DNA of 64,000 nucleotides from Spirirestis rafaelensis WJT71-NPBG6 (GTDB lineage: Bacteria > Cyanobacteriota > Cyanobacteriia > Cyanobacteriales > Nostocaceae). The stretch lies in assembly GCA_019359015.1 (NCBI GenBank), contig JAHHID010000023.1:1-64000 (forward strand). The letters are read 5' to 3'. The translations under genes and the position numbers were made by a program. The notes beneath the pieces are model-generated. The model ran no database searches and was not told where the DNA came from. It saw only the letters and a program-made list of their open reading frames with translations. This document shows positions 1-64,000 of this stretch, piece by piece (the first letter of the stretch is position 1; each line of letters opens with the position of its first letter).

Positions 1-106
1 CTCATCCTCGTCAAGAACTTTGAGAGAACTCTAGAAGACAGCGACTGCCAAGGTTAATCTTTGTTTTATTCGGCTGATGGTTAAGAGACTTGCAACCCCT
101 TCTTAG
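1..106 (+). pseudogene. Transposase C-terminal remnant (IS4-like), frameshifted
   Basis: Reading from base 1, one frame gives a stretch beginning LILVKNFERTL and stops at 55-57. A second frame takes over at base 53 with VNLCFIRLMVKRLATPS and stops at 104-106. Joined, they resemble the C-terminal end of IS4-type transposases as I remember them. The frame change and missing upstream part mean the gene is dead or cut by the window edge. A further lysine-rich open stretch (about 107-237, ending KIRLW) follows in another frame and may belong to the same relic. Family assignment is by memory only. Confidence 0.4.
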
Positions 107-252
107 ATCTCAAATCGGTTCTATATGTGAAAACGCTTAAAGAATGGAAGAAAAGACAACAAGAAATAGCAAAACTACCAAAACAAGTAAAGTTAAAGCC
201 ACCCAAAATTAAGCTTGCAAAAATACGTTTATGGTAATTGCTTAATAGCAAA

Positions 253-283
253 ATAAGGTGCGTTGACAAAAAACGCACCTTAT
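253..283 (-). terminator. Hairpin terminator, GGTGCGTT-type
   Basis: A perfect 12-bp inverted repeat (253-264 and 272-283) with a 7-nt loop lies just past the stop codon of the leftward phosphoketolase-like gene. Its core GGTGCGTT/AACGCACC recurs after the first crtO gene (8634-8659), so it is a dispersed palindrome used as a terminator. The T-run on the minus strand is short (TTT). Confidence 0.6.
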
Positions 284-291
284 GTTTATTT

Positions 292-2517
292 TTAATGCAC
301 TAACTCAATCCCCCGCTTCGCTAAAGCCTGCGCTGTCAAACCATTAAACGCCATCAACTCACCAGCACTCGCAGTAGTTTCCCCACGTTTCCACGCAAAA
401 GTATCGCGCTTGCAAGTACTTCTTAACATAATTGGTTCCAGCATCGCACTCGCACCACCAGTAACACCAATTAACGCATCACCTGCAAATAATTCCGCAA
501 ATTGTTCATCATCCAAAAAGCCACCATCTGGTTCAGAACAAGTATCCCAAGCTGTATCATCAGGACGATACAAACGACGGGGATTAATAACAGAAATTAT
601 CTTCACACCAAGACCTTCAGTTTCTAAGAAAGCAGCAGCTTCAAATACTGGCATCAAAGTCATATCCCCAATGACAGCAAAGACAATTTTCTTACTTCCA
701 CCTTGATTAGATTCGACTTCATGCAATAAGACCGCACCATCGCGTAACCCTTTACGAGTTTGCTCAAAGGTGGTTCTAATTGGCAAAGGTGATTTACTCG
801 CAGTAATTACAATTCCCTTATTTTTAGTTTTCAATGCCCAGTCATAACAAACTTGGATACTGTTAGCATCAGGTGGAAATAATGGGAATACATTACCATT
901 TCGCATCATCGAAGCAAAATAAGCTTCAATTTCTGGACGTTGGTGAGTCCATCCGTTACGTCCTTGTTCTAAAGCACCGGCAGTAAATAAAGTAGTTGTT
1001 GAGGGAGTAGGACGGCGCAATTCTGCCATCGCTTGAATTACAGTTTGCCAAATTGGTAACCCGTTGATGGCAAAAGATTCATAAGAACACCACAATGTTC
1101 TTGCACCCATTAATGACAAACCAACTGCTAAACCTGCACAAGCATCTTCACTCAAAGGTTCATAAACTTGTCCGTTTGGTGCTTGGTTGTATAAGTCATC
1201 TTTTGTCGGGTGGATAATCTTTAATGCTTGATTTATGTTGGCAATTCCTGATGCTTCGTTTCCGTCAGCGTTGGTGACGAGGAAATTTTTATCTTTCTGT
1301 CCAACTATTCCTACTAATCTTCCCATTGATGTTGTAGAAACTTTCGGATCGCCACCTACAGAATATTCTTCTAAAGGCAATTCGCCTAATTCTGGCAATT
1401 GTAATTCAAATTCTGTGACAACTGTTTTCGCTGCGGGTCCACCACCCGCACGTTCCGCATTTGTTCGCACTAATTGCCATGCTTCTGCTGACAATGCACG
1501 CCCTTGCAATGCACTTATAATATGAGGAGCATCAAGGGTATCTTTAGGATAAAGGTTGTGCGATTTTGCACCTAGTGCGTGAACTCCTGCACCTTTCAAT
1601 TGTTTGATGATAAAGACGGTAAGTTTACCGCCAAATGCAGATTTAGCAGCTTTATCTATACCAGTTAATACGGCTTTGGTAAAAGCTAATCTTTGTTCAA
1701 ACGAAAAGGCGGTACTATCAACATAATCGCCTGTTTGATTTTGGTCGTCAAAGTCTTTGGCATCGACTAATACAACTTCGGCAAAACCGTTACCTTCCCA
1801 GTATGCTTTCATCTGTTCGTTGGTTTTCAGGGAAACCATGCTATGGTGTTCCTGGCTGTAACCGTTCCACACCAACACTGGCAAGAAGTTGGTGACGTTC
1901 GGAAAAGCAGTATTGAAGTGTGCCATCGAACTCATGATGTAGGGTTCACCTAATCCACCATCGCCAACGGTGAAGGGAAACAGCTTATCTTGATGCAGCT
2001 TTGCAGCTGACATTGCAAAGTGTTGTCCTTGTCCCAAAGGTCCTGCGGGTGCGAGAATACCGGGAATGTAGCCAGAAAGGTGTCCTAAGAGTCCGTGCTT
2101 TTCCCGGAAGCGATCGCGTAACTGCTGCACCGTATAAATGCCCATGTCCTCTAACGACCGATCTAAGAACATGGCACTATAAAATCCAGGAGCGTGGTGT
2201 CCCACTTCCGTGATAATGTTCTTATGACCCAGCATAACCAACGCTGCATAAGCTTCCGCTTGCGAAGCAAATCCACCTGGGTGTCCAGAAGCTTTAGAAG
2301 CAGTAACTTGTAACGTTAGGTAACGTAAGGCATCAGCCGCAAGCAAAGTTTGATATACTGCTGCTGCATCTTCAGGATTGGCGATCGCTACTTTGCCAGA
2401 TTCTATTGCAGGTGTTCCACCATAAGTTTCAAAACTGGGTAATGCTTCCCCAAAATATTGAATTCCTTCGCAAAAATCCGGAGACGCTGAAGTTGCTTTT
2501 GGTGTAATTGCAGTCAT
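292..2517 (-). CDS. Phosphoketolase-like / transketolase-like TPP-dependent enzyme
   Basis: A 741-aa thiamine-diphosphate enzyme expected in central carbon metabolism, cleaving ketose phosphates (phosphoketolase type: acetyl-phosphate plus an aldose phosphate). The N-terminal third has a transketolase-like ASGHPGG segment and a GDG...N TPP-binding pattern (VGDGGLGEP followed about 30 residues later by VWN). The middle region (GRNGWTHQRPEIEAY, then FPPDANS) resembles the HNGFTHQDPG...PPDAN block of Xfp phosphoketolases. It is diverged from canonical Xfp, so the substrate is uncertain. I chose the ATG at 2517 (MTAITPK), which has AAGG about 9 nt upstream; an in-frame ATG at 2565 would add 16 residues but has no ribosome site. 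Monocistronic, with a hairpin after the stop. Confidence 0.75.
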   Translation of the reverse strand: MTAITPKATSASPDFCEGIQYFGEALPSFETYGGTPAIESGKVAIANPEDAAAVYQTLLAADALRYLTLQVTASKASGHPGGFASQAEAYAALVMLGHKNIITEVGHHAPGFYSAMFLDRSLEDMGIYTVQQLRDRFREKHGLLGHLSGYIPGILAPAGPLGQGQHFAMSAAKLHQDKLFPFTVGDGGLGEPYIMSSMAHFNTAFPNVTNFLPVLVWNGYSQEHHSMVSLKTNEQMKAYWEGNGFAEVVLVDAKDFDDQNQTGDYVDSTAFSFEQRLAFTKAVLTGIDKAAKSAFGGKLTVFIIKQLKGAGVHALGAKSHNLYPKDTLDAPHIISALQGRALSAEAWQLVRTNAERAGGGPAAKTVVTEFELQLPELGELPLEEYSVGGDPKVSTTSMGRLVGIVGQKDKNFLVTNADGNEASGIANINQALKIIHPTKDDLYNQAPNGQVYEPLSEDACAGLAVGLSLMGARTLWCSYESFAINGLPIWQTVIQAMAELRRPTPSTTTLFTAGALEQGRNGWTHQRPEIEAYFASMMRNGNVFPLFPPDANSIQVCYDWALKTKNKGIVITASKSPLPIRTTFEQTRKGLRDGAVLLHEVESNQGGSKKIVFAVIGDMTLMPVFEAAAFLETEGLGVKIISVINPRRLYRPDDTAWDTCSEPDGGFLDDEQFAELFAGDALIGVTGGASAMLEPIMLRSTCKRDTFAWKRGETTASAGELMAFNGLTAQALAKRGIELVH

Positions 2518-2565
2518 GCTGAGTACCTTATAAATAAAAGGAGATGCTGTAAATGCTTGTTCCAT

Positions 2566-2929
2566 TCAACAAGAATTTTACAACTTTCATGTTGTAACAA
2601 TTTATGACTCTTTCACAATCTAAAGATAATTAGCTTAAATCTAAACGCAACAAAACTTAATTATTTTATTTTTGTTTCGGTGGCAAAAAAGAATAAAGGA
2701 GGAGTCAGTCCTTCTGGAGTCTGGAGTCAGAATTCAGGAGTCAGAAGGAATTTAGGTAGTTACTTATACTTTTGCTTAATTCTAGACCACCAAAATTTTT
2801 GATTTGATCAAGATGCAAAAATACCATTTATTCATTCGCAGTCTCGCACAGAGCCTTTATCCTCCAGCCTCCTGTCTCCTGTCTCCTGACTGGTGAATTC
2901 TTCTTAATAAACGCCACAAACCCAAGCTT
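2566..2929. repeat. Intergenic region with GGAGTCA-type short tandem repeats
   Basis: No gene seen. At 2697-2752 there are degenerate copies of a GGAGTCA heptamer, and at 2866-2895 the complementary type (CTCCTGT). These are the short tandem repeats typical of heterocystous cyanobacterial intergenic DNA. The promoters of the divergent phosphoketolase-like and P450 genes must lie here; I see no distinctive operator. Confidence 0.6.
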
Positions 2930-4303
2930 ATGAAATTACCAAACGGTCCGCAAACCCCAGCGCTGGTACAGATGCTCCAATGGGTTTTCACTCCCATGTC
3001 ATTTATGGAAACCTGTGCCAAACGCTATGGCGACATCTTCACCTTGAATTTCAATGCTCCTGCGGTATTCGTTTGTAACCCTCAAGCGCTACAGCAGATG
3101 TTAACCAGCGATACAAAGGAATTTGAAGCCCCTAGTGACTGGAACACGGTTTTTGAACCTTTGCTAGGAAAGCATTCTGTCATTACCGTCAGCGGCGAAG
3201 TGCATCGGCGTCAACGCCAGTTATTAATGCCTCCTTTTCATGGTGACAGGATGCGAACCTATGGTCAAGCGATTAGTGACATTACAGAGCAAATCATCAG
3301 TCAGTGGCAGATAGACAAACCTTTTTATGTCCGGTCGGCAATGCAAACCATTACCATGCGGACAATTATGCAAGTCGTATTTGGTCTGTATGACAGTCCC
3401 CGCGCTCAAGAACTAGAGAAAATTTTGTGTCTGATGCTGGAGGATGGAGGTTCTGTTTGGAGGGCTGTTGAGCTTTATTTCCCTGCTATACAAAAAGATT
3501 GGGGTCCCCAGAGTTCTTGGGGAAAATTTCTCCGTCGTCGTCAGCGACTTCACCAACTCATCAACGAGGAGATTGAAGAACGTCGAGAGCAAGCAGATTT
3601 ATCTCGTACAGATATCCTTACTTTGCTGATGGCAGCGCGAGATGAAGCCGGTCAGCCAATGACCAATGAAGAGTTGCGTGATGAATTGATCACAATGTTG
3701 TTTGCAGGTCACGAAACTACAGCTACTGCTCTGACTTGGGCATTGTACTGGATTCACAAGCTACCAGCAGTGCGGGAAAAGTTGCTGCAAGAACTAGATA
3801 GTTTGGGTGAAAACCCAGACTCTAATGTGATTTTCAAATTGCCTTATCTGAATGCTGTTTACAGCGAAACTTTGCGAATTTATCCTGTGGGGATGCTCAA
3901 CTTTCCCCGCGTTGTGAGAACACCTTTATCGCTGTGCGGTCATCAACTCGAACCGGGTACGGTGGTTCTTGGCTCGATTTATTTGACGCACCAGCGGGAG
4001 GATTTATATCCGCAACCCAAGCAGTTTAAGCCAGAGCGCTTTTTAGAAAGACAATTTTCTGCTTATGAATATCTGCCTTTTGGGGGTGGTGCTAGGCGCT
4101 GTATTGGTATGGCTTTTGCCCAGTTTGAAATGAAGGTAGTACTGGCGAAGATTCTTTCTAATTTGGATTTGGCACTGGTTGATAATCGTGATGTCAAACC
4201 TAAGCGTCGTGGTTTGGTGACTGGACCTGATCGCCCGATTCAAATGGTTGTTAAGGGCAAGCGTCAGGTTAAATATCCCGCTTTGACATCTATCTCTGGT
4301 TGA
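2930..4303 (+). CDS. Cytochrome P450, CYP110-like
   Basis: A 457-aa haem-thiolate monooxygenase. All core P450 signatures are present: I-helix oxygen-activation motif AGHETTA (about residues 259-265), K-helix ETLR (313-316) and the haem loop FGGGARRCIG (384-393) with the axial cysteine at about 391. The N-terminus (MKLPNGPQTP) and overall look match the cyanobacterial CYP110 family, whose members oxidise fatty-acid, alkane or terpenoid substrates; the actual substrate is unknown. No membrane anchor, so probably soluble. It lies 127 bp upstream of a second P450, with a hairpin plus T-run between them, so the two may not be strictly cotranscribed. Confidence 0.93.
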   Translation: MKLPNGPQTPALVQMLQWVFTPMSFMETCAKRYGDIFTLNFNAPAVFVCNPQALQQMLTSDTKEFEAPSDWNTVFEPLLGKHSVITVSGEVHRRQRQLLMPPFHGDRMRTYGQAISDITEQIISQWQIDKPFYVRSAMQTITMRTIMQVVFGLYDSPRAQELEKILCLMLEDGGSVWRAVELYFPAIQKDWGPQSSWGKFLRRRQRLHQLINEEIEERREQADLSRTDILTLLMAARDEAGQPMTNEELRDELITMLFAGHETTATALTWALYWIHKLPAVREKLLQELDSLGENPDSNVIFKLPYLNAVYSETLRIYPVGMLNFPRVVRTPLSLCGHQLEPGTVVLGSIYLTHQREDLYPQPKQFKPERFLERQFSAYEYLPFGGGARRCIGMAFAQFEMKVVLAKILSNLDLALVDNRDVKPKRRGLVTGPDRPIQMVVKGKRQVKYPALTSISG

Positions 4304-4342
4304 GTTTTTAATTTGCAGGTTTTTGATATTGTTTGAAATGCG

Positions 4343-4380
4343 TTGTTCGGGTAGGCGATGCTTACCCGACAATATTTTTT
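4343..4380 (+). terminator. Hairpin with T-run between the two P450 genes
   Basis: TCGGGTA (4347-4353) pairs with TACCCGA (4363-4369), extended by TTG/CAA, and is followed by a T-run (4375-4380). It looks like an intrinsic terminator or attenuator after the first P450 and would make expression of the second P450 partly independent. Confidence 0.65.
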
Positions 4381-4430
4381 GACAAGGAACCGCAGAGTTA
4401 AGAGAAGAGAGAAATATTTAAAGTTTTATT

Positions 4431-5750
4431 ATGACGTCTTTGTTACAAACGTTGCAATTAATTGCTAATCCGACGCGGTTTTTAGATGGGTGTGCTGTCA
4501 AATATGGGGATGTTTTTAGTGTAAGGGTTTTGGGGATAAATTCGCCGTCGGTGGTGTTTTTTAGTCATCCGGATGCAATTTCTGAATGTTTTGCGATACC
4601 TGCGAAAGAGTTAGACTTTCAGAAAGCGACTCATGTATTTAAGCCGCTGTTTGGGGAGAAATCGATTGTTTTGCAGGAGACGCGATCGCATAATCGCCAA
4701 AGACAGTTATTGATGCCGCCTTTTCATGGCGATCGCCTAAAATCTTACGGGGAATTAATTTGTCAAATTACTGAAGAAGTTATAAAAAATTGGGCTGTTG
4801 GTGAAGTGATATCTATGCAGAAAGTTATGCCAGATATTACTTTACAAATTATCTTGCAAGTCGTGTTTGGTATTAGTCCGGGTGCGCGTTACCAACAATT
4901 AAAGCAACAATTGACTTCTTTATTAGAAGATGTCACTAAACCTTTGTATTCCAGTTTATTTTTCTTTCCGCCGTTGCAAAAAGATTTAGGTGCGTGGAGT
5001 CCTTGGGGAAATTATATCAGAAGACGAGAAGAAATAGACAAACTCATATATGCAGAAATTTCTGAAAGACGCTTAGAGAATGATGCTTCGCGTACAGATA
5101 TTCTCAGTTTGCTAATGTCAGCGCGTGACGAAAATGGAGAGCAAATGACAGATGAAGAATTACGCGATCAATTAGTTTCCCTACTGCTATTAGGTTATGA
5201 AACAACAGCGGCAGTGTTGGCGTGGGTATTTTATTTGATTCACGCGCATCCAGAAGTAAAAGATAAGTTGATGCAGGAATTAGATGTAAGTGATACAGCA
5301 AATCCCGAAGTTTTAGCACAGTTACCCTACCTCACTGCTGTTTGCCAAGAAACACTGCGAATTTTCCCGATCGCATTAATATGTACACCGCGAATGGTAA
5401 AAGATAAGGTGGAAATTGCAGGCAAAAAATATACATTTGGGACAATTTTAGTACCCTGCATTTATTTAGCACATCGCCGCAGCGAAACTTATCCAGAACC
5501 AGATAAATTTAAACCCGAAAGATTTCTCAACTCGAAATTTTCCGCTTATGAATATTTACCTTTTGGCGGTGGTTATCGGGGTTGCATAGGTGCTGCATTT
5601 TCTATGTATGAAATGAAGTTAATAGTAGCTACAATATTGTCAAATTTTCAGCTAGCACTTAGCGATAATCGTCCGGTACATCCAACACGCCGGGGTATTA
5701 CCATTGTCCCTAGTGGCGGTGTGCGAATGCAAGTTAGGAGAAGGAGTTAG
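4431..5750 (+). CDS. Cytochrome P450, second CYP110-like paralogue
   Basis: A 439-aa P450 related to the one just upstream. It has LGYETTA (about 254-260) in the I-helix, ETLR (307-310) and the haem loop FGGGYRGCIG (378-387, Cys about 385). Two differences are worth noting: the I-helix reads LGYETT rather than AGHETT, changing a residue facing the haem pocket, and the haem loop has Gly where most carry Arg just before Cys. It starts about 15 residues later than its neighbour, and an in-frame stop at 4419 prevents extension, so the proline-rich hinge is missing. Tandem duplication with divergence is likely; substrate unknown. Confidence 0.9.
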   Translation: MTSLLQTLQLIANPTRFLDGCAVKYGDVFSVRVLGINSPSVVFFSHPDAISECFAIPAKELDFQKATHVFKPLFGEKSIVLQETRSHNRQRQLLMPPFHGDRLKSYGELICQITEEVIKNWAVGEVISMQKVMPDITLQIILQVVFGISPGARYQQLKQQLTSLLEDVTKPLYSSLFFFPPLQKDLGAWSPWGNYIRRREEIDKLIYAEISERRLENDASRTDILSLLMSARDENGEQMTDEELRDQLVSLLLLGYETTAAVLAWVFYLIHAHPEVKDKLMQELDVSDTANPEVLAQLPYLTAVCQETLRIFPIALICTPRMVKDKVEIAGKKYTFGTILVPCIYLAHRRSETYPEPDKFKPERFLNSKFSAYEYLPFGGGYRGCIGAAFSMYEMKLIVATILSNFQLALSDNRPVHPTRRGITIVPSGGVRMQVRRRS

Positions 5751-5874
5751 TAGTTAGTTGTCCCCTTGTCCCCCTCCCTCATCCCCCAAGTTGCATATTC
5801 CCTATTACAGATACGTTTTTAGCTTCCGAGCGTCTAGATTAACGAGTAACAAGACAAAAGGAGATTGGCAAGCC

Positions 5875-6615
5875 ATGCAGGACGAGCAACGCTTGGAAGA
5901 GCAAGCGGTTAGCAAAGTAGCAGAAATGCAGATGTCTAGCCAATTGGATCAAGCAGAAAAAATAAACGTTGATGTACAAACCGATCTGTGGAAACTAATT
6001 CAAGGACAAGCCGATGGAGTTTCTTTTTCAGGTAAGGGACTCGTCGTGCAAAAAGACATCCGCTTAGAAGAATTAGTACTGCAAACGGATAAAGTTGATA
6101 TTAATCTCTTCAGCGCTCTTTTTGGCGAAGTTCAACTGAATAAACCAGTAAAAACTATAGCTCGCGTTGTATTAAAAGAAGCAGATATTAACCGCGCTAT
6201 GACATCAAACTACGTTCGCAGCAAAATGCCAACTTTTGATTTGAATGTAGATGGTGAAATTGTCAGCTTTAAGCCGCAACAGATTCAAATATTTTTAGCT
6301 GAAGACGGCAAAATTAAATGCAATGGAACGGTGCTTTTACATGAAAAAGGCAATAGTCGCTCCTTGAGTTTTACGGCGATGGTTCGTCCACGTACGCAGA
6401 CGCAACCCGTGATTTTTGAAAGTTTCCAATGGACTGAAGGAGATGGCATTTCCATAGAAACAATGGCAGCATTATTACAGAAGGTAAAAGAACTGATGAA
6501 ATTACCATATATTCAATATGATGGTATGGCGTTCCAAATCAAAAAGATGGAAGTGCAAAAGGAAAGCATAAACACTTTGGTAGAAGCTTATATCAAGCAA
6601 ATACCTACAATGTGA
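5875..6615 (+). CDS. DUF2993 (LmeA-like) protein
   Basis: A 246-aa protein of the DUF2993 type, widespread in cyanobacteria and actinobacteria. The pattern is a two-layer repeat of beta-strands beginning with segments like GVSFSGKGLVVQKDIRLEELVLQTDKV cut by short turns, then VKTIARVVLKEADINRAM. Members are lipid- or membrane-associated, but this copy has no signal peptide. The ATG at 5875 is preferred because AAAGGAG lies about 11 nt upstream; a longer open frame from 5758 would begin in low-complexity repeat DNA. It follows the second P450 by 124 bp. Biochemical role unknown. Confidence 0.75.
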   Translation: MQDEQRLEEQAVSKVAEMQMSSQLDQAEKINVDVQTDLWKLIQGQADGVSFSGKGLVVQKDIRLEELVLQTDKVDINLFSALFGEVQLNKPVKTIARVVLKEADINRAMTSNYVRSKMPTFDLNVDGEIVSFKPQQIQIFLAEDGKIKCNGTVLLHEKGNSRSLSFTAMVRPRTQTQPVIFESFQWTEGDGISIETMAALLQKVKELMKLPYIQYDGMAFQIKKMEVQKESINTLVEAYIKQIPTM

Positions 6616-6656
6616 AATACAGACTTGAAACATTCTTAATAGGCTGAAGCTAAACG

Positions 6657-6695
6657 CAGAGGGATGTATTATATATTTTCCTCTGTATTTTTTTT
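6657..6695 (+). terminator. Intrinsic terminator after the DUF2993 gene
   Basis: CAGAGG (6657-6662) pairs with CCTCTG (6680-6685), followed by a T-rich run to 6695. It is 41 bp past the stop codon. Confidence 0.65.
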
Positions 6696-6718
6696 CAGTT
6701 TTTTAGGGAGAACCATAA

Positions 6719-6819
6719 AAATAAATACCCAGCCGTGTATTGAAATTGTTCTCCTAAGGGGAGACGCTGCGCGAACGTAGGCAAGTGCGGATCTAGGTTT
6801 GACGGCTGGGTATTTATTT
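6719..6819. repeat. MITE-like element with 18-bp inverted ends
   Basis: Perfect 18-bp inverted repeats (6719-6736 and 6802-6819) enclose 65 nt that contain a smaller palindrome, CTCCTAAGGGGAG, next to CGCTGCGCGAACG, a sequence style seen in dispersed cyanobacterial repeats. Short outer complementarity (ACCA/TGGT) suggests slightly longer ends. No coding capacity. Either a small non-autonomous element or a strong structured RNA upstream of crtO. Confidence 0.55.
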
Positions 6820-6945
6820 CTTGGTAAGTGCCTTATCTGAATTTTGTGCTTTACAATAAAAAGTGATTTATATAACTGCCGATTGATGTACTTTATTTTA
6901 ACCTTTTGTAATATTAGAAGAGTTACTTAACTAAATATTGCAATT

Positions 6946-8625
6946 ATGGAAACCTATGATGTAGTTATTATCGGCGCAGGACATAATGGGCTGGTTTGTG
7001 CAGCTTATCTGTTAAAAGCTGGTTATAGCGTATTGTTATTAGAAAAGCGTTCTGTTCCTGGTGGTGCAGCGACAACTGAAGAATGTATACCAGAAGCACC
7101 AGGTTTTAAATTTAATCTTTGCGCGATCGACCACGAATTTATTCACCTAGGACCAGTAGTTGAAGAATTAGAATTAGAAAAATACGGCTTGGAATATTTG
7201 GAATGCGATCCAGTTACATTTTGTCCCCATCCTGATGGAAAGTATTTTTTAGGGCATAAGTCTTTAGAAAAGACTTGTGCAGAAATTGCTCGTTATAGCG
7301 AAAGAGATGCCAAAAAATACGCCGAATATACAAAATACTGGCAGCACGCGCTAGGGGCAATGATTCCCATGTTTAATGCACCACCAAAGTCAGTTTTAGA
7401 TATTTTGGGCAACTATGACATCGCCAAGATGAAAGATTTATTTTCTGTCATTGGTTCCCCATCCAAAACGCTAGACTTTGTTCGCACCATGCTAACCAGC
7501 GCTGAGGATATCCTGAACGAGTGGTTTGATGAAGAATTTCTCAAAGCACCCTTAGCAAGACTTGCAGCCGAACTCGGTGCCCCACCATCACAAAAAACCA
7601 TCGCCATTGGTGCAATTATGATGGCAATGCGTCACGACCCAGGTATGGCTAGACCTCGCGGTGGTACTGGCGCACTCGTGCAAGCCTTGGTCAATTTAGT
7701 TACTAGCAAAGGTGGTGTTATTCTCATAGATCAGCACGTTGACAAAGTGATAATTGATGATAAAAAAGCTGTCGGTGTGCGGGTTGCTGGTGGTAAAGAA
7801 TATCGCGCTAAATACGGCGTAATTTCTAACATTGATGCCAAACGGTTATTTTTACAAATGACTGAGAAAAGCGATATTGATGCAGTAGATTCTGACTTAT
7901 GGGAAAGATTAGAACGCCGTATTGTGAATAATAATGAAACTATCTTGAAGATAGATTTGGCTTTAGATGAACCGCTACGTTTTGAACACCACGAACACAA
8001 AGATGAATATTTGATTGGTTCTATCTTAATTGCTGATTCCGTCAGACACGTTGAACAAGCTCATAGTAAATGTAGCTTAGGAGAGATTCCCGATTCTGAC
8101 CCATCAATGTATGTGGTGATGCCTAGCGCGTTAGATCCATCATTAGCACCACCAGGCAAACATACTGTCTGGATTGAGTTTTTCGCTCCGTATCAAATCG
8201 CCGGTGCAGAAGGAACAGGTTTGAAAGGTACGGGTTGGACAGATGAATTGAAAAACAAAGTTGCAGACAGGGTAGTTGATAAATTGGCGCAGTATTCACC
8301 TAATGTGAAAAATTCAATTATCGCCCGTCGCGTCGAAAGTCCAGCAGAATTGGGAGAAAGATTAGGTGCGTACAAAGGGAATTATTACCACATTGATATG
8401 ACCCTAGATCAGATGATATTTTTCCGTCCTTTGCCAGAAATAGCGAATTACAAAACGCCAATTGATAATCTATTTTTGACTGGTGCGGGAACTCATCCAG
8501 GTGGTTCTATTTCCGGTATGCCAGGACGCAATTGTGCGCGAGTATTCTTGCAGGCAAAGCATCCCATAGCGCAAGGTTTGAAAGATGCGCGAGACTCGAT
8601 TCTGTCAACGTTTAAGATTAATTAG
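6946..8625 (+). CDS. crtO: Beta-carotene ketolase, CrtO type (copy 1)
   Basis: A 559-aa FAD/NAD(P)-dependent oxidoreductase of the phytoene-desaturase superfamily. The ADP-binding fold is at the very N-terminus (DVVIIGAGHNG, residues 5-15), followed by a Glu at the end of the second strand (LLLEKR) and the PGGAATTEE loop. The C-terminal block GAGTHPGG...GRNCAR binds flavin. Nearly the whole length follows Synechocystis CrtO as I recall it, including AIDHEFI, RRxVNNNE and NLFLTGAGTHPGG. CrtO adds keto groups to beta-carotene, giving echinenone, in the thylakoid/cytoplasmic membrane. A close paralogue lies at 13317. Both genes share the start context TTGCAATTATGGAA. A GGTGCGTTA hairpin terminates this one. 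Confidence 0.88.
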   Translation: METYDVVIIGAGHNGLVCAAYLLKAGYSVLLLEKRSVPGGAATTEECIPEAPGFKFNLCAIDHEFIHLGPVVEELELEKYGLEYLECDPVTFCPHPDGKYFLGHKSLEKTCAEIARYSERDAKKYAEYTKYWQHALGAMIPMFNAPPKSVLDILGNYDIAKMKDLFSVIGSPSKTLDFVRTMLTSAEDILNEWFDEEFLKAPLARLAAELGAPPSQKTIAIGAIMMAMRHDPGMARPRGGTGALVQALVNLVTSKGGVILIDQHVDKVIIDDKKAVGVRVAGGKEYRAKYGVISNIDAKRLFLQMTEKSDIDAVDSDLWERLERRIVNNNETILKIDLALDEPLRFEHHEHKDEYLIGSILIADSVRHVEQAHSKCSLGEIPDSDPSMYVVMPSALDPSLAPPGKHTVWIEFFAPYQIAGAEGTGLKGTGWTDELKNKVADRVVDKLAQYSPNVKNSIIARRVESPAELGERLGAYKGNYYHIDMTLDQMIFFRPLPEIANYKTPIDNLFLTGAGTHPGGSISGMPGRNCARVFLQAKHPIAQGLKDARDSILSTFKIN

Positions 8626-8633
8626 TTAAGTAA

Positions 8634-8659
8634 GGTGCGTTACACTTTGTTAACGCACC
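8634..8659 (+). terminator. GGTGCGTTA hairpin after crtO copy 1
   Basis: GGTGCGTTA (8634-8642) and TAACGCACC (8651-8659) form a perfect 9-bp stem with an 8-nt loop, 8 nt past the stop. It is the same palindrome family as the hairpin at 253-283. Confidence 0.6.
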
Positions 8660-8702
8660 ATTATCTACGTATGTTACTTACCCTCAGTTTCTTTGTCGTA
8701 CC

Positions 8703-8804
8703 ATGCCCGATGTACAGTTAAAAGTCGTGTTTGATGTGACAGAGGATGGTTAAGGTGGAAAAGCGATCGCATGGCATAAAATTAAGTCAATAAGAGAAAT
8801 CTAA
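8703..8804 (+). pseudogene. Short ORF broken by one stop
   Basis: ATG at 8703 opens MPDVQLKVVFDVTEDG, then TAA (8751-8753), then the same frame continues GGKAIAWHKIKSIREI to a second TAA at 8802-8804. The continuous protein-like composition on both sides of the stop suggests a small gene of about 33 codons inactivated by one change, or simply chance. No family recognised. Confidence 0.25.
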
Positions 8805-8809
8805 ATGCC

Positions 8810-8872
8810 TTTGCCCTGCTCAAGGATAGATGGAGGATTACCCACGACCCTCTTAAACTTGAGTAGGGCAAA
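8810..8872. ncRNA. Strong stem-loop of unknown function
   Basis: Arms at 8810-8824 and 8858-8872 are complementary over 15 bp with one G-U-compatible mismatch and enclose a 33-nt loop containing GGAGGATTACCC. On the plus strand it is followed by A7, on the minus strand it is preceded by T7, so it does not look like a normal terminator for either neighbour. It could be a small RNA or a MITE remnant. Confidence 0.35.
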
Positions 8873-9205
8873 AAAATTTATATGTTGACCTGCGAGCAGA
8901 GCAACTCACCGCTGCTGAAAATGCATAACGCAAAATAGCAGTTTAAATTAAAAGTTTGGTTGATTGTTCTAATATTGATGACTTGGAATAAATTATATCA
9001 AGTTCGGATGATTAGTTATCCGCCGCGATTGCCTTATTTCGCTCGCTCCACTTCGTTGTGTGAGCAATTATGTTTTATAAGTGATTAACCTGAAATGTAA
9101 GGGCTTTATACCATTTGGGGAAAGGTTCTTTTTTCTTCTTCCTTTTCCCTTTTCCCTTTAACCTTTAACCTTTCCCCTTTTCGGTAACTTTAAAGTCTTG
9201 ATTCG
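8873..9205. other. Gene-free stretch before the Hsp70 module
   Basis: No gene seen. It ends in a pyrimidine-rich tract (9131-9182) built of CCTTTT/CCTTTAA-like units directly upstream of the next start codon. No clear ribosome-binding site is visible. Confidence 0.5.
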
Positions 9206-10117
9206 ATGAAAACACTAGTTACACTTTTTAGCGAAGAACGCAACCAACTCCAGACAGATATTGACCAAATAATTAGCGTCGAGCAGGTAGTTAAGCTGGT
9301 TCAGAACCGACTCGATAATTTTGAAAGAAGTTACATCAGCGAGTTAAATGTCGCTCAAGTACGGCTGGCTTCCTTTTTTTTGGATACGCTGCGCCACTCG
9401 ATCGCCACTCTTGCTGCGGCTAACTTTCCTCAAGTCGCTCCAACAGAGCAAAAGCAAATTATTAACCAAGTTCCTAAGTTTTCCCCTAATAGGTTAATTT
9501 TAAAAGTGCTAAAGGCACTAATTTATATAGGCATTTTAGGTTCGTTGTTTTCCTTAACTAAAACTAGCCCTTTTGCATGGATGGCTATCTTGCTAACCTC
9601 TGTGCTTCTAGGGCTGGAAGTTGTGCTTCAACTCGACAAAGACAACCAGGAAAACAATTCATCTGAGCTATTAAAATTACCCCAACCTATTCTACGGGTT
9701 GATAGCAAAGTCCTTTTAGATAACCTTGCCGATGCTCTCAACACGATTGACCTAGCAGTCGCTAGAGTTAAAGAAGAAAACAAAAATGAAGACGATCGCA
9801 GCATAGAAGAACTGCCAGAGCTATTGAATTTTATTCAAAGGCTAATGGGCGCATCAAAACTTAATAAACCAGAAATGACGATCGCACTAACGAAACTTCT
9901 GCCACAAATTTTAATGGAGCAGGGAATTCTTGCTGACATTTACCGACCAGACGACCCCCATAGCGATCGCGAGTATTTTGACTTCGAGCCAAGTATCGAC
10001 CCTGACAGCAAAGATTACGTGACTATAACTCCCGCTTTGTTGAAAGGCGATCGCTTGTTGAGACGCGGACGGGTAATTGAGCCAGCGTCCACGCCAAGAA
10101 CCGAGAATAACAAATAA
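9206..10117 (+). CDS. Membrane-anchored partner of the Hsp70-like gene, unknown function
   Basis: A 303-aa protein I do not recognise. Residues 1-85 are helical and charged and may form a coiled coil. Two hydrophobic segments follow (about 95-118, LKALIYIGILGSLFSL, and about 122-141, FAWMAILLTSVLLGLEVV), forming a probable membrane hairpin. The C-terminal half (about 150-303) is acidic and probably cytosolic, with a helical stretch and a tail rich in Asp and Arg. No signal peptide. It ends 7 nt before the start of the Hsp70-like gene, so the two are almost certainly cotranscribed. The role is inferred only from that pairing. Confidence 0.7.
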   Translation: MKTLVTLFSEERNQLQTDIDQIISVEQVVKLVQNRLDNFERSYISELNVAQVRLASFFLDTLRHSIATLAAANFPQVAPTEQKQIINQVPKFSPNRLILKVLKALIYIGILGSLFSLTKTSPFAWMAILLTSVLLGLEVVLQLDKDNQENNSSELLKLPQPILRVDSKVLLDNLADALNTIDLAVARVKEENKNEDDRSIEELPELLNFIQRLMGASKLNKPEMTIALTKLLPQILMEQGILADIYRPDDPHSDREYFDFEPSIDPDSKDYVTITPALLKGDRLLRRGRVIEPASTPRTENNK

Positions 10118-10124
10118 TAAGAGT

Positions 10125-12047
10125 ATGGAAATTTTAGAAACAATTGGTTTTGATTTGGGGCACGGTGAAACAGCTGTAGCTAAAGCTATAGTCGAGAGCA
10201 TCGAACCCCCAGAGATGCTTGAGATTAATAATAAGAAGAACCAAATTACGGCTCTTGCTTGGCATCCCAAACTCGGTTATCTTGTCGGAGAACAAGCATT
10301 AATCCAAGCTGGTGTTACAAGCTTGAAAATTTCTTTCAAGCAAAAACCAAACAACGATCCAAAATATCGGGAAACAATTACCACTTTTCTAGCAACCTAC
10401 TACCATCTTTTGAAAGAAAGCAGACAAATTGAAGGTGGAGAAAGTAACTATTTTTACGTTGGTTGCCCTTCAGGATGGTCTGTTAGCGAACGAGAAGAAT
10501 ACCAAAAGCTACTTCAAGAAGCTGGCATTCCCCAGCTGAATGTTGTACCCGAATCGCGGGCTGCTTTCATGCAAGCTAAGGAAGCCGGTAAGCTGGAGTA
10601 TGAGAAACTCAAATCATCAGTGCTTATTGTCGATATTGGTTCTTCGACCACAGATTTTACCCTGGTTAAGAGCTTACACGAAGTCCCGATAGATTTCGGG
10701 AGTAACACTCTGGGAGCATCTTTAATTGACAAGGCTATTTTTGCCCGCACTGTTGCCAAACACGAGCAATCATCGTTACTCGAAAAAGTATTTGCCCAAT
10801 ATCCACATCACCAAGCTCGTTGTGAACTTGCCTGTCGCAAAGCTAAGGAAGATTACTTTTCTAATGAACAGCTATACAGCGACCCTGAATCTTTTGCCCG
10901 TGGCTTCGAGTCTATTAACGAACAGATTTATTTTATTCCCCAAGTTAACAAATTGACTATGGAGGAAATATTGAACCAACCTTTACCCCAACTGGGGGAA
11001 AAAAGTTGGATTCAGTCATTCAAAGAAGCTGTCAATGAGGCAAAAGAAAAGCTGGAAAAACAAGACATCGTGCCGAAACTTGTGCTGATGACTGGGGGTG
11101 CATCCCGCATGAAGTTTACACACCAAATTTGTCAAGAAATGTTTAGCGAACCAGAAACGCTTCTTCGACCTGATCCGGAACCTGAACGGTGTATTGCGCT
11201 GGGTTTAGCGCGAGTAGGACGATGGGATCTGCGTGCCACTGCTTTCAAACAAGAAGTCAACAAATTGTTTGACGGAAACTTGCTCAAAGGTCTGATTGAG
11301 AAACATATCCCGGAGTTAATTCAATCGTTAACTAAGCCGTTAGCAGATGATTTGATTGAAAACGTAGTTAAACAAGGTTTAAAAGACTGGCAGAAAAACA
11401 AAGTACGGACTTTAACCGATTTGGAAACATCTATGAAGAGTCGGGCAGAGCAGTGGCTAATAAGCGATCACGTTCAGCAGATAATTAACAATCAATGCAT
11501 CAGTTGGTTTAACAATAAAATCCAACCCGACTTAGCCGCAGAAACCGACCCAATATGTCGAAAGTATCAGATACCTAGAAGCAGTTTAAGATTTGAGGAT
11601 ACCATTGATCCAACTTTTGTCAACCCAGAACTACGAATTGGAGATGCTATCCTTGCCGACACAGTGGCGTTTATCGTCAATGTAGTAATTGGTGGAGGCA
11701 CTGTCGCTAGCATCATCACTCTGATACTAACCGGACACTTGACCTGGCCCATTGCGCTGGTGTATGGGGCTTCAGTGATGGCAGCAGGAATGGAGCTAAA
11801 TCGCAAAAGTGTCAAAGAGGTAATTAAGACAAATGTTGATGTCCCCAGTTGGATGCGTTCTAGTTTTTTGAGCGACAGGAAAATTGAGGATATGTGCGTT
11901 TCAATAAAGCCTGAGTTAGAGAAGGTTCTTCGAGAACAACTGACAGCGAACCAAGAGGCTTTTGACCAACTTATTGACAAAGTTGGGCAAGGGCTGCAAA
12001 AAGCTCTTTCCACCAAGGTTGAAGAGGCAATAATTCTGATCCAATAG
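10125..12047 (+). CDS. Hsp70/actin-fold ATPase with C-terminal membrane hairpin
   Basis: A 640-aa protein with the three nucleotide-binding signatures of the Hsp70/actin/ParM fold: phosphate-1 IGFDLGHGETA near the N-terminus, phosphate-2 VLIVDIGSSTTDFTLV (about 165-180) and the adenosine motif LVLMTGGASRMK (about 320). A canonical DnaK peptide-binding domain is not visible. Instead the C-terminal half is helical and contains a hydrophobic pair near residues 512-555 (AFIVNVVIGGGTVASIITL, then WPIALVYGASVMAAG). So it is a membrane-tethered Hsp70-like ATPase rather than a general chaperone. I chose ATG 10125, 7 nt after the upstream stop; the open frame extends to 10077 inside the previous gene. 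Confidence 0.8.
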   Translation: MEILETIGFDLGHGETAVAKAIVESIEPPEMLEINNKKNQITALAWHPKLGYLVGEQALIQAGVTSLKISFKQKPNNDPKYRETITTFLATYYHLLKESRQIEGGESNYFYVGCPSGWSVSEREEYQKLLQEAGIPQLNVVPESRAAFMQAKEAGKLEYEKLKSSVLIVDIGSSTTDFTLVKSLHEVPIDFGSNTLGASLIDKAIFARTVAKHEQSSLLEKVFAQYPHHQARCELACRKAKEDYFSNEQLYSDPESFARGFESINEQIYFIPQVNKLTMEEILNQPLPQLGEKSWIQSFKEAVNEAKEKLEKQDIVPKLVLMTGGASRMKFTHQICQEMFSEPETLLRPDPEPERCIALGLARVGRWDLRATAFKQEVNKLFDGNLLKGLIEKHIPELIQSLTKPLADDLIENVVKQGLKDWQKNKVRTLTDLETSMKSRAEQWLISDHVQQIINNQCISWFNNKIQPDLAAETDPICRKYQIPRSSLRFEDTIDPTFVNPELRIGDAILADTVAFIVNVVIGGGTVASIITLILTGHLTWPIALVYGASVMAAGMELNRKSVKEVIKTNVDVPSWMRSSFLSDRKIEDMCVSIKPELEKVLREQLTANQEAFDQLIDKVGQGLQKALSTKVEEAIILIQ

Positions 12048-12071
12048 CGGTTACTAAATAGTTGCCACGTG

Positions 12072-13091
12072 TTACACGCCTGAGTACGGTGCTAGGGCTA
12101 AAGTTTTCGTTACTTCGGCAAGGAGAAAGCGATCGCAAAGGTTAAACAGTTCTAGCTCAGTCTGTGTCTGTCGCATCAGCCGCAGGAAATGACCTTCAGC
12201 GTCAACACTCAGGGCAATGTAGTTGAGGAACATTTTCAGGTAGCCTAGGCGCGATCGCACTGGAAACTTTGCCGCTGTAGGGGTTTGCCATAAACGATCA
12301 ATATAGTTGCGTACCTCTACTAAAGGAACGGGCTGGAGCGGCTCGAAGCGCAAAGCCTGCCGAATTTGATTAAAAATCCAAGGATTCCCGATCGCCCAAC
12401 GTCCCACCATCACACCTGCCGCACCCGTTTGAGAAAGCACTTCAAGGGCAGTTGTCGCCGAGTTGATATTGCCATTAGCAAGCACTGGACAATCGACCCG
12501 TCTGACCGCTTCACCGATCAAATCATATTTCACTGTCCCGTGGTACATATCTTTCACCGTGCGACCATGCAAACTCAGCAAATCAATGCTGTGGCGATTG
12601 ATTATATCTAGAATTTCGTAAAAGTTATCTGTATTTTCAAAGCCTACACGCATCTTGACGGTCAAAGGGCGATCGTTGACTGCCTGCCGCAGTTCTCCCA
12701 AAATCCGATCCACTTTTTTGGGTTCTCGCAGCAATCCACCCCCAACATTTTTGCGATAAATTCTAGGCGCTGGACAGCCCATGTTCAAGTCAACTCCAGC
12801 GATATTATAGCCGCAGAGTTCCTTTGCTGTTCTTACTAAGTCTGGAATGCTTTCGCCAATCATTTGAGCAAAAACAGGGCGACCCGTATCGTTTTCGGTG
12901 ATTGCTGCCAGAATGCTACGATTGAGCCGTGAGGTATCATTCACGCGGAAATACTCGGTGAAGAAGTAGTCAGGACTGCCGTAGTGGGCAATGACCTTCA
13001 TAAACCAGAGGTTTGTCACATCCTGCATGGGCGCAAGAGCGGTTAGGGGTAAGTCTGGATGCGGCGATTTTGGGAGCGATACCTGGGACAT
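12072..13091 (-). CDS. tRNA-dihydrouridine synthase
   Basis: A 339-aa FMN-dependent Dus enzyme that reduces specific uridines in tRNA D-loops. Family landmarks: FMN entry loop LAPMQDVTN near residue 20, NMGCPAPR containing the catalytic cysteine (about 104), VKMRVG (about 145), LSLHGRT (about 172), ANGNI (about 205) and GVMVGRWAIGNPWIF (about 227). Which subfamily (DusA, B or C-like) cannot be settled by eye. It converges on the Hsp70-like gene with only 24 nt between stop codons and has no obvious terminator there. Confidence 0.9.
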   Translation of the reverse strand: MSQVSLPKSPHPDLPLTALAPMQDVTNLWFMKVIAHYGSPDYFFTEYFRVNDTSRLNRSILAAITENDTGRPVFAQMIGESIPDLVRTAKELCGYNIAGVDLNMGCPAPRIYRKNVGGGLLREPKKVDRILGELRQAVNDRPLTVKMRVGFENTDNFYEILDIINRHSIDLLSLHGRTVKDMYHGTVKYDLIGEAVRRVDCPVLANGNINSATTALEVLSQTGAAGVMVGRWAIGNPWIFNQIRQALRFEPLQPVPLVEVRNYIDRLWQTPTAAKFPVRSRLGYLKMFLNYIALSVDAEGHFLRLMRQTQTELELFNLCDRFLLAEVTKTLALAPYSGV

Positions 13092-13316
13092 AGAGATGAA
13101 GAGCGATTAACAAAGCACACTGTATCAAAAAATGGTTGTTGAGGTTGAGCCTCAATTAGCTGCTTATTCGGAAATTTGGCATCCTCCTAGAGACTTATAG
13201 CTAACAAAACCTCAATTAAAAAAATGTCTAAGCTCTGATTATAACTAGCGAAAGATTAAGATTCCTTAACCCCTTCCTAACATCAGGGAATATACCTGAT
13301 TTTCCAAGTTGCAATT

Positions 13317-15011
13317 ATGGAAGCGTATGATGTCATTATTATTGGCGCCGGACATAACGGTTTAGTTTGCGCCGCATATCTACTACAAGAAGGATACAGC
13401 GTTTTACTGCTGGAATCTCGTTCAATTCCTGGTGGTGGTGCGACAACTGAAGAACTGATGCCTCAAGAAGCGCCGGGTTTTAAATTCAACCCCTGCGCCA
13501 TTGATCACCTATTTATTTTCCTCGGACCCGTTATCCAAGATTTAGAATTGCACAAGTACGGATTGGAGTATTTGGAATGCGATCCGGTGGCATTTTGTCC
13601 GCATCCTGATGGCAAGTATTTCTTAGCACATAAATCTGTAGAAAAGACTTGTGCAGAAATTGCTCGTTACAGCGAGAGAGATGCTCAAAAATATGCAGAA
13701 TATATCGACTTTTGGCAAAGATTTATAAAAGCGGTTAGACCCTTTTTTAGCGCAGCACCAAAGTCAATTGTTGACATTGGTGCTAGCTACGGTTTGAAAA
13801 ATCTGCAAGATTTGTTTTCAATTCTCGGTGGTGCTGATACTACCCTAGATTTACTTCGCACGCTGTTAAGCAGTCCGATGGATAATATCAACGAATACTT
13901 TGATTCTGAGTTTGTCAAAGCACCCCTCGCCCGACTATCCGCAGAACTAAGTTCCCCTCCTTCGCAAAAAGCCATGTCTTTTGGGGCGATGATGCTGGCG
14001 TTGCGTCACAACCCAGGTATGGCACGTCCTCGCGGCGGTACGGGCGCACTCACTAAAGCTTTGGTAAAGTGCGTCACTAGCAAAGGTGGCGTTATCCTCA
14101 CCGACCAGAAGGTGGAAAAAGTATTAGTGGATAACGGTAAAGCAGTCGGTGTCAGGGTTGCTGGCGGCAAGGAATATCGCGCTAACAAAGGTGTTATTTC
14201 CAGTCTTGATGCCAAGCGGTTGTTTTTGCAATACATTGATCCAGCTGATGTGGATACTGCGGATGCGAATCTGCGAGAAAGATTAGACCGCCGCATCGTC
14301 AACAACAATGAAACTATCCTGAAAATTGATTGTGCATTATCTGAACCGTTGCACTTTGAACATCACCAACACAGAGATGAATACCTCATTGGTTCTATTT
14401 TGATTGCAGATTCCATGAACCATGTGGAACAGGCACATAGCGAGATTACTTTGGGTAAAATTCCTGATGAAGATCCTTCGATGTATCTGGTGATGCCTAC
14501 AGGACTCGACCCTTCAATGGCACCGTCCGGCAAGCATACGCTGTGGATTGAGTTTTTTGCCCCTTATCAAATCGCCGGTGCAGAAGGGACGGGGTTAAAG
14601 GGTACCGGTTGGACGGATGAATTGAAAAACAAAGTGGCAGATAGGGTGTTGGATAAACTGGCGCAGTATTCGCCCAATCTGAAACATTCAATTATTGCCC
14701 GTCATGTGGAAAGCCCTGCTGAGTTGGCGCAACGTCTGGGGGCTTACGGGGGTAACTATTACCACATCGACATGACTTTAGAACAGATGCTCTGCTTCCG
14801 TCCGCTGCCGGAAATAGCTAATTATAAAACGCCGATTGATAATTTATATCTGACTGGGGCGGGAACTCATCCAGGGGGTTCGATTTCTGGTTTGCCGGGA
14901 CGCAATTGTGCGCGGATGTTTTTGCACGATCGCCAACCGCTGTCACAGACATTCAAAGATGCAGGAGATTCACTCAAATCTACTGTTGCATCTGTCTTGG
15001 GGCGGGAATAA
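13317..15011 (+). CDS. crtO: Beta-carotene ketolase, CrtO type (copy 2)
   Basis: A 564-aa paralogue of the gene at 6946, colinear along its whole length: DVIIIGAGHNG at residues 5-15, PGGGATTEE, AIDHLFIF, RPRGGTGAL, RRIVNNNE, GTGWTDELKNK and C-terminal GAGTHPGG...GRNCAR. Differences cluster around residues 110-190 (FISAVRPFF-like region versus ALGAMIPMF), where substrate specificity might lie. It would ketolate beta-carotene or a hydroxylated/glycosylated carotenoid. It has its own upstream region with a TCAGG...CCTGA dyad at 13283-13299 and a strong hairpin after the stop, so it is transcribed independently of copy 1. Confidence 0.87.
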   Translation: MEAYDVIIIGAGHNGLVCAAYLLQEGYSVLLLESRSIPGGGATTEELMPQEAPGFKFNPCAIDHLFIFLGPVIQDLELHKYGLEYLECDPVAFCPHPDGKYFLAHKSVEKTCAEIARYSERDAQKYAEYIDFWQRFIKAVRPFFSAAPKSIVDIGASYGLKNLQDLFSILGGADTTLDLLRTLLSSPMDNINEYFDSEFVKAPLARLSAELSSPPSQKAMSFGAMMLALRHNPGMARPRGGTGALTKALVKCVTSKGGVILTDQKVEKVLVDNGKAVGVRVAGGKEYRANKGVISSLDAKRLFLQYIDPADVDTADANLRERLDRRIVNNNETILKIDCALSEPLHFEHHQHRDEYLIGSILIADSMNHVEQAHSEITLGKIPDEDPSMYLVMPTGLDPSMAPSGKHTLWIEFFAPYQIAGAEGTGLKGTGWTDELKNKVADRVLDKLAQYSPNLKHSIIARHVESPAELAQRLGAYGGNYYHIDMTLEQMLCFRPLPEIANYKTPIDNLYLTGAGTHPGGSISGLPGRNCARMFLHDRQPLSQTFKDAGDSLKSTVASVLGRE

Positions 15012-15014
15012 TTT

Positions 15015-15071
15015 TTTAAATCTCACGCTAAGAAAGATTTAGTATTTTGGTGTCTTAACGTGAGATTTAAA
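15015..15071 (+). terminator. Long hairpin after crtO copy 2
   Basis: A 19-bp inverted repeat with one mismatch (15015-15033 and 15053-15071) follows the stop codon at once. The left flank is T-rich and the stem is AT-rich at its base. It probably ends the crtO transcript. Confidence 0.6.
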
Positions 15072-15169
15072 TATCTTCCTTGCTGGGTAGGCGATATCCA
15101 TACTTGTTGCCGATGACAAAGATAACGGAAAATTGATGTAATAAAAGTACTGTTGCCAATGCTGGAGCA

Positions 15170-16261
15170 ATGATAAATCGGGTTTTGATTCTTGGAGGAC
15201 GGGGACGGATCGGCAGTTGTGTTGCCCAGGATCTAGCCACCCACACGCAGGCGGAAATTACCATTACTGGGCGATCGCCTGAGATTGGAACTATTGATCC
15301 GCGACTGAAATTTTTGGTTTTAGACTTAGCGGAAGTTGACAAATTGCAGCAGGCGATCGCCTCTGCCGATTTAGTCATCCACTGTGCTGGACCTTTTCAC
15401 TACCGCGATGCCAATGTTCTCAAAATTTGCATTGAACAAGGCGTTAACTATGTAGATGTTAGCGATCACCGTTCATATACCAGCAAAGCTTTAAAATATC
15501 ATGAACAAGCTGCCGCTGCTGGTGTCACGGCAATTGTTAATACTGGCATTTTCCCCGGTATTTCTAACAGCATGGTACGTCAAGGTGTCGAACAATTCGA
15601 TACAGCCGAAAAAATACATTTAAGTTATTTAGTATCTGGTTCTGGTGGTGCTGGTGTCACTGTGATGCGGACAACATTTCTAGGGTTGCAACATCCTTTT
15701 GACGCTTGGATAGACGGCGAATGGCAAACAGTTAAGCCTTATAGTGAACGGGAAGCTGTTAATTTTCTCCCTCCATACGGACGTACTGGAGTTTACTGGT
15801 TTGATATGCCAGAAACTTTCACATTACCCCACGCTTTCCCATCAATCAAAACGGTAATTACTAAGTTTGGCTCAGTTCCCGATTTTTACAATCACATGAC
15901 TTGGATCACTGCTCATGTGTTTCCTAAATGGTTAATGCAGAAGCGTGGCACTATTGAATTTTTGGCTCATGTCAGCCATTTTATGACCGATATGACTAAT
16001 AACTTTACTGGTATTGGGGTAGCAGTTCGCGCAGAAGTTACAGGGCAAAAAAACGGTGAGACAAGCATTTTTTGCTCAGACTTATTGCATCAAAATACGT
16101 CAATGGCTTCTGGTTGTGGCACGGGTAGTATTGCCCAATTATTATTAGAGGGCAAACTTAATAAACCAGGCGTTTTTCCTGTCGAGGAAGCACTGCCAAC
16201 AGATTTATTTGAATATATAGTGCAAAGCCGAGGAATTAAGATTTATCACAATTGGTTATAG
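15170..16261 (+). CDS. Saccharopine-dehydrogenase-like NAD(P)-binding protein
   Basis: A 363-aa protein with an N-terminal Rossmann fold: VLILGGRGRIGS (residues 5-16) then ITITGRSPE. DLVIHCAGPF (about 68-77) and VNYVDVSDH (about 95-103) are the usual landmarks of the saccharopine dehydrogenase / trans-acting enoyl reductase-like family. The remaining two-thirds forms the alpha/beta C-terminal domain. The precise reaction is unknown; these proteins reduce or oxidise lipid- or amino-acid-derived substrates. Location just downstream of crtO and on the same strand allows a link with isoprenoid metabolism, but that is only positional. Confidence 0.75.
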   Translation: MINRVLILGGRGRIGSCVAQDLATHTQAEITITGRSPEIGTIDPRLKFLVLDLAEVDKLQQAIASADLVIHCAGPFHYRDANVLKICIEQGVNYVDVSDHRSYTSKALKYHEQAAAAGVTAIVNTGIFPGISNSMVRQGVEQFDTAEKIHLSYLVSGSGGAGVTVMRTTFLGLQHPFDAWIDGEWQTVKPYSEREAVNFLPPYGRTGVYWFDMPETFTLPHAFPSIKTVITKFGSVPDFYNHMTWITAHVFPKWLMQKRGTIEFLAHVSHFMTDMTNNFTGIGVAVRAEVTGQKNGETSIFCSDLLHQNTSMASGCGTGSIAQLLLEGKLNKPGVFPVEEALPTDLFEYIVQSRGIKIYHNWL

Positions 16262-16402
16262 GAAAAATTTAATCTATCCTCCGATAGAAGAAGAATTTTC
16301 CTGAAATATTTAGGATGCCTGTGACCCTTGTAAATGGTGTAAGTAATTGTCTTTATTTACGCAAAACAAAGGCTCCGAACAGAAAATTAGGAGAGTATTT
16401 CC

Positions 16403-16792
16403 ATGCCAAGATTTTTATTAACTTTAAAGCAAGTACTACTATCAAGCATTTTAGTTTTTGGTTTGATGATTTTTATTAGCCTGTCGGGTTTATTTATGGT
16501 GCTTCAGCAGCCTAGTTATGCAACCACACTTGAAGAATTGAAGCTGATACCTCCAGAGTATAAACCAACGCCAGAAGAAAAAATTGACCGCGCTTACGAA
16601 CGTAACGAAGCCGCAGGTATTCGAGCAGAACAGCGACAAGAGGCTTACGAACAAGCACTAAAAGATGGTAAAAGCCTTAATACGATGGAGAAGGCTTACG
16701 AAAGAAATGTGAAGGCGGAAAACGCACAAAATCCTCCAGAAAGTTTCGGTGAAAAAGCTAAAGAAGTTCTTGAAAAGGTAACAGGGAAGTAG
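16403..16792 (+). CDS. Small secreted helical protein, unknown function
   Basis: A 129-aa protein with a typical export signal: positive N-terminus, hydrophobic segment (about residues 13-36, ILVFGLMIFISLSGLFMVL) and a probable cleavage after SYA (about 42-44). The mature part is about 85 residues, charged and strongly helical, with two related blocks containing KIDRAYERNEAAG and MEKAYERNVKAE, suggesting an internal repeat. AGGAG lies 9 nt before the ATG. It resembles cyanobacterial small periplasmic or lumenal stress-type proteins only in general style; I assign no function. Confidence 0.7.
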   Translation: MPRFLLTLKQVLLSSILVFGLMIFISLSGLFMVLQQPSYATTLEELKLIPPEYKPTPEEKIDRAYERNEAAGIRAEQRQEAYEQALKDGKSLNTMEKAYERNVKAENAQNPPESFGEKAKEVLEKVTGK

Positions 16793-16825
16793 GGGACAAG
16801 GGGACAAGGGGACAAGGGGAGACTA
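16791..16825 (+). repeat. GGGGACAA octamer tandem repeat
   Basis: Three to four consecutive GGGGACAA units directly after the previous stop codon. The complementary C-rich forms appear at 5760-5785 and 44865-44915, so this is a dispersed simple repeat. Confidence 0.7.
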
Positions 16826-16896
16826 GAAGGAGCAGGGGAGAGGAATTTTGCCCTCTGCCCCTCTCGTCATTCCCCCCTTTCCCCACTTCCCCCAAC

Positions 16897-18195
16897 TTAC
16901 TCAAATTCATCAACTGTAGCGGGGGGAGTTGCATTTTCATGCTTGGCAATTCTGCGCTCGTACCAATTCATTAATGGTGTTGAACTAATTCCATGTACAA
17001 TTACTGAAACAACAATAGTTGTATAAGTAATCCAAGCAATTTGCTCGCCAAGTTGACCTTTTAAACCATTACCAAATGCATAAGCCAGATAATATAAAGA
17101 ACCAACACCGCGAATACCAAACCAACCAAATAGCCAGCGAGTTCGCGGGTCCATTCTTCGGTGACGGGAGTTTGGCGATCGCTTACCAATTGTACTAATC
17201 CAGGCTCCTACGGGTCGGATGACAAAGAGCAAAAATACTATTACTAACAAAGATTGGTAAGCATAATCAAGCATCGGTTTAAATAATAATATCGACCCCA
17301 ATATTAAAATTGTTCCGACTTCCGATAGCTTTTCAATTCGCTCTACAAATTCTAATTGTTGCAATGGTTTCTCAGGATTTGTGTAACTACGCTGTACAAC
17401 TAAACCAGCAACAAATACAGCTAAAAAACCATAGCCATTAACAATTTCTGTTAATGAATAAGTTATCAAAATAGTGCTGATTGCGACAAAATCTTCCATC
17501 AATTCATCAGCACGACGGCGTTTTTGAATTTTTTTGTCAATCCAAACTACTGCTTTGGCAACGATAAATCCCATGACGATACCAGCAGCGATCGCCCAAA
17601 TTAAATCAACTGCAACCCACTGTTTAAACCAGTTGTTCCAATTATCATCTTTTAGGGCATGAATGCCAAAATAAACAAAGGGAAAAGCTAGAGCATCATT
17701 TAAACCACCTTCAGAAGTTAAACCGAACCGTAACTCATCTTGGTCGTTTGTATCTGTCAGTTGTACTTCTGATGCTAAAACAGGGTCAGTTGGTGCTAAA
17801 ATTGCTCCTAATAAAATTGCCTCTCCCCAATTCATTCCTAAAAAGAATTTGCCCACCACAGCCAACCCAAAAATGGAAATTGGCATCAAAAATACAATCA
17901 ACCGCGTGGTAATATCCCAAGCCTTGAAGCGTAGCGGACGAACGATTTTTAAGCCGCAGCTAAACACAGAAACAATCACGACAAACTCAGTTATTCGTTC
18001 CAGCACTTCGGCGTTGAATGCATCTCCTTGGCGCAATTTAATCAACCCCAAGCCATAAGGTCCTACCAAAATTCCTACTACTAAATAAATAAGCGCGAAG
18101 GAAAGAGGTAAACGTGAAATCCAGCCGGAACCCAAAGTAACAGCGATCAAGAGTATACCGATAAAAAGTAGGTCAAGGATATAAATATCTACCAT
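16897..18195 (-). CDS. Cation:proton antiporter, CPA1 (NhaP/Nhe-like)
   Basis: A 432-aa polytopic membrane protein with about 11-12 hydrophobic segments from residue 8 to about 410. It has the ion-binding motif APTDPVLASE (about 134-143) and SEGGLNDALAFP (about 161-172), whose Asp is essential for Na+/H+ or K+/H+ exchange in CPA1 antiporters. A hydrophilic tail after the last helix is very short (about 20 residues), so no cytosolic regulatory domain. It would export Na+ or K+ against protons across the plasma or thylakoid membrane. It stands alone, convergent with the small secreted protein gene. Confidence 0.88.
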   Translation of the reverse strand: MVDIYILDLLFIGILLIAVTLGSGWISRLPLSFALIYLVVGILVGPYGLGLIKLRQGDAFNAEVLERITEFVVIVSVFSCGLKIVRPLRFKAWDITTRLIVFLMPISIFGLAVVGKFFLGMNWGEAILLGAILAPTDPVLASEVQLTDTNDQDELRFGLTSEGGLNDALAFPFVYFGIHALKDDNWNNWFKQWVAVDLIWAIAAGIVMGFIVAKAVVWIDKKIQKRRRADELMEDFVAISTILITYSLTEIVNGYGFLAVFVAGLVVQRSYTNPEKPLQQLEFVERIEKLSEVGTILILGSILLFKPMLDYAYQSLLVIVFLLFVIRPVGAWISTIGKRSPNSRHRRMDPRTRWLFGWFGIRGVGSLYYLAYAFGNGLKGQLGEQIAWITYTTIVVSVIVHGISSTPLMNWYERRIAKHENATPPATVDEFE

Positions 18196-18417
18196 AACGA
18201 TTTATAAATAAAATAAGCTTCCCCTTGCCAGTTTATAGGCGATCGCTTTTGGTTATAAATGCCTTATGGTAGATTTATGGCAAATATATAAATTTTATTT
18301 TTACCTCTGGTAGAACATTAAATTTGGCTGCGTGAAATCATAAACGACAATCTCCTCTACATTGAGATTTCTGAACGCAGAGATAAGCCTGATTTATCAT
18401 AGTGCAGATATCTTCTG

Positions 18418-18732
18418 TTGAACGTCGATAATCAACTCGTCAAAGCAGTTTACCGTGGTGCGATCGCACCTTCTAAAGTTAATTTACTTGGTGTTACGCT
18501 GAGTGGAGAATTCAGTGGGGCTAACTTTAGTGAAGCCAACCTCTGTGGCGCAAACATAAGTAGCATAAACTTAAGCGAGGCAAACTTTACTTCAGCTAAC
18601 TTACGTGGAGCCAATTTATATTATGCTAACTTAGAAAAAGCTAACCTCAAAGATGCTGACTTAACTGGTGTAAATTTTCAAGAAACAAAGCTTAGTGGTG
18701 CTATCATGCCCGATGGCACAACTCACGAATAG
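18418..18732 (+). CDS. Pentapeptide-repeat protein, small
   Basis: A 104-aa protein made mostly of A(N/D)LXX pentapeptides from about residue 33 to 95 (GANFSEANLCGANI, then SANLRGANLYYANLEKANL), predicting a right-handed quadrilateral beta-helix. No signal peptide or other domain, so cytosolic. The open frame begins just after a stop at 18400, and the best available start is TTG at 18418; an alternative nearby start cannot be excluded. Function of such short repeats is generally unknown. Confidence 0.65.
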   Translation: MNVDNQLVKAVYRGAIAPSKVNLLGVTLSGEFSGANFSEANLCGANISSINLSEANFTSANLRGANLYYANLEKANLKDADLTGVNFQETKLSGAIMPDGTTHE

Positions 18733-18752
18733 AATTTGATCGTTCTACTAAA

Positions 18753-18855
18753 AAGCCTGCGTAGGCAGGCTTCGTTCGTATAGCCGAGCCAGTGCGTTGC
18801 GGAGGTTCCCTCCGTTGTAGCACCTGGCGTCCACCCTTCTAGGGTGAGGGCTTTT
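18753..18855 (+). terminator. Two hairpins after the pentapeptide gene
   Basis: AAGCCTG/CAGGCTT (18753-18759 and 18766-18772) and CACCC-TTCT-AGGGTG (about 18832-18846, followed by GGCTTTT) flank a copy of a dispersed palindromic repeat (18790-18826). Together they would stop both the rightward pentapeptide gene and the leftward glcF transcript. Confidence 0.45.
18790..18826 (+). repeat. 37-bp dispersed palindromic repeat, copy A
   Basis: Begins CAGTGCGTTGCGGAGG and ends TTGTAGCACCTG. It folds through GGAG...CTCC and GTGC...GCAC. An identical 37-bp copy is at 51658-51694. Confidence 0.75.
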
Positions 18856-18859
18856 GATA

Positions 18860-20227
18860 TTAAACTCCTAACTTCACCCCTCTAATCGAATAATCCAACA
18901 ATTCCATCGGATGCACCACAGAAATTTCCTTACCCTGCAACTTTAAATGCTTAGTAATTTGCAACGTACAACCAGGGTTAGCAGAAGTAATTAAATCAGC
19001 GCCAGTATTCAACAAATTTTGCACCTTTTGCTTACCCAATTCATCAGCAACATCCGGTTGCAGCATGTTGTAAACTCCCGCACTACCACAACACAAAGCC
19101 GCATCTATTGGTTCTCTTAACTTCACCCCTGGAATTTGCCGCAATAACTGACGCGGTTGCACACTAATTTTTTGTCCATGCAATAAATGACAAGCATCTT
19201 GATAAACTAAATTCAACGGTTTCTCGGCAATTGGTGAAAGTTTCGTCGTTAAACCAACCGTTGCTAAAAACTCTTGTGCATCCTTTACCTTACTAGCAAA
19301 TTCCTTTGCCTTTTCGCGATATTCTGGGTCATCTTCTAACATGTGACCGTATTCTTTTAAAGTATGACCGCAACCAGCAGCATTGATAATCACCGCATCC
19401 ACATTAGTGTCGGCAAAACTATCAATCATCTGTCTCGCCAAAGCCTTCGCTTGTTCAGTTTGTCCTTGGTGTTCCGGAAGTGCCGCACAACAACCTTGAG
19501 ATTTAGGAATAACAACCTCACAGCCATTCGCTGTTAAAACTCGCACCGTTGCCTCATTCACTGGCGAGAAAAATAAGCGTTGCACACAACCCAAAATTAC
19601 GCCCACACGGTAACGTTTTTCACCTTTTGCCTTAATAATAGTAGGCAAATTATCTTGAAAAGATTTTAAAGTAACTTCCGGCAATATTGATTCCATTGCT
19701 GCCAAGCGGGGAGATATGCGTTCAAGTAAACCAGTCGAACGCACAAGTTTTGGTAAACCCAACTTTTGATAAACAAATAATGGAACCAGTAAAAATCTTA
19801 AACGGTTGGGATAAGGAAACAGAGAAAATATCAATTTGCGAAATAACCTATCAGGCAAACTGCGCGGATAATTCCTTTCAACTTGCGGACGAGTCGCCGA
19901 AAGTAACTTGTCATACTGCACACCAGAAGGACAAGTAGTCACACAAGCAAGACATCCCAAACACGAATCAAAATGTGACGCCGTTGCCTCATTTAGCGCA
20001 ATTTCACCCTCATTAATTGCATCCATCAAATAGATTCTTCCTCGTGGAGAATCCATCTCCTTACCAAGCACCCTATAACTAGGGCAAGTTGACAAACAAA
20101 ACCCACAATGTACACAACTATCAATCAACTTCGGCTCAGGCGGATGATTTTCATCAAACCCTTTCAAATTCTTCAAACTAGCCGTATTATTATTTAAATT
20201 AGTATCTGTATTATCTGAAATCTGCAT
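18860..20227 (-). CDS. glcF: Glycolate dehydrogenase iron-sulfur subunit
   Basis: A 455-aa protein with two 4Fe-4S ferredoxin clusters near the N-terminus, CVHCGFCLSTCP (about residues 37-48) and CLGCLACVTTCP (about 89-100), then two CCG domains (CCAALPEH at about 240 and CCGSAGVY at about 386). This is the GlcF architecture. With the FAD subunit it oxidises photorespiratory glycolate to glyoxylate and passes electrons to the quinone pool. Start at ATG 20227 (MQISDN) is chosen because AGAGGGG precedes it; upstream codons to 20281 are open but unlikely. It lies 80 bp downstream of the FAD subunit gene on the same strand, forming an operon. Confidence 0.9.
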   Translation of the reverse strand: MQISDNTDTNLNNNTASLKNLKGFDENHPPEPKLIDSCVHCGFCLSTCPSYRVLGKEMDSPRGRIYLMDAINEGEIALNEATASHFDSCLGCLACVTTCPSGVQYDKLLSATRPQVERNYPRSLPDRLFRKLIFSLFPYPNRLRFLLVPLFVYQKLGLPKLVRSTGLLERISPRLAAMESILPEVTLKSFQDNLPTIIKAKGEKRYRVGVILGCVQRLFFSPVNEATVRVLTANGCEVVIPKSQGCCAALPEHQGQTEQAKALARQMIDSFADTNVDAVIINAAGCGHTLKEYGHMLEDDPEYREKAKEFASKVKDAQEFLATVGLTTKLSPIAEKPLNLVYQDACHLLHGQKISVQPRQLLRQIPGVKLREPIDAALCCGSAGVYNMLQPDVADELGKQKVQNLLNTGADLITSANPGCTLQITKHLKLQGKEISVVHPMELLDYSIRGVKLGV

Positions 20228-20307
20228 ACTTTTCCCCTCTTTCTTCGCGTTATTCGCGCCTTCGCGGTAGCAGAAGTGCAAGCCACTTCGTGTCTACGTT
20301 TCTATTC

Positions 20308-21591
20308 TCAAATCCCCGCCAGAAAACGACCAGGACTTAAAATATTTTTGCCATCAAACTGTTCCTTAATGCCACGCATAATCTGCAAAGCATTACCCGT
20401 ATATCCCCACACATCTATTTTTTGTTTTAGCGCAATTGGTGCAGATAAAATAGTGAGGAAACCACTATTACTTTCACAGAGCGATCGCATCTTTACAACC
20501 TGGCTTTCAGCCTCTACCCGCAATACCCCTAAACCACTACCAATATGAATCAAACCCATTTCCACTGAAGTTAAAACTTCCACTGCGGCAGTAGGTAACA
20601 CTCCTACTTTACAAGTAATTTCCGACTCCGTGACATCAGAATGCATTTGCTCTCGCAATCTATGCCATAAATCAGCTTCATCTGCGGCTGAGTAAATTGT
20701 TGCTTGTAAACCCAACTTTTCCCCTACTTCCAAAAGTCGGTTTGACTGTTCTTTAACACTTTCAACTATACTTTGAAAACGGGCAATTAATCCCAAACCT
20801 TTACCCAAACCCAAGTTAGACATTAGTTGACTTGAAAGCAAATCAGCCTGAGTTGGTGTCAGCGCAGAACCTCGCAGAGTTTCCGCAGCTTGAGATATAG
20901 CAAGAGCCGTACCAGTTAGCACCACCGTCCCCGATATCTCCGGCAACGGATAAACTCGAAAAGTTGCTTGACTTATAACTCCTAGTGTGGCGTAAGATCC
21001 AGTAAACAACTTCATCAAGTCGTAGCCGGCAACATTTTTCACCACACGTCCCCCAGCTTTGGCGATTTGTCCATCGGCACGCACAAAGGTAATACCTAAA
21101 AGTTGATCGCGCACACTACCGTAACGTTGCCGCAAAGAATTTGTATCAGTTGTGGAGATAATCCCACCAATAGTTGCTGATTCTGGTGCGGTGGGGTCGA
21201 GGGCGAGAAATTGCCGATGAAGAGCTAAAATTGCTTGGAGGTTCGAGAATTTCATTCCCGCTTCTACGGTGACAGTCAAATCGCCAACTGCATGTTCAAT
21301 CAGTTGGTTAATGCGTTCGGTACTGATTACCACATCAACGTAAGTTGCTAAACCACCCCAATTGAGTTTACTACCACTACCGCAGGTTAAGACGCGCCAA
21401 TTGTTGCGGTGAGCCTGTGCGATCGCTTGTGCTAGTTGTTCGGTAGTGTGAGGATAGACAATGCAACTGGGAACAATTCCCGGCATGATTGCCTGTAAAA
21501 TACGCTCCTTGCGACTAAATTCGATATTTTCCCAACATACAGCATTTTCTTCCCCTACGATAGATGCAAAACTAGAGGCGTTTGCTTTCAT
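20308..21591 (-). CDS. glcE: Glycolate dehydrogenase FAD-binding subunit (GlcE-like)
   Basis: A 427-aa FAD_binding_4 (VAO-family) flavoprotein. The PP-loop region CGSGSKLNWGG (about 70-80), PESATIGGIIST (about 134-145) and GGRVVKNVAGYDLMKLFTGS (about 178-197) bind FAD, and the C-terminus ends KNILSPGRF, typical of GlcD/GlcE oxidases. It precedes glcF in the same orientation with an 80-bp gap, which supports glycolate dehydrogenase. The short length and degenerate substrate domain fit GlcE rather than catalytic GlcD; no separate glcD is in the window, so this protein may serve as the catalytic subunit here. Confidence 0.85.
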   Translation of the reverse strand: MKANASSFASIVGEENAVCWENIEFSRKERILQAIMPGIVPSCIVYPHTTEQLAQAIAQAHRNNWRVLTCGSGSKLNWGGLATYVDVVISTERINQLIEHAVGDLTVTVEAGMKFSNLQAILALHRQFLALDPTAPESATIGGIISTTDTNSLRQRYGSVRDQLLGITFVRADGQIAKAGGRVVKNVAGYDLMKLFTGSYATLGVISQATFRVYPLPEISGTVVLTGTALAISQAAETLRGSALTPTQADLLSSQLMSNLGLGKGLGLIARFQSIVESVKEQSNRLLEVGEKLGLQATIYSAADEADLWHRLREQMHSDVTESEITCKVGVLPTAAVEVLTSVEMGLIHIGSGLGVLRVEAESQVVKMRSLCESNSGFLTILSAPIALKQKIDVWGYTGNALQIMRGIKEQFDGKNILSPGRFLAGI

Positions 21592-21698
21592 CAGTTTATT
21601 TTTTTAATCCCTAAATCTAATGTAATGGGTTTCACCAAATAAATAAGTAATATCTTCAAAGACAGCATTGGGCATATAATTTGAAATATAGCAAAAAA

Positions 21699-21727
21699 AA
21701 TCCCGGTTTATTCAATAAACCGGGATT
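21699..21727 (-). terminator. Strong intrinsic terminator of the NDH-2 gene
   Basis: A perfect 14-bp stem (21699-21712 and 21714-21727) with a very tight loop and, on the minus strand, a T8 tail (complement of 21693-21700). A textbook terminator for the leftward NDH-2 gene. Confidence 0.85.
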
Positions 21728-21793
21728 GTGACAAGTGATTTAGCTGTCAACGAAACAGTATTAACTACTAACCAATAACCACTAACTTTTTAT

Positions 21794-23152
21794 CTAAACG
21801 TTGATCGCCTGTTTCTTTTTTAGTGATTTGTAATAACCGTTAGTGTCTTCAACTTCTATTTCCTGGAGTGTTTCTCTACCTGTAATTAATCTGGCGCCGC
21901 GATTGCGAGTAAAATAGTTCCAGCCCCACTGAATCATTACTACTAATTTGTTGTCAAACTCAATTAAGAAGTAGATGTGAATTAATAACCAAAATAGCCA
22001 AGCTAAGAAACCTGTAAGCTTAATAAAACCTAAATCCACAACGGCTAAATTTTGCCCAATCATCGCTAAACTACCTCGATCAACGTAGTTAAACGGTGGT
22101 AAAGTTTTACCTTTAAGTCGTTGTTGAATCAGCGAAGCAACATATTCTCCTTCTTGCTTGGCTACGGGTGCGACACCTGGTAAGGGTTTGCCATTTTGAT
22201 AGGAAAAATTTGCTAAGTCGCCAACTACAAAAATATTATTGAATCCTTTGATACTCAAGTCGGGTTCAACAACAACTCGTCCAGCGCGATCGCATTCAGC
22301 ACCTGTGCGTTCTGTCAAAACTTTTCCCATTGCCGACGCTTGGACACCTGCTGCCCATAATACCGTTTTTGCGGCAATCTGTGTCACACCATCATTTTGT
22401 TTGATGGTAACGACATCATCTTCTATATTCGTTACCAGCGCTTTTGTTTGAACCGTGACACCCATGCGCGTTAAAGATGCTTCCGCTTCGGCTGATAATT
22501 CGGGTGCGAAGGGTGGGAGAATGCGATCCATACCTTCGAGAAGCAAAACTTGCGCTTCGGAAGTGTCGATGTTGCGAAAATCTTCTTTCAGGGTGTGATA
22601 TGCCAATTCGGCGATCGCACCTGCTAATTCTACACCTGTTGGACCACCACCAACAATGACAAATGTTAACCAAGCACGCCGCACTTCTGGATCAATTTCT
22701 TTTTCAGCAGCTTCAAAAGCCGTAAAGATGCGACGACGCATTAACAGCGCATCTTCTACAGTTTTCAAACCGGGTGCGAATTCTTCCCAGTCGTCTTTAC
22801 CAAAGTAAGAATGCTTTGCACCTGTAGCAACAATTAATGTATCGTAAGGTACTACTTCATCACCCAAAATGACTTTTTGCGCTTCTGCATCAATATCATT
22901 TACTTCACCTAGTAGCACTTTTGTATTTTTGCTCTTACTCAGTACCGATCGCAATGGCGAGGAAATATCAGCGGGAGATAACGCACCTGTCGCAACTTGA
23001 TACAACAGCGGTTGAAATAGATGAAAGTTCCGTTTATCAATGAGTGTAACGTTTACTGAAGCTTTGGCTAAGGCTTTCGCGGCGTAAAGTCCACCAAAAC
23101 CACCACCAACGATTACTACCTGATGGGGTGGCTGATTGTCAAGTGATGTCAT
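21794..23152 (-). CDS. Type II NADH:quinone oxidoreductase (NDH-2)
   Basis: A 452-aa peripheral membrane flavoprotein that oxidises NADH and reduces plastoquinone without pumping protons. Two Rossmann motifs are clear: FAD site VVIVGGGFGGLYAA (about residues 12-25) and NADH site FVIVGGGPTGVELAGA (about 161-176). VLWAAGVQAS and VVGDLA (about 310-320) complete the FAD domain. A hydrophobic C-terminal stretch (LAWLFWLLIHIYFLIEF, about 380-396) would dock on the membrane. ATG 23152 is chosen because AAGGAAA precedes it by about 10 nt; a longer frame to 23332 encodes an unlikely Ser/Asn-rich leader. Monocistronic with a strong terminator. Which cyanobacterial Ndb class it is cannot be told by eye. 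Confidence 0.9.
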   Translation of the reverse strand: MTSLDNQPPHQVVIVGGGFGGLYAAKALAKASVNVTLIDKRNFHLFQPLLYQVATGALSPADISSPLRSVLSKSKNTKVLLGEVNDIDAEAQKVILGDEVVPYDTLIVATGAKHSYFGKDDWEEFAPGLKTVEDALLMRRRIFTAFEAAEKEIDPEVRRAWLTFVIVGGGPTGVELAGAIAELAYHTLKEDFRNIDTSEAQVLLLEGMDRILPPFAPELSAEAEASLTRMGVTVQTKALVTNIEDDVVTIKQNDGVTQIAAKTVLWAAGVQASAMGKVLTERTGAECDRAGRVVVEPDLSIKGFNNIFVVGDLANFSYQNGKPLPGVAPVAKQEGEYVASLIQQRLKGKTLPPFNYVDRGSLAMIGQNLAVVDLGFIKLTGFLAWLFWLLIHIYFLIEFDNKLVVMIQWGWNYFTRNRGARLITGRETLQEIEVEDTNGYYKSLKKKQAINV

Positions 23153-23528
23153 AAGAAATGTTTCCTTTTTCAAACTGCTGTTACTATTCTTAACAAATTT
23201 ATTTGTATCAAGTTTGTCACATTTGTTGCTGTTTGGCTTGAACAGATGAAAATATGATGAAGTAATCAAAGTTACATTTAATTGATTGCTTGATTTTGTC
23301 TGGGTGCAAACCTCTATATTTACTGTTGCCAATTACCTATCAGCAATAAACAGGAATTTATGCAAAACATAACCGTTCTCAATTGAAAACGGGCACAATA
23401 TCTTGTGCCCCTTCGCGTCATGTGCATCCTGAATTTGGACGCTTGGCAAATCTTTTCGCAGTAATGCTCATCAGCAGTTAAGAGATCGCTTTTTCTCCCC
23501 AAACATTATTCAATTCCCCTACGTAAAT

Positions 23529-24782
23529 CTACTCTACGAACTGAATAACACCCCATTGCCCATTTGTGAGCCAATCAGAGTCAGATTTTGCTACTTCCTC
23601 AATGACTTCCGGTTTTAGCCCTGCTACGACTTCGGACTTGAGAGTGCGTAAAGCGACGATGGGGACGCTGAAGTAAGATACTATATCTGCAAAGTTGGTG
23701 CTAAAATCCCAATGGCGATCGCCTAATAATCGACGATAATTCGCATCACCTTTAATTACAATCAAATTCGCGGTTGATAAATCGCTTTTGAGTGTGTCGG
23801 GTATTTCCCAAAAAGCTAAAGGTGATGTCCAAAAGTAATCTTCACATAAAACTAAGCGCTCTGAAGCAATATTTTCTTGCAACCGCTTGGCAAAAGATGT
23901 AACATCCTCATGGCTCGAAGCTGCTAAAAACTCGGTTGTATGCAATACATCTTTAATCATCGCATCAGAAACAAAAGTCGGGTGAGGCTTTAAATGTAGC
24001 TTTACTTGATTTGCTACACCACTACCCAAAAGAAAATCCACCAAACATAAGTCGCAAATCAGTTCAAAACCAGCATTATCGATCACAAAGTCAATGCGTT
24101 TACCCTTACTGGCTAACAATTCCGTGACTTTGGCGGCATCATCGACTAAAATGTGAGCTTGTTGACTTTGAATATCAAAACGACTGCGTTCAGTATTGGC
24201 GTTGGCGAAGCCATCGCTCTCTAATGCTGACCACAAACTTAAGTCAACACGATTTCCCCACAGCGCAAAATATAACAAACCAATCAAAGCTGTTTGATTT
24301 AACTTCTCCTGTTTTTGTGCATCAGCCAACCATTGATTAAGTTGAATGCACAAAGGTATTATCGAGTCAATAGATGTTTCTAAACCTTTATTTTTCTGTA
24401 ACTGAAATGGATCGACACGTTGCAATTCACCAGGACGAAAGTAATTGGTTATTTCCAGAATTAGACGATAAAAATAAGTTTCTGCTAAAAACCAAGGAAC
24501 ATCAATCCAACGTTGACCTTTAAATGGTTCTAGATATTTCACCCAAGCTGAAAAATCAGCACCAGTATCATGTAAAAGAGGTGATAAAGGTTCTGATGGT
24601 AACTCACTGGCTAGTTGTTTCAAACAAGCATTAATATTTTCTGGGAAATTGTTTTCAGCGATAACTCGACAGGCGATCGCAGGCATTCGTTGAGTTACTG
24701 TATACTCAGTAAAAGTACCAACTTCAGACCCCAAAAGTGGAGATGGTAGGGCCAATTTGGGAATGTCGGGTGTCGTCACCAC
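23529..24782 (-). CDS. DUF89/ARMT1-family damage-control phosphatase
   Basis: A 417-aa metal-dependent phosphatase-like protein. The family landmarks are in order: LLYFALWGNRVDLS (about residue 170), FVIDNAGFELICDL with the metal-binding Asp-Asn pair (about 235), KLHLKPHPTFVSDA (about 263), and IKGDANYRRLLGDRHW (about 346) near the C-terminus. Family members remove phosphate from damaged or toxic phosphometabolites such as fructose-1-phosphate and may act on other substrates. Cytosolic, no signal. It is divergent from the DUF4112 gene and has no operon partner. Confidence 0.85.
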   Translation of the reverse strand: MVTTPDIPKLALPSPLLGSEVGTFTEYTVTQRMPAIACRVIAENNFPENINACLKQLASELPSEPLSPLLHDTGADFSAWVKYLEPFKGQRWIDVPWFLAETYFYRLILEITNYFRPGELQRVDPFQLQKNKGLETSIDSIIPLCIQLNQWLADAQKQEKLNQTALIGLLYFALWGNRVDLSLWSALESDGFANANTERSRFDIQSQQAHILVDDAAKVTELLASKGKRIDFVIDNAGFELICDLCLVDFLLGSGVANQVKLHLKPHPTFVSDAMIKDVLHTTEFLAASSHEDVTSFAKRLQENIASERLVLCEDYFWTSPLAFWEIPDTLKSDLSTANLIVIKGDANYRRLLGDRHWDFSTNFADIVSYFSVPIVALRTLKSEVVAGLKPEVIEEVAKSDSDWLTNGQWGVIQFVE

Positions 24783-24981
24783 AAGTTCTCTTTCCCTCTT
24801 AACTTTTCGTTATTCTATCCTTGTTTTGAGAATTCGCGCCGGAAAATTATAAAATCTACCTAATAGTTAAAAAGTCATTAAGCTATATTTATCAATAATT
24901 CACGTCTCTAGAACTTCTGACTTTTAACTCTTTCTAACGGTACAAGACGAAAATAAAACAAAAGTGCAAATATTGTAAATT

Positions 24982-25380
24982 ATGGACGCCACTCAACGCC
25001 TAGCTACTCTCAACCGCATTCGTAAACTCAGCCGTCTGATGGATACATCTATCGGTATTCCTGGGACGCGCTTTCGTTTTGGGTTAGACCCAATTCTTGG
25101 TCTTGTTCCTGGTGCTGGTGATTTAGTCAGTACAGCATTTTCGGCTTATATAATATATTTAGCAACCCGCGTCGGTATTTCAAATCAAGATTTAAGGCAA
25201 ATGATTTTCAACGTTGCTTTGGAAACAGTTGTTGGTACAGTACCTTTAGTGGGTGATTTATTTGATGCTGTTTATAAATCTAACATCCGCAATTTAGCAA
25301 TTTTAGAAAAGCATCTAACAGCAGTTGAACCAGAATTCTCTAAAATTGCTTTTGAAAATGAGAAAAGCAATTTAGCTTAA
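24982..25380 (+). CDS. DUF4112 protein
   Basis: A 132-aa protein of the DUF4112 type: LMDTSIGIPGTRFRFGLDP (about 19-37), then the hydrophobic segment ILGLVPGAGDLVSTAFSAYI (about 38-57) and GTVPLVGDLFDAVYKSN (about 84-100). Two glycine-containing hydrophobic stretches suggest membrane association. Function unknown in all organisms I know of. Single gene, just left of the mobile island. Confidence 0.8.
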   Translation: MDATQRLATLNRIRKLSRLMDTSIGIPGTRFRFGLDPILGLVPGAGDLVSTAFSAYIIYLATRVGISNQDLRQMIFNVALETVVGTVPLVGDLFDAVYKSNIRNLAILEKHLTAVEPEFSKIAFENEKSNLA

Positions 25381-25572
25381 TTTAATCGAGTGGATATAAC
25401 TTCTATAATTTGCGCTATATTGCTGGTATCGTTAGCAAAAATAGCTATATACCAGTAATAAAATCATATTTTTTCTTTTTAGTTCATGAGCTACTATCAA
25501 TTAAAATACCAATTAATATATTAACTAATTCATCATTTATTCTGGAATTCGATATAATTTTATATCTTCTAT

Positions 25573-25631
25573 TAACCCAAGTTGCGGGTTATAAAATACA
25601 AATATACTATTTCAGGCGATCGCGTACTCCA
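25573..25631 (+). repeat. Truncated end of the MITE found whole at 41022-41275
   Basis: These 59 nt match 41027-41085 with one difference, starting TAACCCAAGTTGC and including a HIP1 site. The match stops exactly where the IS630 fragment begins, so one element was cut by the other. Confidence 0.75.
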
Positions 25632-25794
25632 CTGTTTTCTTCTTTACAAGCTTTAAGCGTAGGCGTAGCCCGCCGTAGGCATCGCATCCAAGAAATATTC
25701 AACCAACTTACATTTGAGCAGGTAATGTCTGTCTCTTCTTATCACTTTATGTTGGAAGCTCTATTCTATGCAGCTTCATATTAAATTGGTATTA
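25632..25794 (+). mobile_element. IS630-family 3' end fragment, left copy
   Basis: These 163 nt encode the last about 50 residues of an IS630 transposase (IQEIFNQLTFEQVMSVS and on to a stop at 25784) plus the terminal sequence ending AATTGGTATTA. They are an inverted near-copy of 32157-32319, with about four differences by eye. The rest of the transposase is missing. Confidence 0.8.
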
Positions 25795-26213
25795 CCAGAT
25801 TTGTATGCCTCCAAGATTGCCTTATTATTAGCTTGGTACTTAATAGTTCTAAACTCATCCGGAAAATCTTCATCATCTACCTCTACTAATAAGTTAGCCA
25901 CTTTAGGTGGGTTGTCCCTAATTTCAATTTCTCTTTCTTTGCCGATGTTTCTGTCGTTGATTAGCCCAACTTTGTGGAGGTGGATGAGAGTGCGTTTGAT
26001 TTGTTCAAGTTGGGTCTTCCGCCATAAAATCACCTTATCGTGGAGTTCGACTGCCCGTGCTTTTCTTTCCTCCCATACTTCCAGATTAAGATTTAGCTGA
26101 TCGACAACCCAGGCGATCGCATAATTGCACGTCAGTGCCTGCCGTGGTTTGGGACGCTTGAAGGGGAAAACTAAGACTGAGTTAAATTTGACCGCATCAC
26201 AAATTTTTACCAA
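25776..26213 (-). pseudogene. Phage Gp157-like protein fragment
   Basis: A leftward open frame. Residues about 35-140 have the pattern of the Siphovirus Gp157 family: a charged helical region (VDQLNLNLEVWEERKARAV) followed by EIEIRDNPPKV and a C-terminal FRTIKYQANNKAILEAYKSG. The real C-terminus is missing: the last codons and stop (NLI, TAA) are supplied by the IS630 end at 25794. The first about 30 residues look unrelated, so the N-terminus is also uncertain. It suggests prophage-derived DNA trapped between mobile elements. Confidence 0.45.
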
Positions 26214-26308
26214 ACATAATTTTCACGCTCATCTGCGAACCGACACATCAAGGGACTACATCATGTCCTGGGTTCAGTCGATGGTACAGAAAACAGTACG
26301 GTTCAGAA

Positions 26309-27226
26309 TTGGCGGATTTTCTATTAAAACCTGAAAAAACTCGGCTAACTCACACCTTCAATCCTGAATTAAGTGAGGATGGTAATGCTGGCTTTGACTT
26401 TCTCGGTCATCACATACAGCAGTACCCCGCCGGAAAATACCGAAGTAGTAAAGACTCTCACGGTAATATATTGGGTTTTAATACTATCATCACCCCAACG
26501 AAGAAGGCGAGTAAGGCACATATTGAGGAAATTGGAAGAATCATCTTTAAACATAGGTCATCGCCTCAAGCGGCGTTAATTAAAGACCTCAACCCTGTAA
26601 TAAGGGGATGGACTTCCTATTATTCAAAATCCGACGCAAAATCCGTTGGAGAATTGCAAAGACAAGATAACCTCACATACCTGAAACTTCGACGATGGGC
26701 AAAACGCCGCTGTGGAAATATTAGTGATGGTCATAGAAAATACTGGACTACCATAGGCGGGGACAACTGGGTATTCGCAACCAGGAAAGGGGACGCGAAC
26801 CCCCTTCGGTTACTCAACCATAGTCAGTTTGAATGCAGCAGTACTAACTATGTAAAAGTTAAAGACGATAAAAGCCCCTACGATGGCGACCTAGTTTATT
26901 GGAGTGCAAGAATGGGGGCACACCCTGAAACGCCAAGTCGCACGGCTAAGTTGCTAAAACAACAAAAGGGAAAATGCCCACATTGCGGATTACTTTTTAG
27001 AAATGAAGATGTAATGGAAGTAGACCATATTATCCCCAGAGCCATTGGAGGCAAGGATGATTATAAAAATCTACAACTGTTGCATCGGCATTGCCACGAT
27101 GTTAAAACCAAAGCTGATTTGACAAAAATTCAGGAATATGAACTTGAACGTTTACGTCAAGGAAAGAAACCAAAGTCAAGTCGAAAGAAAGGGAAGTCTC
27201 CACATGACAAGGAGACACCGGAGTAG
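26309..27226 (+). pseudogene. Group II intron maturase/HNH, 5'-truncated
   Basis: About 305 codons covering the C-terminal half of a group II intron-encoded protein. It begins in the last reverse-transcriptase block (LLKPEKTRLTHTF), continues through FDFLGHHIQQ, then the maturase X domain (PQAALIKDLNPVIRGWTSYY), and ends in an HNH endonuclease zinc domain (CPHCGLLFRNEDVMEVDHI and LLHRHCHD). The catalytic YADD region and the N-terminal two-thirds of the RT are absent, and no normal start is present. The stop codon lies at the edge of intron domain V. It cannot make active RT but could encode maturase/endonuclease pieces. Confidence 0.85.
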
Positions 27227-27300
27227 CCGTGTGCGGTGAAAGTCGCAAGCACGGTTTCGGATGGGAGGGAGAGGTTAGCAATAGCTTCTCTCGACCCTAC
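27225..27300 (+). ncRNA. Group II intron domains V and VI (intron 1)
   Basis: 27225-27257 reads AGCCGTGTGCGG-TGAAAGT-CGCAAGCACGGTT, a domain V hairpin with the AGC start and GAAA-type tetraloop. A second hairpin with GAGAG...CTCTC arms (about 27269-27291) is domain VI. The intron would end about 27300 (CCCTAC). Immediately beyond it lie the last codons of the sugar permease gene. Confidence 0.8.
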
Positions 27301-27312
27301 CAGTATGTCAAA

Positions 27313-28275
27313 TCAGTCCCTCTGCACGATACGCTGCTGAAAAAGCACGACTAAAAGTAAGAAGGCACCGCGGAGTACGAGCTGCCACCAAGGAGTAATG
27401 GTTCCCTCGAGATTTAAAAGGTTGTACATCATTCCCAGCAGAAGGACACCGGCAAGCGTCGGAAACACGGTCCCCTGCCCTCCTGTGAGAAACGTTCCTC
27501 CCATGACGGTCGCGGCGATAGCATCCGTCTCCCAGCCAAAGGCAGCCACAGGCTGACCCGCTCCTAGACGGCCTGCGAGAACAACACCAGCAAGCCCTGA
27601 AAGCAGACCGCTGAACGTGTAGACCGCGAGCTTCACTCGGCTTGGGTTCACGCCCATGAGCCGGGATGCCTCCTCGTTGTTACCGATAGCGAACATGTGC
27701 AAGCCTAATCGGCTTCTGTGTAGCATAAACCAAGTTGCAAAATATAAGAGCCCAACTATAAGCACGGGTACAGGAACAAAACCAATGAACCCCCTGCCCA
27801 GCCAAACAAATCCCGATGCTGCGGATGGTACGGCAATGGACTTTTCCTCGGTGATGCTCAACGCCAGCCCGCGTGCAGCGCTCGCAGTGAATAATGTCAC
27901 AACGAACGGCTGGAGGCGCGCGCGAGACACCAGAAGACCATTGACCACACCGAGCAACGTGGTGCTGGCAATGCCGCCGATGATCGCCACGAAGCTTCCT
28001 TGAGGAGCGAGCATTGCTGCGACAACACCGCCTAGAGCAACGAGGGAACCTACGGACAGATCGATTCCCCCGCTCAGGATCACGACAGTCATGCCCAGTG
28101 CCACGATCGCCAGCATACTGTTCTGTCGCATGATGTTCATGAGATTAAGAGGTGTCAGGAAGGTTTCATAACGAAACGATGCGAAAACAGCCAAACTAAA
28201 GAGCATGAGCAGCACGCCCTGCGAGGTGAGGAGCTTGGCAAAATGCTTAAGCGCAAGAGACCTTGTGGCAGCCAT
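27313..28275 (-). CDS. yjfF: Sugar ABC transporter permease (YjfF-like)
   Basis: A 320-aa integral membrane permease of the RbsC/YjfF family (BPD_transp_2). About nine hydrophobic helices are seen; the signature loop MTVVILSGGIDLSVGSLVAL (about residues 62-81) and GGTFLTGGQGTVFPT (about 262-276) are typical. It is the fourth gene of a ytfQ-ytfR-ytfT-yjfF-type operon, 6 nt after the previous permease stop, and with it would form the membrane channel of a pentose/galactofuranose-type importer. Base composition is visibly more GC-rich than the flanks. Its 3' end abuts a group II intron remnant. Confidence 0.88.
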   Translation of the reverse strand: MAATRSLALKHFAKLLTSQGVLLMLFSLAVFASFRYETFLTPLNLMNIMRQNSMLAIVALGMTVVILSGGIDLSVGSLVALGGVVAAMLAPQGSFVAIIGGIASTTLLGVVNGLLVSRARLQPFVVTLFTASAARGLALSITEEKSIAVPSAASGFVWLGRGFIGFVPVPVLIVGLLYFATWFMLHRSRLGLHMFAIGNNEEASRLMGVNPSRVKLAVYTFSGLLSGLAGVVLAGRLGAGQPVAAFGWETDAIAATVMGGTFLTGGQGTVFPTLAGVLLLGMMYNLLNLEGTITPWWQLVLRGAFLLLVVLFQQRIVQRD

Positions 28276-28281
28276 GACGCG

Positions 28282-29229
28282 TTAGACCTCCTTAGGACGC
28301 TGCAAGAAAATAGCGAAAAGAATGATTACGGATTTCAAAACCAATGACCAGGTAAACGGAATCAGGAGCATGTTGAAACTTGTAGAGATCACCTGCATAA
28401 GCAAGGCTCCTACAACAGTACCGAGGACATTTGCACGGCCACCGGAGAAGGGCGTGCCGCCAACAACAACGGCCGCGATCGCATCAAATTCCGCGTTGAC
28501 ACCAACCTTGCTCGGATCGCCCATGCCAAATCTCGCTGTCTCGACCAGTCCGGCAAATCCGGCAAGCAGGGCGCTAATTATATAAACTATATATTTCACA
28601 CGCTCCGCACGGATACCCGCAAGCCTTGCGGCTTCCTCGTTGCCGCCAACTGCAACGATATGATGCCCAAAAAGCGTAGAGCGGATACAGAAGAAAGCTC
28701 CCGCAATTACTACTGCCGCAATCACAACCTGAATTGGTATAGAACCGAGATAGCCCTTTCCCAGCGCTTCAAATGTAGGATGGACGAAGGGAACGAGCTT
28801 ACCGTCCCCGACAACCTGAGCAATCCCACGCCATAAGATGAGAGCCGCCAAGGTGGTGATCAGGGCATCAAGTTTCAGACGTGAGATGAGAAAGCCATTG
28901 ATCAGACCAACCAACAGAGCAGCGCTCAAACCGAACAAGATGGCAACAGTCATCCCATACTTAATCAGCAATGCCACAATGACTGAAACCAATGCCATAG
29001 TAGAGCCAACCGTGAGGTCGATGCCACGCGAGGCAATAACAAAGGTCATCCCAACGGCAATCAACATTGTGGTGGATACTTGGAGCAACATATTCAAGGT
29101 GTTGCTAACTGTAGCGAAACGTGGAGTGAAGACGGCGTTCGCAACATAGAGAATTAGCAGTGCCGCAAATGCACCGAAGTTTGGGTTCCACAGGGTTCCC
29201 CAACCCAGATCATGCTTCTTGCTCTTCAT
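28282..29229 (-). CDS. ytfT: Sugar ABC transporter permease (YtfT-like)
   Basis: A 315-aa permease, paralogue of the next gene, with the same MTFVIASRGIDLTVGSTMAL block (about residue 60) and GGTPFSGGRANVLGTVVGAL near the C-terminus. ATG 29229 is preferred; it overlaps the end of the ATPase gene by 20 bp, the usual translational coupling. A frame upstream to 29283 would overlap by 74 bp. In E. coli the homologous gene pair follows ytfQ-ytfR in this order, and both permeases would form a heterodimer in the inner membrane. HIP1 sites occur in it (for example near 28475). Confidence 0.87.
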   Translation of the reverse strand: MKSKKHDLGWGTLWNPNFGAFAALLILYVANAVFTPRFATVSNTLNMLLQVSTTMLIAVGMTFVIASRGIDLTVGSTMALVSVIVALLIKYGMTVAILFGLSAALLVGLINGFLISRLKLDALITTLAALILWRGIAQVVGDGKLVPFVHPTFEALGKGYLGSIPIQVVIAAVVIAGAFFCIRSTLFGHHIVAVGGNEEAARLAGIRAERVKYIVYIISALLAGFAGLVETARFGMGDPSKVGVNAEFDAIAAVVVGGTPFSGGRANVLGTVVGALLMQVISTSFNMLLIPFTWSLVLKSVIILFAIFLQRPKEV

Positions 29230-30856
29230 TTGGGTTTTGCTCTGTTTCAGATTGTCCACCGACGGCTTCTTTACGATCTGCACCTTCCGCCATTGCGTGC
29301 AGAATTGCCTTTATATTCTTCTGCTCGCCGCTGAGTTCCGCAATTGACTGCCCGTCACGCAGAACGACGACACGTTGCGAGCCTTCAACTAGCTCTTCCA
29401 CTTCCGATGAAATCATCAGAACTCCCAGCCCTTGCTTTGCTAGTTCGGCGATCAGCCGCTGGATCTCGCGCTTTGCACCAACGTCAATACCGCGAGTCGG
29501 CTCATCGAGGAGAAGAAGTTTTGTATTCTTGCACAGCCATCGCGCCAGAAGAACCTTCTGCTGATTGCCGCCCGATAGTTCGTGGATCTTCTGCTCGGCG
29601 CTGGCTGCCTTGATATCAAGACGCTGCATGAAACGCTCGACAAGCTCGTTCTGTCGTTTTTTTGAAACGATGCCCCATTGCGTAAGGTTTGGTAGTGCAG
29701 CAAGCGTGAGGTTTTCGCGCACCGAAAGCTCAGGGATGATGCCGTCCGCCTTGCGATCCTCTGAAAGGAAAGCTATCCCAGCGTCGATCGCATCATGAGG
29801 ATCGCGCAGCGATAAAAGACTGCCTTCGAGTTTTACGCTTCCACCCTCAAGTGGTTCAGCCCCGAACAAGGCACGTACCGTTTCACTACGACCAGAGCCG
29901 AGCAAACCCGCAAGCCCGACGATTTCGCCATGCCGCATTTCAATGGAAACACCATTGAGCCGTTTTTTATATTTGAGAGCTTCCGCCTGGAGCAGCACTG
30001 GCTGACCTAGCGTGTTTTGGGGCTGTCCTGCGAACGCCGTGACTCCTTTACTCACCTCTTCAGGCTGGCGACCTAGCATAAAACAAACGAGTTCCAGACG
30101 AGTGAGCGTGGAGAGCGATCGCGTCACAATGTTGCGCCCATCACGTAGTACCGTCACGCGATCGCACACGGCGTAAAGTTCTTCAAAACGGTGACTGACG
30201 TAGACGATGGATGTCCCTTCCGACTTTAGCCGACGCATGACATCAAAAAGAACAGAGACTTCAGTTTCCGTCAGCGAGCTAGTGGGTTCATCGAGGATAA
30301 GCACCCGCGCACCAAAGGATATGGCTCGCGCGATCGCCACCATCTGGCGATGGGCAATATTCAGCGAACCAACCACTGAGCGTGGGTCCATATGCAACCC
30401 CAGACGCTCCAGAATCTCAGATGCCCCCGTGTTCATGGCTCGTCTATCGATGATGCCGAAGCGATGCGGCTCCCTGCCAAGAAAAATATTCTCGGCAACA
30501 GTTCGGAAACCTACAAGCTGGATCTCCTGGTAGACGGCTACAATGCCTGCCGCCTGCGCTTCGGTCGGGTTCTGGAATGCAACGCTGTGAGTCCAGCCCC
30601 CGTCTTGGCGGTCTCCGTCACGATGGGGGACTGGCGAACCCGAAGGGTTCTGGTCGTACTCTATAACACCTGAGTCCCGTCGATAAGCCCCCGTCATGAT
30701 CTTGATGAGCGTCGATTTGCCAGCGCCATTTTCTCCGACCAGCGCATGAATCTCGCCTGCCTTCAGTTCAAAATCCACCCCCCAGAGCGCTGGCACGCCG
30801 GAAAAACTTTTTTTTATGCCCTTCATGGACAGGACAGTTCGAGTCGCCTGATTCAT
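29210..30856 (-). CDS. ytfR: Sugar ABC transporter ATP-binding protein (YtfR-like)
   Basis: A 548-aa double ABC ATPase of the RbsA/MglA/YtfR type. First cassette: Walker A GENGAGKST (41-49), Q-loop VYQE (108-111), Walker B LILDEPTSSL. Second cassette: degenerate Walker A LLGSGRSET and signature LSGGNQQKVLLARW, Walker B LLLLDEPTRGIDVGA. The match NIFLGREPHRFG and NQQKVLL points to the YtfR subgroup. An extra 23 or so residues (about 69-91, nt 30584-30652) rich in Gly, Asp, Arg and Pro sit between Walker A and the Q-loop and coincide with a palindromic DNA repeat, so an in-frame repeat insertion is likely. Catalytic motifs remain intact. Confidence 0.88.
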   Translation of the reverse strand: MNQATRTVLSMKGIKKSFSGVPALWGVDFELKAGEIHALVGENGAGKSTLIKIMTGAYRRDSGVIEYDQNPSGSPVPHRDGDRQDGGWTHSVAFQNPTEAQAAGIVAVYQEIQLVGFRTVAENIFLGREPHRFGIIDRRAMNTGASEILERLGLHMDPRSVVGSLNIAHRQMVAIARAISFGARVLILDEPTSSLTETEVSVLFDVMRRLKSEGTSIVYVSHRFEELYAVCDRVTVLRDGRNIVTRSLSTLTRLELVCFMLGRQPEEVSKGVTAFAGQPQNTLGQPVLLQAEALKYKKRLNGVSIEMRHGEIVGLAGLLGSGRSETVRALFGAEPLEGGSVKLEGSLLSLRDPHDAIDAGIAFLSEDRKADGIIPELSVRENLTLAALPNLTQWGIVSKKRQNELVERFMQRLDIKAASAEQKIHELSGGNQQKVLLARWLCKNTKLLLLDEPTRGIDVGAKREIQRLIAELAKQGLGVLMISSEVEELVEGSQRVVVLRDGQSIAELSGEQKNIKAILHAMAEGADRKEAVGGQSETEQNPNEEQEA

Positions 30857-30991
30857 CGGCTTTACCTAGTTTTTGTCTTCATTGCCGATAGTGGAGATCT
30901 TTCACTCCGCACCATAGTAATCTTTTTTGTCTTTCGTGGAAGCTCAGGATAGTTCCAGGTTATCTTTTTTCTATTTTAGGCTGAGAACTAC

Positions 30992-31948
30992 TTAGTACGC
31001 TTCATCTACAAAATCCTTGGCGTTGGTCACGTCGAAGAGTCTGTCCTTGAGAATGATTCTAGGAGGAATTTTCTTGCCAGCAAAATACTCTTCCATCGTG
31101 GCGAAAACAAGTGGGCCAAAACGCGGGTTCGACTCGACACTCACGCCAAGCTCACCACGGATAATCGCCTCAAGCGCGGCTTTCTGACCATCAATTGAAC
31201 CGACTATTACATCCTTGCCAGGTTTCATACCTGCGGATTTGAGAGCCTGGATAGCACCTAATGCCATTTCGTCGTTGTGAGCATACACTGCGGTGATGTC
31301 GGAACCCTTGGCTTGGATGATGTTTTCCATGACGCGCTGGGCCGCAGCTCGCGAAAAATCCGCCGTCTGCGTGGCGATGATCTTCATGTTGGGATAACTG
31401 CCGATAGCGTCACGAAACCCCTTAGCCCGATCAATTGCTACCGATGAACCCGCTGTTCCGGTGAGTTCCACGATGGATGCCTTGCCGTCGGTCGCATGGG
31501 CTAGCCATTCGCCAACGCGGCGGCCTTGGGCGATAAAATCCGACCCAAGAAAGCTGACGAAATGTTCGCCTGGTCTTCCCGCCGCTTCACGGTCAATGAG
31601 AAAAATCGGTATTTTTGCCGCTCTCGCTGCTTCGAGGGCGGGCGTGAGACCCTCATACTCACGTGGTGCAAGAAATATGACATCAACTTGCCGTGCGATT
31701 AGATCCTCAATGTCGGCAAATTGCTTCGATGTCTGCCCCTGGGCATCCGTCATCAGAAAATCATAAGTTTTCTTACGCTTGGCAGACTCCTCCTTAATGC
31801 TGTTGGTTTCGGCAATGCGCCAGGGGCCGATGTTCTCCGTCTGCGAAAATCCGACAATTTTTTTCGTTTTCTCGCGCATACAGCCAGATAGCGAGAAAGC
31901 CGCAACAGTAATCACAACATAGGCGCTAAATACCAGGAACTTTGGCAT
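30992..31948 (-). CDS. ytfQ: Sugar-binding lipoprotein of ABC transporter (YtfQ-like)
   Basis: A 318-aa periplasmic-binding protein type I (LacI-like fold), first gene of the sugar importer. Start ATG 31948 gives a clean lipoprotein signal, MPKFLVFSAY...FSLSGC (Cys about 23); upstream ATG 31993 and TTG 32038 would add an odd Cys-rich leader. The mature protein opens KIVGFSQTENIGPWRIAETN, matching the YtfQ family (galactofuranose/pentose binding), and has YAHNDEMALGAIQALKSAG and VIVGSIDG in the hinge region. It is separated from the ATPase gene by 135 bp. A palindromic operator candidate lies just upstream. Confidence 0.88.
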   Translation of the reverse strand: MPKFLVFSAYVVITVAAFSLSGCMREKTKKIVGFSQTENIGPWRIAETNSIKEESAKRKKTYDFLMTDAQGQTSKQFADIEDLIARQVDVIFLAPREYEGLTPALEAARAAKIPIFLIDREAAGRPGEHFVSFLGSDFIAQGRRVGEWLAHATDGKASIVELTGTAGSSVAIDRAKGFRDAIGSYPNMKIIATQTADFSRAAAQRVMENIIQAKGSDITAVYAHNDEMALGAIQALKSAGMKPGKDVIVGSIDGQKAALEAIIRGELGVSVESNPRFGPLVFATMEEYFAGKKIPPRIILKDRLFDVTNAKDFVDEAY

Positions 31949-32042
31949 ATAGGCTCGGATACCTGAGCATCCAAAACAGGTTTCATTCTTCATAACCCCG
32001 TCATGTCTGAACGCTACATTGAGCTTATCTCGAAACAAAGAC

Positions 32043-32062
32043 TATTTCGACTCGTCGAAATA
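32043..32062. promoter_or_regulatory. Candidate operator palindrome upstream of ytfQ
   Basis: TATTTCGAC-TC-GTCGAAATA: 9-bp perfect arms around a 2-nt centre, 95 to 114 bp upstream of the chosen ytfQ start. Size and symmetry fit a LacI/GntR/TetR-type repressor site controlling the sugar operon. No regulator gene is in the island. Confidence 0.5.
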
Positions 32063-32156
32063 CTTCACAAGAATTCTGTGGGAAGGGTGACTATCCCTCT
32101 TCTGTCACTCTCCTTAGATAAAAAGATGTAACCCTTACCAGGCAAGAGTTTTAGTC

Positions 32157-32690
32157 TAATACCAATTTAATATAAAGCTGCATAGAATAGAGCTTCCAAG
32201 ATAAAGTTATAAGAAGAGACAGACATTACTTGCTCAAATGTAAGTTGGTTGAATATTTCTTGGATGCGATGCCTACGGCGGGCTACGCCTACGCTTAAAG
32301 CTTGTAAAGAAGAAAACAGTTCATTTTTAAGTGGTTTTTTGAGGAGCTGCCAAAGCCTCTCGATAGGGTTGAGTTCGGGAGAATGGGGTGGTTGAAGCAG
32401 AGGAATAATATTCTCCGGCCAACGAATTGCTCCCACTGGTATGAGCGCTCGCTTGGTCAATCTGTAAAATGGCATAATGCGAGCCTAATTGTTGAGATAG
32501 CCAGTCCAAAAACTGTTGAAAATACTCGTCGTTGAGTTTGGGGTATTCGTGCTGGAAATGCTTTCCTGTCAAGGGTTCAATTGCATCATAAATCCAAAAA
32601 TTTTCCCGTTGCCATTTTACCTCAACAGTGGGTTTGACTCCGGAAGTTGTAATCACTTTTCCTGTGAGAGTTTTTAGCTGAAACAGCAAT
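32157..32690 (-). mobile_element. IS630-family element, right copy, frameshifted and interrupted
   Basis: The leftward transposase reads (from 32690) LLFQLKTLTGKVITTSGVKP, WQRENFWIYDAIEPLTG, then the catalytic ILQIDQASAHTS. A frameshift near 32445 switches to PVGAIRWPENIIPLLQ and PHSPELNPIERLWQ, which holds the last catalytic Glu. Then comes the tail shared with the left copy, stop at 32167. The terminal sequence starts TAATACCAATTT at 32157. The 5' third is replaced by an ISKra4-like insertion at 32691. Dead transposase. Confidence 0.8.
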
Positions 32691-33546
32691 GGGAGCAACG
32701 CGATTTGGTGAGGTTGGATAAAAAACGTGCGATCGCTAAAAACCACATTTAAGTACAACGTAATTTTATTAACTGAATAAATACTGAATTGCCTGAGAAT
32801 TAGTCTTGATGAGATATCTCACAAAGATTACTAGCAAGCTATTTGACGATTATTAAAAAACATCCGCAACAAACTCACATTACTTAGTATGAATTAGAAC
32901 GTTTAATTAATTTAGACGGAATTAAGGTATAAAATTCATCAAGCTGTTCTAGGCTTGACAAACGAATTAAAGATAGAATCGCAAAAATTGTCCCAGCTTC
33001 CAGCTATCCATTGACACCGAAGATGTAGCATAATTTCAGCATTATTTTTTAACCAAAACTTACTGTTTCCTTTCATTCTTAAATTGACAACTTGGCGGAT
33101 TAAACTTTCAACAGCTCCGCTACCAAGAGGGAGCTTTTTAGATGCAACATTCTCCTGCTAAAATTAATGCAGATTCCCTAATTTCTCCCTCACGTAATTT
33201 TAAAAGTATTCCATCAAATTCCGAAATATTGGTTAATTCTAAAAGTTTGGTAACTTTTTCTGGGAAGTGTGATAATGATTTGCTTAAATCCAAGGTAGAA
33301 TATATGTTATTTTTCATTCAGTGTAGGCATTCCCTGTTTTGATGTCAGATATCAAAACCTTTACTATTCGGGAATCCTACCTTTTTTTGTCCCAAAAAAA
33401 CAAGTCATCTTCATATCCTAAAATTGTCAGCAAATTTAAAATAGTATTAATACTTAAGAACTTGTAATAAATATCCTATTTATACTGAAATAAGTTTTTA
33501 GCGATCGCACGTTTTTTATCCGACCTCACCAAATCGCGTTGCTCCC
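32691..33546 (-). mobile_element. Internally deleted ISKra4-like element with 52-bp terminal repeats
   Basis: Inverted ends at 32691-32742 and 33495-33546 match over 52 bp with one mismatch (GGGAGCAACGCGATTTGG at the tip). Between them, leftward, is the tail of an ISKra4-type transposase. At 856 bp it is much shorter than a full element and carries only about 120 codons, so it is non-autonomous. It sits inside the IS630 relic. A third copy of the end is at 36122. Confidence 0.75.
32939..33310 (-). pseudogene. ISKra4-like transposase C-terminal fragment
   Basis: Leftward reading gives DLSKSLSHFPEKVTKLLEL...LKLREGEIRESALILAGE, then after a one-base frame change ASKKLPLGSGAVESLIRQVV, NLRMKGNSKFWLKNNAEIML and CQWIAGSWDNFCDS, with a stop at 32939-32941. 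GSGAVES is the family hallmark. N-terminal two-thirds are absent and the frame is broken, so inactive. Confidence 0.75.
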
Positions 33547-33684
33547 TATTGAGAAAGGCTTACCAACAAAAAATTGAATTACTCAAATTATTTACTTTTA
33601 GAACTCAAATAAACTCGGCTTTCTCTTAACACATTAATATTGATTTTTGTCAATATCTGCTGAACCTTTTTTAGATGCGTTTGC

Positions 33685-33814
33685 CCTGGAAGAAAAGCGA
33701 CCTTTGGGTATACCTACAATGAAAGACCGAGCCTTGCAAGCGCTTGTCAAAATGGCATTAGAGCCAGAATGGGAAGCACGATTTGAACCTAACTCATACG
33801 GGTTCAGACCAGGA
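33685..33814 (+). pseudogene. Group II intron reverse transcriptase N-terminal fragment
   Basis: EKRPLGIPTMKDRALQALVK followed by MALEPEWEARFEPNSYGFRPG is the conserved RT block 1-2 of group II intron-encoded proteins. The frame is cut at FRPG exactly where a GTGCG group II intron 5' end begins (33815). The upstream part of the RT is missing too. The host RT does not resume downstream. Confidence 0.8.
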
Positions 33815-34307
33815 GTGCGATTCGTTGGGTAGAAACTAACCCTGAAAAGTGTGGAGGATTACCCGCAAAGTTACTTAGTAGCTCTGACAATTTGATAGTC
33901 ATATGGGTGAGGTTTCAAACCAAGTCCCATCCTCCAGGTGCAGGAGTGAAAGCACACAGAGCGCAGTCTCGAACTGTGTCCCCCAAGGTAGCGACTAGCC
34001 ATCAATCCTTGAAGCGGGGGTGAAAGGTGTTAAATACTGGAAGCCTAATCTGGTATACATCAAGCAAGAGTTTATGAGTAGGAATACAAAGGTATGTTTG
34101 AACCATCGTCAGGAAATAACCAGCGCAATCAGGCTGTGACGCTGGGAGTCCCAAAAGGGCAAGGATAAAGGGGAGTTGGCAAGGACCTGGGTGACCAACA
34201 AGCACTTCCTCTAAACCCGGTGGATAGTACCGCTCTAAAAACTCGAACAATGACTATCAGAAACGAAGTAACCTCTCGTATGTTCTCAGTCTTCAATGAT
34301 TGAGTAG
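33815..34307 (+). ncRNA. Group II intron 5' part (domains I-IV region, intron 2)
   Basis: The segment opens with GTGCGATTCGTTGGGTAGAA, a bacterial group II intron 5' consensus, and runs for about 490 nt without a convincing ORF, with the base-paired style of domain I. It carries GGAGGATTACCC, a motif also in the loop at 8825-8857. It leads into an intron-encoded protein tail with no RT core, so an internal deletion has joined domain I to the middle of the ORF. Confidence 0.7.
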
Positions 34308-35168
34308 GTGCTAACTAATACTACGAGATATGAAGGGCAAAAACCAGGGTTTGATTTCCTTGGGTTTAATATACGTCAATTCCCCAAAGGAAAACACCAT
34401 ACAGGTAAAAATACCAAAGGGGAAAAACTAGGCTTTAAAACCATCATCACCCCAAATCAAGAAAAAGTTAAGGCACATTATGACCATTTAGCTCATGTAA
34501 TTGATGCTCATAAAGCAGCACCGCAAGCGGCGCTCATTAAACAACTAAACCCGATTATTCGGGGTTGGGCTAATTACTTTGCTACTGTCATAAGCAAGGA
34601 AATCTATGCATTTTTAGATAACCTGGTTTACCTAAAACTTGTTTCTTGGGCAAAATTCCGCCACCCTAAAAAATCATGTATGTGGGTGTCAAAGAAATAT
34701 TGGCAATCCATAGGCGGGGATAACTGGGTATTCGCAACCAAGAAGGAGGGAGAAACACCCCTTCGGTTACTAAACCATGCCGACACCCCAATAGTGCGTC
34801 ATGTAAAAGTTAAGGGTGAATCGTCTCCATACGACGGCAACCTAGTTTACTGGAGTTCAAGGATGGGTAATAACCCAGAAATGCCTAAAAGAGTGGCAAC
34901 ACTCCTGAAAAAGCAAAAAGGGAAATGTACCCACTGCGGATTGTTCTTCCGAGAAGATGATGTGATGGAAGTTGACCATATCATCCCGAAATCAAAAGGT
35001 GGAAAGGATGAGTATAAAAATTGGCAACTTCTACACAGACATTGCCACGACACAAAGACTGCCAGCGATGGTAGTCCTGGTAAAAAATCTGGCTGTAACA
35101 GTGCCAAGCCTAAGCCCACCAAAATACTTGAAAAAGTCACGGATAAATGGGTAATGAGGTATGCATGA
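34308..35168 (+). pseudogene. Group II intron maturase/HNH, RT core deleted
   Basis: About 286 codons paralogous to the fragment at 26309. Order: FDFLGFNIRQFPKGK, maturase X region (PQAALIKQLNPIIRGWANYF), QSIGGDNWVF, and an HNH domain (CTHCGLFFREDDVMEVDHII, LLHRHCHD). The first residues (LTNTTRYEGQKPG) have no proper RT preceding them. A maturase without RT could still help splicing of its intron or relatives, but this is not shown. Confidence 0.82.
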
Positions 35169-35194
35169 CAAGCACCAAATCATTGAGGAGCCGT

Positions 35195-35262
35195 AGCCGT
35201 GTGAGGCGAAAGTTTCATGCACGGTTTTGAAGACCAGCGGGGTTGGTGACAACCTCGCTGAG
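35195..35262 (+). ncRNA. Group II intron domains V and VI (intron 2)
   Basis: AGCCGTGTGAGGCGAAAGTT...CATGCACGGTTTT (35195-35228) is domain V; the hairpin AGCGGGGTTG...CAACCTCGCT (about 35236-35259) is domain VI. The next codons read straight into TnpB (HFAVTSDG), so the 3' exon is a tnpB gene. Confidence 0.78.
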
Positions 35263-35960
35263 TTTAATCACTTCGCCGTGACTAGTGATGGTTCTAAATT
35301 TGATAATCCGAGAATACTCAACAAACACGAAAAGAACTTAAAGCTCAAGCAGCAACAACTTTCTAGAAAACAGAAAGGCTCTAATAACCGAATCAAGTCT
35401 AGAAAAAAAGTTGCTAGAGTTCACAGAAAAATTACTAACTGTCGAGAAGATTTTCTACACAAGCTATCTCGTAGGATAGTTAACGAAAACCAAGTAATTG
35501 TGGTAGAAAATCTCAACGTTAAAGGCATGATGCAAAACCATTGTCTAGCTAAATCTATCCAGAGCGTTAGCTGGGGGATGTTTTGCACAATGCTTAAATA
35601 CAAAGCAGAGATGGAAGGAAAGATTTATCAAGAAGTAGATAGGTTTTTCCCTAGTTCAAAAACCTGTCATGTCTGTCTTAATCAAGTTGGAAGTTTACCA
35701 CTGGATGTAAGAAGTTGGACTTGTGAGCATTGTCACACAAAGCATGACAGGGACATTAACGCAAGCATTAACATAAAGGATGAAGGGCTACGAATTTTGA
35801 CACGCCAGTCGCCTACTGTCGGGAAACCCGCCCAGGCGAAAGCGGCTCCTCTGGAACGGGGGATAAAGCCTGTCGCCCAGATGTAAGTCGCAGTAGTAGA
35901 GGACGCAAGAAATCTACTACTGTGCTTTCTGTTGGACAGGAAGCCGGAGAGTGTACACGA
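35263..35960 (+). pseudogene. tnpB: TnpB (IS605/IS607 OrfB), N-truncated by the intron
   Basis: RNA-guided nuclease relic. It starts inside the first RuvC motif region (HFAVTSDGSKFDNPR), continues with KLKQQQLSRKQKGS and the RuvC-II Glu (VVENLNVKGM), the zinc finger CHVC...CEHC and RuvC-III DRDINASINI. The in-frame stop is at 35884-35886 (PVAQM), but the usual TnpB tail RSSRGRKKSTTVLSVGQEA continues in another frame to about 35960. The N-terminal half, including the first catalytic Asp, is absent here. Inactive unless the intron splices from a complete copy elsewhere. Confidence 0.85.
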
Positions 35961-36121
35961 AGTGTCACTGTAGGTAGTTCACTCCCACCCTGGTTTCATC
36001 CTGACATAGGTAGTGGACGCACTTGCCTTGTGCCAGAAGTTTTTCCAGACTTAGCACAATCAGACCAAGTTTTTTTTAAATTGTTCAGATATCAGTTCTT
36101 CATCCTGCTTATAGCTTTGGG

Positions 36122-36340
36122 GGGAGCAACGCGATTTGGTGAGGTTGGATAAAAAACGTGCGATCGCTAAAAATTCTATTTAAGTACAAAGTGATTTTAT
36201 TTACCAAAAATCCGGTTTTACAGGAAAATTAATAGTTATGAGATATCTCATAACTATTAATAGCGAGCTATTTGACGATTATTTCAAAAAATATCTGTAA
36301 AATTATAGAAACACTTGTGTTGGTGTTTGCACTCCTGACA
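36122..36340 (+). mobile_element. ISKra4-like element end, second copy, truncated
   Basis: 36122-36173 equals the 52-bp end at 32691, and the next about 150 nt are homologous to 32743-32900 but diverged. It holds a perfect 34-bp palindrome (36228-36261). The rest is lost, presumably when the IS630 element at 36367 inserted or by deletion. Confidence 0.7.
36228..36261. repeat. Perfect 34-bp palindrome in ISKra4-like end
   Basis: Centred at 36244/36245 on GAGAT-ATCTC with arms ending ATTAATAG/CTATTAAT. The sister copy near 32795-32835 keeps the centre (TGAGATATCTCA) but has a mismatched stem. It may bind transposase or form a cruciform. Confidence 0.7.
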
Positions 36341-36366
36341 GAAAAGCTCCACTCTTCGTTACGCCT

Positions 36367-37544
36367 TAAGTAAGTCGGCACGAAAAAACCAAACTATGTA
36401 AAGATAAATAAATACGGTTAATGTATCTACCGAGGTGACTAAGTATGGGCGCTCGTCTAAGGGTATTTCTAACCCATGAGCAAGATAAAACCCTGTTAAA
36501 CCTAAGAACTGCGGATGTACCACAGAAAGTTAAAGACCGAGCAGAGGTCATTAGACTAAACGCACATGGCTGGTACGTGGAAAAAATAGCTGCTCATTTC
36601 AATTGGACTCCTCAAACGGTAAGAGAAATCTTACATAAATGGCGAAAACTTGATTTAGAAGGGCTTTGGGATAACCCAGGTAGAGGAGGCAAAACCAAGT
36701 ATAGCGAAGAGGATATAGTATTTTTGGAGGAATGCCTCAAAGAAGAACCACGTACATATAACAGTCGTCAACTAGCCCAAAAATTAGAGAGTGATCGCTT
36801 TATTAAACTGAGTCCCGACAGATTAAGACGGGTACTCAAAAAAAGGGGGTTATTTGGAAACGAGCTTTGAATTTGCCACAAAGGGAAACAAGACCCGAAA
36901 GTCAAACAAATAAAGCGCTTCAGATCTAGATATGTTAGAACTATCTGCTGCTAGTGGAGAAATAGACTTGAAGTATTTGGATGAATCTTTCTTTTTGTGC
37001 ATGGAGTGAACCGGGTTACACCTATTACTTCCGAGGTGAGCAAAAACGACTAGAACAAAGTAAATGTCGTGGTCGTAGATTAAGCATTATTGGATTTCTT
37101 CAACCAATAATAAGCTTTGTTTACGGTTTGGTTATTGGTGGTGTTGACAGAAAATCTTATATCCACATGATGGAGCAAGAAGCGGCTGATGCCCAAAAGC
37201 TCGGCCGCATCAGAGTAATAGTGGAGGACAACGGGCCAATACATCGATGTCTTCAGGTGCAGCAGTTATGGTCAAAGTGGGAACAGATGGGTTTGTACAT
37301 CTTCTTTTTACCCAAATATTGCTCCGAAATGAATCCGATTGAATTGGAATGGCAACACCTTAAAAAGGATGAACTGGCAGGGAAAATGTTTGACGACGAG
37401 TTAGAGCTTGCCTATGCCGTAATTGATGGTGTTCAAGCCAGAGGGGAAAAAGGAAACTATAGTACACAACGTGTTAAATTTAACTCCAATCGCTCTGATT
37501 AACTTTTCGTTACATAGTTGTAAATTTCCCCGCCGACTTACTTA
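36367..37544 (+). mobile_element. IS630-family insertion sequence, frameshifted
   Basis: Terminal repeats TAAGTAAGTCGGC (36367-36379) and its complement (37532-37544), with ACTATGTAA further in at both ends. Total 1178 bp, right for IS630. The transposase reads in pieces: 36445-36870 (HTH region), a second frame to about 36920 (WKRALNLPQRE), a third around 36930-36995 (LDMLELSAASGEIDLKYLDES) and a fourth 36996-37502. Confidence 0.8.
36445..37502 (+). pseudogene. IS630 transposase, at least three frameshifts
   Basis: First part (141 codons, 36445-36870): winged helix-turn-helix with KVKDRAEVIRLNAHGW, AAHFNWTPQTVREILHKWR. Last part: WSEPGYTYYFRGEQ, then IVEDNGPIHRC (second catalytic Asp) and LPKYCSEMNPIELEWQ (Glu). 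The first frame change is at an A7G5 tract near 36838-36850, which on its own could be programmed, but two more breaks follow, so the gene is inactive. Confidence 0.8.
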
Positions 37545-37577
37545 CGTGCGCGAAAACAAACTTAATTTAACTACGAA

Positions 37578-38075
37578 ATGCCCTCACTAGAAACTCAACC
37601 CTACAATTCTGATAAATCTCTTAACCAGCCACCATCATGGAAAATCAAATTGCTCTACGACGGTGAATGTCCTTTGTGCGTGCGTGAAGTTAACTTTTTG
37701 ACCAAACGTGATGCGGGTCGGGGGCTGGTGGCGTTTGTGGATATTGCAGCTGATGATTACACGCCCCTTCTTCACGGTGGTGTTGATTATGAGGCTGCAA
37801 TGGGGCGCATCCATGCTGTGTTGCCGGATGGAACGTTAGTTCAAAACGTTGAAGTATTTCGCCGCGTTTACGAAACTTTAGGAATGGGTTGGGTTTATGC
37901 TGCGACCAAATTGCCAATTGTAGGCGCGATCGCTAATTTTTTGTACGGCATTTGGGCAGACTTGCGACTTTCGCTCACAGGGCGACCGAATTTAGAAACC
38001 ATTGTGCGAGAGCGTGAGCACGAAAGAGCGCGTAACAATCAGAGTCGCTGCCGCTTAACGGACGGGGACGATTAA
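37578..38075 (+). CDS. DCC-family (DUF393) thiol oxidoreductase-like protein
   Basis: A 165-aa protein of the DCC family, named for the YDGECPLC motif at about residues 29-36 which resembles a thioredoxin CXXC site. VRFVDIA-like second strand (AFVDIAADDY) and a C-terminal hydrophobic helix (LPIVGAIANFLYGIWAD) are also typical. Predicted redox role on unknown partners. It is the first intact gene right of the mobile island and is followed after 44 bp by an unknown gene in the same direction. Confidence 0.85.
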   Translation: MPSLETQPYNSDKSLNQPPSWKIKLLYDGECPLCVREVNFLTKRDAGRGLVAFVDIAADDYTPLLHGGVDYEAAMGRIHAVLPDGTLVQNVEVFRRVYETLGMGWVYAATKLPIVGAIANFLYGIWADLRLSLTGRPNLETIVREREHERARNNQSRCRLTDGDD

Positions 38076-38119
38076 TTAAGCGCGTAAAATCTTCATATCA
38101 TTAAAGTTAACTGAATGCC

Positions 38120-38608
38120 ATGTCTGCCAAAGGATTCGGTGTTAAGCCATCCAGGAAAACCGATAAGTTAATTGAGCAAGTGGTGTATTATTGCCAAAAA
38201 CGCTCCCCCAAAGCGCTTGACCAAATATTTGACAACTTACCTGTAGGTCGCACTGCCCAAGAATACAAGCGTCTCAACCAGCAGATACTAACGGGTACAA
38301 CAAATGCTTTGGCTTCGGACATTGACTCCCTCGCTTGGTTTTGTGGCTATATCGCGTCAGGAATTAACCGCAGTGAAGATAACAAGGCACACCGCCCAAT
38401 TATACTATTATCCAAACTCCTTATTAAGCATGGGATGCAGCCTTTTACTGACTTTTCACCTTACCCTGGTTGTTGCCTCATTCTCATCAACACGGAGAAG
38501 TTTGCAGCACTACCAGAACAAGTGCAAAAATTAGTAGAGGAAGCCTTTGATGTAATGGAAAGCACAGGTGACCAAGCTATTCAGGTAAATAATGCACTGT
38601 TAGAATAA
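38120..38608 (+). CDS. Hypothetical protein
   Basis: A 162-aa soluble protein I do not recognise. It is mainly helical with a conserved-looking middle (SDIDSLAWFCGYIASGINR) and a short strand region (PYPGCCLILINTEKFAALP). No signal peptide, no membrane segment and no known motif. The start is at ATG 38120 with weak upstream purines. Possibly cotranscribed with the DCC gene. Confidence 0.55.
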   Translation: MSAKGFGVKPSRKTDKLIEQVVYYCQKRSPKALDQIFDNLPVGRTAQEYKRLNQQILTGTTNALASDIDSLAWFCGYIASGINRSEDNKAHRPIILLSKLLIKHGMQPFTDFSPYPGCCLILINTEKFAALPEQVQKLVEEAFDVMESTGDQAIQVNNALLE

Positions 38609-38654
38609 CTTGTGGTGATGGTGGAGTAGTTGGGTGTAATCGCGCACATATGAT

Positions 38655-39218
38655 TTATTTGACACCCAGCAATTCAACATCAAAAATTAATGTAGCGTTG
38701 GGAGGAATGACACCACCAGCACCTTGTGCGCCGTAACCCAATGATGATGGAATAATTAACCGACGACGACCACCTACTTTCATTGTGCTAATTCCTTCGT
38801 CCCAACCTTTAATCACTTGTCCAGTACCAAGTGGAAACTCAAATGGGACACCGCGAGCGCGCGAACTATCAAACTTGGTACCATTTTCTAAAGTACCTGT
38901 GTAGTGAACTGAGACGGTTTGACCTGTTTTTGGTGTTGCACCACTACCAAGTTTTAGTTCTGTATATTTTAATCCAGAGGAAGTGGTAACTACTTTATTT
39001 GCGCCAGTCGTAGTTTTTTTTGGAGTGGAACTAGGTGTGGAAGCAACGGTTACACTTGCTTCGGTTGCTGCTATGGATGGAGTACTCGTTGTTTGTCCTG
39101 CGTTGGAAGTTTGTTGAGTATCAAAGAGTTGCGTACAGGCTACCATCAAACAGCAAACACTCATCAATCCTGCACGCCATAATATCGCTTTCAACATCAG
39201 TTCCATGATTGGTTGCAT
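38655..39218 (-). CDS. FKBP-type peptidyl-prolyl isomerase lipoprotein
   Basis: A 187-aa exported PPIase. The N-terminus has a hydrophobic segment ending LMVAC (Cys about 28), a lipobox, followed by a Ser/Thr-rich linker (about 30-78). The FKBP domain (about 80-187) has [36 protein letters not shown] and [24 protein letters not shown], with active-site aromatic and Asp residues in place. It should assist folding of periplasmic or lumenal proteins. ATG at 39218, 39206 or 39197 are all possible starts; none has a good ribosome site. Confidence 0.88.
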
Positions 39219-40403
39219 ATAATAAGTAGATTTTACAAGTCGGAGAGTGTAAATGAGAATGCTTCAATTGCCCATTAAACCTAAAATCATAGTATAAAAG
39301 CTTCAATAGAGGCGATAGTACAAACCGAATGTCATTAATCTAGAGACGGATGGATGCGATCGTCTACAACGGGCGCTCCGCGCCATCGCACCTTTGCGTT
39401 GCATTTCTAAAACACGCACGGCGCAGCGATCGCAACCATAATTAAAAAATTGGAACCATAATAATGAACTGAAGTTGGGGAATCTTGCATCTGGGTATAA
39501 AATTGCTCATAAAGCTCTCAATCAGTTCAGTTTAGCTGTTTGGGGAATTCGCCAACAGTATCCGTATCCCGGCTCAAACTAGAGTACTAGCTGAAACCGC
39601 TACTTTTGTCTTCGATTTCATTCATTTTGTGGGGGAATTGACTTTTTTGGTTGATTACTTTGTCCTGGTGTCACATACTCGATTGCGAGATTGATAGTAT
39701 TTTATCAAGAAAGGCAGAGGGCAGAAGGCAGGAGGCAGAAGGAATACTGCCTTCTGCCATCAGTTGAGTGACCGTAGCGAACTTGGGTTTAAGACCCCGA
39801 CTGAACTCTTGTGAGCGTGGCTCCAAGTCAGGAGGAGTCTGAATCTCATCTATTGCCCAGCAAGGGTTTTAGGCGTTATGTGGCGGCAAACGTCAGCTTC
39901 GGTGATCTTACCCCTAAATAAGATTCGGTACTTTTTTCGTTACTTTGCACTTGGTGACAGCTTCCGTAACACTACCCCTTGTACGCTGTCTGCACATTCG
40001 TGGGGGGCTTGAATCAGGACATATGGAATGGGCGATCGCTGCTCTAATATCAAGTTGGGATAAACACTTATAATTAAGCTGCTCTGGTTTTTGACCACCA
40101 GTGGTAGCAAGTTAGACCAGAGATTAAATCATGTTGTTTCATCAGTTCTTGACAACGAAGCACTAACAAAGCTTCTAATTCATCTAAAGAAGTAGGGGAG
40201 CTATTGGCAACAATCTCGTTAGTGGGACTTAGGCAAAAAGCACCGATAAAATAGCCCCAAACCTATATTGCAAGAGGTTTTTACATTATTTTGCTTGGTT
40301 TGTTGGTATATCTAGGTTTCATGCCTTTTTGGGCATTTGGTGTATTCCCCTTACTCCACAAGGGTTTGACGCTTATTTCTTCGTCAAAAATGTTTAAGTT
40401 CCG
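39219..40403. other. Long gene-free stretch with transposase relics and repeats
   Basis: No intact gene. Recognisable pieces: a short open frame ending SLAVWGIRQQYPYPGSN (to about 39581); GGCAGAA-type heptamers with a hairpin (about 39715-39760); a leftward transposase-like tail (40074-40225); and an IS-end-like segment (about 40230-40300). Much of the region seems to be decayed mobile DNA. Confidence 0.5.
40074..40225 (-). pseudogene. Transposase C-terminal relic
   Basis: Leftward reading gives SSPTSLDELEALLVLRCQEL, MKQHDLISGLTCYHWW and a stop at 40074-40076. This resembles the end of a cyanobacterial IS transposase as I remember them, but the family is unclear. Nothing upstream remains. 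Confidence 0.4.
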
Positions 40404-41026
40404 CTACGTATTCATCAGCAAGTAGTGGGCAATAGTGGAAACATTAACATCACCACTGGGACGCTCAAATTGATTAATGGTAGTCAATTGCAGGCTAGTA
40501 CACGTCGGCGGAAATAAAGCTACCGTTCCAAATCAACCAAAAGCTTACATTATAAGCTTTTTGACTTTTGACTTTTGACTTCCGCGCAGCGGTACTAGTA
40601 CCTTTGGACAAGGTAACGCAGGCAATGTGAGTATCAATGCTAGCGATACTGTCTCGCTTGATAACACAGCTAGCAATGGCGATGCCAGTGCTATTGTGAG
40701 CATAGTACGACCGCAAAGCACAGGCGGAAATGGTGGAAACATCAGCATCAATACTAAAGCCCTTTCACTGACCAATGGCGGTAGAGTGGTTGCCCTCACG
40801 ATGGGACGGGGATCAACAGGGAGTGTAACGATCTTTGCCCGCGATTACGTCTCCTTGGATGGGAGGGGGTCAGATGGTGAAGGGAGTGGTGTATACAACC
40901 TCGTGAACCCAAATGGCATAGGAAACAGTGGAGGTATTCGCATTATCACCAGAACGCTCTCACTTACAAATAAAGCTCAGATCAATAGCAGTACCAGTGC
41001 AATGGGGGATGCAGGTGATGTGATAA
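40404..41026 (+). pseudogene. Filamentous haemagglutinin-like exoprotein fragment, interrupted
   Basis: A truncated beta-helical exoprotein. 40404-40501 reads VVGNSGNINITTGTLKLING...LQAST and resumes at 40602 as FGQGNAGNVSINASDTVSLD, GGNGGNISINTKALSLTNGG, NSGGIRIITRTLSLTNK, GDAGDVIIT. The GN(S/A)GN(I/V)xI repeats are typical of haemagglutinin/two-partner-secretion proteins. A 100-bp insertion (40502-40601) shifts the frame, and a MITE at 41022 removes the 3' end. The 5' end is lost as well. Confidence 0.8.
40502..40601 (+). mobile_element. 100-bp insertion with 7-bp direct repeats
   Basis: CTAGTAC occurs at 40495-40501 and again at 40595-40601. Removing exactly 100 bp rejoins the haemagglutinin frame (LQAST|FGQGN). 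The insert contains TTTTGAC heptamers and ends CCGCGCAGCGGTACTAGTAC; a related end follows TTTTGAA repeats at 61766-61818. Confidence 0.8.
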
Positions 41027-41275
41027 TAACCCAAGTTGCGGGTTATAAAATACAAATATACTATTTCAGGCGATCGCCTACTCCAAAGTAGTGGCTGCAC
41101 TGCGTGCAGCCACTACTTTGACTCAATCAAAAACGTAAGTATTGAATCAGACTATAGATAGCAATTGTTTTATTTAGCATCTTCCCCTCCGATTTTCATT
41201 CCTGGAGGGGATTTTATTCCTTAAACGGTGGCTTGCGATCGCCTAAATTTATAACTAGCAACTTGGGTTATTATC
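41022..41275. mobile_element. MITE with about 27-bp inverted ends
   Basis: Ends GATAATAACCCAAGTTGC at 41022 and the complement finishing at 41275, about 27 bp with two mismatches. The 254-bp interior is non-coding and includes two HIP1 sites and hairpins (for example CAAAGTAGTGGCTGCA...). A truncated copy is at 25573-25631. It destroys the 3' end of the haemagglutinin-like gene. Confidence 0.75.
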
Positions 41276-41296
41276 TGCTTTTCTTGACGTTTATAT

Positions 41297-41340
41297 AAGG
41301 ACGCGGTGAGGCGGATGATTTATCCGTGTACCGCGTCCTT
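41297..41340 (-). terminator. Hairpin terminator after outer-membrane protein gene
   Basis: AAGGACGCGGT (41297-41307) and ACCGCGTCCTT (41330-41340) form an 11-bp stem enclosing a second small stem CGGAT/ATCCG. It lies 54 bp past the leftward stop. Confidence 0.6.
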
Positions 41341-41394
41341 TAATAACTATTTCCCCTAAGTGAAATGACTGCATATTACTATCAGTCATAAAAA

Positions 41395-41925
41395 TTAGAA
41401 GCGGAAACCAACACCAGTTTGCAAGCTTAAAGCACCAGCATTGCTGTCTTTATAAGCATCAATACCCCATTTAGCATCACCATACAAAACGGTGTTTCTA
41501 GCAATTTCTGATTCAGCACCAAGGGTTACTACAGGTGTATTTTTGTTTCCCAATTGGGTAGCTTTACCTTCGTCGGTGACAAACGAGTAACCACCACCAA
41601 CGTAAACGTTAGTATTTTTTGCAATAGGTGCATCGTAAGTTACTAACGGCATAGCTGCGGTAGCATCACCACCAAACAAAACGGCACCGCGAACTGAAAC
41701 AGGTGCATTAGGAATTGCAGCGCGTCCTTGAATGTTTCCACCAAACAAAGCGGCATCATTTTGTCTTCCGCCATTGGTGACACCAGCAGATACACCAGCA
41801 CCGATGTAGCTACCCTTTAAACCAAGTGCTTCAGCGGTTTGAGGTGTTTGAGCGCTAGCAATTCCAGCACTAAAAATAACAGAAGCAACAGCAAGTGCAG
41901 AGGCTGCAAATTTTGCGAGTTTCAT
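41395..41925 (-). CDS. Small outer-membrane beta-barrel-like protein
   Basis: A 176-aa exported protein. Signal peptide MKLAKFAASALAVASVIFSAGIASA with cleavage about residue 25. The mature part alternates short beta-strands (GSYIGAGVSAGV, PVSVRGAVLFGG, NVYVGGGYSFV, TVLYGDAKWGI, LSLQTGVGFRF) and ends in Phe, as outer-membrane barrels recognised by BAM do. About eight strands would fit. AGGAAG 5 nt before ATG 41925 decides the start over the longer frame from 41955. Function unknown; structural or adhesive barrel most likely. Confidence 0.8.
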   Translation of the reverse strand: MKLAKFAASALAVASVIFSAGIASAQTPQTAEALGLKGSYIGAGVSAGVTNGGRQNDAALFGGNIQGRAAIPNAPVSVRGAVLFGGDATAAMPLVTYDAPIAKNTNVYVGGGYSFVTDEGKATQLGNKNTPVVTLGAESEIARNTVLYGDAKWGIDAYKDSNAGALSLQTGVGFRF

Positions 41926-42194
41926 AAGTTCTTCCTGACTAGAAATTAAGTTCAATCAATGTTCTCTAGTACTAGAATCTCTTTTTTTACGAAATGTAAC
42001 CTCGCACTTTTGGATAGCCTGAGAGGGTTAAAATTTTTCACCCGACTGGGTGAACACGCGGAGAAATTTCAAGTTCTTGGTGAACCACTGCGTCCCCTTT
42101 TCCCCCCTAGGAATAAATTTTTTCACCCATAAGTATGTTGATTATCCATACTTTTTCGCCTTTAAGAGAGATTGATGCGATCAGGGGATCATTT

Positions 42195-43025
42195 ATGCGT
42201 ATTCATCATCTTAATTGCGGTTGCATGTGTCCGATTGGCGGGGCACTCTTCGACGGTTTTAGTCGCGGGCTAACAGCTTGTCTTGTCTGCCACTGCCTGC
42301 TCATCGAGACAAATCAAGGACTCGTTCTCATCGATACGGGCTTTGGTGAGCGCGATATCAAAGCGCCATTATCAAGACTCAGCCCGTTCTTCATGAATTT
42401 GAATCGCATACAGTTTGAACAAAAATACACGGCGATCGCTCAAATCAAGCAGCTTGGCTTGAACCCGCGCGATGTGCGGCATATCGTGCTTACCCACCTT
42501 GATTTTGATCATGCAGGGGGCTTAGAGGATTTTCCAGAGGCGACCGTGCATGTAATGCTGACTGAGATTGAGGCAGCAAAAAGTAGGCGCGGCTTCATCG
42601 CAGCTGAACGCTATCGTCTAGGTCAATGGGATGAAGTAAAACACTGGAAGTACTATTCGCCCTCTGGCGAACCTTGGTTCGGCTTCGAGGCAGTGCGCGA
42701 CCTCGACGGACTGCCACCAGAGATTCTTCTCATCCCGCTCGCTGGTCACACGCGCGGTCATGCTGGCATCGCCATCAAGACATCAGAAGGTTGGCTTTTA
42801 CATGCGGGGGATGCCTACTTTTATCGGGAGGAAATGGGAACCACCAAACCAAGCTGCACACCAGGTCTGCGTGCCTATCAATGGTTGATGGATGTAGACC
42901 ACAAAGCTCGACTTTATAATCAAGAACGCTTGCGTGCCCTGTCGCTCGACCACAGTAGTGAGGTGCGGCTGTTTTGCAGCCATGATGCCATCGAGTTTAA
43001 AGCGATCGCACTCCCTAATAATTAG
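42195..43025 (+). CDS. Metallo-beta-lactamase-fold hydrolase
   Basis: A 276-aa MBL-fold enzyme. The zinc signature is THLDFDHAGG (about residues 101-110), with GHTRGHAGI (about 197-205) and HAGDAYF (about 217-223) and a late His (CSHDAIE) giving the remaining ligands. The overall pattern (TACLVCHCLLIET...LVLIDTGFG) matches the N-acyl-homoserine-lactonase/quorum-quenching-like branch, but glyoxalase-II-like and other hydrolase roles are equally possible. Start ATG 42195 has AGGGGA just upstream; a frame from 42135 is less likely. No partner genes. Confidence 0.82.
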   Translation: MRIHHLNCGCMCPIGGALFDGFSRGLTACLVCHCLLIETNQGLVLIDTGFGERDIKAPLSRLSPFFMNLNRIQFEQKYTAIAQIKQLGLNPRDVRHIVLTHLDFDHAGGLEDFPEATVHVMLTEIEAAKSRRGFIAAERYRLGQWDEVKHWKYYSPSGEPWFGFEAVRDLDGLPPEILLIPLAGHTRGHAGIAIKTSEGWLLHAGDAYFYREEMGTTKPSCTPGLRAYQWLMDVDHKARLYNQERLRALSLDHSSEVRLFCSHDAIEFKAIALPNN

Positions 43026-43029
43026 TTAG

Positions 43030-43107
43030 TTGTTAGTGGTTAATTCTTAGTTGATACTTGTTTACAACGCTCCCACTATCCACTATCGACTATCCACTAA
43101 CCACTAA
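43030..43107. repeat. ACTAACC/TTAGTGG heptamer repeats
   Basis: Degenerate heptamers (TTAGTTG, TTAGTGG, then CCACTAT, CCACTAA) arranged head to head form an inverted pair between convergent genes and could act as a bidirectional terminator. Confidence 0.55.
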
Positions 43108-44724
43108 CTATTTCTTTAAAAACCGCTGACTGAGACGAGAGACAAAAACATCCACCTCTGGTAATCTGATCCATGAGGCAATGACACTAAAAATGGCAAT
43201 TCCCACTACACCAGATACAGATAACTCAACCAGCAGAATCAGCAAACCTTCTTTCCCTAAATAGTGCTGAGAAAGTTCTAGAGTCGCAAAGCTGGCTATT
43301 CCACCTGCAATACTAGCGGCAATTAAACCCAAAAACGGCAAAAACCACTCGCGCCAAGGTAAACCGTTTAACTTGCGATTAAGTAAAAATAACAACATGA
43401 ATACTGAACTGCAATTTACAGTCACAGTTGCCAATACCAAGCCGGCAGCGCCAAAAGGTTTAATTAAAAGGTAATCAAATACAGCATTAAAGAAGATATT
43501 AATCATACTGATGCGAAAAGGTGTATCGCCATCGCCTAAAGCATAAAACACCCGCACCAGAACATCACGCCCTAAATAAACAAACATGCCAATTCCGTTG
43601 GCAATTAGCAGCGAAGACACCAGCGCTGAGTCTCTTCTCTCAAAAGCACCGTGTTCATAGACTATGCGGACAATTGGCACAGAAAGCGTGATCATCAATG
43701 CACCCAAGGGCAGCATGGTAAAAGCTGAAAGCAGTAAACCTTGGCGAATGCGTGATTTTAACTCATCCCAATTATTCGGGTCAGCAAGTCGGGCAAACAT
43801 CGGTAATAAAGGAACCAAAATCATGTTAGAAATGATTCCTAAAGGAGTTTGCACCAGTAAAGACGCATTATTTAAAGCAGCAGCAACCCCGATAGTGGGA
43901 ATCAAAGAAGCGAAAAACAAATCTGTGTAGAGGTTGATTTGCAGCATCCCAGATGAGAAGGTAGCAGGTCCCATAATTTTGAGAACATCCCTTACCCCAG
44001 GCTGATTAAAATCAAATCGCAACCGCAATGTACCCAAACCAGACCGCGCTTGAACGATTACCTGCACCAACCATTGCAAAACTGCGCCGGCTAATACTCC
44101 TCCTGCCAAAACAATTCCGCCCAACTTAGCATATTCAAGACTGCTAATTTTGTTACCTACTTGCAGATAAAGGAAACCCAGACCTGCAATAACTGTAATG
44201 CTGGAAAATAAGGGACTAATGGAAGGTAGCCAGAATTGATTTGCAGCGTTGAGAACTCCAAAGCCAATACCAATCAGTCCAGCTAAGACGGCGATTGGTG
44301 CCATGATTTGGAGTTGTAAAATAGCGATCGCTCTGACTAAATCTTTGTGTCCCAGTCTTAAACCAGGTGCAAAGATGTCAATCATCTGCGGTGCAAAAAC
44401 TACCACAATAATCGCCACGACTAGCAGCATCCCACCGATAAGTGTCGTAATCGTTTCCACCAAGGGAGCTGCTTCTTCTTTCTTGCGCTTGGATAAGACG
44501 CTGACAACCGCACTATAAAATGGTCCGTTAATGCCCCCTAGCAATATCAGCAGAAAACCAGGGATGGTATAAGCGTAGTTAAAAGCATCAGCAGCCGGTC
44601 CCAAACCAAAAGCAGCAGCGATGGCTTGCTGTCTTACCAAGCCAAAGACTTTACTAATTAATGTTGCAGCGGCGACAATGCCAGCTATTCCAACCAGAGA
44701 ACGAGAAGTTTTTTGTTGTGCCAC
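43108..44724 (-). CDS. murJ: Lipid II flippase MurJ
   Basis: A 538-aa polytopic protein of the MurJ/MviN (MOP exporter) family that flips undecaprenyl-linked peptidoglycan precursor across the plasma membrane. About 14 hydrophobic helices are seen. Family landmarks: GLVRQQAIAAAFGLGPAADAFNYAY (split here, residues about 27-50), LLGGINGPFYSAVVSVL, and RVFYALGDGDTPFRISM (about 385). It starts at GTG 44724. Leftward and alone; murJ in cyanobacteria is essential for septal wall growth. Confidence 0.92.
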   Translation of the reverse strand: MAQQKTSRSLVGIAGIVAAATLISKVFGLVRQQAIAAAFGLGPAADAFNYAYTIPGFLLILLGGINGPFYSAVVSVLSKRKKEEAAPLVETITTLIGGMLLVVAIIVVVFAPQMIDIFAPGLRLGHKDLVRAIAILQLQIMAPIAVLAGLIGIGFGVLNAANQFWLPSISPLFSSITVIAGLGFLYLQVGNKISSLEYAKLGGIVLAGGVLAGAVLQWLVQVIVQARSGLGTLRLRFDFNQPGVRDVLKIMGPATFSSGMLQINLYTDLFFASLIPTIGVAAALNNASLLVQTPLGIISNMILVPLLPMFARLADPNNWDELKSRIRQGLLLSAFTMLPLGALMITLSVPIVRIVYEHGAFERRDSALVSSLLIANGIGMFVYLGRDVLVRVFYALGDGDTPFRISMINIFFNAVFDYLLIKPFGAAGLVLATVTVNCSSVFMLLFLLNRKLNGLPWREWFLPFLGLIAASIAGGIASFATLELSQHYLGKEGLLILLVELSVSGVVGIAIFSVIASWIRLPEVDVFVSRLSQRFLKK

Positions 44725-44815
44725 GAATTATTATTGACAACTCAAGCGATAGCAGTATCTCTTGAATATTTAACCCGAAATCGGATAGTCTGTCAGGCAA
44801 ATTTTGAAAATGAAG

Positions 44816-44918
44816 ACTGGGGGGATGGGGAGATGGGGAGATGGGGAGAAAAAATTATGCTCTCTTGTCCCCTTGTCCCCCTGTCCCCCTGTCTCCCACT
44901 CCCCCACTCCCCCCTTTA
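44816..44918. repeat. GGGGAGAT and CCCCTGT simple repeats
   Basis: Three or four GGGGAGAT octamers are followed by C-rich heptamers (CCCCTTGTCCCCCTG). The two halves are complementary and could form a long hairpin between the two leftward genes. Confidence 0.6.
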
Positions 44919-45422
44919 ACGACACCCCAAACTCTCGCGTGTGGAAATACCCGTAACTGGATTGACACCCGATGCGCGATCGCACAATAATGACACTTGA
45001 TAGCGGTCAATTAAAGCATCGCTAAAATCAGCACCTGTAATATCCGCATCATAAAAGCGGCTGCTTGTCAAGGTCGCTTCTGTAAAAATCGCATTCTTCA
45101 GGTTTGCACCATCCATAGTTACGCGGTCAACTAAAGCATCCGAAAGGTTTGCACCTTCTAAATTCGCTTTTAGCAAAACTCCCTTGGTGAGAATTGCATT
45201 AGTTAAATTCGCACCTTGAAAATTTGCCCCGCGCATTTCCGCTGCCACAAAAGTTACACCCGTTAAATCAATGTTAGAAAAATCGCGGTTTTCTAAACTC
45301 ATATTGCTGTAGTTGATTGTATTTACTTGAGCAAAAGCCGGATGTGGATTAAGTATTATCCACAAAGCAGCTAGTATCAAACTTACAATTACACTCAAAA
45401 AGCGAAGCAAAATCTTTTTCAT
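44916..45422 (-). CDS. Exported pentapeptide-repeat protein (thylakoid-lumen type)
   Basis: A 168-aa protein with an N-terminal signal ([20 protein letters not shown]...PAFA, cleavage about 32) and about 16 tandem pentapeptides ([37 protein letters not shown] and so on) from about residue 42 to 140. A short tail with two Cys (about 146 and 168) could form a disulfide. The arrangement matches lumenal pentapeptide proteins of cyanobacteria and chloroplasts (TL15-like), function unknown. ATG 45422 is preferred to the frame start at 45440. Confidence 0.8.
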
Positions 45423-45429
45423 AAATTTG

Positions 45430-45566
45430 TCCAGAGTCAAAAGTCAAAAGTCAAAAGTCAACACTTGATAGTTCAGAGTCAAAAGTCAAAACTTAAGAGT
45501 CAAGATTCAATAGTAATTATCTAGACTGTTGACTAATGACCGTTGACTATTGACCAATGACCAATG
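45430..45566. repeat. AGTCAAA and ATGACCA heptamer repeats
   Basis: Four AGTCAAA units (about 45434-45461), further copies to 45510, and then TGACTAA/TGACCAA units to 45566. No gene. Confidence 0.65.
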
Positions 45567-45567
45567 A

Positions 45568-47067
45568 CTACTTCCAATCCTTACCAATACGAATTGTCAG
45601 GTCAGATTCGAGGTCGCCAGTAGAGGAGACATCGATATTACCTAAGCCTAAAATATTTTGTAGGTCAATTCCTGCTTGGCGGTTTCCTTTTTGGACAACA
45701 ATCTGAGTTTGGCGCTGGGTATCGGGCCAATCATTTGCTGTGTTAATTTTTGTAAAGCCTTTTTGTTTGAGATATTTGATAACTTTTTCAGTTAGCTGAG
45801 GTTGATTGGAAGCATTTTGAATAGTAATTTTGAGGTTCTGGACTGGTCGGACATCTGGCTTAATACCAGTCAGATTCACCCCAACGTAATCATTCAATAA
45901 CCTTTGTTGTCCGGTCATATCCAGCCAATAGCTATTTGGGTCTTGGCTTAAACGGCTGAAAATACCTGGCAACATCGTCATTTGGAAATTATCTCGTTCC
46001 ACATTGACGGAAAAGTTGACCAGCGCCATCATTTCTTCCATCTTCAGGTTGGTATCAAAATATTTCCGCATCATCCGGGTTAATTGCGGCAACCTGGGTA
46101 GTACAGTCGGGTTATTGAGACGATTGACTAATCCTGCCAACATTGCTTGCTGGCGCTGTACTCTCGGCAAATCTCCCATCCCTGGATCGCGGTATCGAAC
46201 AAACTCTTCTGCTTGTTCGCCGTTGAGGGTTTGCCACCCTCTGACTAAAGATGTTTGACCAGAGGAGTCTTGGTATTCCATCGAACTAGGAACATACACC
46301 TCTACACCACCCAATTGATCTACTAACTGGCGTAAGCCACTAGTGGAGATGCGAATGTAGCGATCAATAGGCGCATTATTCAAGGTACGACTGACTACCC
46401 GTGCCGCCAAGACTGGACCACCTTGAGCATTCGCATCGGATACTTTAGTCAATCCCTTTTCGGGAATTGAAATCATCGTATCTCTGGGAATTGAAAGTAC
46501 CCGAATTGATTTGTCGCTGGGGTTTAACCGTACCAGCAGCATGGTATCGCTTTTGCCTGCAAAGCTTTCTGGTGAACCATCTACGGTGCCGTTAGTTGGT
46601 TCAATCCCCATGATTAAAATATTCATCGGGCGTGAAAGCTGATATTGAGAGAGTCTGTCTGCCAACTCTCCAGGCATTGGCATTTTCTGCGGATCTTTGC
46701 CGGCAAGAAGTTCTTCGTCGGTTCGATCCAAATCGCTCCATAGTGGAGTCCACAGTGCCAATGTGGAAACGAGCAAACCAGATAAAACGATCCCCAAAAC
46801 TGCTGTGAGTATCCACAACAACCACCGAGGCATAGTTAAACCCAAGCGATCGTAAAGTTCGTTGGGGATGGAACTTACCGATTCAACGACGCTCCGGTTT
46901 GCTGCCGGCTGTTTTAGTTGGATCTCATCCTCTACATAAGGTGTTACCTGATTTTCTGATTCTACTTGGTCCGGCACTACCTGATTTTCCGGCAGTTCTA
47001 CTTGATGCGGCGTTACTTGATTTTCTGAAAATTCTACTTGTTTAATCACGACTATCTCCCCACTCAA
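45568..47067 (-). CDS. LytR-CpsA-Psr (LCP) family protein
   Basis: A 499-aa membrane protein that probably ligates polysaccharide or teichoic-acid-like chains to peptidoglycan. The N-terminal cytoplasmic tail has three near repeats of ENQVTPxQVE (about residues 12-45). One membrane helix follows (about 80-105). The LCP catalytic domain begins at NILIMGIEP (about 150) and contains SDTMLLVRLNP, VLSIPRDTMI and the arginines of RYRDPGMGDLPRVQRQQ (about 290-307). A LytR_C-type domain (about 400-499) closes the protein. Leftward; divergent from the guanylyltransferase gene, another exopolysaccharide-related function. Confidence 0.88.
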   Translation of the reverse strand: MSGEIVVIKQVEFSENQVTPHQVELPENQVVPDQVESENQVTPYVEDEIQLKQPAANRSVVESVSSIPNELYDRLGLTMPRWLLWILTAVLGIVLSGLLVSTLALWTPLWSDLDRTDEELLAGKDPQKMPMPGELADRLSQYQLSRPMNILIMGIEPTNGTVDGSPESFAGKSDTMLLVRLNPSDKSIRVLSIPRDTMISIPEKGLTKVSDANAQGGPVLAARVVSRTLNNAPIDRYIRISTSGLRQLVDQLGGVEVYVPSSMEYQDSSGQTSLVRGWQTLNGEQAEEFVRYRDPGMGDLPRVQRQQAMLAGLVNRLNNPTVLPRLPQLTRMMRKYFDTNLKMEEMMALVNFSVNVERDNFQMTMLPGIFSRLSQDPNSYWLDMTGQQRLLNDYVGVNLTGIKPDVRPVQNLKITIQNASNQPQLTEKVIKYLKQKGFTKINTANDWPDTQRQTQIVVQKGNRQAGIDLQNILGLGNIDVSSTGDLESDLTIRIGKDWK

Positions 47068-47164
47068 CCACTCCCTAAACGTATGTTAATCCAAGGTACA
47101 AAACTTGCCAGTGGAAATTGTCACAGTACACTTGTAATGTTCGTCAGTAGATTTGTATGACATA

Positions 47165-48229
47165 ATGAATACCTCATTTTTCCCTGTAATTCTTGCAGGT
47201 GGTAAAGGTGAACGTTTTTGGCCCCTGAGCCGTGCTTTGCGACCGAAGCAATTTTTAAGTCTCGATGGTAGCTCTAGAAGTCTCCTACAAGCAACTGCCG
47301 ATCGCCTGTTTTTACTCTCTGGCGGTTGGGAGAATTTATGGGTAATAACTTCTAGCCAGATAGCTCAAGGAGTGCGAGAACAACTACCATTACTGCCATC
47401 TGAAAACTTACTTGTCGAGTCACAGGGAAGGGACACTGCCGCAGCTGTTGCTTGGGCAACTTTGGAAATTAAAAAGCGTTACGGAGAGGACGCTATCATC
47501 GGCTTTTTCCCCGCTGATCACTGGATTGCTGACCAAGAGGCGTTTGCAGGTACTTTGAGTGCTGCAACTCAACTCGCGGCAAGCTACGAAGCGATTGTCA
47601 CACTGGGGATCAAACCTACTTTTCCATCAACTGGCTATGGCTACATTGAAGAAGGCGAAAAGATTGGTAGCTTTGATGATTTGCCATTCTTTCACGTTTA
47701 CCGCTTTACTGAAAAACCAGACCGAGAAACCGCAGAAAAGTTTCTTGCTACGAAACGCTTTAGCTGGAATAGCGGTATGTTTATCTTTCGGGCAGGGGTT
47801 GTTCTCAAAGAACTGCATAACCATGCTCCGGAAATTATTGAACCGCTAGAACAACAGGGTGCTGATGTTTATCCGCAGTTGCCTAAAAAGAGTATAGACT
47901 ATGCCTTAATGGAAAAAACAAGTATAGCTTATGTATTGCCGGTTGAATTTGGTTGGGATGATTTAGGTGATTGGAATGCGATCGAACGTTTACTTAAAAA
48001 AGAAGAGAATCCCAATGTAGAACTGGCTACCCATGTAGGGCTAGATACCAAAGGTGCTGTTATTTACGCTACCGATCCAGATGATGTAATTGTGACTATA
48101 GGTTTAGAGGATGTGGTGATTGTACGCGATCGCAATGTCACCCTCATTGTCAAAAAAGACCGTACCCAGGAAATCAAGCAAATCCTCAAAACCTTACAGA
48201 GCGATTCCCGATTTACCGAACTCTTGTAA
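47165..48229 (+). CDS. manC: Mannose-1-phosphate guanylyltransferase
   Basis: A 354-aa nucleotidyltransferase making GDP-mannose for polysaccharides and glycans. The pyrophosphorylase signature ILAGGKGERFWPLSRALRPK is at the N-terminus (about residues 8-27), with the typical GRDTAAAVAWAT, FFPADHWI and FTEKPDRETA blocks, and EFGWDDLGDWNA near 260. It is the short form, lacking the C-terminal phosphomannose isomerase domain of bifunctional enzymes. ATG 47165 is preferred; an in-frame TTG 12 nt upstream is less likely. Divergent from the LCP gene; both serve envelope glycans. Confidence 0.88.
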   Translation: MNTSFFPVILAGGKGERFWPLSRALRPKQFLSLDGSSRSLLQATADRLFLLSGGWENLWVITSSQIAQGVREQLPLLPSENLLVESQGRDTAAAVAWATLEIKKRYGEDAIIGFFPADHWIADQEAFAGTLSAATQLAASYEAIVTLGIKPTFPSTGYGYIEEGEKIGSFDDLPFFHVYRFTEKPDRETAEKFLATKRFSWNSGMFIFRAGVVLKELHNHAPEIIEPLEQQGADVYPQLPKKSIDYALMEKTSIAYVLPVEFGWDDLGDWNAIERLLKKEENPNVELATHVGLDTKGAVIYATDPDDVIVTIGLEDVVIVRDRNVTLIVKKDRTQEIKQILKTLQSDSRFTELL

Positions 48230-48307
48230 AAGTTAAAACCCTTGGCAGAGGCGCAACAGGTAGCATTTCCATTATAACTTGAATATCTGTTGTTTTATCT
48301 AACAGTT

Positions 48308-48595
48308 ATGCAAGTCTATAGCCTTGAGCCTCTAGCCAAGACAACGGCAATAAACTCAATTATTGCTTATAAAAACTATATTTATCCTCAAAAAGGATTT
48401 TCTTATCCCCATCGTCTATTACACGGTGGGGATTCCTACTCAGATTACGTCAAAACAATGCTCACCAATCAAACTTTGACAAAAGTTCTAAAATCATATA
48501 TACAAAAGTTCCAAGACTGCACCAAGACAAGCAAAATAACAATGGGTAACAATAACTTCAGTTTTCTTGTTATCCCTTGCTGCTTACCTGTTTAA
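48308..48595 (+). CDS. YidD-like membrane-protein-insertion-factor homologue, divergent
   Basis: A 96-aa open frame. The middle (IAYKNYIYPQKGFSYPHRLL, HGGDSYSDYVKTML) follows the YidD family pattern of YQ(K/R)xISPxKGF(S)CAHRxxxGGxSC, but the three cysteines of the family are replaced by tyrosines here. A short tail (NFSFLVIPCCLPV) is hydrophobic. No ribosome site is visible. It is either a diverged functional copy or an incipient pseudogene. YidD proteins help insertion of inner-membrane proteins next to YidC. Confidence 0.5.
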   Translation: MQVYSLEPLAKTTAINSIIAYKNYIYPQKGFSYPHRLLHGGDSYSDYVKTMLTNQTLTKVLKSYIQKFQDCTKTSKITMGNNNFSFLVIPCCLPV

Positions 48596-48751
48596 GTTTT
48601 GTTTTATCAACAAAGAATTCTGTTTTATTCTTTCTTTTCCTGTCAAAGACCAAGGCAAACGCGTCCTTCTCTTCTCAATCACGGAGACGCACTCGCGTTC
48701 GGTGTCTAGTCTTCGACAAGCTACTTTATATCTTCGCGCTTCGTTAAAATC
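48596..48751. other. Upstream region of the AarF-type kinase gene
   Basis: No gene. Contains GGAGACGC-ACTCGCGTTCGG, a dispersed repeat-like segment seen in variant form at 6761-6776. No clear promoter or ribosome site. Confidence 0.4.
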
Positions 48752-50398
48752 ATGTTCCTCACTCAAACTGTTCCCCGTCAAAGAGATATTGTTGAAGTCC
48801 TACTCCGCAATGGTTGGGACTACATGCGAAGGGTACTTACCGGTGCCAAAGCCGATGAACCCCAGCTACCCCCGCCGGCTGTATTGAAAAACATCCTAGT
48901 GGATTTGGGACCAGTTTATGTCAAACTAGGTCAGCTACTTTCTACCCGTCCAGATTTACTTAGCGGACCCTATATTGATGAATTATCAACGCTACAAGAT
49001 GAAGTCCCGCCAGTTCCTTGGACAGATATAGAAGTACTTATTCGCCAGCAATTGAAACGCCCTTTAGAAGAAGTTTTCACCACAATTAATCCGGTAGCGG
49101 TGGCAGCGGGATCAATTGCTCAAACTCATCGAGCAACACTAGCAGATGGTCGAGAAGTAGCGCTAAAAGTGCAACGTCCGGGAATTGATTTAACGGTTGC
49201 TCAAGATATCGCCTTAATTCAAGGAATTGCTGATTTAGTTGCTCGAACTGAATTTGGGCAAAACTATGAAATTAAATCGATCGCCGAAGAATTTACCAAA
49301 GCTCTAGAAGCGGAGTTAGATTTTAAACGCGAAGCAGGTTTCACCGACCAGCTACGGCGCAATTTATCTGAAAGTCGTTGGTACGATCCCAGTAAAATAG
49401 TAGTTGCAGAAATTAACTGGGATTTAACTACAGAAAAGTTAATGGTGATGGAGTGGCTGGACGGTGTACCGCTACTTTCGGCGAAATTTATCAGCGCTAA
49501 AAATGGTGAAGATCCCACAGAAGAACGCAACGCGATTACTACTTTGTTATTTCGCGTTTTCTTTCAGCAACTATATATAGATGGATTTTTTCACGCCGAT
49601 CCCCATCCAGGAAATCTATTTTATTTGCGAGATGGTCGCGTCGCACTTTTAGACTGTGGCATGGTGGGAAGACTCGATCCCCGTACTCAGCAAATATTAA
49701 CAGAAATGTTGTTGGCGATCGTTGATTTAGATGCTCAAAGATGCGCTCAGTTAACTTTACAGCTAGCAGATTCGCGTCAACCAGTGATTTTGGCGCGTCT
49801 GGAAAACGACTATGACAGAATGTTGCGAAAATATCACAACATGAACTTGGCAGAAATCAATTTCAGTCACATAATTTATGAAGTTCTGCAAGTCGCTCGC
49901 AACAATAAAATCCGTTTGCCGAGCAATATGGGTTTATATGCGAAAACTCTAGCTAATTTAGAGGGTGTAGCGCGGGGATTCAACCCACAACTTAATTTTA
50001 TCGATGAAATTAAGCCATTGCTGACAGACTTGTTTAGACGACAGTTGTTTGGCGATAGTCCCGTGCGATCGCTTTTACGAACAGCACTGGATCTCAAAAG
50101 TCTCTCTTTACAATCTCCCCGCCAAATTGAGTTGCTCCTAGACCGAGTGACATCAGAAACCTTACAGTGGAATTTATCGCTGCGAGGTTTAGATGGCTTG
50201 CGTCGTACTCTCGATGATGTCGCCAACCGACTTTCTTTTAGCATTTTGGTTGGTTCACTAATTATGGGAGCCGCAATTATTTCCAGCAACCCGCGATCGG
50301 ATCAGCTATCGTTATTGAACAACGTGCTATTCGCCGCTGCGAGCTTGTTAGGTTTGTGGTTAATTATTAGTATTTTGCGATCGGGTCGTTTACGTTAA
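48752..50398 (+). CDS. AarF/ABC1/UbiB-family atypical kinase
   Basis: A 548-aa atypical protein-kinase-like ATPase linked to quinone or lipid metabolism (UbiB in bacteria, ABC1K in plastids). Family motifs: KxGQ region YVKLGQLLSTRPDLL (about 56-70), Ala-rich nucleotide loop AAGSIAQTHRA (about 119-129), VALKVQRPG (about 135-143) and catalytic HADPHPGN (about 282-289) followed by LLDCGMVG. Two C-terminal hydrophobic helices (about 493-512 and 524-543) anchor it to the membrane. In cyanobacteria these proteins affect plastoquinone/tocopherol levels. Alone in its operon. Confidence 0.9.
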   Translation: MFLTQTVPRQRDIVEVLLRNGWDYMRRVLTGAKADEPQLPPPAVLKNILVDLGPVYVKLGQLLSTRPDLLSGPYIDELSTLQDEVPPVPWTDIEVLIRQQLKRPLEEVFTTINPVAVAAGSIAQTHRATLADGREVALKVQRPGIDLTVAQDIALIQGIADLVARTEFGQNYEIKSIAEEFTKALEAELDFKREAGFTDQLRRNLSESRWYDPSKIVVAEINWDLTTEKLMVMEWLDGVPLLSAKFISAKNGEDPTEERNAITTLLFRVFFQQLYIDGFFHADPHPGNLFYLRDGRVALLDCGMVGRLDPRTQQILTEMLLAIVDLDAQRCAQLTLQLADSRQPVILARLENDYDRMLRKYHNMNLAEINFSHIIYEVLQVARNNKIRLPSNMGLYAKTLANLEGVARGFNPQLNFIDEIKPLLTDLFRRQLFGDSPVRSLLRTALDLKSLSLQSPRQIELLLDRVTSETLQWNLSLRGLDGLRRTLDDVANRLSFSILVGSLIMGAAIISSNPRSDQLSLLNNVLFAAASLLGLWLIISILRSGRLR

Positions 50399-50410
50399 AG
50401 TGCAGAAGTT

Positions 50411-50479
<69 letters not shown>

Positions 50480-50631
50480 TACAAAATCTAAAAAGTGAAA
50501 GCCAAATATAAAGCCTTTTTAACTGCGCGTCTTTGGGCTTTTGCGCCTCCTGGCTCCTGAATTATTCTGAGAATTGCTATCAATCACAGATGATGATTAT
50601 GGCGATCGCGTGCATCACCTAAAAAAAATCT

Positions 50632-51639
50632 ATGTCAATCATCGTTGCTGAAAACCTGAGCAAAGTTTATCCCGTGGCGGTTAAGGAGTCAGGTATTAAA
50701 GGGACACTCACTCACTTTTTCCGCCGCACCTACCGACAAATTAAAGCAGTTCAAAATGTTTCCTTTGAAATTGCCCCAGGTGAAGTTGTCGGTTTTTTGG
50801 GACCGAATGGTGCTGGTAAAACCACAACGCTCAAAATGCTCACGGGGCTGATTCATCCCTCCAGCGGAAATGTCAGAGTATCTGGACAAATTCCGTTTCG
50901 TCGCCAAGAAGCTTTTTTGCAAAAAATTACCTTGGTGATGGGACAAAAGCAGCAGTTGATTTGGGATTTACCAGCGCTGGATTCTTTAAAAATTAACGCG
51001 GCTGTTTACAACATCTCTGATAAAGAGTTTCGGCGACGAGTTGGAGAATTGACAGAAATGTTGTCCCTCGAAGGTAAGCTTACTCAAGCTGTGCGGAAGC
51101 TATCTTTAGGTGAGCGCATGAAAGCGGAACTTTTAGCCGCACTTTTGCACCGTCCCTCTGTGCTGTTTCTCGATGAACCCACGTTGGGGCTAGATGTAAA
51201 TGCTCAGGTGGGGGTGCGGGACTTTTTACGCGAGTACAATCAGCGCTATCAGGCGACGGTGTTATTAACTAGCCATTACATGGCTGATATTACAGCTTTG
51301 TGTAAACGGGTGCTGTTAATTCACCAAGGAAACTTGATGTATGACGGTAGCTTAGATGGACTGTTGGAACGTTTTGCTCCTTACCGGGAAGTTCATGTAG
51401 AGTTAGCTTATCCGCTACCGACAGAAAAACTTATGTCTTACGGTGATGTGAAGCTTTTAGAAGGGCATACACAACAAGCGGATGGTAATCAAACATCGGT
51501 GTGTTTTAGGGTCCCGCAAGAGGCTCTCACTCGTACTGTGTCGCGAATTTTGGCGGATTTGGCGGTAGTTGATTTAACTGTAACTGAACCACCTGTGGAA
51601 GAAGTGATCGGGCGAGTTTTTCAAGCAGGAGTTGTTTAA
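50632..51639 (+). CDS. ABC transporter ATP-binding protein (ABC-2 type)
   Basis: A 335-aa ABC ATPase: Walker A GPNGAGKTT (about 63-71), Q-loop VMGQKQQL (about 103), signature LSLGERMK (about 159), Walker B VLFLDEPTLGLDV (about 177-189) and switch His (LLTSHYMAD). A C-terminal accessory domain of about 90 residues is typical of ABC-2 exporters (DrrA/NatA/CcmA-like). The usual permease genes are not next to it: to the right is a repeat-rich gap and the oppositely oriented chemotaxis operon. Exported substrate unknown. Confidence 0.88.
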   Translation: MSIIVAENLSKVYPVAVKESGIKGTLTHFFRRTYRQIKAVQNVSFEIAPGEVVGFLGPNGAGKTTTLKMLTGLIHPSSGNVRVSGQIPFRRQEAFLQKITLVMGQKQQLIWDLPALDSLKINAAVYNISDKEFRRRVGELTEMLSLEGKLTQAVRKLSLGERMKAELLAALLHRPSVLFLDEPTLGLDVNAQVGVRDFLREYNQRYQATVLLTSHYMADITALCKRVLLIHQGNLMYDGSLDGLLERFAPYREVHVELAYPLPTEKLMSYGDVKLLEGHTQQADGNQTSVCFRVPQEALTRTVSRILADLAVVDLTVTEPPVEEVIGRVFQAGVV

Positions 51640-51657
51640 TAATGGGCATTGGGGAGG

Positions 51658-51694
51658 CAGTGCGTTGCGGAGGTTCCCTCCGTTGTAGCACCTG
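51658..51694 (+). repeat. 37-bp dispersed palindromic repeat, copy B
   Basis: Identical over 37 bp to 18790-18826. It lies 19 bp after the ABC ATPase stop and may serve as its terminator. Confidence 0.75.
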
Positions 51695-51770
51695 CCGTCA
51701 TGGGGCATAGGGCATGGGAAAGAATCGTATTAGAACGCGCATAAGTTACAGCCGCTTCTTTAATTTTCGT

Positions 51771-51815
51771 TGCCCATTGCCCATTGCCCATTGCCCATTG
51801 CCCATTGCCCTATTA
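51771..51815 (+). repeat. TGCCCAT heptamer array
   Basis: Five perfect TGCCCAT units (51771-51805) plus degenerate ones, between the convergent ABC ATPase and CheA-like genes. Confidence 0.85.
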
Positions 51816-51828
51816 CCCATTCCCAAGT

Positions 51829-54800
51829 TTAATTAGATGATGCTGCCTCTGCCATAGGAAAAATGATTTGCTCTAAAGTTCGCAGCAATTCTTGCTCATT
51901 GTAAGGTTTAGAAAAGTAGGCTCGCGCACCTAATTGCAATGCAAGTTGCCTATGTTTATCACTACTGCGAGATGTTAACATGGCGATCGGTATATTTTTA
52001 ATATCATTGTTTGATTTCACACGACCTAAAAAGCCGTAACCATCAATGCGTGGCATTTCGATATCACAAATCACCGCTTGAACTTGCAAGCCACTATTAA
52101 GTTTTTCCAAAGCATCCTGACCATCTTTCGCCTGTTCTACTTGATACCCTCCTTTTTCGAGAGTCAAAGCCAAAAAGCGCCGGACATTTATAGAGTCATC
52201 TACGATCAAAATAGTGCCTTTCTGGTTATCAGGCTGGGGCAAAATTACTTTATCATCATTAGGTACGAGGAAGGCAGTTTTTAGTTTTGCTGATGGCAAT
52301 TGATTGGTTTTAGGTGTGCGCTTATTAGTGGCAATCCAATATAGTAACTCGTTGGCATTAACCAAAGCCACTACCCGACCATCACCAAGAATTGTACAGT
52401 TGCTAAAACCATTAGGCAAAGGTATATTTCCCTCAATTTGGCGAATGGCAACTTCTTGTTCACCCCAACAACGGTCTATTTGCACTGCTGCGGGCTGGTT
52501 GTTACCTTTAATGATTAACACATTGGCAGCATTAATCGCCGGGGCAGTTTCTAAATCTGGGCTATTATAACGGGGGCAATTAAATTCTAAGTGTTGTCCT
52601 AGGCGAACCAAAGGCAGCATAGTTCCTTGCCAATTGATTACTTCCGTATCAGCCATTGGGAAAACTTGATCGTTTTGCAGTAAGAATATTTCCAAAACTA
52701 CATCTGTGGGAAATGCCAATAGCATTCGATTACTTTCTACTAGCAGTACTCGTGCTACAAAGAGTGTAAACGGCACTGACATAGTGATAGTGGTTCCAAC
52801 TCCGGCAACTGTATCAACTTTGACATCTCCCCGGATTTGTTTAAGGTTGTTGCGAACCACATCCATACCGACACCGCGACCAGACAATATTGTAACTTGG
52901 TCAGAGGTGCTAAATCCTGGTTCAAATATTAGCGATAACAGTTCTTCATCAGTAGCTTGTGCCAGAAGAGTTGCATCTAAACCCATAGCTGCGGCACGGG
53001 CGCGAATTTTATCCAAGGACATGCCACGACCATCATCACGCATAGTAATGATTGTACGATTACTGCGGTGAGTGGCTTTAATTTCAATCACTGCTTGTTC
53101 TGGCTTACCAGCAGCGCGACGGGTAGCTGGATCTTCGATGCCGTGATCGAAAGCATTTCTTAATAAGTGCATTAAAGGATCGTTTAATGCTTTTAAAATA
53201 CTGCGTTCAATTAAAGTGTTGCCACCTTCTATTTTCAACTGGACATTTTTGCCATATTCTACATTCATGTCGCGCAAAGCTCTAGGAAAGCGATCAAGTA
53301 AATCTGATAACGGACGCATCCATATTTGTGTAAGCTTTGTTTGTAAATGCTTTGATGTTTTGTTTAGCTTTCTGGCAAATTGATCTGTATCGTCAACACT
53401 CAGTTGAATATCAGTTGTGACTTGTTGTACTTGAACAATGCTTTCCATTACCTCCTGGGATAAGAGGCTTAATTTGTTATAGCGATCCATTTCTAAGGCA
53501 TCGAATCCCCTTTCTAGCTGGGGTGAATACTCGCTATCGTCAAATGCAAAGTTGTCTGAATTGTTATTATCTACAAATGTTAGTGATGATGAATTGGATT
53601 GCGCCCCAGCATGAGTAGTAATTTTGTCGTAAGCTGTGCGTAGTTCCTGATTTTCTCGATCTAGAATTTGCACTCGCTGGCTAAGATTACGTATGAGTTT
53701 GCGTAATCTTTCCATTTGCAAGTTCAGTCCATTGCGCTGGATAATTAGTTCACCAAATAAATCATTAATTTGCTCAAGTTGCTTGCTGGGAACTCTGACT
53801 GTATTTTCATGAACTTCGCGGTCTTTGCCAACCCCAATTGACTCTGGCTTGCGTTCAACAAATTTGTAATCTGTATTGGAAATTTCTTTATAAACTTCTA
53901 CTCTTGGTGGATCGTCAACAGTAGCATTGTCGTCTATAATTTCTGTATCCAAAGATTCAAAACTTGCGGCAATTATTTCTGGATTTAACCAAGCTTCTTC
54001 GGTGTCTTCTATTTCTAATAGATTGGGTTCTACTATTTGTGCTTGAGATTGTACCTCATTGGTTGCGAGAAACTGAGCGATCGCTTCTTGAGCTTCTAAA
54101 TCATCAGATTGTACCTCATTGCTTGCGAGAAACTGAGCGATCGCTTCTTGTGTGGATATGAGATCTATTTGAGCATAATCGGGACGTGCGATCGTCTCAA
54201 CTTCGATATCTGTAGGTAAACTATCTCGTTGATTTGTCAGCACCAAAGTTTGCGATCGTCGCCATGCTTGCAATGCTAACCGAGCAATTTGTTCAACTTG
54301 CGTATCCGTAACGGTAGCTGATATGTGATATGTTATTGACTGACAAAGCTGGGTAAAAGCTGGCAATTGCAACATTTCTCCCAAACCGCCCAATTCAGCT
54401 GCCATGATGGCAACTTCTTCTCGCAAGCAAGGTTGTTGACTATCTGCCAAGACAGATTCTAAACGTTGTAAACATCCTTCTACTTCTGTTTCAAAAAGCA
54501 GAGGTATGATATCTTGCCCCTCATCTGTGGAAAGTATGGTTGAGGCATCTTCTGGGGTAGGATCACCTAGGCGATCGTGCAGTTCTTGAAAAACTGGATA
54601 ACAAAAAGTTGCTAACCAATCATCTTTAACCACATTACCTTCTGATAGCAATTCGACTATCTGACGCAGCCAATCTACACTAGATAGTAACAAGCTTTGT
54701 AATTGCGTATCAATTTCTAAAGAATTTTTTCGCGTCCTTAAGACTTTAAAAGAATCTTCCAAACGATGAGCCAAATCACTTAGGGCACGAAACCCCATCA

Positions 54801-54972
54801 TGCCCGCGCCACCTTTGATAGAATGAGCTGCTCTAAGTGCGGCATTAATTTTATCTAATTCGATGCGGTTGGTTGCGCTGATTTCTAGCAATACCTCTTC
54901 CAAGGTATTGAGGTAATCTGTTGCTTCCTCCAGAAACTGCATCTGGATTTCAAGTTCTTTATCCTTTGACAT
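51829..54972 (-). CDS. hmpE: CheA-type hybrid histidine kinase (HmpE/PixL-like)
   Basis: A 1047-aa kinase ending a chemotaxis-like operon. Domains in order: HPt (about 1-110, phospho-His in AAHSIKGGAG, about residue 50), a spacer (about 250-350), dimerisation helices (VRVPSKQLEQINDLFGELI, about 393), HATPase (LLRNAFDHGIEDP, DDGRGMSLDK, SGRGVGMDVV, about 600-720), CheW-like domain (about 730-880) and a C-terminal receiver (TILIVDDSINVRR; phosphoacceptor in CDIEMPRIDG). A 37-residue repeat, EAIAQFLA(S/T)NEVQS twice, lies near 280-315 and reflects a DNA duplication. It would drive phototaxis or hormogonium motility. Confidence 0.9.
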   Translation of the reverse strand: MSKDKELEIQMQFLEEATDYLNTLEEVLLEISATNRIELDKINAALRAAHSIKGGAGMMGFRALSDLAHRLEDSFKVLRTRKNSLEIDTQLQSLLLSSVDWLRQIVELLSEGNVVKDDWLATFCYPVFQELHDRLGDPTPEDASTILSTDEGQDIIPLLFETEVEGCLQRLESVLADSQQPCLREEVAIMAAELGGLGEMLQLPAFTQLCQSITYHISATVTDTQVEQIARLALQAWRRSQTLVLTNQRDSLPTDIEVETIARPDYAQIDLISTQEAIAQFLASNEVQSDDLEAQEAIAQFLATNEVQSQAQIVEPNLLEIEDTEEAWLNPEIIAASFESLDTEIIDDNATVDDPPRVEVYKEISNTDYKFVERKPESIGVGKDREVHENTVRVPSKQLEQINDLFGELIIQRNGLNLQMERLRKLIRNLSQRVQILDRENQELRTAYDKITTHAGAQSNSSSLTFVDNNNSDNFAFDDSEYSPQLERGFDALEMDRYNKLSLLSQEVMESIVQVQQVTTDIQLSVDDTDQFARKLNKTSKHLQTKLTQIWMRPLSDLLDRFPRALRDMNVEYGKNVQLKIEGGNTLIERSILKALNDPLMHLLRNAFDHGIEDPATRRAAGKPEQAVIEIKATHRSNRTIITMRDDGRGMSLDKIRARAAAMGLDATLLAQATDEELLSLIFEPGFSTSDQVTILSGRGVGMDVVRNNLKQIRGDVKVDTVAGVGTTITMSVPFTLFVARVLLVESNRMLLAFPTDVVLEIFLLQNDQVFPMADTEVINWQGTMLPLVRLGQHLEFNCPRYNSPDLETAPAINAANVLIIKGNNQPAAVQIDRCWGEQEVAIRQIEGNIPLPNGFSNCTILGDGRVVALVNANELLYWIATNKRTPKTNQLPSAKLKTAFLVPNDDKVILPQPDNQKGTILIVDDSINVRRFLALTLEKGGYQVEQAKDGQDALEKLNSGLQVQAVICDIEMPRIDGYGFLGRVKSNNDIKNIPIAMLTSRSSDKHRQLALQLGARAYFSKPYNEQELLRTLEQIIFPMAEAASSN
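54049..54155. repeat. Direct repeat inside the CheA-type gene
   Basis: Two copies of about 45 bp, spaced 61 bp apart (54049-54093 and 54110-54154), differing by a few bases, each containing a HIP1 site. They encode EAIAQFLASNEVQS and EAIAQFLATNEVQS in the linker of the kinase. Confidence 0.8.
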
Positions 54973-55140
54973 ATGACTAATAGCTAATAGTTAATGTTGA
55001 ACCAGCGCTTTTGGTAGGGTTTCCCTCTCAATGACGGAGACCTGCAAGGGAGGTGCCCAGCTCTGGTGAACCCCGAAGGGGCTAATGGCTAATAGCTAAT
55101 GGTAAAAAAACAATTAGCAATCAGCAATTAGCAATTAGCG
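54973..55140. repeat. Repeat-rich spacer in the chemotaxis operon
   Basis: Includes CAATGACGGAGACC...GGTGAACCCCGAAGGGG, a dispersed palindromic type related to the insertion in the ytfR gene, and AGCAATTAGC-like repeats near 55110-55138. No gene and no terminator evident, so the operon may continue through it. Confidence 0.5.
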
Positions 55141-57267
55141 TTAATCGACCTTGAAGGTTTCAACACTTTCCTGTAACTCTTGGGAAATCACCGCAGTTTG
55201 TTGCAAAGATTCGGAAACTTGCCGCGAAGAATAGCTGGTGCACTCTGATACCTTGGCAATTTCTCTCATCAACTGGCTGACACTTTGCGAGGTTTCTACC
55301 TGGGATGTGGTAGCGGTGGAAATCGATTGTACCAAAGAATCAATTTGGCGCGAAACATCCAAAATTTGACTCAAGCTATATTTAGCATCTTCTACAATTC
55401 GGGTTCCTTCTACAACTTGGGCGGTTCCCACTTCCATAGCTTGTACAACTTCGCTAGTTTCTCTTTGAATGTTCTCGACAATTTGTTGAATTTCTTTTGT
55501 TGCCGCTGCACTTCGGGCAGCTAATTCACCTACTTCTTCTGCAACTCGAGCAAAGCCTTGACCTTCTTCGCCGGCACGCGCTGCTTCTATGCCGGCGTTG
55601 ATGGCGAGTAAGTTCGTTTGCGTGGCTATTTGATTAATCAAAGATACCACGCGGGAAATTTGTTGGGTAGATTCTCCCAAACGCTTGACTTTTTTGGCTG
55701 TTTCGCCTACCGTTTCCCGCAAATGCAGGATATTTTGCACTGTCAGATCCATTGCTTTACCGCTTTTTTTGGCGGTGTGCGAAGCATTTTGAGCAACTAA
55801 GGCAGCTTGTTGGGCGTTTTCAGCTACAAATTGTATGGAATAGGTCATTTCATCAACAGCATCTAAGGTGCGGTTGATTTTTGAGGCTTGTACTATAGCA
55901 TCTTGTGCCAGTTGGCGCATCGAGTCTTGGTTAGAGGCGATCGCATAATTTACTTGATAAGCCGCTTGTTTTACTTGGGTAACAATCAACCGCAAATTTT
56001 CAACAATGGAGTTAAAGAAGTCGGCAACGGTGCCAATTTCCCCGGTGGTGACATCAGCCCGCACTGTCAAATCACCGCTGGCTGCACCTTCTACTTCCCC
56101 AAGTAGTTCGATAAGTTGCATTTGCAAGGCTTCTTTTTGTTGGCGTTCATCTTCGGAACCTCTTTTAGCTAACCAAGCTGCGATCACAGAGACCAACAAT
56201 GTTGTTAATACCGTCCCACCTAATATAGCCAGAAGTAAGTCTGTTTGCGGCGCAAATGCCGTTGCTGTATCTGTAGCCAAAATTACTTGCCATTTTAAAT
56301 CTGGCAAACCGTTGAGCTTTTCGGCTGCGTAGCTAACTAGCTGTTCTTCATTGTCAATTTGGTCAACTGTTTTAAATGTGCCTTCTTTTTTTGCGACTTG
56401 TAGTTTCGACAAGCCAGGAAAATTTATTCTTGCTTCTCTACCTATTTGCTTCGTTTCCGAAGACATAAAAAATTTCCCAGAGGCATCAATTAAATGATAT
56501 TTTTGCCCTGTAAGAGCGTAATTTTTAATTACCTCTTCTAAATTTTTTACGGGCATCCGCGCTCTGACTATAGCGATGGTTTGCCCAGTCGCGGCATCCT
56601 TAACAGGTGCAACAGTGAAAATACTATTTATGTTTGTACTTTTAGATACTTGTGCTTGACTAATTAATGGGCGATCGGTTTTTAATACAGCTTGAAAGTA
56701 ATCGCGATCGCTATGGTTGGTGAGTGGTTCTCCTTGGGATTGCAAAATCGGCTCACCATTTAAGTCAAATACAGCAATGCTGTCATAGACTTTATAACTC
56801 TCGACAATCTTGTTTAGTATTGCTTGTTTATCTTGTTGAGTTGTAACTGTCTTGACGCTAGAATTTGTCAAAATGGGCAGATTAGCCAGCACTTGAATAT
56901 CGCTATACCGTTCAATCATGAAACGGTTTACTTTGTCTGCCAAGCCTTTAGCTTCAGCTTGTTGCAGAGCGGAGATTTTGTTACTAATCGATTGGCTTGC
57001 AATCTGATAAGCTAAACTACCAATACCTAATACTGGCAGTGTGCTAATAGCGAGCGCCAAAACTGTAGCTTTAGATCGCAAATTGAGCCGATTGAAAGCA
57101 GCTAAGGCACGATTTAAGGGAGAATTGGGCTTTATTTGCCTTTTGGAAGTGATCGGCAATTCTGCTATATCACCATCCGTGACTTTTTCAAATGAAACTT
57201 GAGATGAAGTAAACAATGCCTTTTTTTCAGCATCATTACTCTGAGCCGAATCACTCTTATTAAACAT
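55141..57267 (-). CDS. hmpD: Methyl-accepting chemotaxis protein (HmpD/PixJ-like)
   Basis: A 708-aa membrane receptor. TM1 about residues 66-90 ([21 protein letters not shown]), a periplasmic dCache-like sensor (about 95-335: [32 protein letters not shown]), TM2 about 343-366, HAMP (about 370-430) and the signalling domain (about 440-690) with the conserved hairpin tip [20 protein letters not shown]. The sensor is Cache rather than the GAF/bilin domains of PixJ, so it probably senses a small molecule or envelope signal and not light. Third from last gene in the operon. Confidence 0.9.
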
Positions 57268-57329
57268 AAAGCAATTTGCTTGAATAGGTTTATCTAAACA
57301 CCAAAAATCCGTTTTTTTAGTAGTACACC

Positions 57330-57827
57330 CTAATCATTACGAAGACTCGAAGATTGCACAATTGCCTGTGCATCTAATACCAGCAATATTTCTTTGTGTT
57401 GCACAAAGCATCCACGTAAATAGGGAACTAAACTAGATGCTACCTGTCCTACAGGAGAGTGGATTTCATCTGGCGTAAACTTGATGGTACCTGTGATTTG
57501 TTGCACCACTAAACCTAAAAGCACTGATTCCACTCGAATAATTATCACATTATATTGCCGCAATCTGTAATCTAGGCTTTCTAGATTCAGCATTTTTGAC
57601 AGATCAACTGCCCAAACTATCCGACTACGCCAATTCATTAATCCCAGTACGCAAGCTGGCATACTGGGCATTGCAGCTACAGAGTCAACAGAAACAACAA
57701 TCGCTTCTTGCGTGTGCTTCATCGATAAAACAGCAGCCGTCTGGCGATTTAATTGAAACCTAAGATAGCCATCTCCTAAGTTATTTTGAGCTTCTTTGCC
57801 AGAAAGTTTAGTTTTTGAACTATTCAT
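57330..57827 (-). CDS. hmpC: CheW-like adaptor protein (HmpC/PixI-like)
   Basis: A 165-aa CheW-domain scaffold that couples the receptor to the CheA kinase. The usual CheW pattern is present: [40 protein letters not shown] and [21 protein letters not shown]. It is 4 nt after the CheY-like gene and 62 nt before the receptor gene, so clearly cotranscribed. Confidence 0.88.
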
Positions 57828-57831
57828 TGAT

Positions 57832-58209
57832 TCAAATCGCTACTGATTTAATAGCACGCAGAAGTTGTTCGCGAGTATACGGCTTAGTGACATAGGCATC
57901 AGCACCTTGTCTCATTGCCCATAATCGATCAATTTCCTGATTTTTAGAACTGCAAATTACTATCGGTACTTTTTGAGTAATGGGATTCCTTTTCAGAGAA
58001 CGACACAATTCAAAGCCGCTCATTCCTGGCATTACTACATCGGTAACAATTACATCTGGCTGTTCTGATACAGCTTTTTCTAAACCCTCTTTTGCACCAC
58101 TTGCTTTTATTACGTTGTAACCACTCTCATTGAGATAATGGCTCATTAGTTCCAATTCACTGGGGGAATCTTCAACAATCAGAATTGTGCCAAGCAAAGT
58201 TAGACTCAC
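57832..58209 (-). CDS. hmpB: CheY-like response regulator (HmpB/PixH-like)
   Basis: A 125-aa single receiver domain. Acidic pocket ED in LIVEDSPSELELM, phosphoacceptor Asp in VIVTDVVMPGMSG (about 56), switch Thr/Ser in PIVICSSKN and conserved Lys in YVTKPY. No output domain, so it acts by protein binding on the motility apparatus or as a phosphate sink. Sits between the PatA-like and CheW genes with gaps of 71 and 4 nt. Confidence 0.9.
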   Translation of the reverse strand: MSLTLLGTILIVEDSPSELELMSHYLNESGYNVIKASGAKEGLEKAVSEQPDVIVTDVVMPGMSGFELCRSLKRNPITQKVPIVICSSKNQEIDRLWAMRQGADAYVTKPYTREQLLRAIKSVAI

Positions 58210-58280
58210 TCCTAAATCTCCTCAAAAAGTAATTTTGGACTATTAAAGTTAGTTTTTAGAATTTTTACTCCTTATTTAAG

Positions 58281-59354
58281 TTAACCAATATGTTTAAACA
58301 CCATTTTTAGCAATTCTGCTTGAGTAAAAGGCTTAGTTAAATAGCCTGATGCCCTAACGATCTTTGCCTTAGCTCTATCTATAAATCCTGTTCTGCCCGT
58401 CACCATTATGATAGGTGTATTTTTAAACGCTGAATGCCTCCGCAATAAAGAACATAATTCATAGCCATCTAAATTGGGCATTTCCACGTCTAATAAGATG
58501 AGATCGGGCTTGCTACGAAGAATTTGCATCAACGCTTTTACCGGATCGTTAATCATGACAACTGAAAATCTTTTCTCATCCAAAAAGTTCTTGATGGAAT
58601 TTAACACTGTTTGGCTATCATCAATGCAGGCAACTGTACACAGTCCTTTGCTAGCAGTTTGCTGGGCAAGTTTATTATTGTTACTATCTTGACTATCAAA
58701 ATTGCTTTGTTTTGGCAATGGTTGCCCAAGCTGCATTTGAGATAATGTCTGAGATTGCGGCAGCTTGGTTGCGTTTTCTAGTGGCTTTTGCCCAGGTGCT
58801 GGAAGTGGTGACTGGCTATTTTGCTGATTTATTAATTGCTTTCGGTAATGTTCGACTAACAAGCGCAAATCCAAGCAACAGAATTTTGGCAGTTGATTTA
58901 AGCTATTCTCAGCACTAAACTCATAGCTTCGTTCTTTTAAGCTCAGAAATAACTCCAGCACTTCTTTAGCTAAGTTTTCTATCAGCGTTCCTGCTTGCGA
59001 AGAACTGATATAACCTTTATTAACTAACCAGCAAATAGCTTGATAACCTGCATCTGATATTGGCTGCTTTTCTCCCTTAGGTTCAAATATCAGCCGCATC
59101 TGCATGCGAGTCGCACTGTTGAGACCGGGAATTTGCTGACTTAACTGTCGTAAGTGGTCATCCAGCCGCTCAAATAACTTATCTGAATAAGAGGCGTAAG
59201 TAAGTTTACCGTCCTCTAGATAGATTGACCAAAAAACAGTCCCGGCAAATATCCGTAAGCACCCTGTAGCACGCCCACTGGTTAGTTGTGCCAACAGAGA
59301 TAGCGGGTGTAGTTTCTGGGAAAACTTATAGCTACCTATAGGGGTTGTGCTCAT
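58281..59354 (-). CDS. hmpA: PatA-like response regulator (HmpA/PixG-like)
   Basis: A 357-aa protein, first gene of the chemotaxis-like operon. N-terminal PATAN/DUF4388 domain (about 1-160: PLSLLAQLTSGRATGCLRIF, GTVFWSIYLEDGKLTYAS), a Gln/Ser-rich linker (about 175-230) and a C-terminal receiver (CTVACIDDSQTVL, Asp in LILLDVEMPNLDG, Lys in GYLTKPF). Same architecture as PatA, PixG and HmpA. ATG 59354 (MSTTPIG) is preferred; a longer frame to 59432 has no ribosome site and an odd Lys/Ile-rich leader. Confidence 0.88.
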   Translation of the reverse strand: MSTTPIGSYKFSQKLHPLSLLAQLTSGRATGCLRIFAGTVFWSIYLEDGKLTYASYSDKLFERLDDHLRQLSQQIPGLNSATRMQMRLIFEPKGEKQPISDAGYQAICWLVNKGYISSSQAGTLIENLAKEVLELFLSLKERSYEFSAENSLNQLPKFCCLDLRLLVEHYRKQLINQQNSQSPLPAPGQKPLENATKLPQSQTLSQMQLGQPLPKQSNFDSQDSNNNKLAQQTASKGLCTVACIDDSQTVLNSIKNFLDEKRFSVVMINDPVKALMQILRSKPDLILLDVEMPNLDGYELCSLLRRHSAFKNTPIIMVTGRTGFIDRAKAKIVRASGYLTKPFTQAELLKMVFKHIG

Positions 59355-59432
59355 TTTACTTTTAGTAGGGATAAATTTGATGTACAAGTGTACAGATATT
59401 TTTCCAATTTTAATCAAATATTTAGATATCAT

Positions 59433-60237
59433 AACTGTTGTAGCTTAAAAGACAAACATAGTAAGCCCAGGTTTTGCGCGAAACTTAGTGGTAACAGGGT
59501 TTTTTCTCTATTGAATCTTAGTTAAGTCAGGACTTACGTAACTGGCACATTTATTTTCAAACTGTCACATTAAATTAATTTAGCTCTAACGTTTATAAAT
59601 CAATGCTTACAAATATTAACGTCAAATTTAAGTATATGTGCCAGTTGACATTATTTTGTGACGCTTGCGTAAGTCCTATAAGTGTTAATTTACTTACACT
59701 GAGACTAACAGACATTCTTTGAGAATAATCACAAAAAATGTAAAGACTAAATAAAACCAGTCACTTACATGTAAATGTTCTCTGGTGTAACCACAATCAC
59801 ACTGTCTTCAGTCACAAGTTAACTGGTGACTTGTAGTATTAGTACTTAACTATTTTTTTTTTTGCAATAAAATATAAATTAAAATTAATAAAAAGTAACT
59901 TTACTTATTGTTAACTAAAATTAAGGAATGCCTGATAGATGTTCTCAGCCGTTACCTGAGGTTTAATATGAATGCGATCGCTCGGAATTATATGTTTTTA
60001 TACTAAGTATATTTTCAGAGTTTTTGACTCGTTCCCAGGCAAAGCATGCTGCTACTTTGTAACCAGAATGAACGAGCGTGAATAAACGTCGATTTTATAG
60101 AACTTTCGAGCAAGCAATAAATCAAGCTACTTAAACTGCATTCTTGCCTAAACAAGATGCCAGTAGAAGCTCACAGTCGCCGCTGAAATGATTATTTAAC
60201 TATGAGTTATAGCTAGTAAACTACAAATTTTTAATAG
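59433..60237. other. About 800-bp leader of the motility operon
   Basis: No gene. Holds a MITE-like palindrome (59529-59677) and a dyad with AGTCAC...GTGACT (about 59810-59832). The promoter of the leftward chemotaxis operon should be here. Confidence 0.5.
59529..59677. repeat. MITE-like nested palindrome
   Basis: Outer arms AGGACTTACG (59529-59538) and CGTAAGTCCT (59668-59677); inner arms AACTGGCACAT (59540-59550) and its complement (59636-59646). 149 bp, AT-rich centre, non-coding. Confidence 0.65.
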
Positions 60238-60319
60238 TGCGGATAAAAGGACTTGAACCTTCACTCCTTTCGGAACTAGAACCTAAATCTAGCGCGTCTG
60301 CCAATTTCGCCATATCCGC
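60238..60319 (-). tRNA. tRNA-Leu (UAG)
   Basis: On the minus strand the sequence folds as a class II tRNA: acceptor GCGGATA/TATCCGC, D-arm with GGCAGACGC, anticodon stem CTAGA/TCTAG with loop TTTAGGT (anticodon TAG), a long variable arm, and T-arm GGTTCAAGTCC. 82 nt to the discriminator A; CCA is not encoded. It reads CUA leucine codons. Confidence 0.92.
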
Positions 60320-60472
60320 ATCAGTTTTCTATATTACCATAACAAATCATCTGTGGCAATGGTGAATTTGGAATTGGGCATCGGGCATCGGGCATGAAGA
60401 ACAGATTTGGCTTTATTCTCAATTCTCAATGCGAGCGTGCTCATTGCCCAATGCCCCATGCCCAATTTTCAA

Positions 60473-61660
60473 TCAAATCACACCAACACGAGGTAGACGA
60501 TGTTTGAAACCGCAGAGAATTTCCCAAGAAATGGTGTTCAATTGTTTTGCCCAATCGTCGGCGGAGATTTCTTCTTTTGCCTCTTCCCCAAGCAAAGTGA
60601 CTATTTCGCCTTCTTGTATATTTGGTAAAGTGCTGACATCGAGCATTAATTGATCCATCGTAATTGCGCCAATTTGTGGCACTCGTCTTCCTTGAATTAA
60701 TGCTTGCATTTTGCCGGAGAGATTGCGAGGAACTCCATCAGCGTAACCAATACCCACGACGGCTAGGCGCATTTCGTGCGGGGCAATAAACTGATGACCG
60801 TAGCTGACACCAGTGCCGGCAGCGATGGTTTTGATGTGGGTGACTCGCGCTTTTAATTGTAAAACTGGCTTTAAGTCGAGGCGCGATCGCAAGTGAAGAG
60901 CTGGCGAAAGTCCGTATATAGCTAATCCTACACGCACCATATCATAATGTAATCCCGGAGCTGCAAGAGTGGCGGCTGAATTTGCTAAATGTAAACAAGG
61001 TGGTTCTATTCCCAAAGCTTTAATTTGGGCGATCGCTTCAGAGAATCGTTGATGCTGTTGCATCATCACTTCTGGATCAAGACTATCTGCGGTTGCCAAG
61101 TGAGAATAAATGCTCTTTATCTCTAAATGAGGCAACCGCTGCACTAACTGGACAAACTCACCTGCTTGCTGCCAATTGGTGCCTAATCTAGACATTCCCG
61201 TGTCTAACTTGATGTGTACCGGGATAGGGGAAGTAAATTTAATCGCTTCTAAAGTGTCAGAAAATATTAGTGCTTGCTTTGGGCTGGACAGTGTTGGCTG
61301 AAGTTTCCAATGAGCGATCGCGTGAATTTGCTCTAATGTATGAGTTGCTCCTAAAATCAAAATCGGAGCTTTAATTCCAGCTTCGCGCAATTGAATTCCC
61401 TCTGGAACCGTAGCGACTCCTAACCAACTGGCTCCGGATTGTAATACTGTCTGAGCGACTGTTACAGATCCATGTCCATAAGCATCAGCTTTTACTACCG
61501 CCATTAACTCAGTATGCGGCGATAAAAAATTCCGCAACTGATGTACATTGTGAGATAGAGCGCCTAAATCAATTTCCACCCAAGCGCGTTGCGAGAACCA
61601 CGCGTAGGTGTCGCACTGCTGATTTTCCGGCACATGAGGAGTTTGCTTGCGACTTAACAT
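60473..61660 (-). CDS. alr: Alanine racemase
   Basis: A 395-aa PLP enzyme making D-alanine for peptidoglycan. The PLP lysine is in MAVVKADAYGHG (about residue 57), the second catalytic base Tyr is in GTGVSYGHQF (about 285), and HIKLDTGMSRLG (about 150), VRVGLAIYG and TMDQLMLDVS are family landmarks. AGGAG lies about 9 nt upstream of ATG 61660. Leftward, alone, with a cyanobacterial heptamer-like repeat after the stop. Confidence 0.93.
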   Translation of the reverse strand: MLSRKQTPHVPENQQCDTYAWFSQRAWVEIDLGALSHNVHQLRNFLSPHTELMAVVKADAYGHGSVTVAQTVLQSGASWLGVATVPEGIQLREAGIKAPILILGATHTLEQIHAIAHWKLQPTLSSPKQALIFSDTLEAIKFTSPIPVHIKLDTGMSRLGTNWQQAGEFVQLVQRLPHLEIKSIYSHLATADSLDPEVMMQQHQRFSEAIAQIKALGIEPPCLHLANSAATLAAPGLHYDMVRVGLAIYGLSPALHLRSRLDLKPVLQLKARVTHIKTIAAGTGVSYGHQFIAPHEMRLAVVGIGYADGVPRNLSGKMQALIQGRRVPQIGAITMDQLMLDVSTLPNIQEGEIVTLLGEEAKEEISADDWAKQLNTISWEILCGFKHRLPRVGVI

Positions 61661-62091
61661 TTTTACTTTCTCCTATCACATCACTTTGATAGATAGCTGT
61701 AACTATCTAGTACAACACGGCGTAAATAAACCACCCATTCTAAATCAATGAAACGCTTACGTTGTATTAATTTTGAATTTTGAATTTTGAATTTTGAATT
61801 CCGCCTTGCGGTACTAGTTATTCCACCGCAAGAAGCACTCATCAGATTTAATCAGAAAGTTTACCTTCCGTCACTTGATTGCCACAAACTGATAATTTAA
61901 TGCTACGGAAGTTTAATAAAGTGTCATTTTTCACTTCTCCTACTTTCCCACTTCCCTACTTCCCTCCCTTCATCTCGACAAAGACTTATCAAAAATATCT
62001 AAATTATGTCGAAAGTATAATTTATTCTCATCTTCTAAGCCGAGTATAATTGTGTTAATATATGTAAAACTAATACATTGAGCGCTAATCA
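61661..62091. repeat. Intergenic region with TTTTGAA array
   Basis: Five TTTTGAA heptamers (about 61769-61799) are followed by TTCCGCCTTGCGGTACTAGT, the same end as the 100-bp insert at 40502-40601. Also a CACTTCCC-type repeat near 61945-61970. No gene. Confidence 0.6.
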
Positions 62092-62589
62092 ATGGGGAAG
62101 GTTTTAGTCCTTAACGCCTCTTACGAACCGCTCAACATCACAAGCTGGCGTCGTGCGGTGATTTTGTTGATCAAAGGCAAGGCAGAGCGGGTGGAACACA
62201 ATGGGAAATTCCTGTATTCGGAATTTCCGCTCCCAACTGTGATCCGCTTGCGCCATTATGTGCGCGTTCCCTACAAGGAAATTCCTCTAACTCGCCGAAA
62301 TATATTGCATCGTGACGGTCACACTTGTCAATACTGCGGTTACACAGGAGATGAATTGACGCTAGACCACGTTCTACCGCGATCGCGTCGTGGTGGGGAT
62401 ACCTGGGATAATATTGTTACAGCTTGTGTCCGCTGCAATGTTAAAAAAGGCAACCGCACGCCTCACGAAGCTAATATGCCTTTGCGTCATCCGCCTAGAC
62501 AGCCTTATAGCAGCCTCTACTTTGAGGTCAGCAAACATCTTAAAAGTGGACTACACCAAGAGTGGCAAAAATATGTCATAGGACTTTGA
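62092..62589 (+). CDS. HNH endonuclease family protein
   Basis: A 165-aa protein common in cyanobacteria. The N-terminus (VLVLNASYEPLNITSWRRAV) and a middle HNH zinc domain (CQYCGYTGDELTLDHVLPRS, then RGGDTWDNIVTACVRCN) are clear, with the two Cys pairs and the DH metal motif present. Members of this subfamily are conserved housekeeping-type single genes; substrate unknown, not restriction-associated. ATG 62092 has no strong ribosome site. Confidence 0.88.
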   Translation: MGKVLVLNASYEPLNITSWRRAVILLIKGKAERVEHNGKFLYSEFPLPTVIRLRHYVRVPYKEIPLTRRNILHRDGHTCQYCGYTGDELTLDHVLPRSRRGGDTWDNIVTACVRCNVKKGNRTPHEANMPLRHPPRQPYSSLYFEVSKHLKSGLHQEWQKYVIGL

Positions 62590-63332
62590 TAATTATTTTT
62601 ACTTTATAAAGTACAGCAGTCGCAATAAAGCAAGTCTTTGGCGTTGCATAGAAGGCAGCACAGAGATTTTAACTTTTATTTCGCGGGTGGCTGTAAACTG
62701 TTGTCAAGATAACGCCGCATTTGAGGTTTATCAATAAGCTTTTGCCATATCATCTGCCAAAACTGCTTGCGAAAATAAATGCCAGCAGGTTACAGGCTTT
62801 TAATTGCACATCAAAGTGATGTCAAGTAACTAAGATCCGCTTCTTTATGTATGATCGTAATTTTCAATCGCTACATTAACAGCCGATTTTTGTTTAGAAA
62901 TAATTGTTAATTGTTGATTGTGCTTTTGGCGGAAACTAGAGACTAGTACACATGCATGAAAATTAAAAATTCGTCTGCGAAAGTTCAAAAATTGAGGTTT
63001 CCTCCGTTTAAAGTTTTCGCAAAATAAAAAAAACCTGTATTCTGAGATTATGGCTGATCTGGAGACAGTAGCTTGATTTTTCATGCATATGTTTTAGTAA
63101 AATTTCCGGCATAAATGGTGAAAATTTTCAAACCCCATAAGGAATACTTATTGCCTATTTTTAAAGATTAGTCTTTGTGGCTAGCCTGGGAAAAAATCAA
63201 CTTGCAGGCACAGTGCTAGGCTGCAAAAATTTTGCGAAGATCGTAAATGTGTGGCGAAACCAATGAATGAGTAGTTGTATTTATTAACAAAGAAATTTAA
63301 ATCAAGCCTCACACTCACAAAAAAAGTTGTTT
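62590..63332. other. Gene-free stretch of about 740 bp
   Basis: AT-rich, no coding frame with protein-like composition. A GGTTTCCTCC segment and T/A runs near 62990-63040 are the only notable features. It may hold the promoter of the DHH gene. Confidence 0.5.
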
Positions 63333-64000
63333 ATGAAATTAAATTCTCCCCGTACTGAATTGAAAAGCTTGTCATTAACTTCGGAAGCCAACCCAGATGA
63401 TTTGGAAATAAACCAAGAAGCTATTGAGCTTCCAACTACAAAGCCGTCCTTTGTGACAAATAACGGAAATAATTCTTCCGCTGGACCGAAGAGCCAGGTA
63501 AATCAGAAATCAGAACAGTTGCGTCATACGCTTACAGCACATCGACACGATCGCCAGCTGGTAATTCTACAAGATTTTCCTGACCCGGATGCTCTTTCTT
63601 GTGCTTGGGCTTACCAGTTAATTGCCCAGCAGTACGATATAAAATGTGACATCATTTATGCTGGCACACTCTCGCACCAAGAAAACATTGCCTTAGTGAA
63701 GCTGACGGGTTTACCGGCACAGCGTTGGTCAGTCCAAACCCTCAAAAGCAAGGATTTATCATCTTATCAAGGTTTCGTATTAATCGATAACCAAGGAACG
63801 ACTAGTCAACTATTGCCAGTAGTACAGCAGGCAGGAATGCCACTAGTAGCGATCATTGATCATCATAGTTCACAAGGGGAACTAAAATCAGAATTTGTTG
63901 ATATCCGTCCTTTTGTGCGAGCGACGGCAACAATTTTTACGCAGTACTTACAATCGGGGTTACTGAGCTTAGATAATGGCACAAATCAGCATATAAAATG
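63333..64000 (+). CDS. DHH-family phosphoesterase, partial at window end
   Basis: The first 222 codons of a DHH-family enzyme (RecJ/NrnA-like). After a Ser/Thr/Asn-rich leader of about 65 residues comes ILQDFPDPDALSCAWAYQL (first metal-binding motif), then IYAGTLSHQEN and AIIDHHSS (DHH signature). Family members hydrolyse nanoRNA, cyclic dinucleotides or pAp. The C-terminal part lies beyond the window; some cyanobacterial homologues carry extra regulatory domains. Start ATG 63333 chosen as the first in frame. Confidence 0.82.
   Translation, partial: MKLNSPRTELKSLSLTSEANPDDLEINQEAIELPTTKPSFVTNNGNNSSAGPKSQVNQKSEQLRHTLTAHRHDRQLVILQDFPDPDALSCAWAYQLIAQQYDIKCDIIYAGTLSHQENIALVKLTGLPAQRWSVQTLKSKDLSSYQGFVLIDNQGTTSQLLPVVQQAGMPLVAIIDHHSSQGELKSEFVDIRPFVRATATIFTQYLQSGLLSLDNGTNQHIK

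Follow-up and report, generated by a model that had tools for sequence, protein, structure and literature searches.

Two short elements in the window (the whole 64,000-nucleotide stretch analysed), here called E1 and E2, are very probably copies of a non-autonomous MITE of the IS630/Tc1-mariner type, carried by heterocystous cyanobacteria and probably moved in trans by an IS630-family transposase. The family to which they belong is a real, well-defined IS630-type MITE. Comparison of the sequences establishes mobility in the recent past, duplication of a TA target, a preference for CTAG, and ends in common with an IS630-type element; from the match between MITE and IS ends, we infer cut-and-paste in trans, and which transposase acts.

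Two insertions and an empty site

When 100 bp are removed from the haemagglutinin-like sequence (Table 1), ..KLINGSQLQ and STFGQGNAGNV.. (STFGQGNAGNVSINASDTVSLD..) fall in one frame, and a paralogue in the same genome runs on without an insert (..NGAQIIASTFGQGNAGN..; longer stretch ..SNGAQIIASTFGQGNAGNI..). The joined frame and the uninterrupted paralogue indicate that the insertion is real, as an earlier sequence-only reading had held. Several features listed in that reading were seen again: CTAGTAC at both borders (40495-40501 and 40595-40601), three TTTTGAC units between them, and a similar anatomy near 61769-61818, where the architecture of E1 recurs at 61707-61817. The CTAGTAC motif occurs nine times in the window versus a mean of 3.5 in shuffles, with nine reached in 0 of 100 shuffles.

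That the insertion splits a haemagglutinin-like gene is correct in part. The reading frame does join across the insertion, but the similarity is limited to ~40431-41040, and the "gene" interrupted by E1 is already a remnant, one of a group with ~98 paralogous segments in the same genome. Pfam gave no match for the right part of the remnant; consequently, the name "haemagglutinin-like" rests on the similarity to this multi-copy repeat of the same genome and on the general character of cyanobacterial exoproteins. Rfam gave no match within 39000-42000. Just upstream of the remnant, at 40219-40406, lies a dispersed repeat of ~190 bp (71-85% conserved), which is present in many genomes of the family, often in several copies each, and is unrelated to the haemagglutinin-like sequence. 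Positions 41135-41278 have 74-91% matches in several relatives and are possibly a further dispersed repeat.

Table 1. Features of the two elements and of the sequence interrupted by E1 (positions in the window)
Feature	Position	Strand	Basis
E1: MITE copy, subfamily C, GTAC...GTAC, 98 bp, within haemagglutinin-like remnant	40498..40595	+	
E1: TA target-site duplication, left copy; target C-TA-G, C at 40495	40496..40497		homology with E2 empty site
E1: TA target-site duplication, right copy; G of CTAG at 40598	40596..40597		homology with E2 empty site
E1: left terminal inverted repeat; 19/24 identical to IS at G000:C19	40498..40521	+	
E1: heptamer array, 3 x TTTTGAC	40559..40579	+	
E1: right terminal inverted repeat, with mini-palindrome CCGC-GCA-GCGG; 19/24 identical to IS right end	40572..40595	-	
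Haemagglutinin-like remnant, left part, ..GNSGNINITTGTLKLINGSQLQ	40431..40494	+	
Haemagglutinin-like remnant, right part, STFGQGNAGNVSINASDTVSLD..	40595..41040	+	
E2: MITE copy, subfamily A, 105 bp, intergenic; empty in four congeners	61710..61814	+	
E2: left TA duplication	61708..61709		E2 empty site
E2: right TA duplication	61815..61816		E2 empty site
E2: heptamer array, 4 x TTTTGAA	61771..61798	+	

The comparison with empty sites in relatives, which had been proposed as a check, succeeded for E2 but not for E1. A DNA search with the surroundings of E1 in 99 family genomes found no orthologous empty site, the matches being other dispersed repeats and MITE copies; the paralogous protein segments and the E2 locus were therefore used instead. 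The left flank of E2 has 91-93% identity in four congeners, and E2 is absent from all four. In the congener G002, the empty site reads GACTAT-C-TA-G-TTATTCCACC (stretch CTATCTAGTTATTC; ..CTAT-C-TA-G-TTATT..), and the corresponding site in the window reads AACTAT-C-TA-[GTACAACAC...GCGGTAC]-TA-G-TTATTCCACC (CTATCTA-[105 bp]-TAGTTATTC); the other three congeners have CTAC at the site. From the G002 site it follows that the duplication is TA and that the element is 105 bp. Applied to E1, this yields an element of 98 bp plus TA, which accounts for the 100 bp first noted, and the CTAGTAC "repeat" of E1 is made up of the duplicated TA, the GTAC terminus of the element, and a TAC that happened to follow in the target.

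Copies, subfamilies, and spread

A genome-wide search for the end that follows the array, suggested by the sequence-only reading, revealed a family. The pattern used for both ends (CTAGTAC, then 75-105 bases, then GGTACTAG) was found at 18 places in the 7.07-Mb genome, compared with 0 for the reversed pattern used as a control, and 17 of the 18 belong to one family. A profile made from these 17 copies finds ~22 near-complete copies in this genome, in unrelated flanks. Profile matches occur in 14 of 20 genomes (own genome counted), including 11 of 11 relatives of the same family, and reach 126 in one genome, although the weak-scoring matches in such lists are often heptamer arrays alone. The copies in this genome form three subfamilies; five copies of one and four of another are identical although they stand at different, unrelated loci, which suggests that they spread recently. 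Measured elements are 84-131 bp long, and E1 (98 bp) and E2 (105 bp) are too small for a transposase gene. The family begins with GTAC-n5-GGCGKAAATAAA.. and ends with ..TTCCGCnnnGCGGTAC.

Among the matches listed from 84,980 named genomes, the array plus the right-end motif is found in Nostoc, Calothrix, Anabaena, Dolichospermum, Tolypothrix, Brasilonema, and other Nostocales, and also in records named Oscillatoria, Xenococcus, Pleurocapsales, and Nodosilinea; among the listed matches of these last four, a script recognised the left end only in Oscillatoria sp. CS-180.

Whole copies are able to fold, and close to the right end there is a mini-palindrome, CCGCnnnGCGG. A conserved folded RNA as the selected unit was nevertheless rejected. 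When the DNA folds of four copies were compared with those of shuffles, two were clearly better (z -3.4 to -3.5), one was better by less (z -2.2), and a subfamily B copy was no better (z 0.3), so that the fold is no constant feature of the copies.

Heptamer arrays inside and outside the element

In all subfamilies and genera examined, the array is found at the same position, with the body on one side of it and TTCCGC on the other, a little inward of the right end. It consists of 1-6 units, which may be TTTTGAA or TTTTGAC (TTTTGAM) or the octamers TGCGTGAM or TGAGTGAM. Arrays differ among copies that have identical bodies: in G010, eight copies that share a 48-nt body show four versions of the sequence from array to end, and subfamily B in this genome shows two versions among five copies whose bodies are identical.

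Given this fixed place of the array, the ~22 copies in unrelated flanks, and the empty site of E2, the proposal that heptamer array and conserved end form one mobile unit is upheld. The broader suggestion, that the common cyanobacterial heptamers are in general parts of transposons, fails. When arrays are defined by at least three perfect TTTTGAM units, the MITE holds 16 of the 39 in this genome, 4 of the 7 in G001 (a congener), and 10 of the 61 in G007 (a relative with a complete genome), so that the arrays of the three genomes do not lie mostly within the element. A count by eye in this genome places 10 of 13 TTTTGAC-containing arrays inside the MITE and 6 of 26 pure TTTTGAA arrays. Those outside arrays that were looked at stand in unrelated contexts, in which the body or ends of the element were not found. 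Within the window, TTTTGAC arrays at 45435-45516 (- strand) lie outside the element in another context. After several outside arrays (L027, L030, L032, L135) comes another hairpin, TTCCCCGCAGGGG or TTCCCCGAAGGGG, possibly the mark of a second composite repeat family.

It could be argued from these observations that what moves or expands is the heptamer array, with the ends either carried along or belonging to a separate hairpin repeat that arrays join. Arrays do occur outside the element, some before other hairpins such as TTCCCCGCAGGGG, and TTTTGAM is switched with TGCGTGAM or TGAGTGAM in otherwise identical bodies. However, the boundaries of the insertions are at the GTAC ends and take in a unique body of ~60 bp, and the outside arrays examined have no fixed boundary or target duplication, making this explanation very unlikely.

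The array of the MITE presumably changes through slippage or when it recombines with arrays elsewhere. A more speculative idea, which we consider rather improbable, is that the right-hand array serves as a swap site, where heptamer or octamer units and small dispersed repeats would be exchanged with stand-alone arrays, and that the MITE thereby spreads and reseeds arrays in cyanobacterial genomes. It is prompted by identical bodies that differ in their units (TTTTGAA, TTTTGAC, TGCGTGAA, TGAGTGAC) and by foreign small palindromic repeats in the array or beside it. Repeats of this kind (GTTCGCGWAGCGTCTC..GAGAAGC and CCCTTCGACTGCGCTCAGGG) are found within the loop of the right end or among the heptamers (L022, L023, L059, L255; L091, L243). 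Because arrays differ among identical-bodied copies, insertion sites shared by strains might serve to date the turnover of arrays. Of the TTTTGAM arrays counted in the three genomes, 16-57% are carried by a defined transposon for which the ends and target have been mapped and an enzyme is probable; part of the old question of the cyanobacterial heptamers thus gains a concrete vehicle, and the remaining arrays need another explanation.

Target site and partner element

In 69 distinct copies from this genome and its relatives, C precedes the left TA in 66 and G follows the right TA in 67, and beyond these bases A and T are in turn overrepresented, giving ACTAGT; in this count, the TA pairs were imposed and the outer bases were free, 17 of the copies having first come from the CTAG pattern. 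In a further set of 59, the left-hand base is C in 56 and the right-hand base G in 59, the right-hand G being imposed by the search pattern. Two tandem copies in G004 (L040) have one CTAG in common, which would fit an element whose CTAG border can itself act as a target.

A 7-bp target duplication, CTAGTAC, had been read from E1, and E1 taken by itself does have this motif at both borders. Only CTAG or CTAGT is common to the borders of most other copies (CTAGT in E2), the empty site of E2 in G002 is a single CTAG with no TAC, and GTAC is the element's own inverted terminus, seen at either end of almost every copy aligned from this genome. The empty site refutes the longer duplication, and a transposon of this kind is now scarcely credible.

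The 2-bp duplication at CTAG agrees with what is described for IS630-family elements, which insert at TA and duplicate it (PMC2170065); a preference of IS630 for the TA in CTAG is given in the title of Tenzen and Ohtsubo 1991, as it stands in the reference list of that paper. A candidate partner is found in the same genome at G000:C19:15977-17547, a complete, full-size element of 1,565 bp with TA-flanked ends, GTACAGTTCGGCGGAAATAAAC and GTACCGCTTGGCGGAAATAAAC. At each end, 19 of 24 positions are identical in E1 and this element, and 18 of 24 in E2 and this element; the MITE and the IS630-type element thus have terminal inverted repeats in common. The frames of the larger element match the NF033545 IS630 transposase, every fragment scoring under the cut-off set for the whole protein, and PF13358 (DDE_3). 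Two points count against this pairing: the left and right ends agree with each other at only 14-15 of 24 positions in E1 and E2, versus 21 of 24 in the IS, and the transposase of the IS is disrupted, its ORFs being split. A longer repeat that begins with this left end is the point at which many contigs break off, and intact IS copies have presumably been lost in these assembly breaks.

An IS200/IS605-type element (REPIN-like), moved as a single strand by its transposase, with subterminal hairpins and no duplication, might account for the mini-palindrome near the right end and the ability of whole copies to fold, but is extremely improbable in view of the TA duplication at E2, ends that are inverted repeats, and a partner IS with an IS630-type DDE transposase.

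Taken together, the ends suggest that an IS630-type element like that at G000:C19 is likely to be the type of mobiliser. In such a model, full-length elements with the same ends (e.g., that at G000:C19) would supply the IS630-family transposase in trans; this would recognise the ends of the MITE and cut it out, the MITE would then enter a CTAG target at its TA, and the TA would be doubled during repair.

Fragments of IS630-family transposase are also present in the window (36538-37421, + strand; 32290-32686, - strand), and the ends of the present element were not found beside them. At two contig ends (G000:C105:21513-21559 and G000:C24:92-126), an IS630-type left end adjoins another haemagglutinin-like reading frame, which suggests that full-size IS copies have inserted in the haemagglutinin-like family.

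Comparison with known systems

Heptamer arrays of the same kind, with small palindromic repeats lodged in them, are known in Nostoc as STRR and have been described, like the small repeats, as dispersed repeats. Unlike STRR as described, a subset of the arrays here is an invariable component of a single transposon family. Nezha and other MITEs of heterocystous cyanobacteria are likewise said to be able to disrupt genes. The present family resembles Nezha and the Anabaena sp. 90 MITEs, compared by description only, in its heterocystous hosts and in gene disruption, and on this comparison it may already have been named. Cyanobacterial MITEs as such are already known (PMC3542288, PMC10969869); those of Anabaena sp. 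90 reportedly match no IS of that genome (PMC3542288), and Nezha is tied to ISNpu3-like elements (PMC3049150).

Duplication of a TA target is common to the present element and to ISY100 and IS630 of the Tc1-mariner group, with the CTAG preference reported for IS630 (PMC2170065), but those elements are autonomous and carry a transposase, whereas the present one does not.

The IS630-type MITE is a kind already known, with RUP and BrickBuilt as close precedents. RUP of Streptococcus pneumoniae (PMC3049150) is a MITE of ~107 bp with ends like those of IS630-Spn1. It is similar in size class, in lacking genes, in having IS630-type ends and a partner IS, in its many copies, and in gene interruption; it differs in host phylum and in sequence, and the passages on it mention no internal heptamer array. 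BrickBuilt of Porphyromonas gingivalis (PMC4596501) is a MITE with an internal minisatellite and is thus, like the present element, a bacterial MITE with an internal tandem-repeat array. However, its unit is 23 nt, compared with 7 or 8 nt here, leader and tail segments are described, and no IS630 link is given in the abstract; the repeat unit of the present MITE is also common outside the element.
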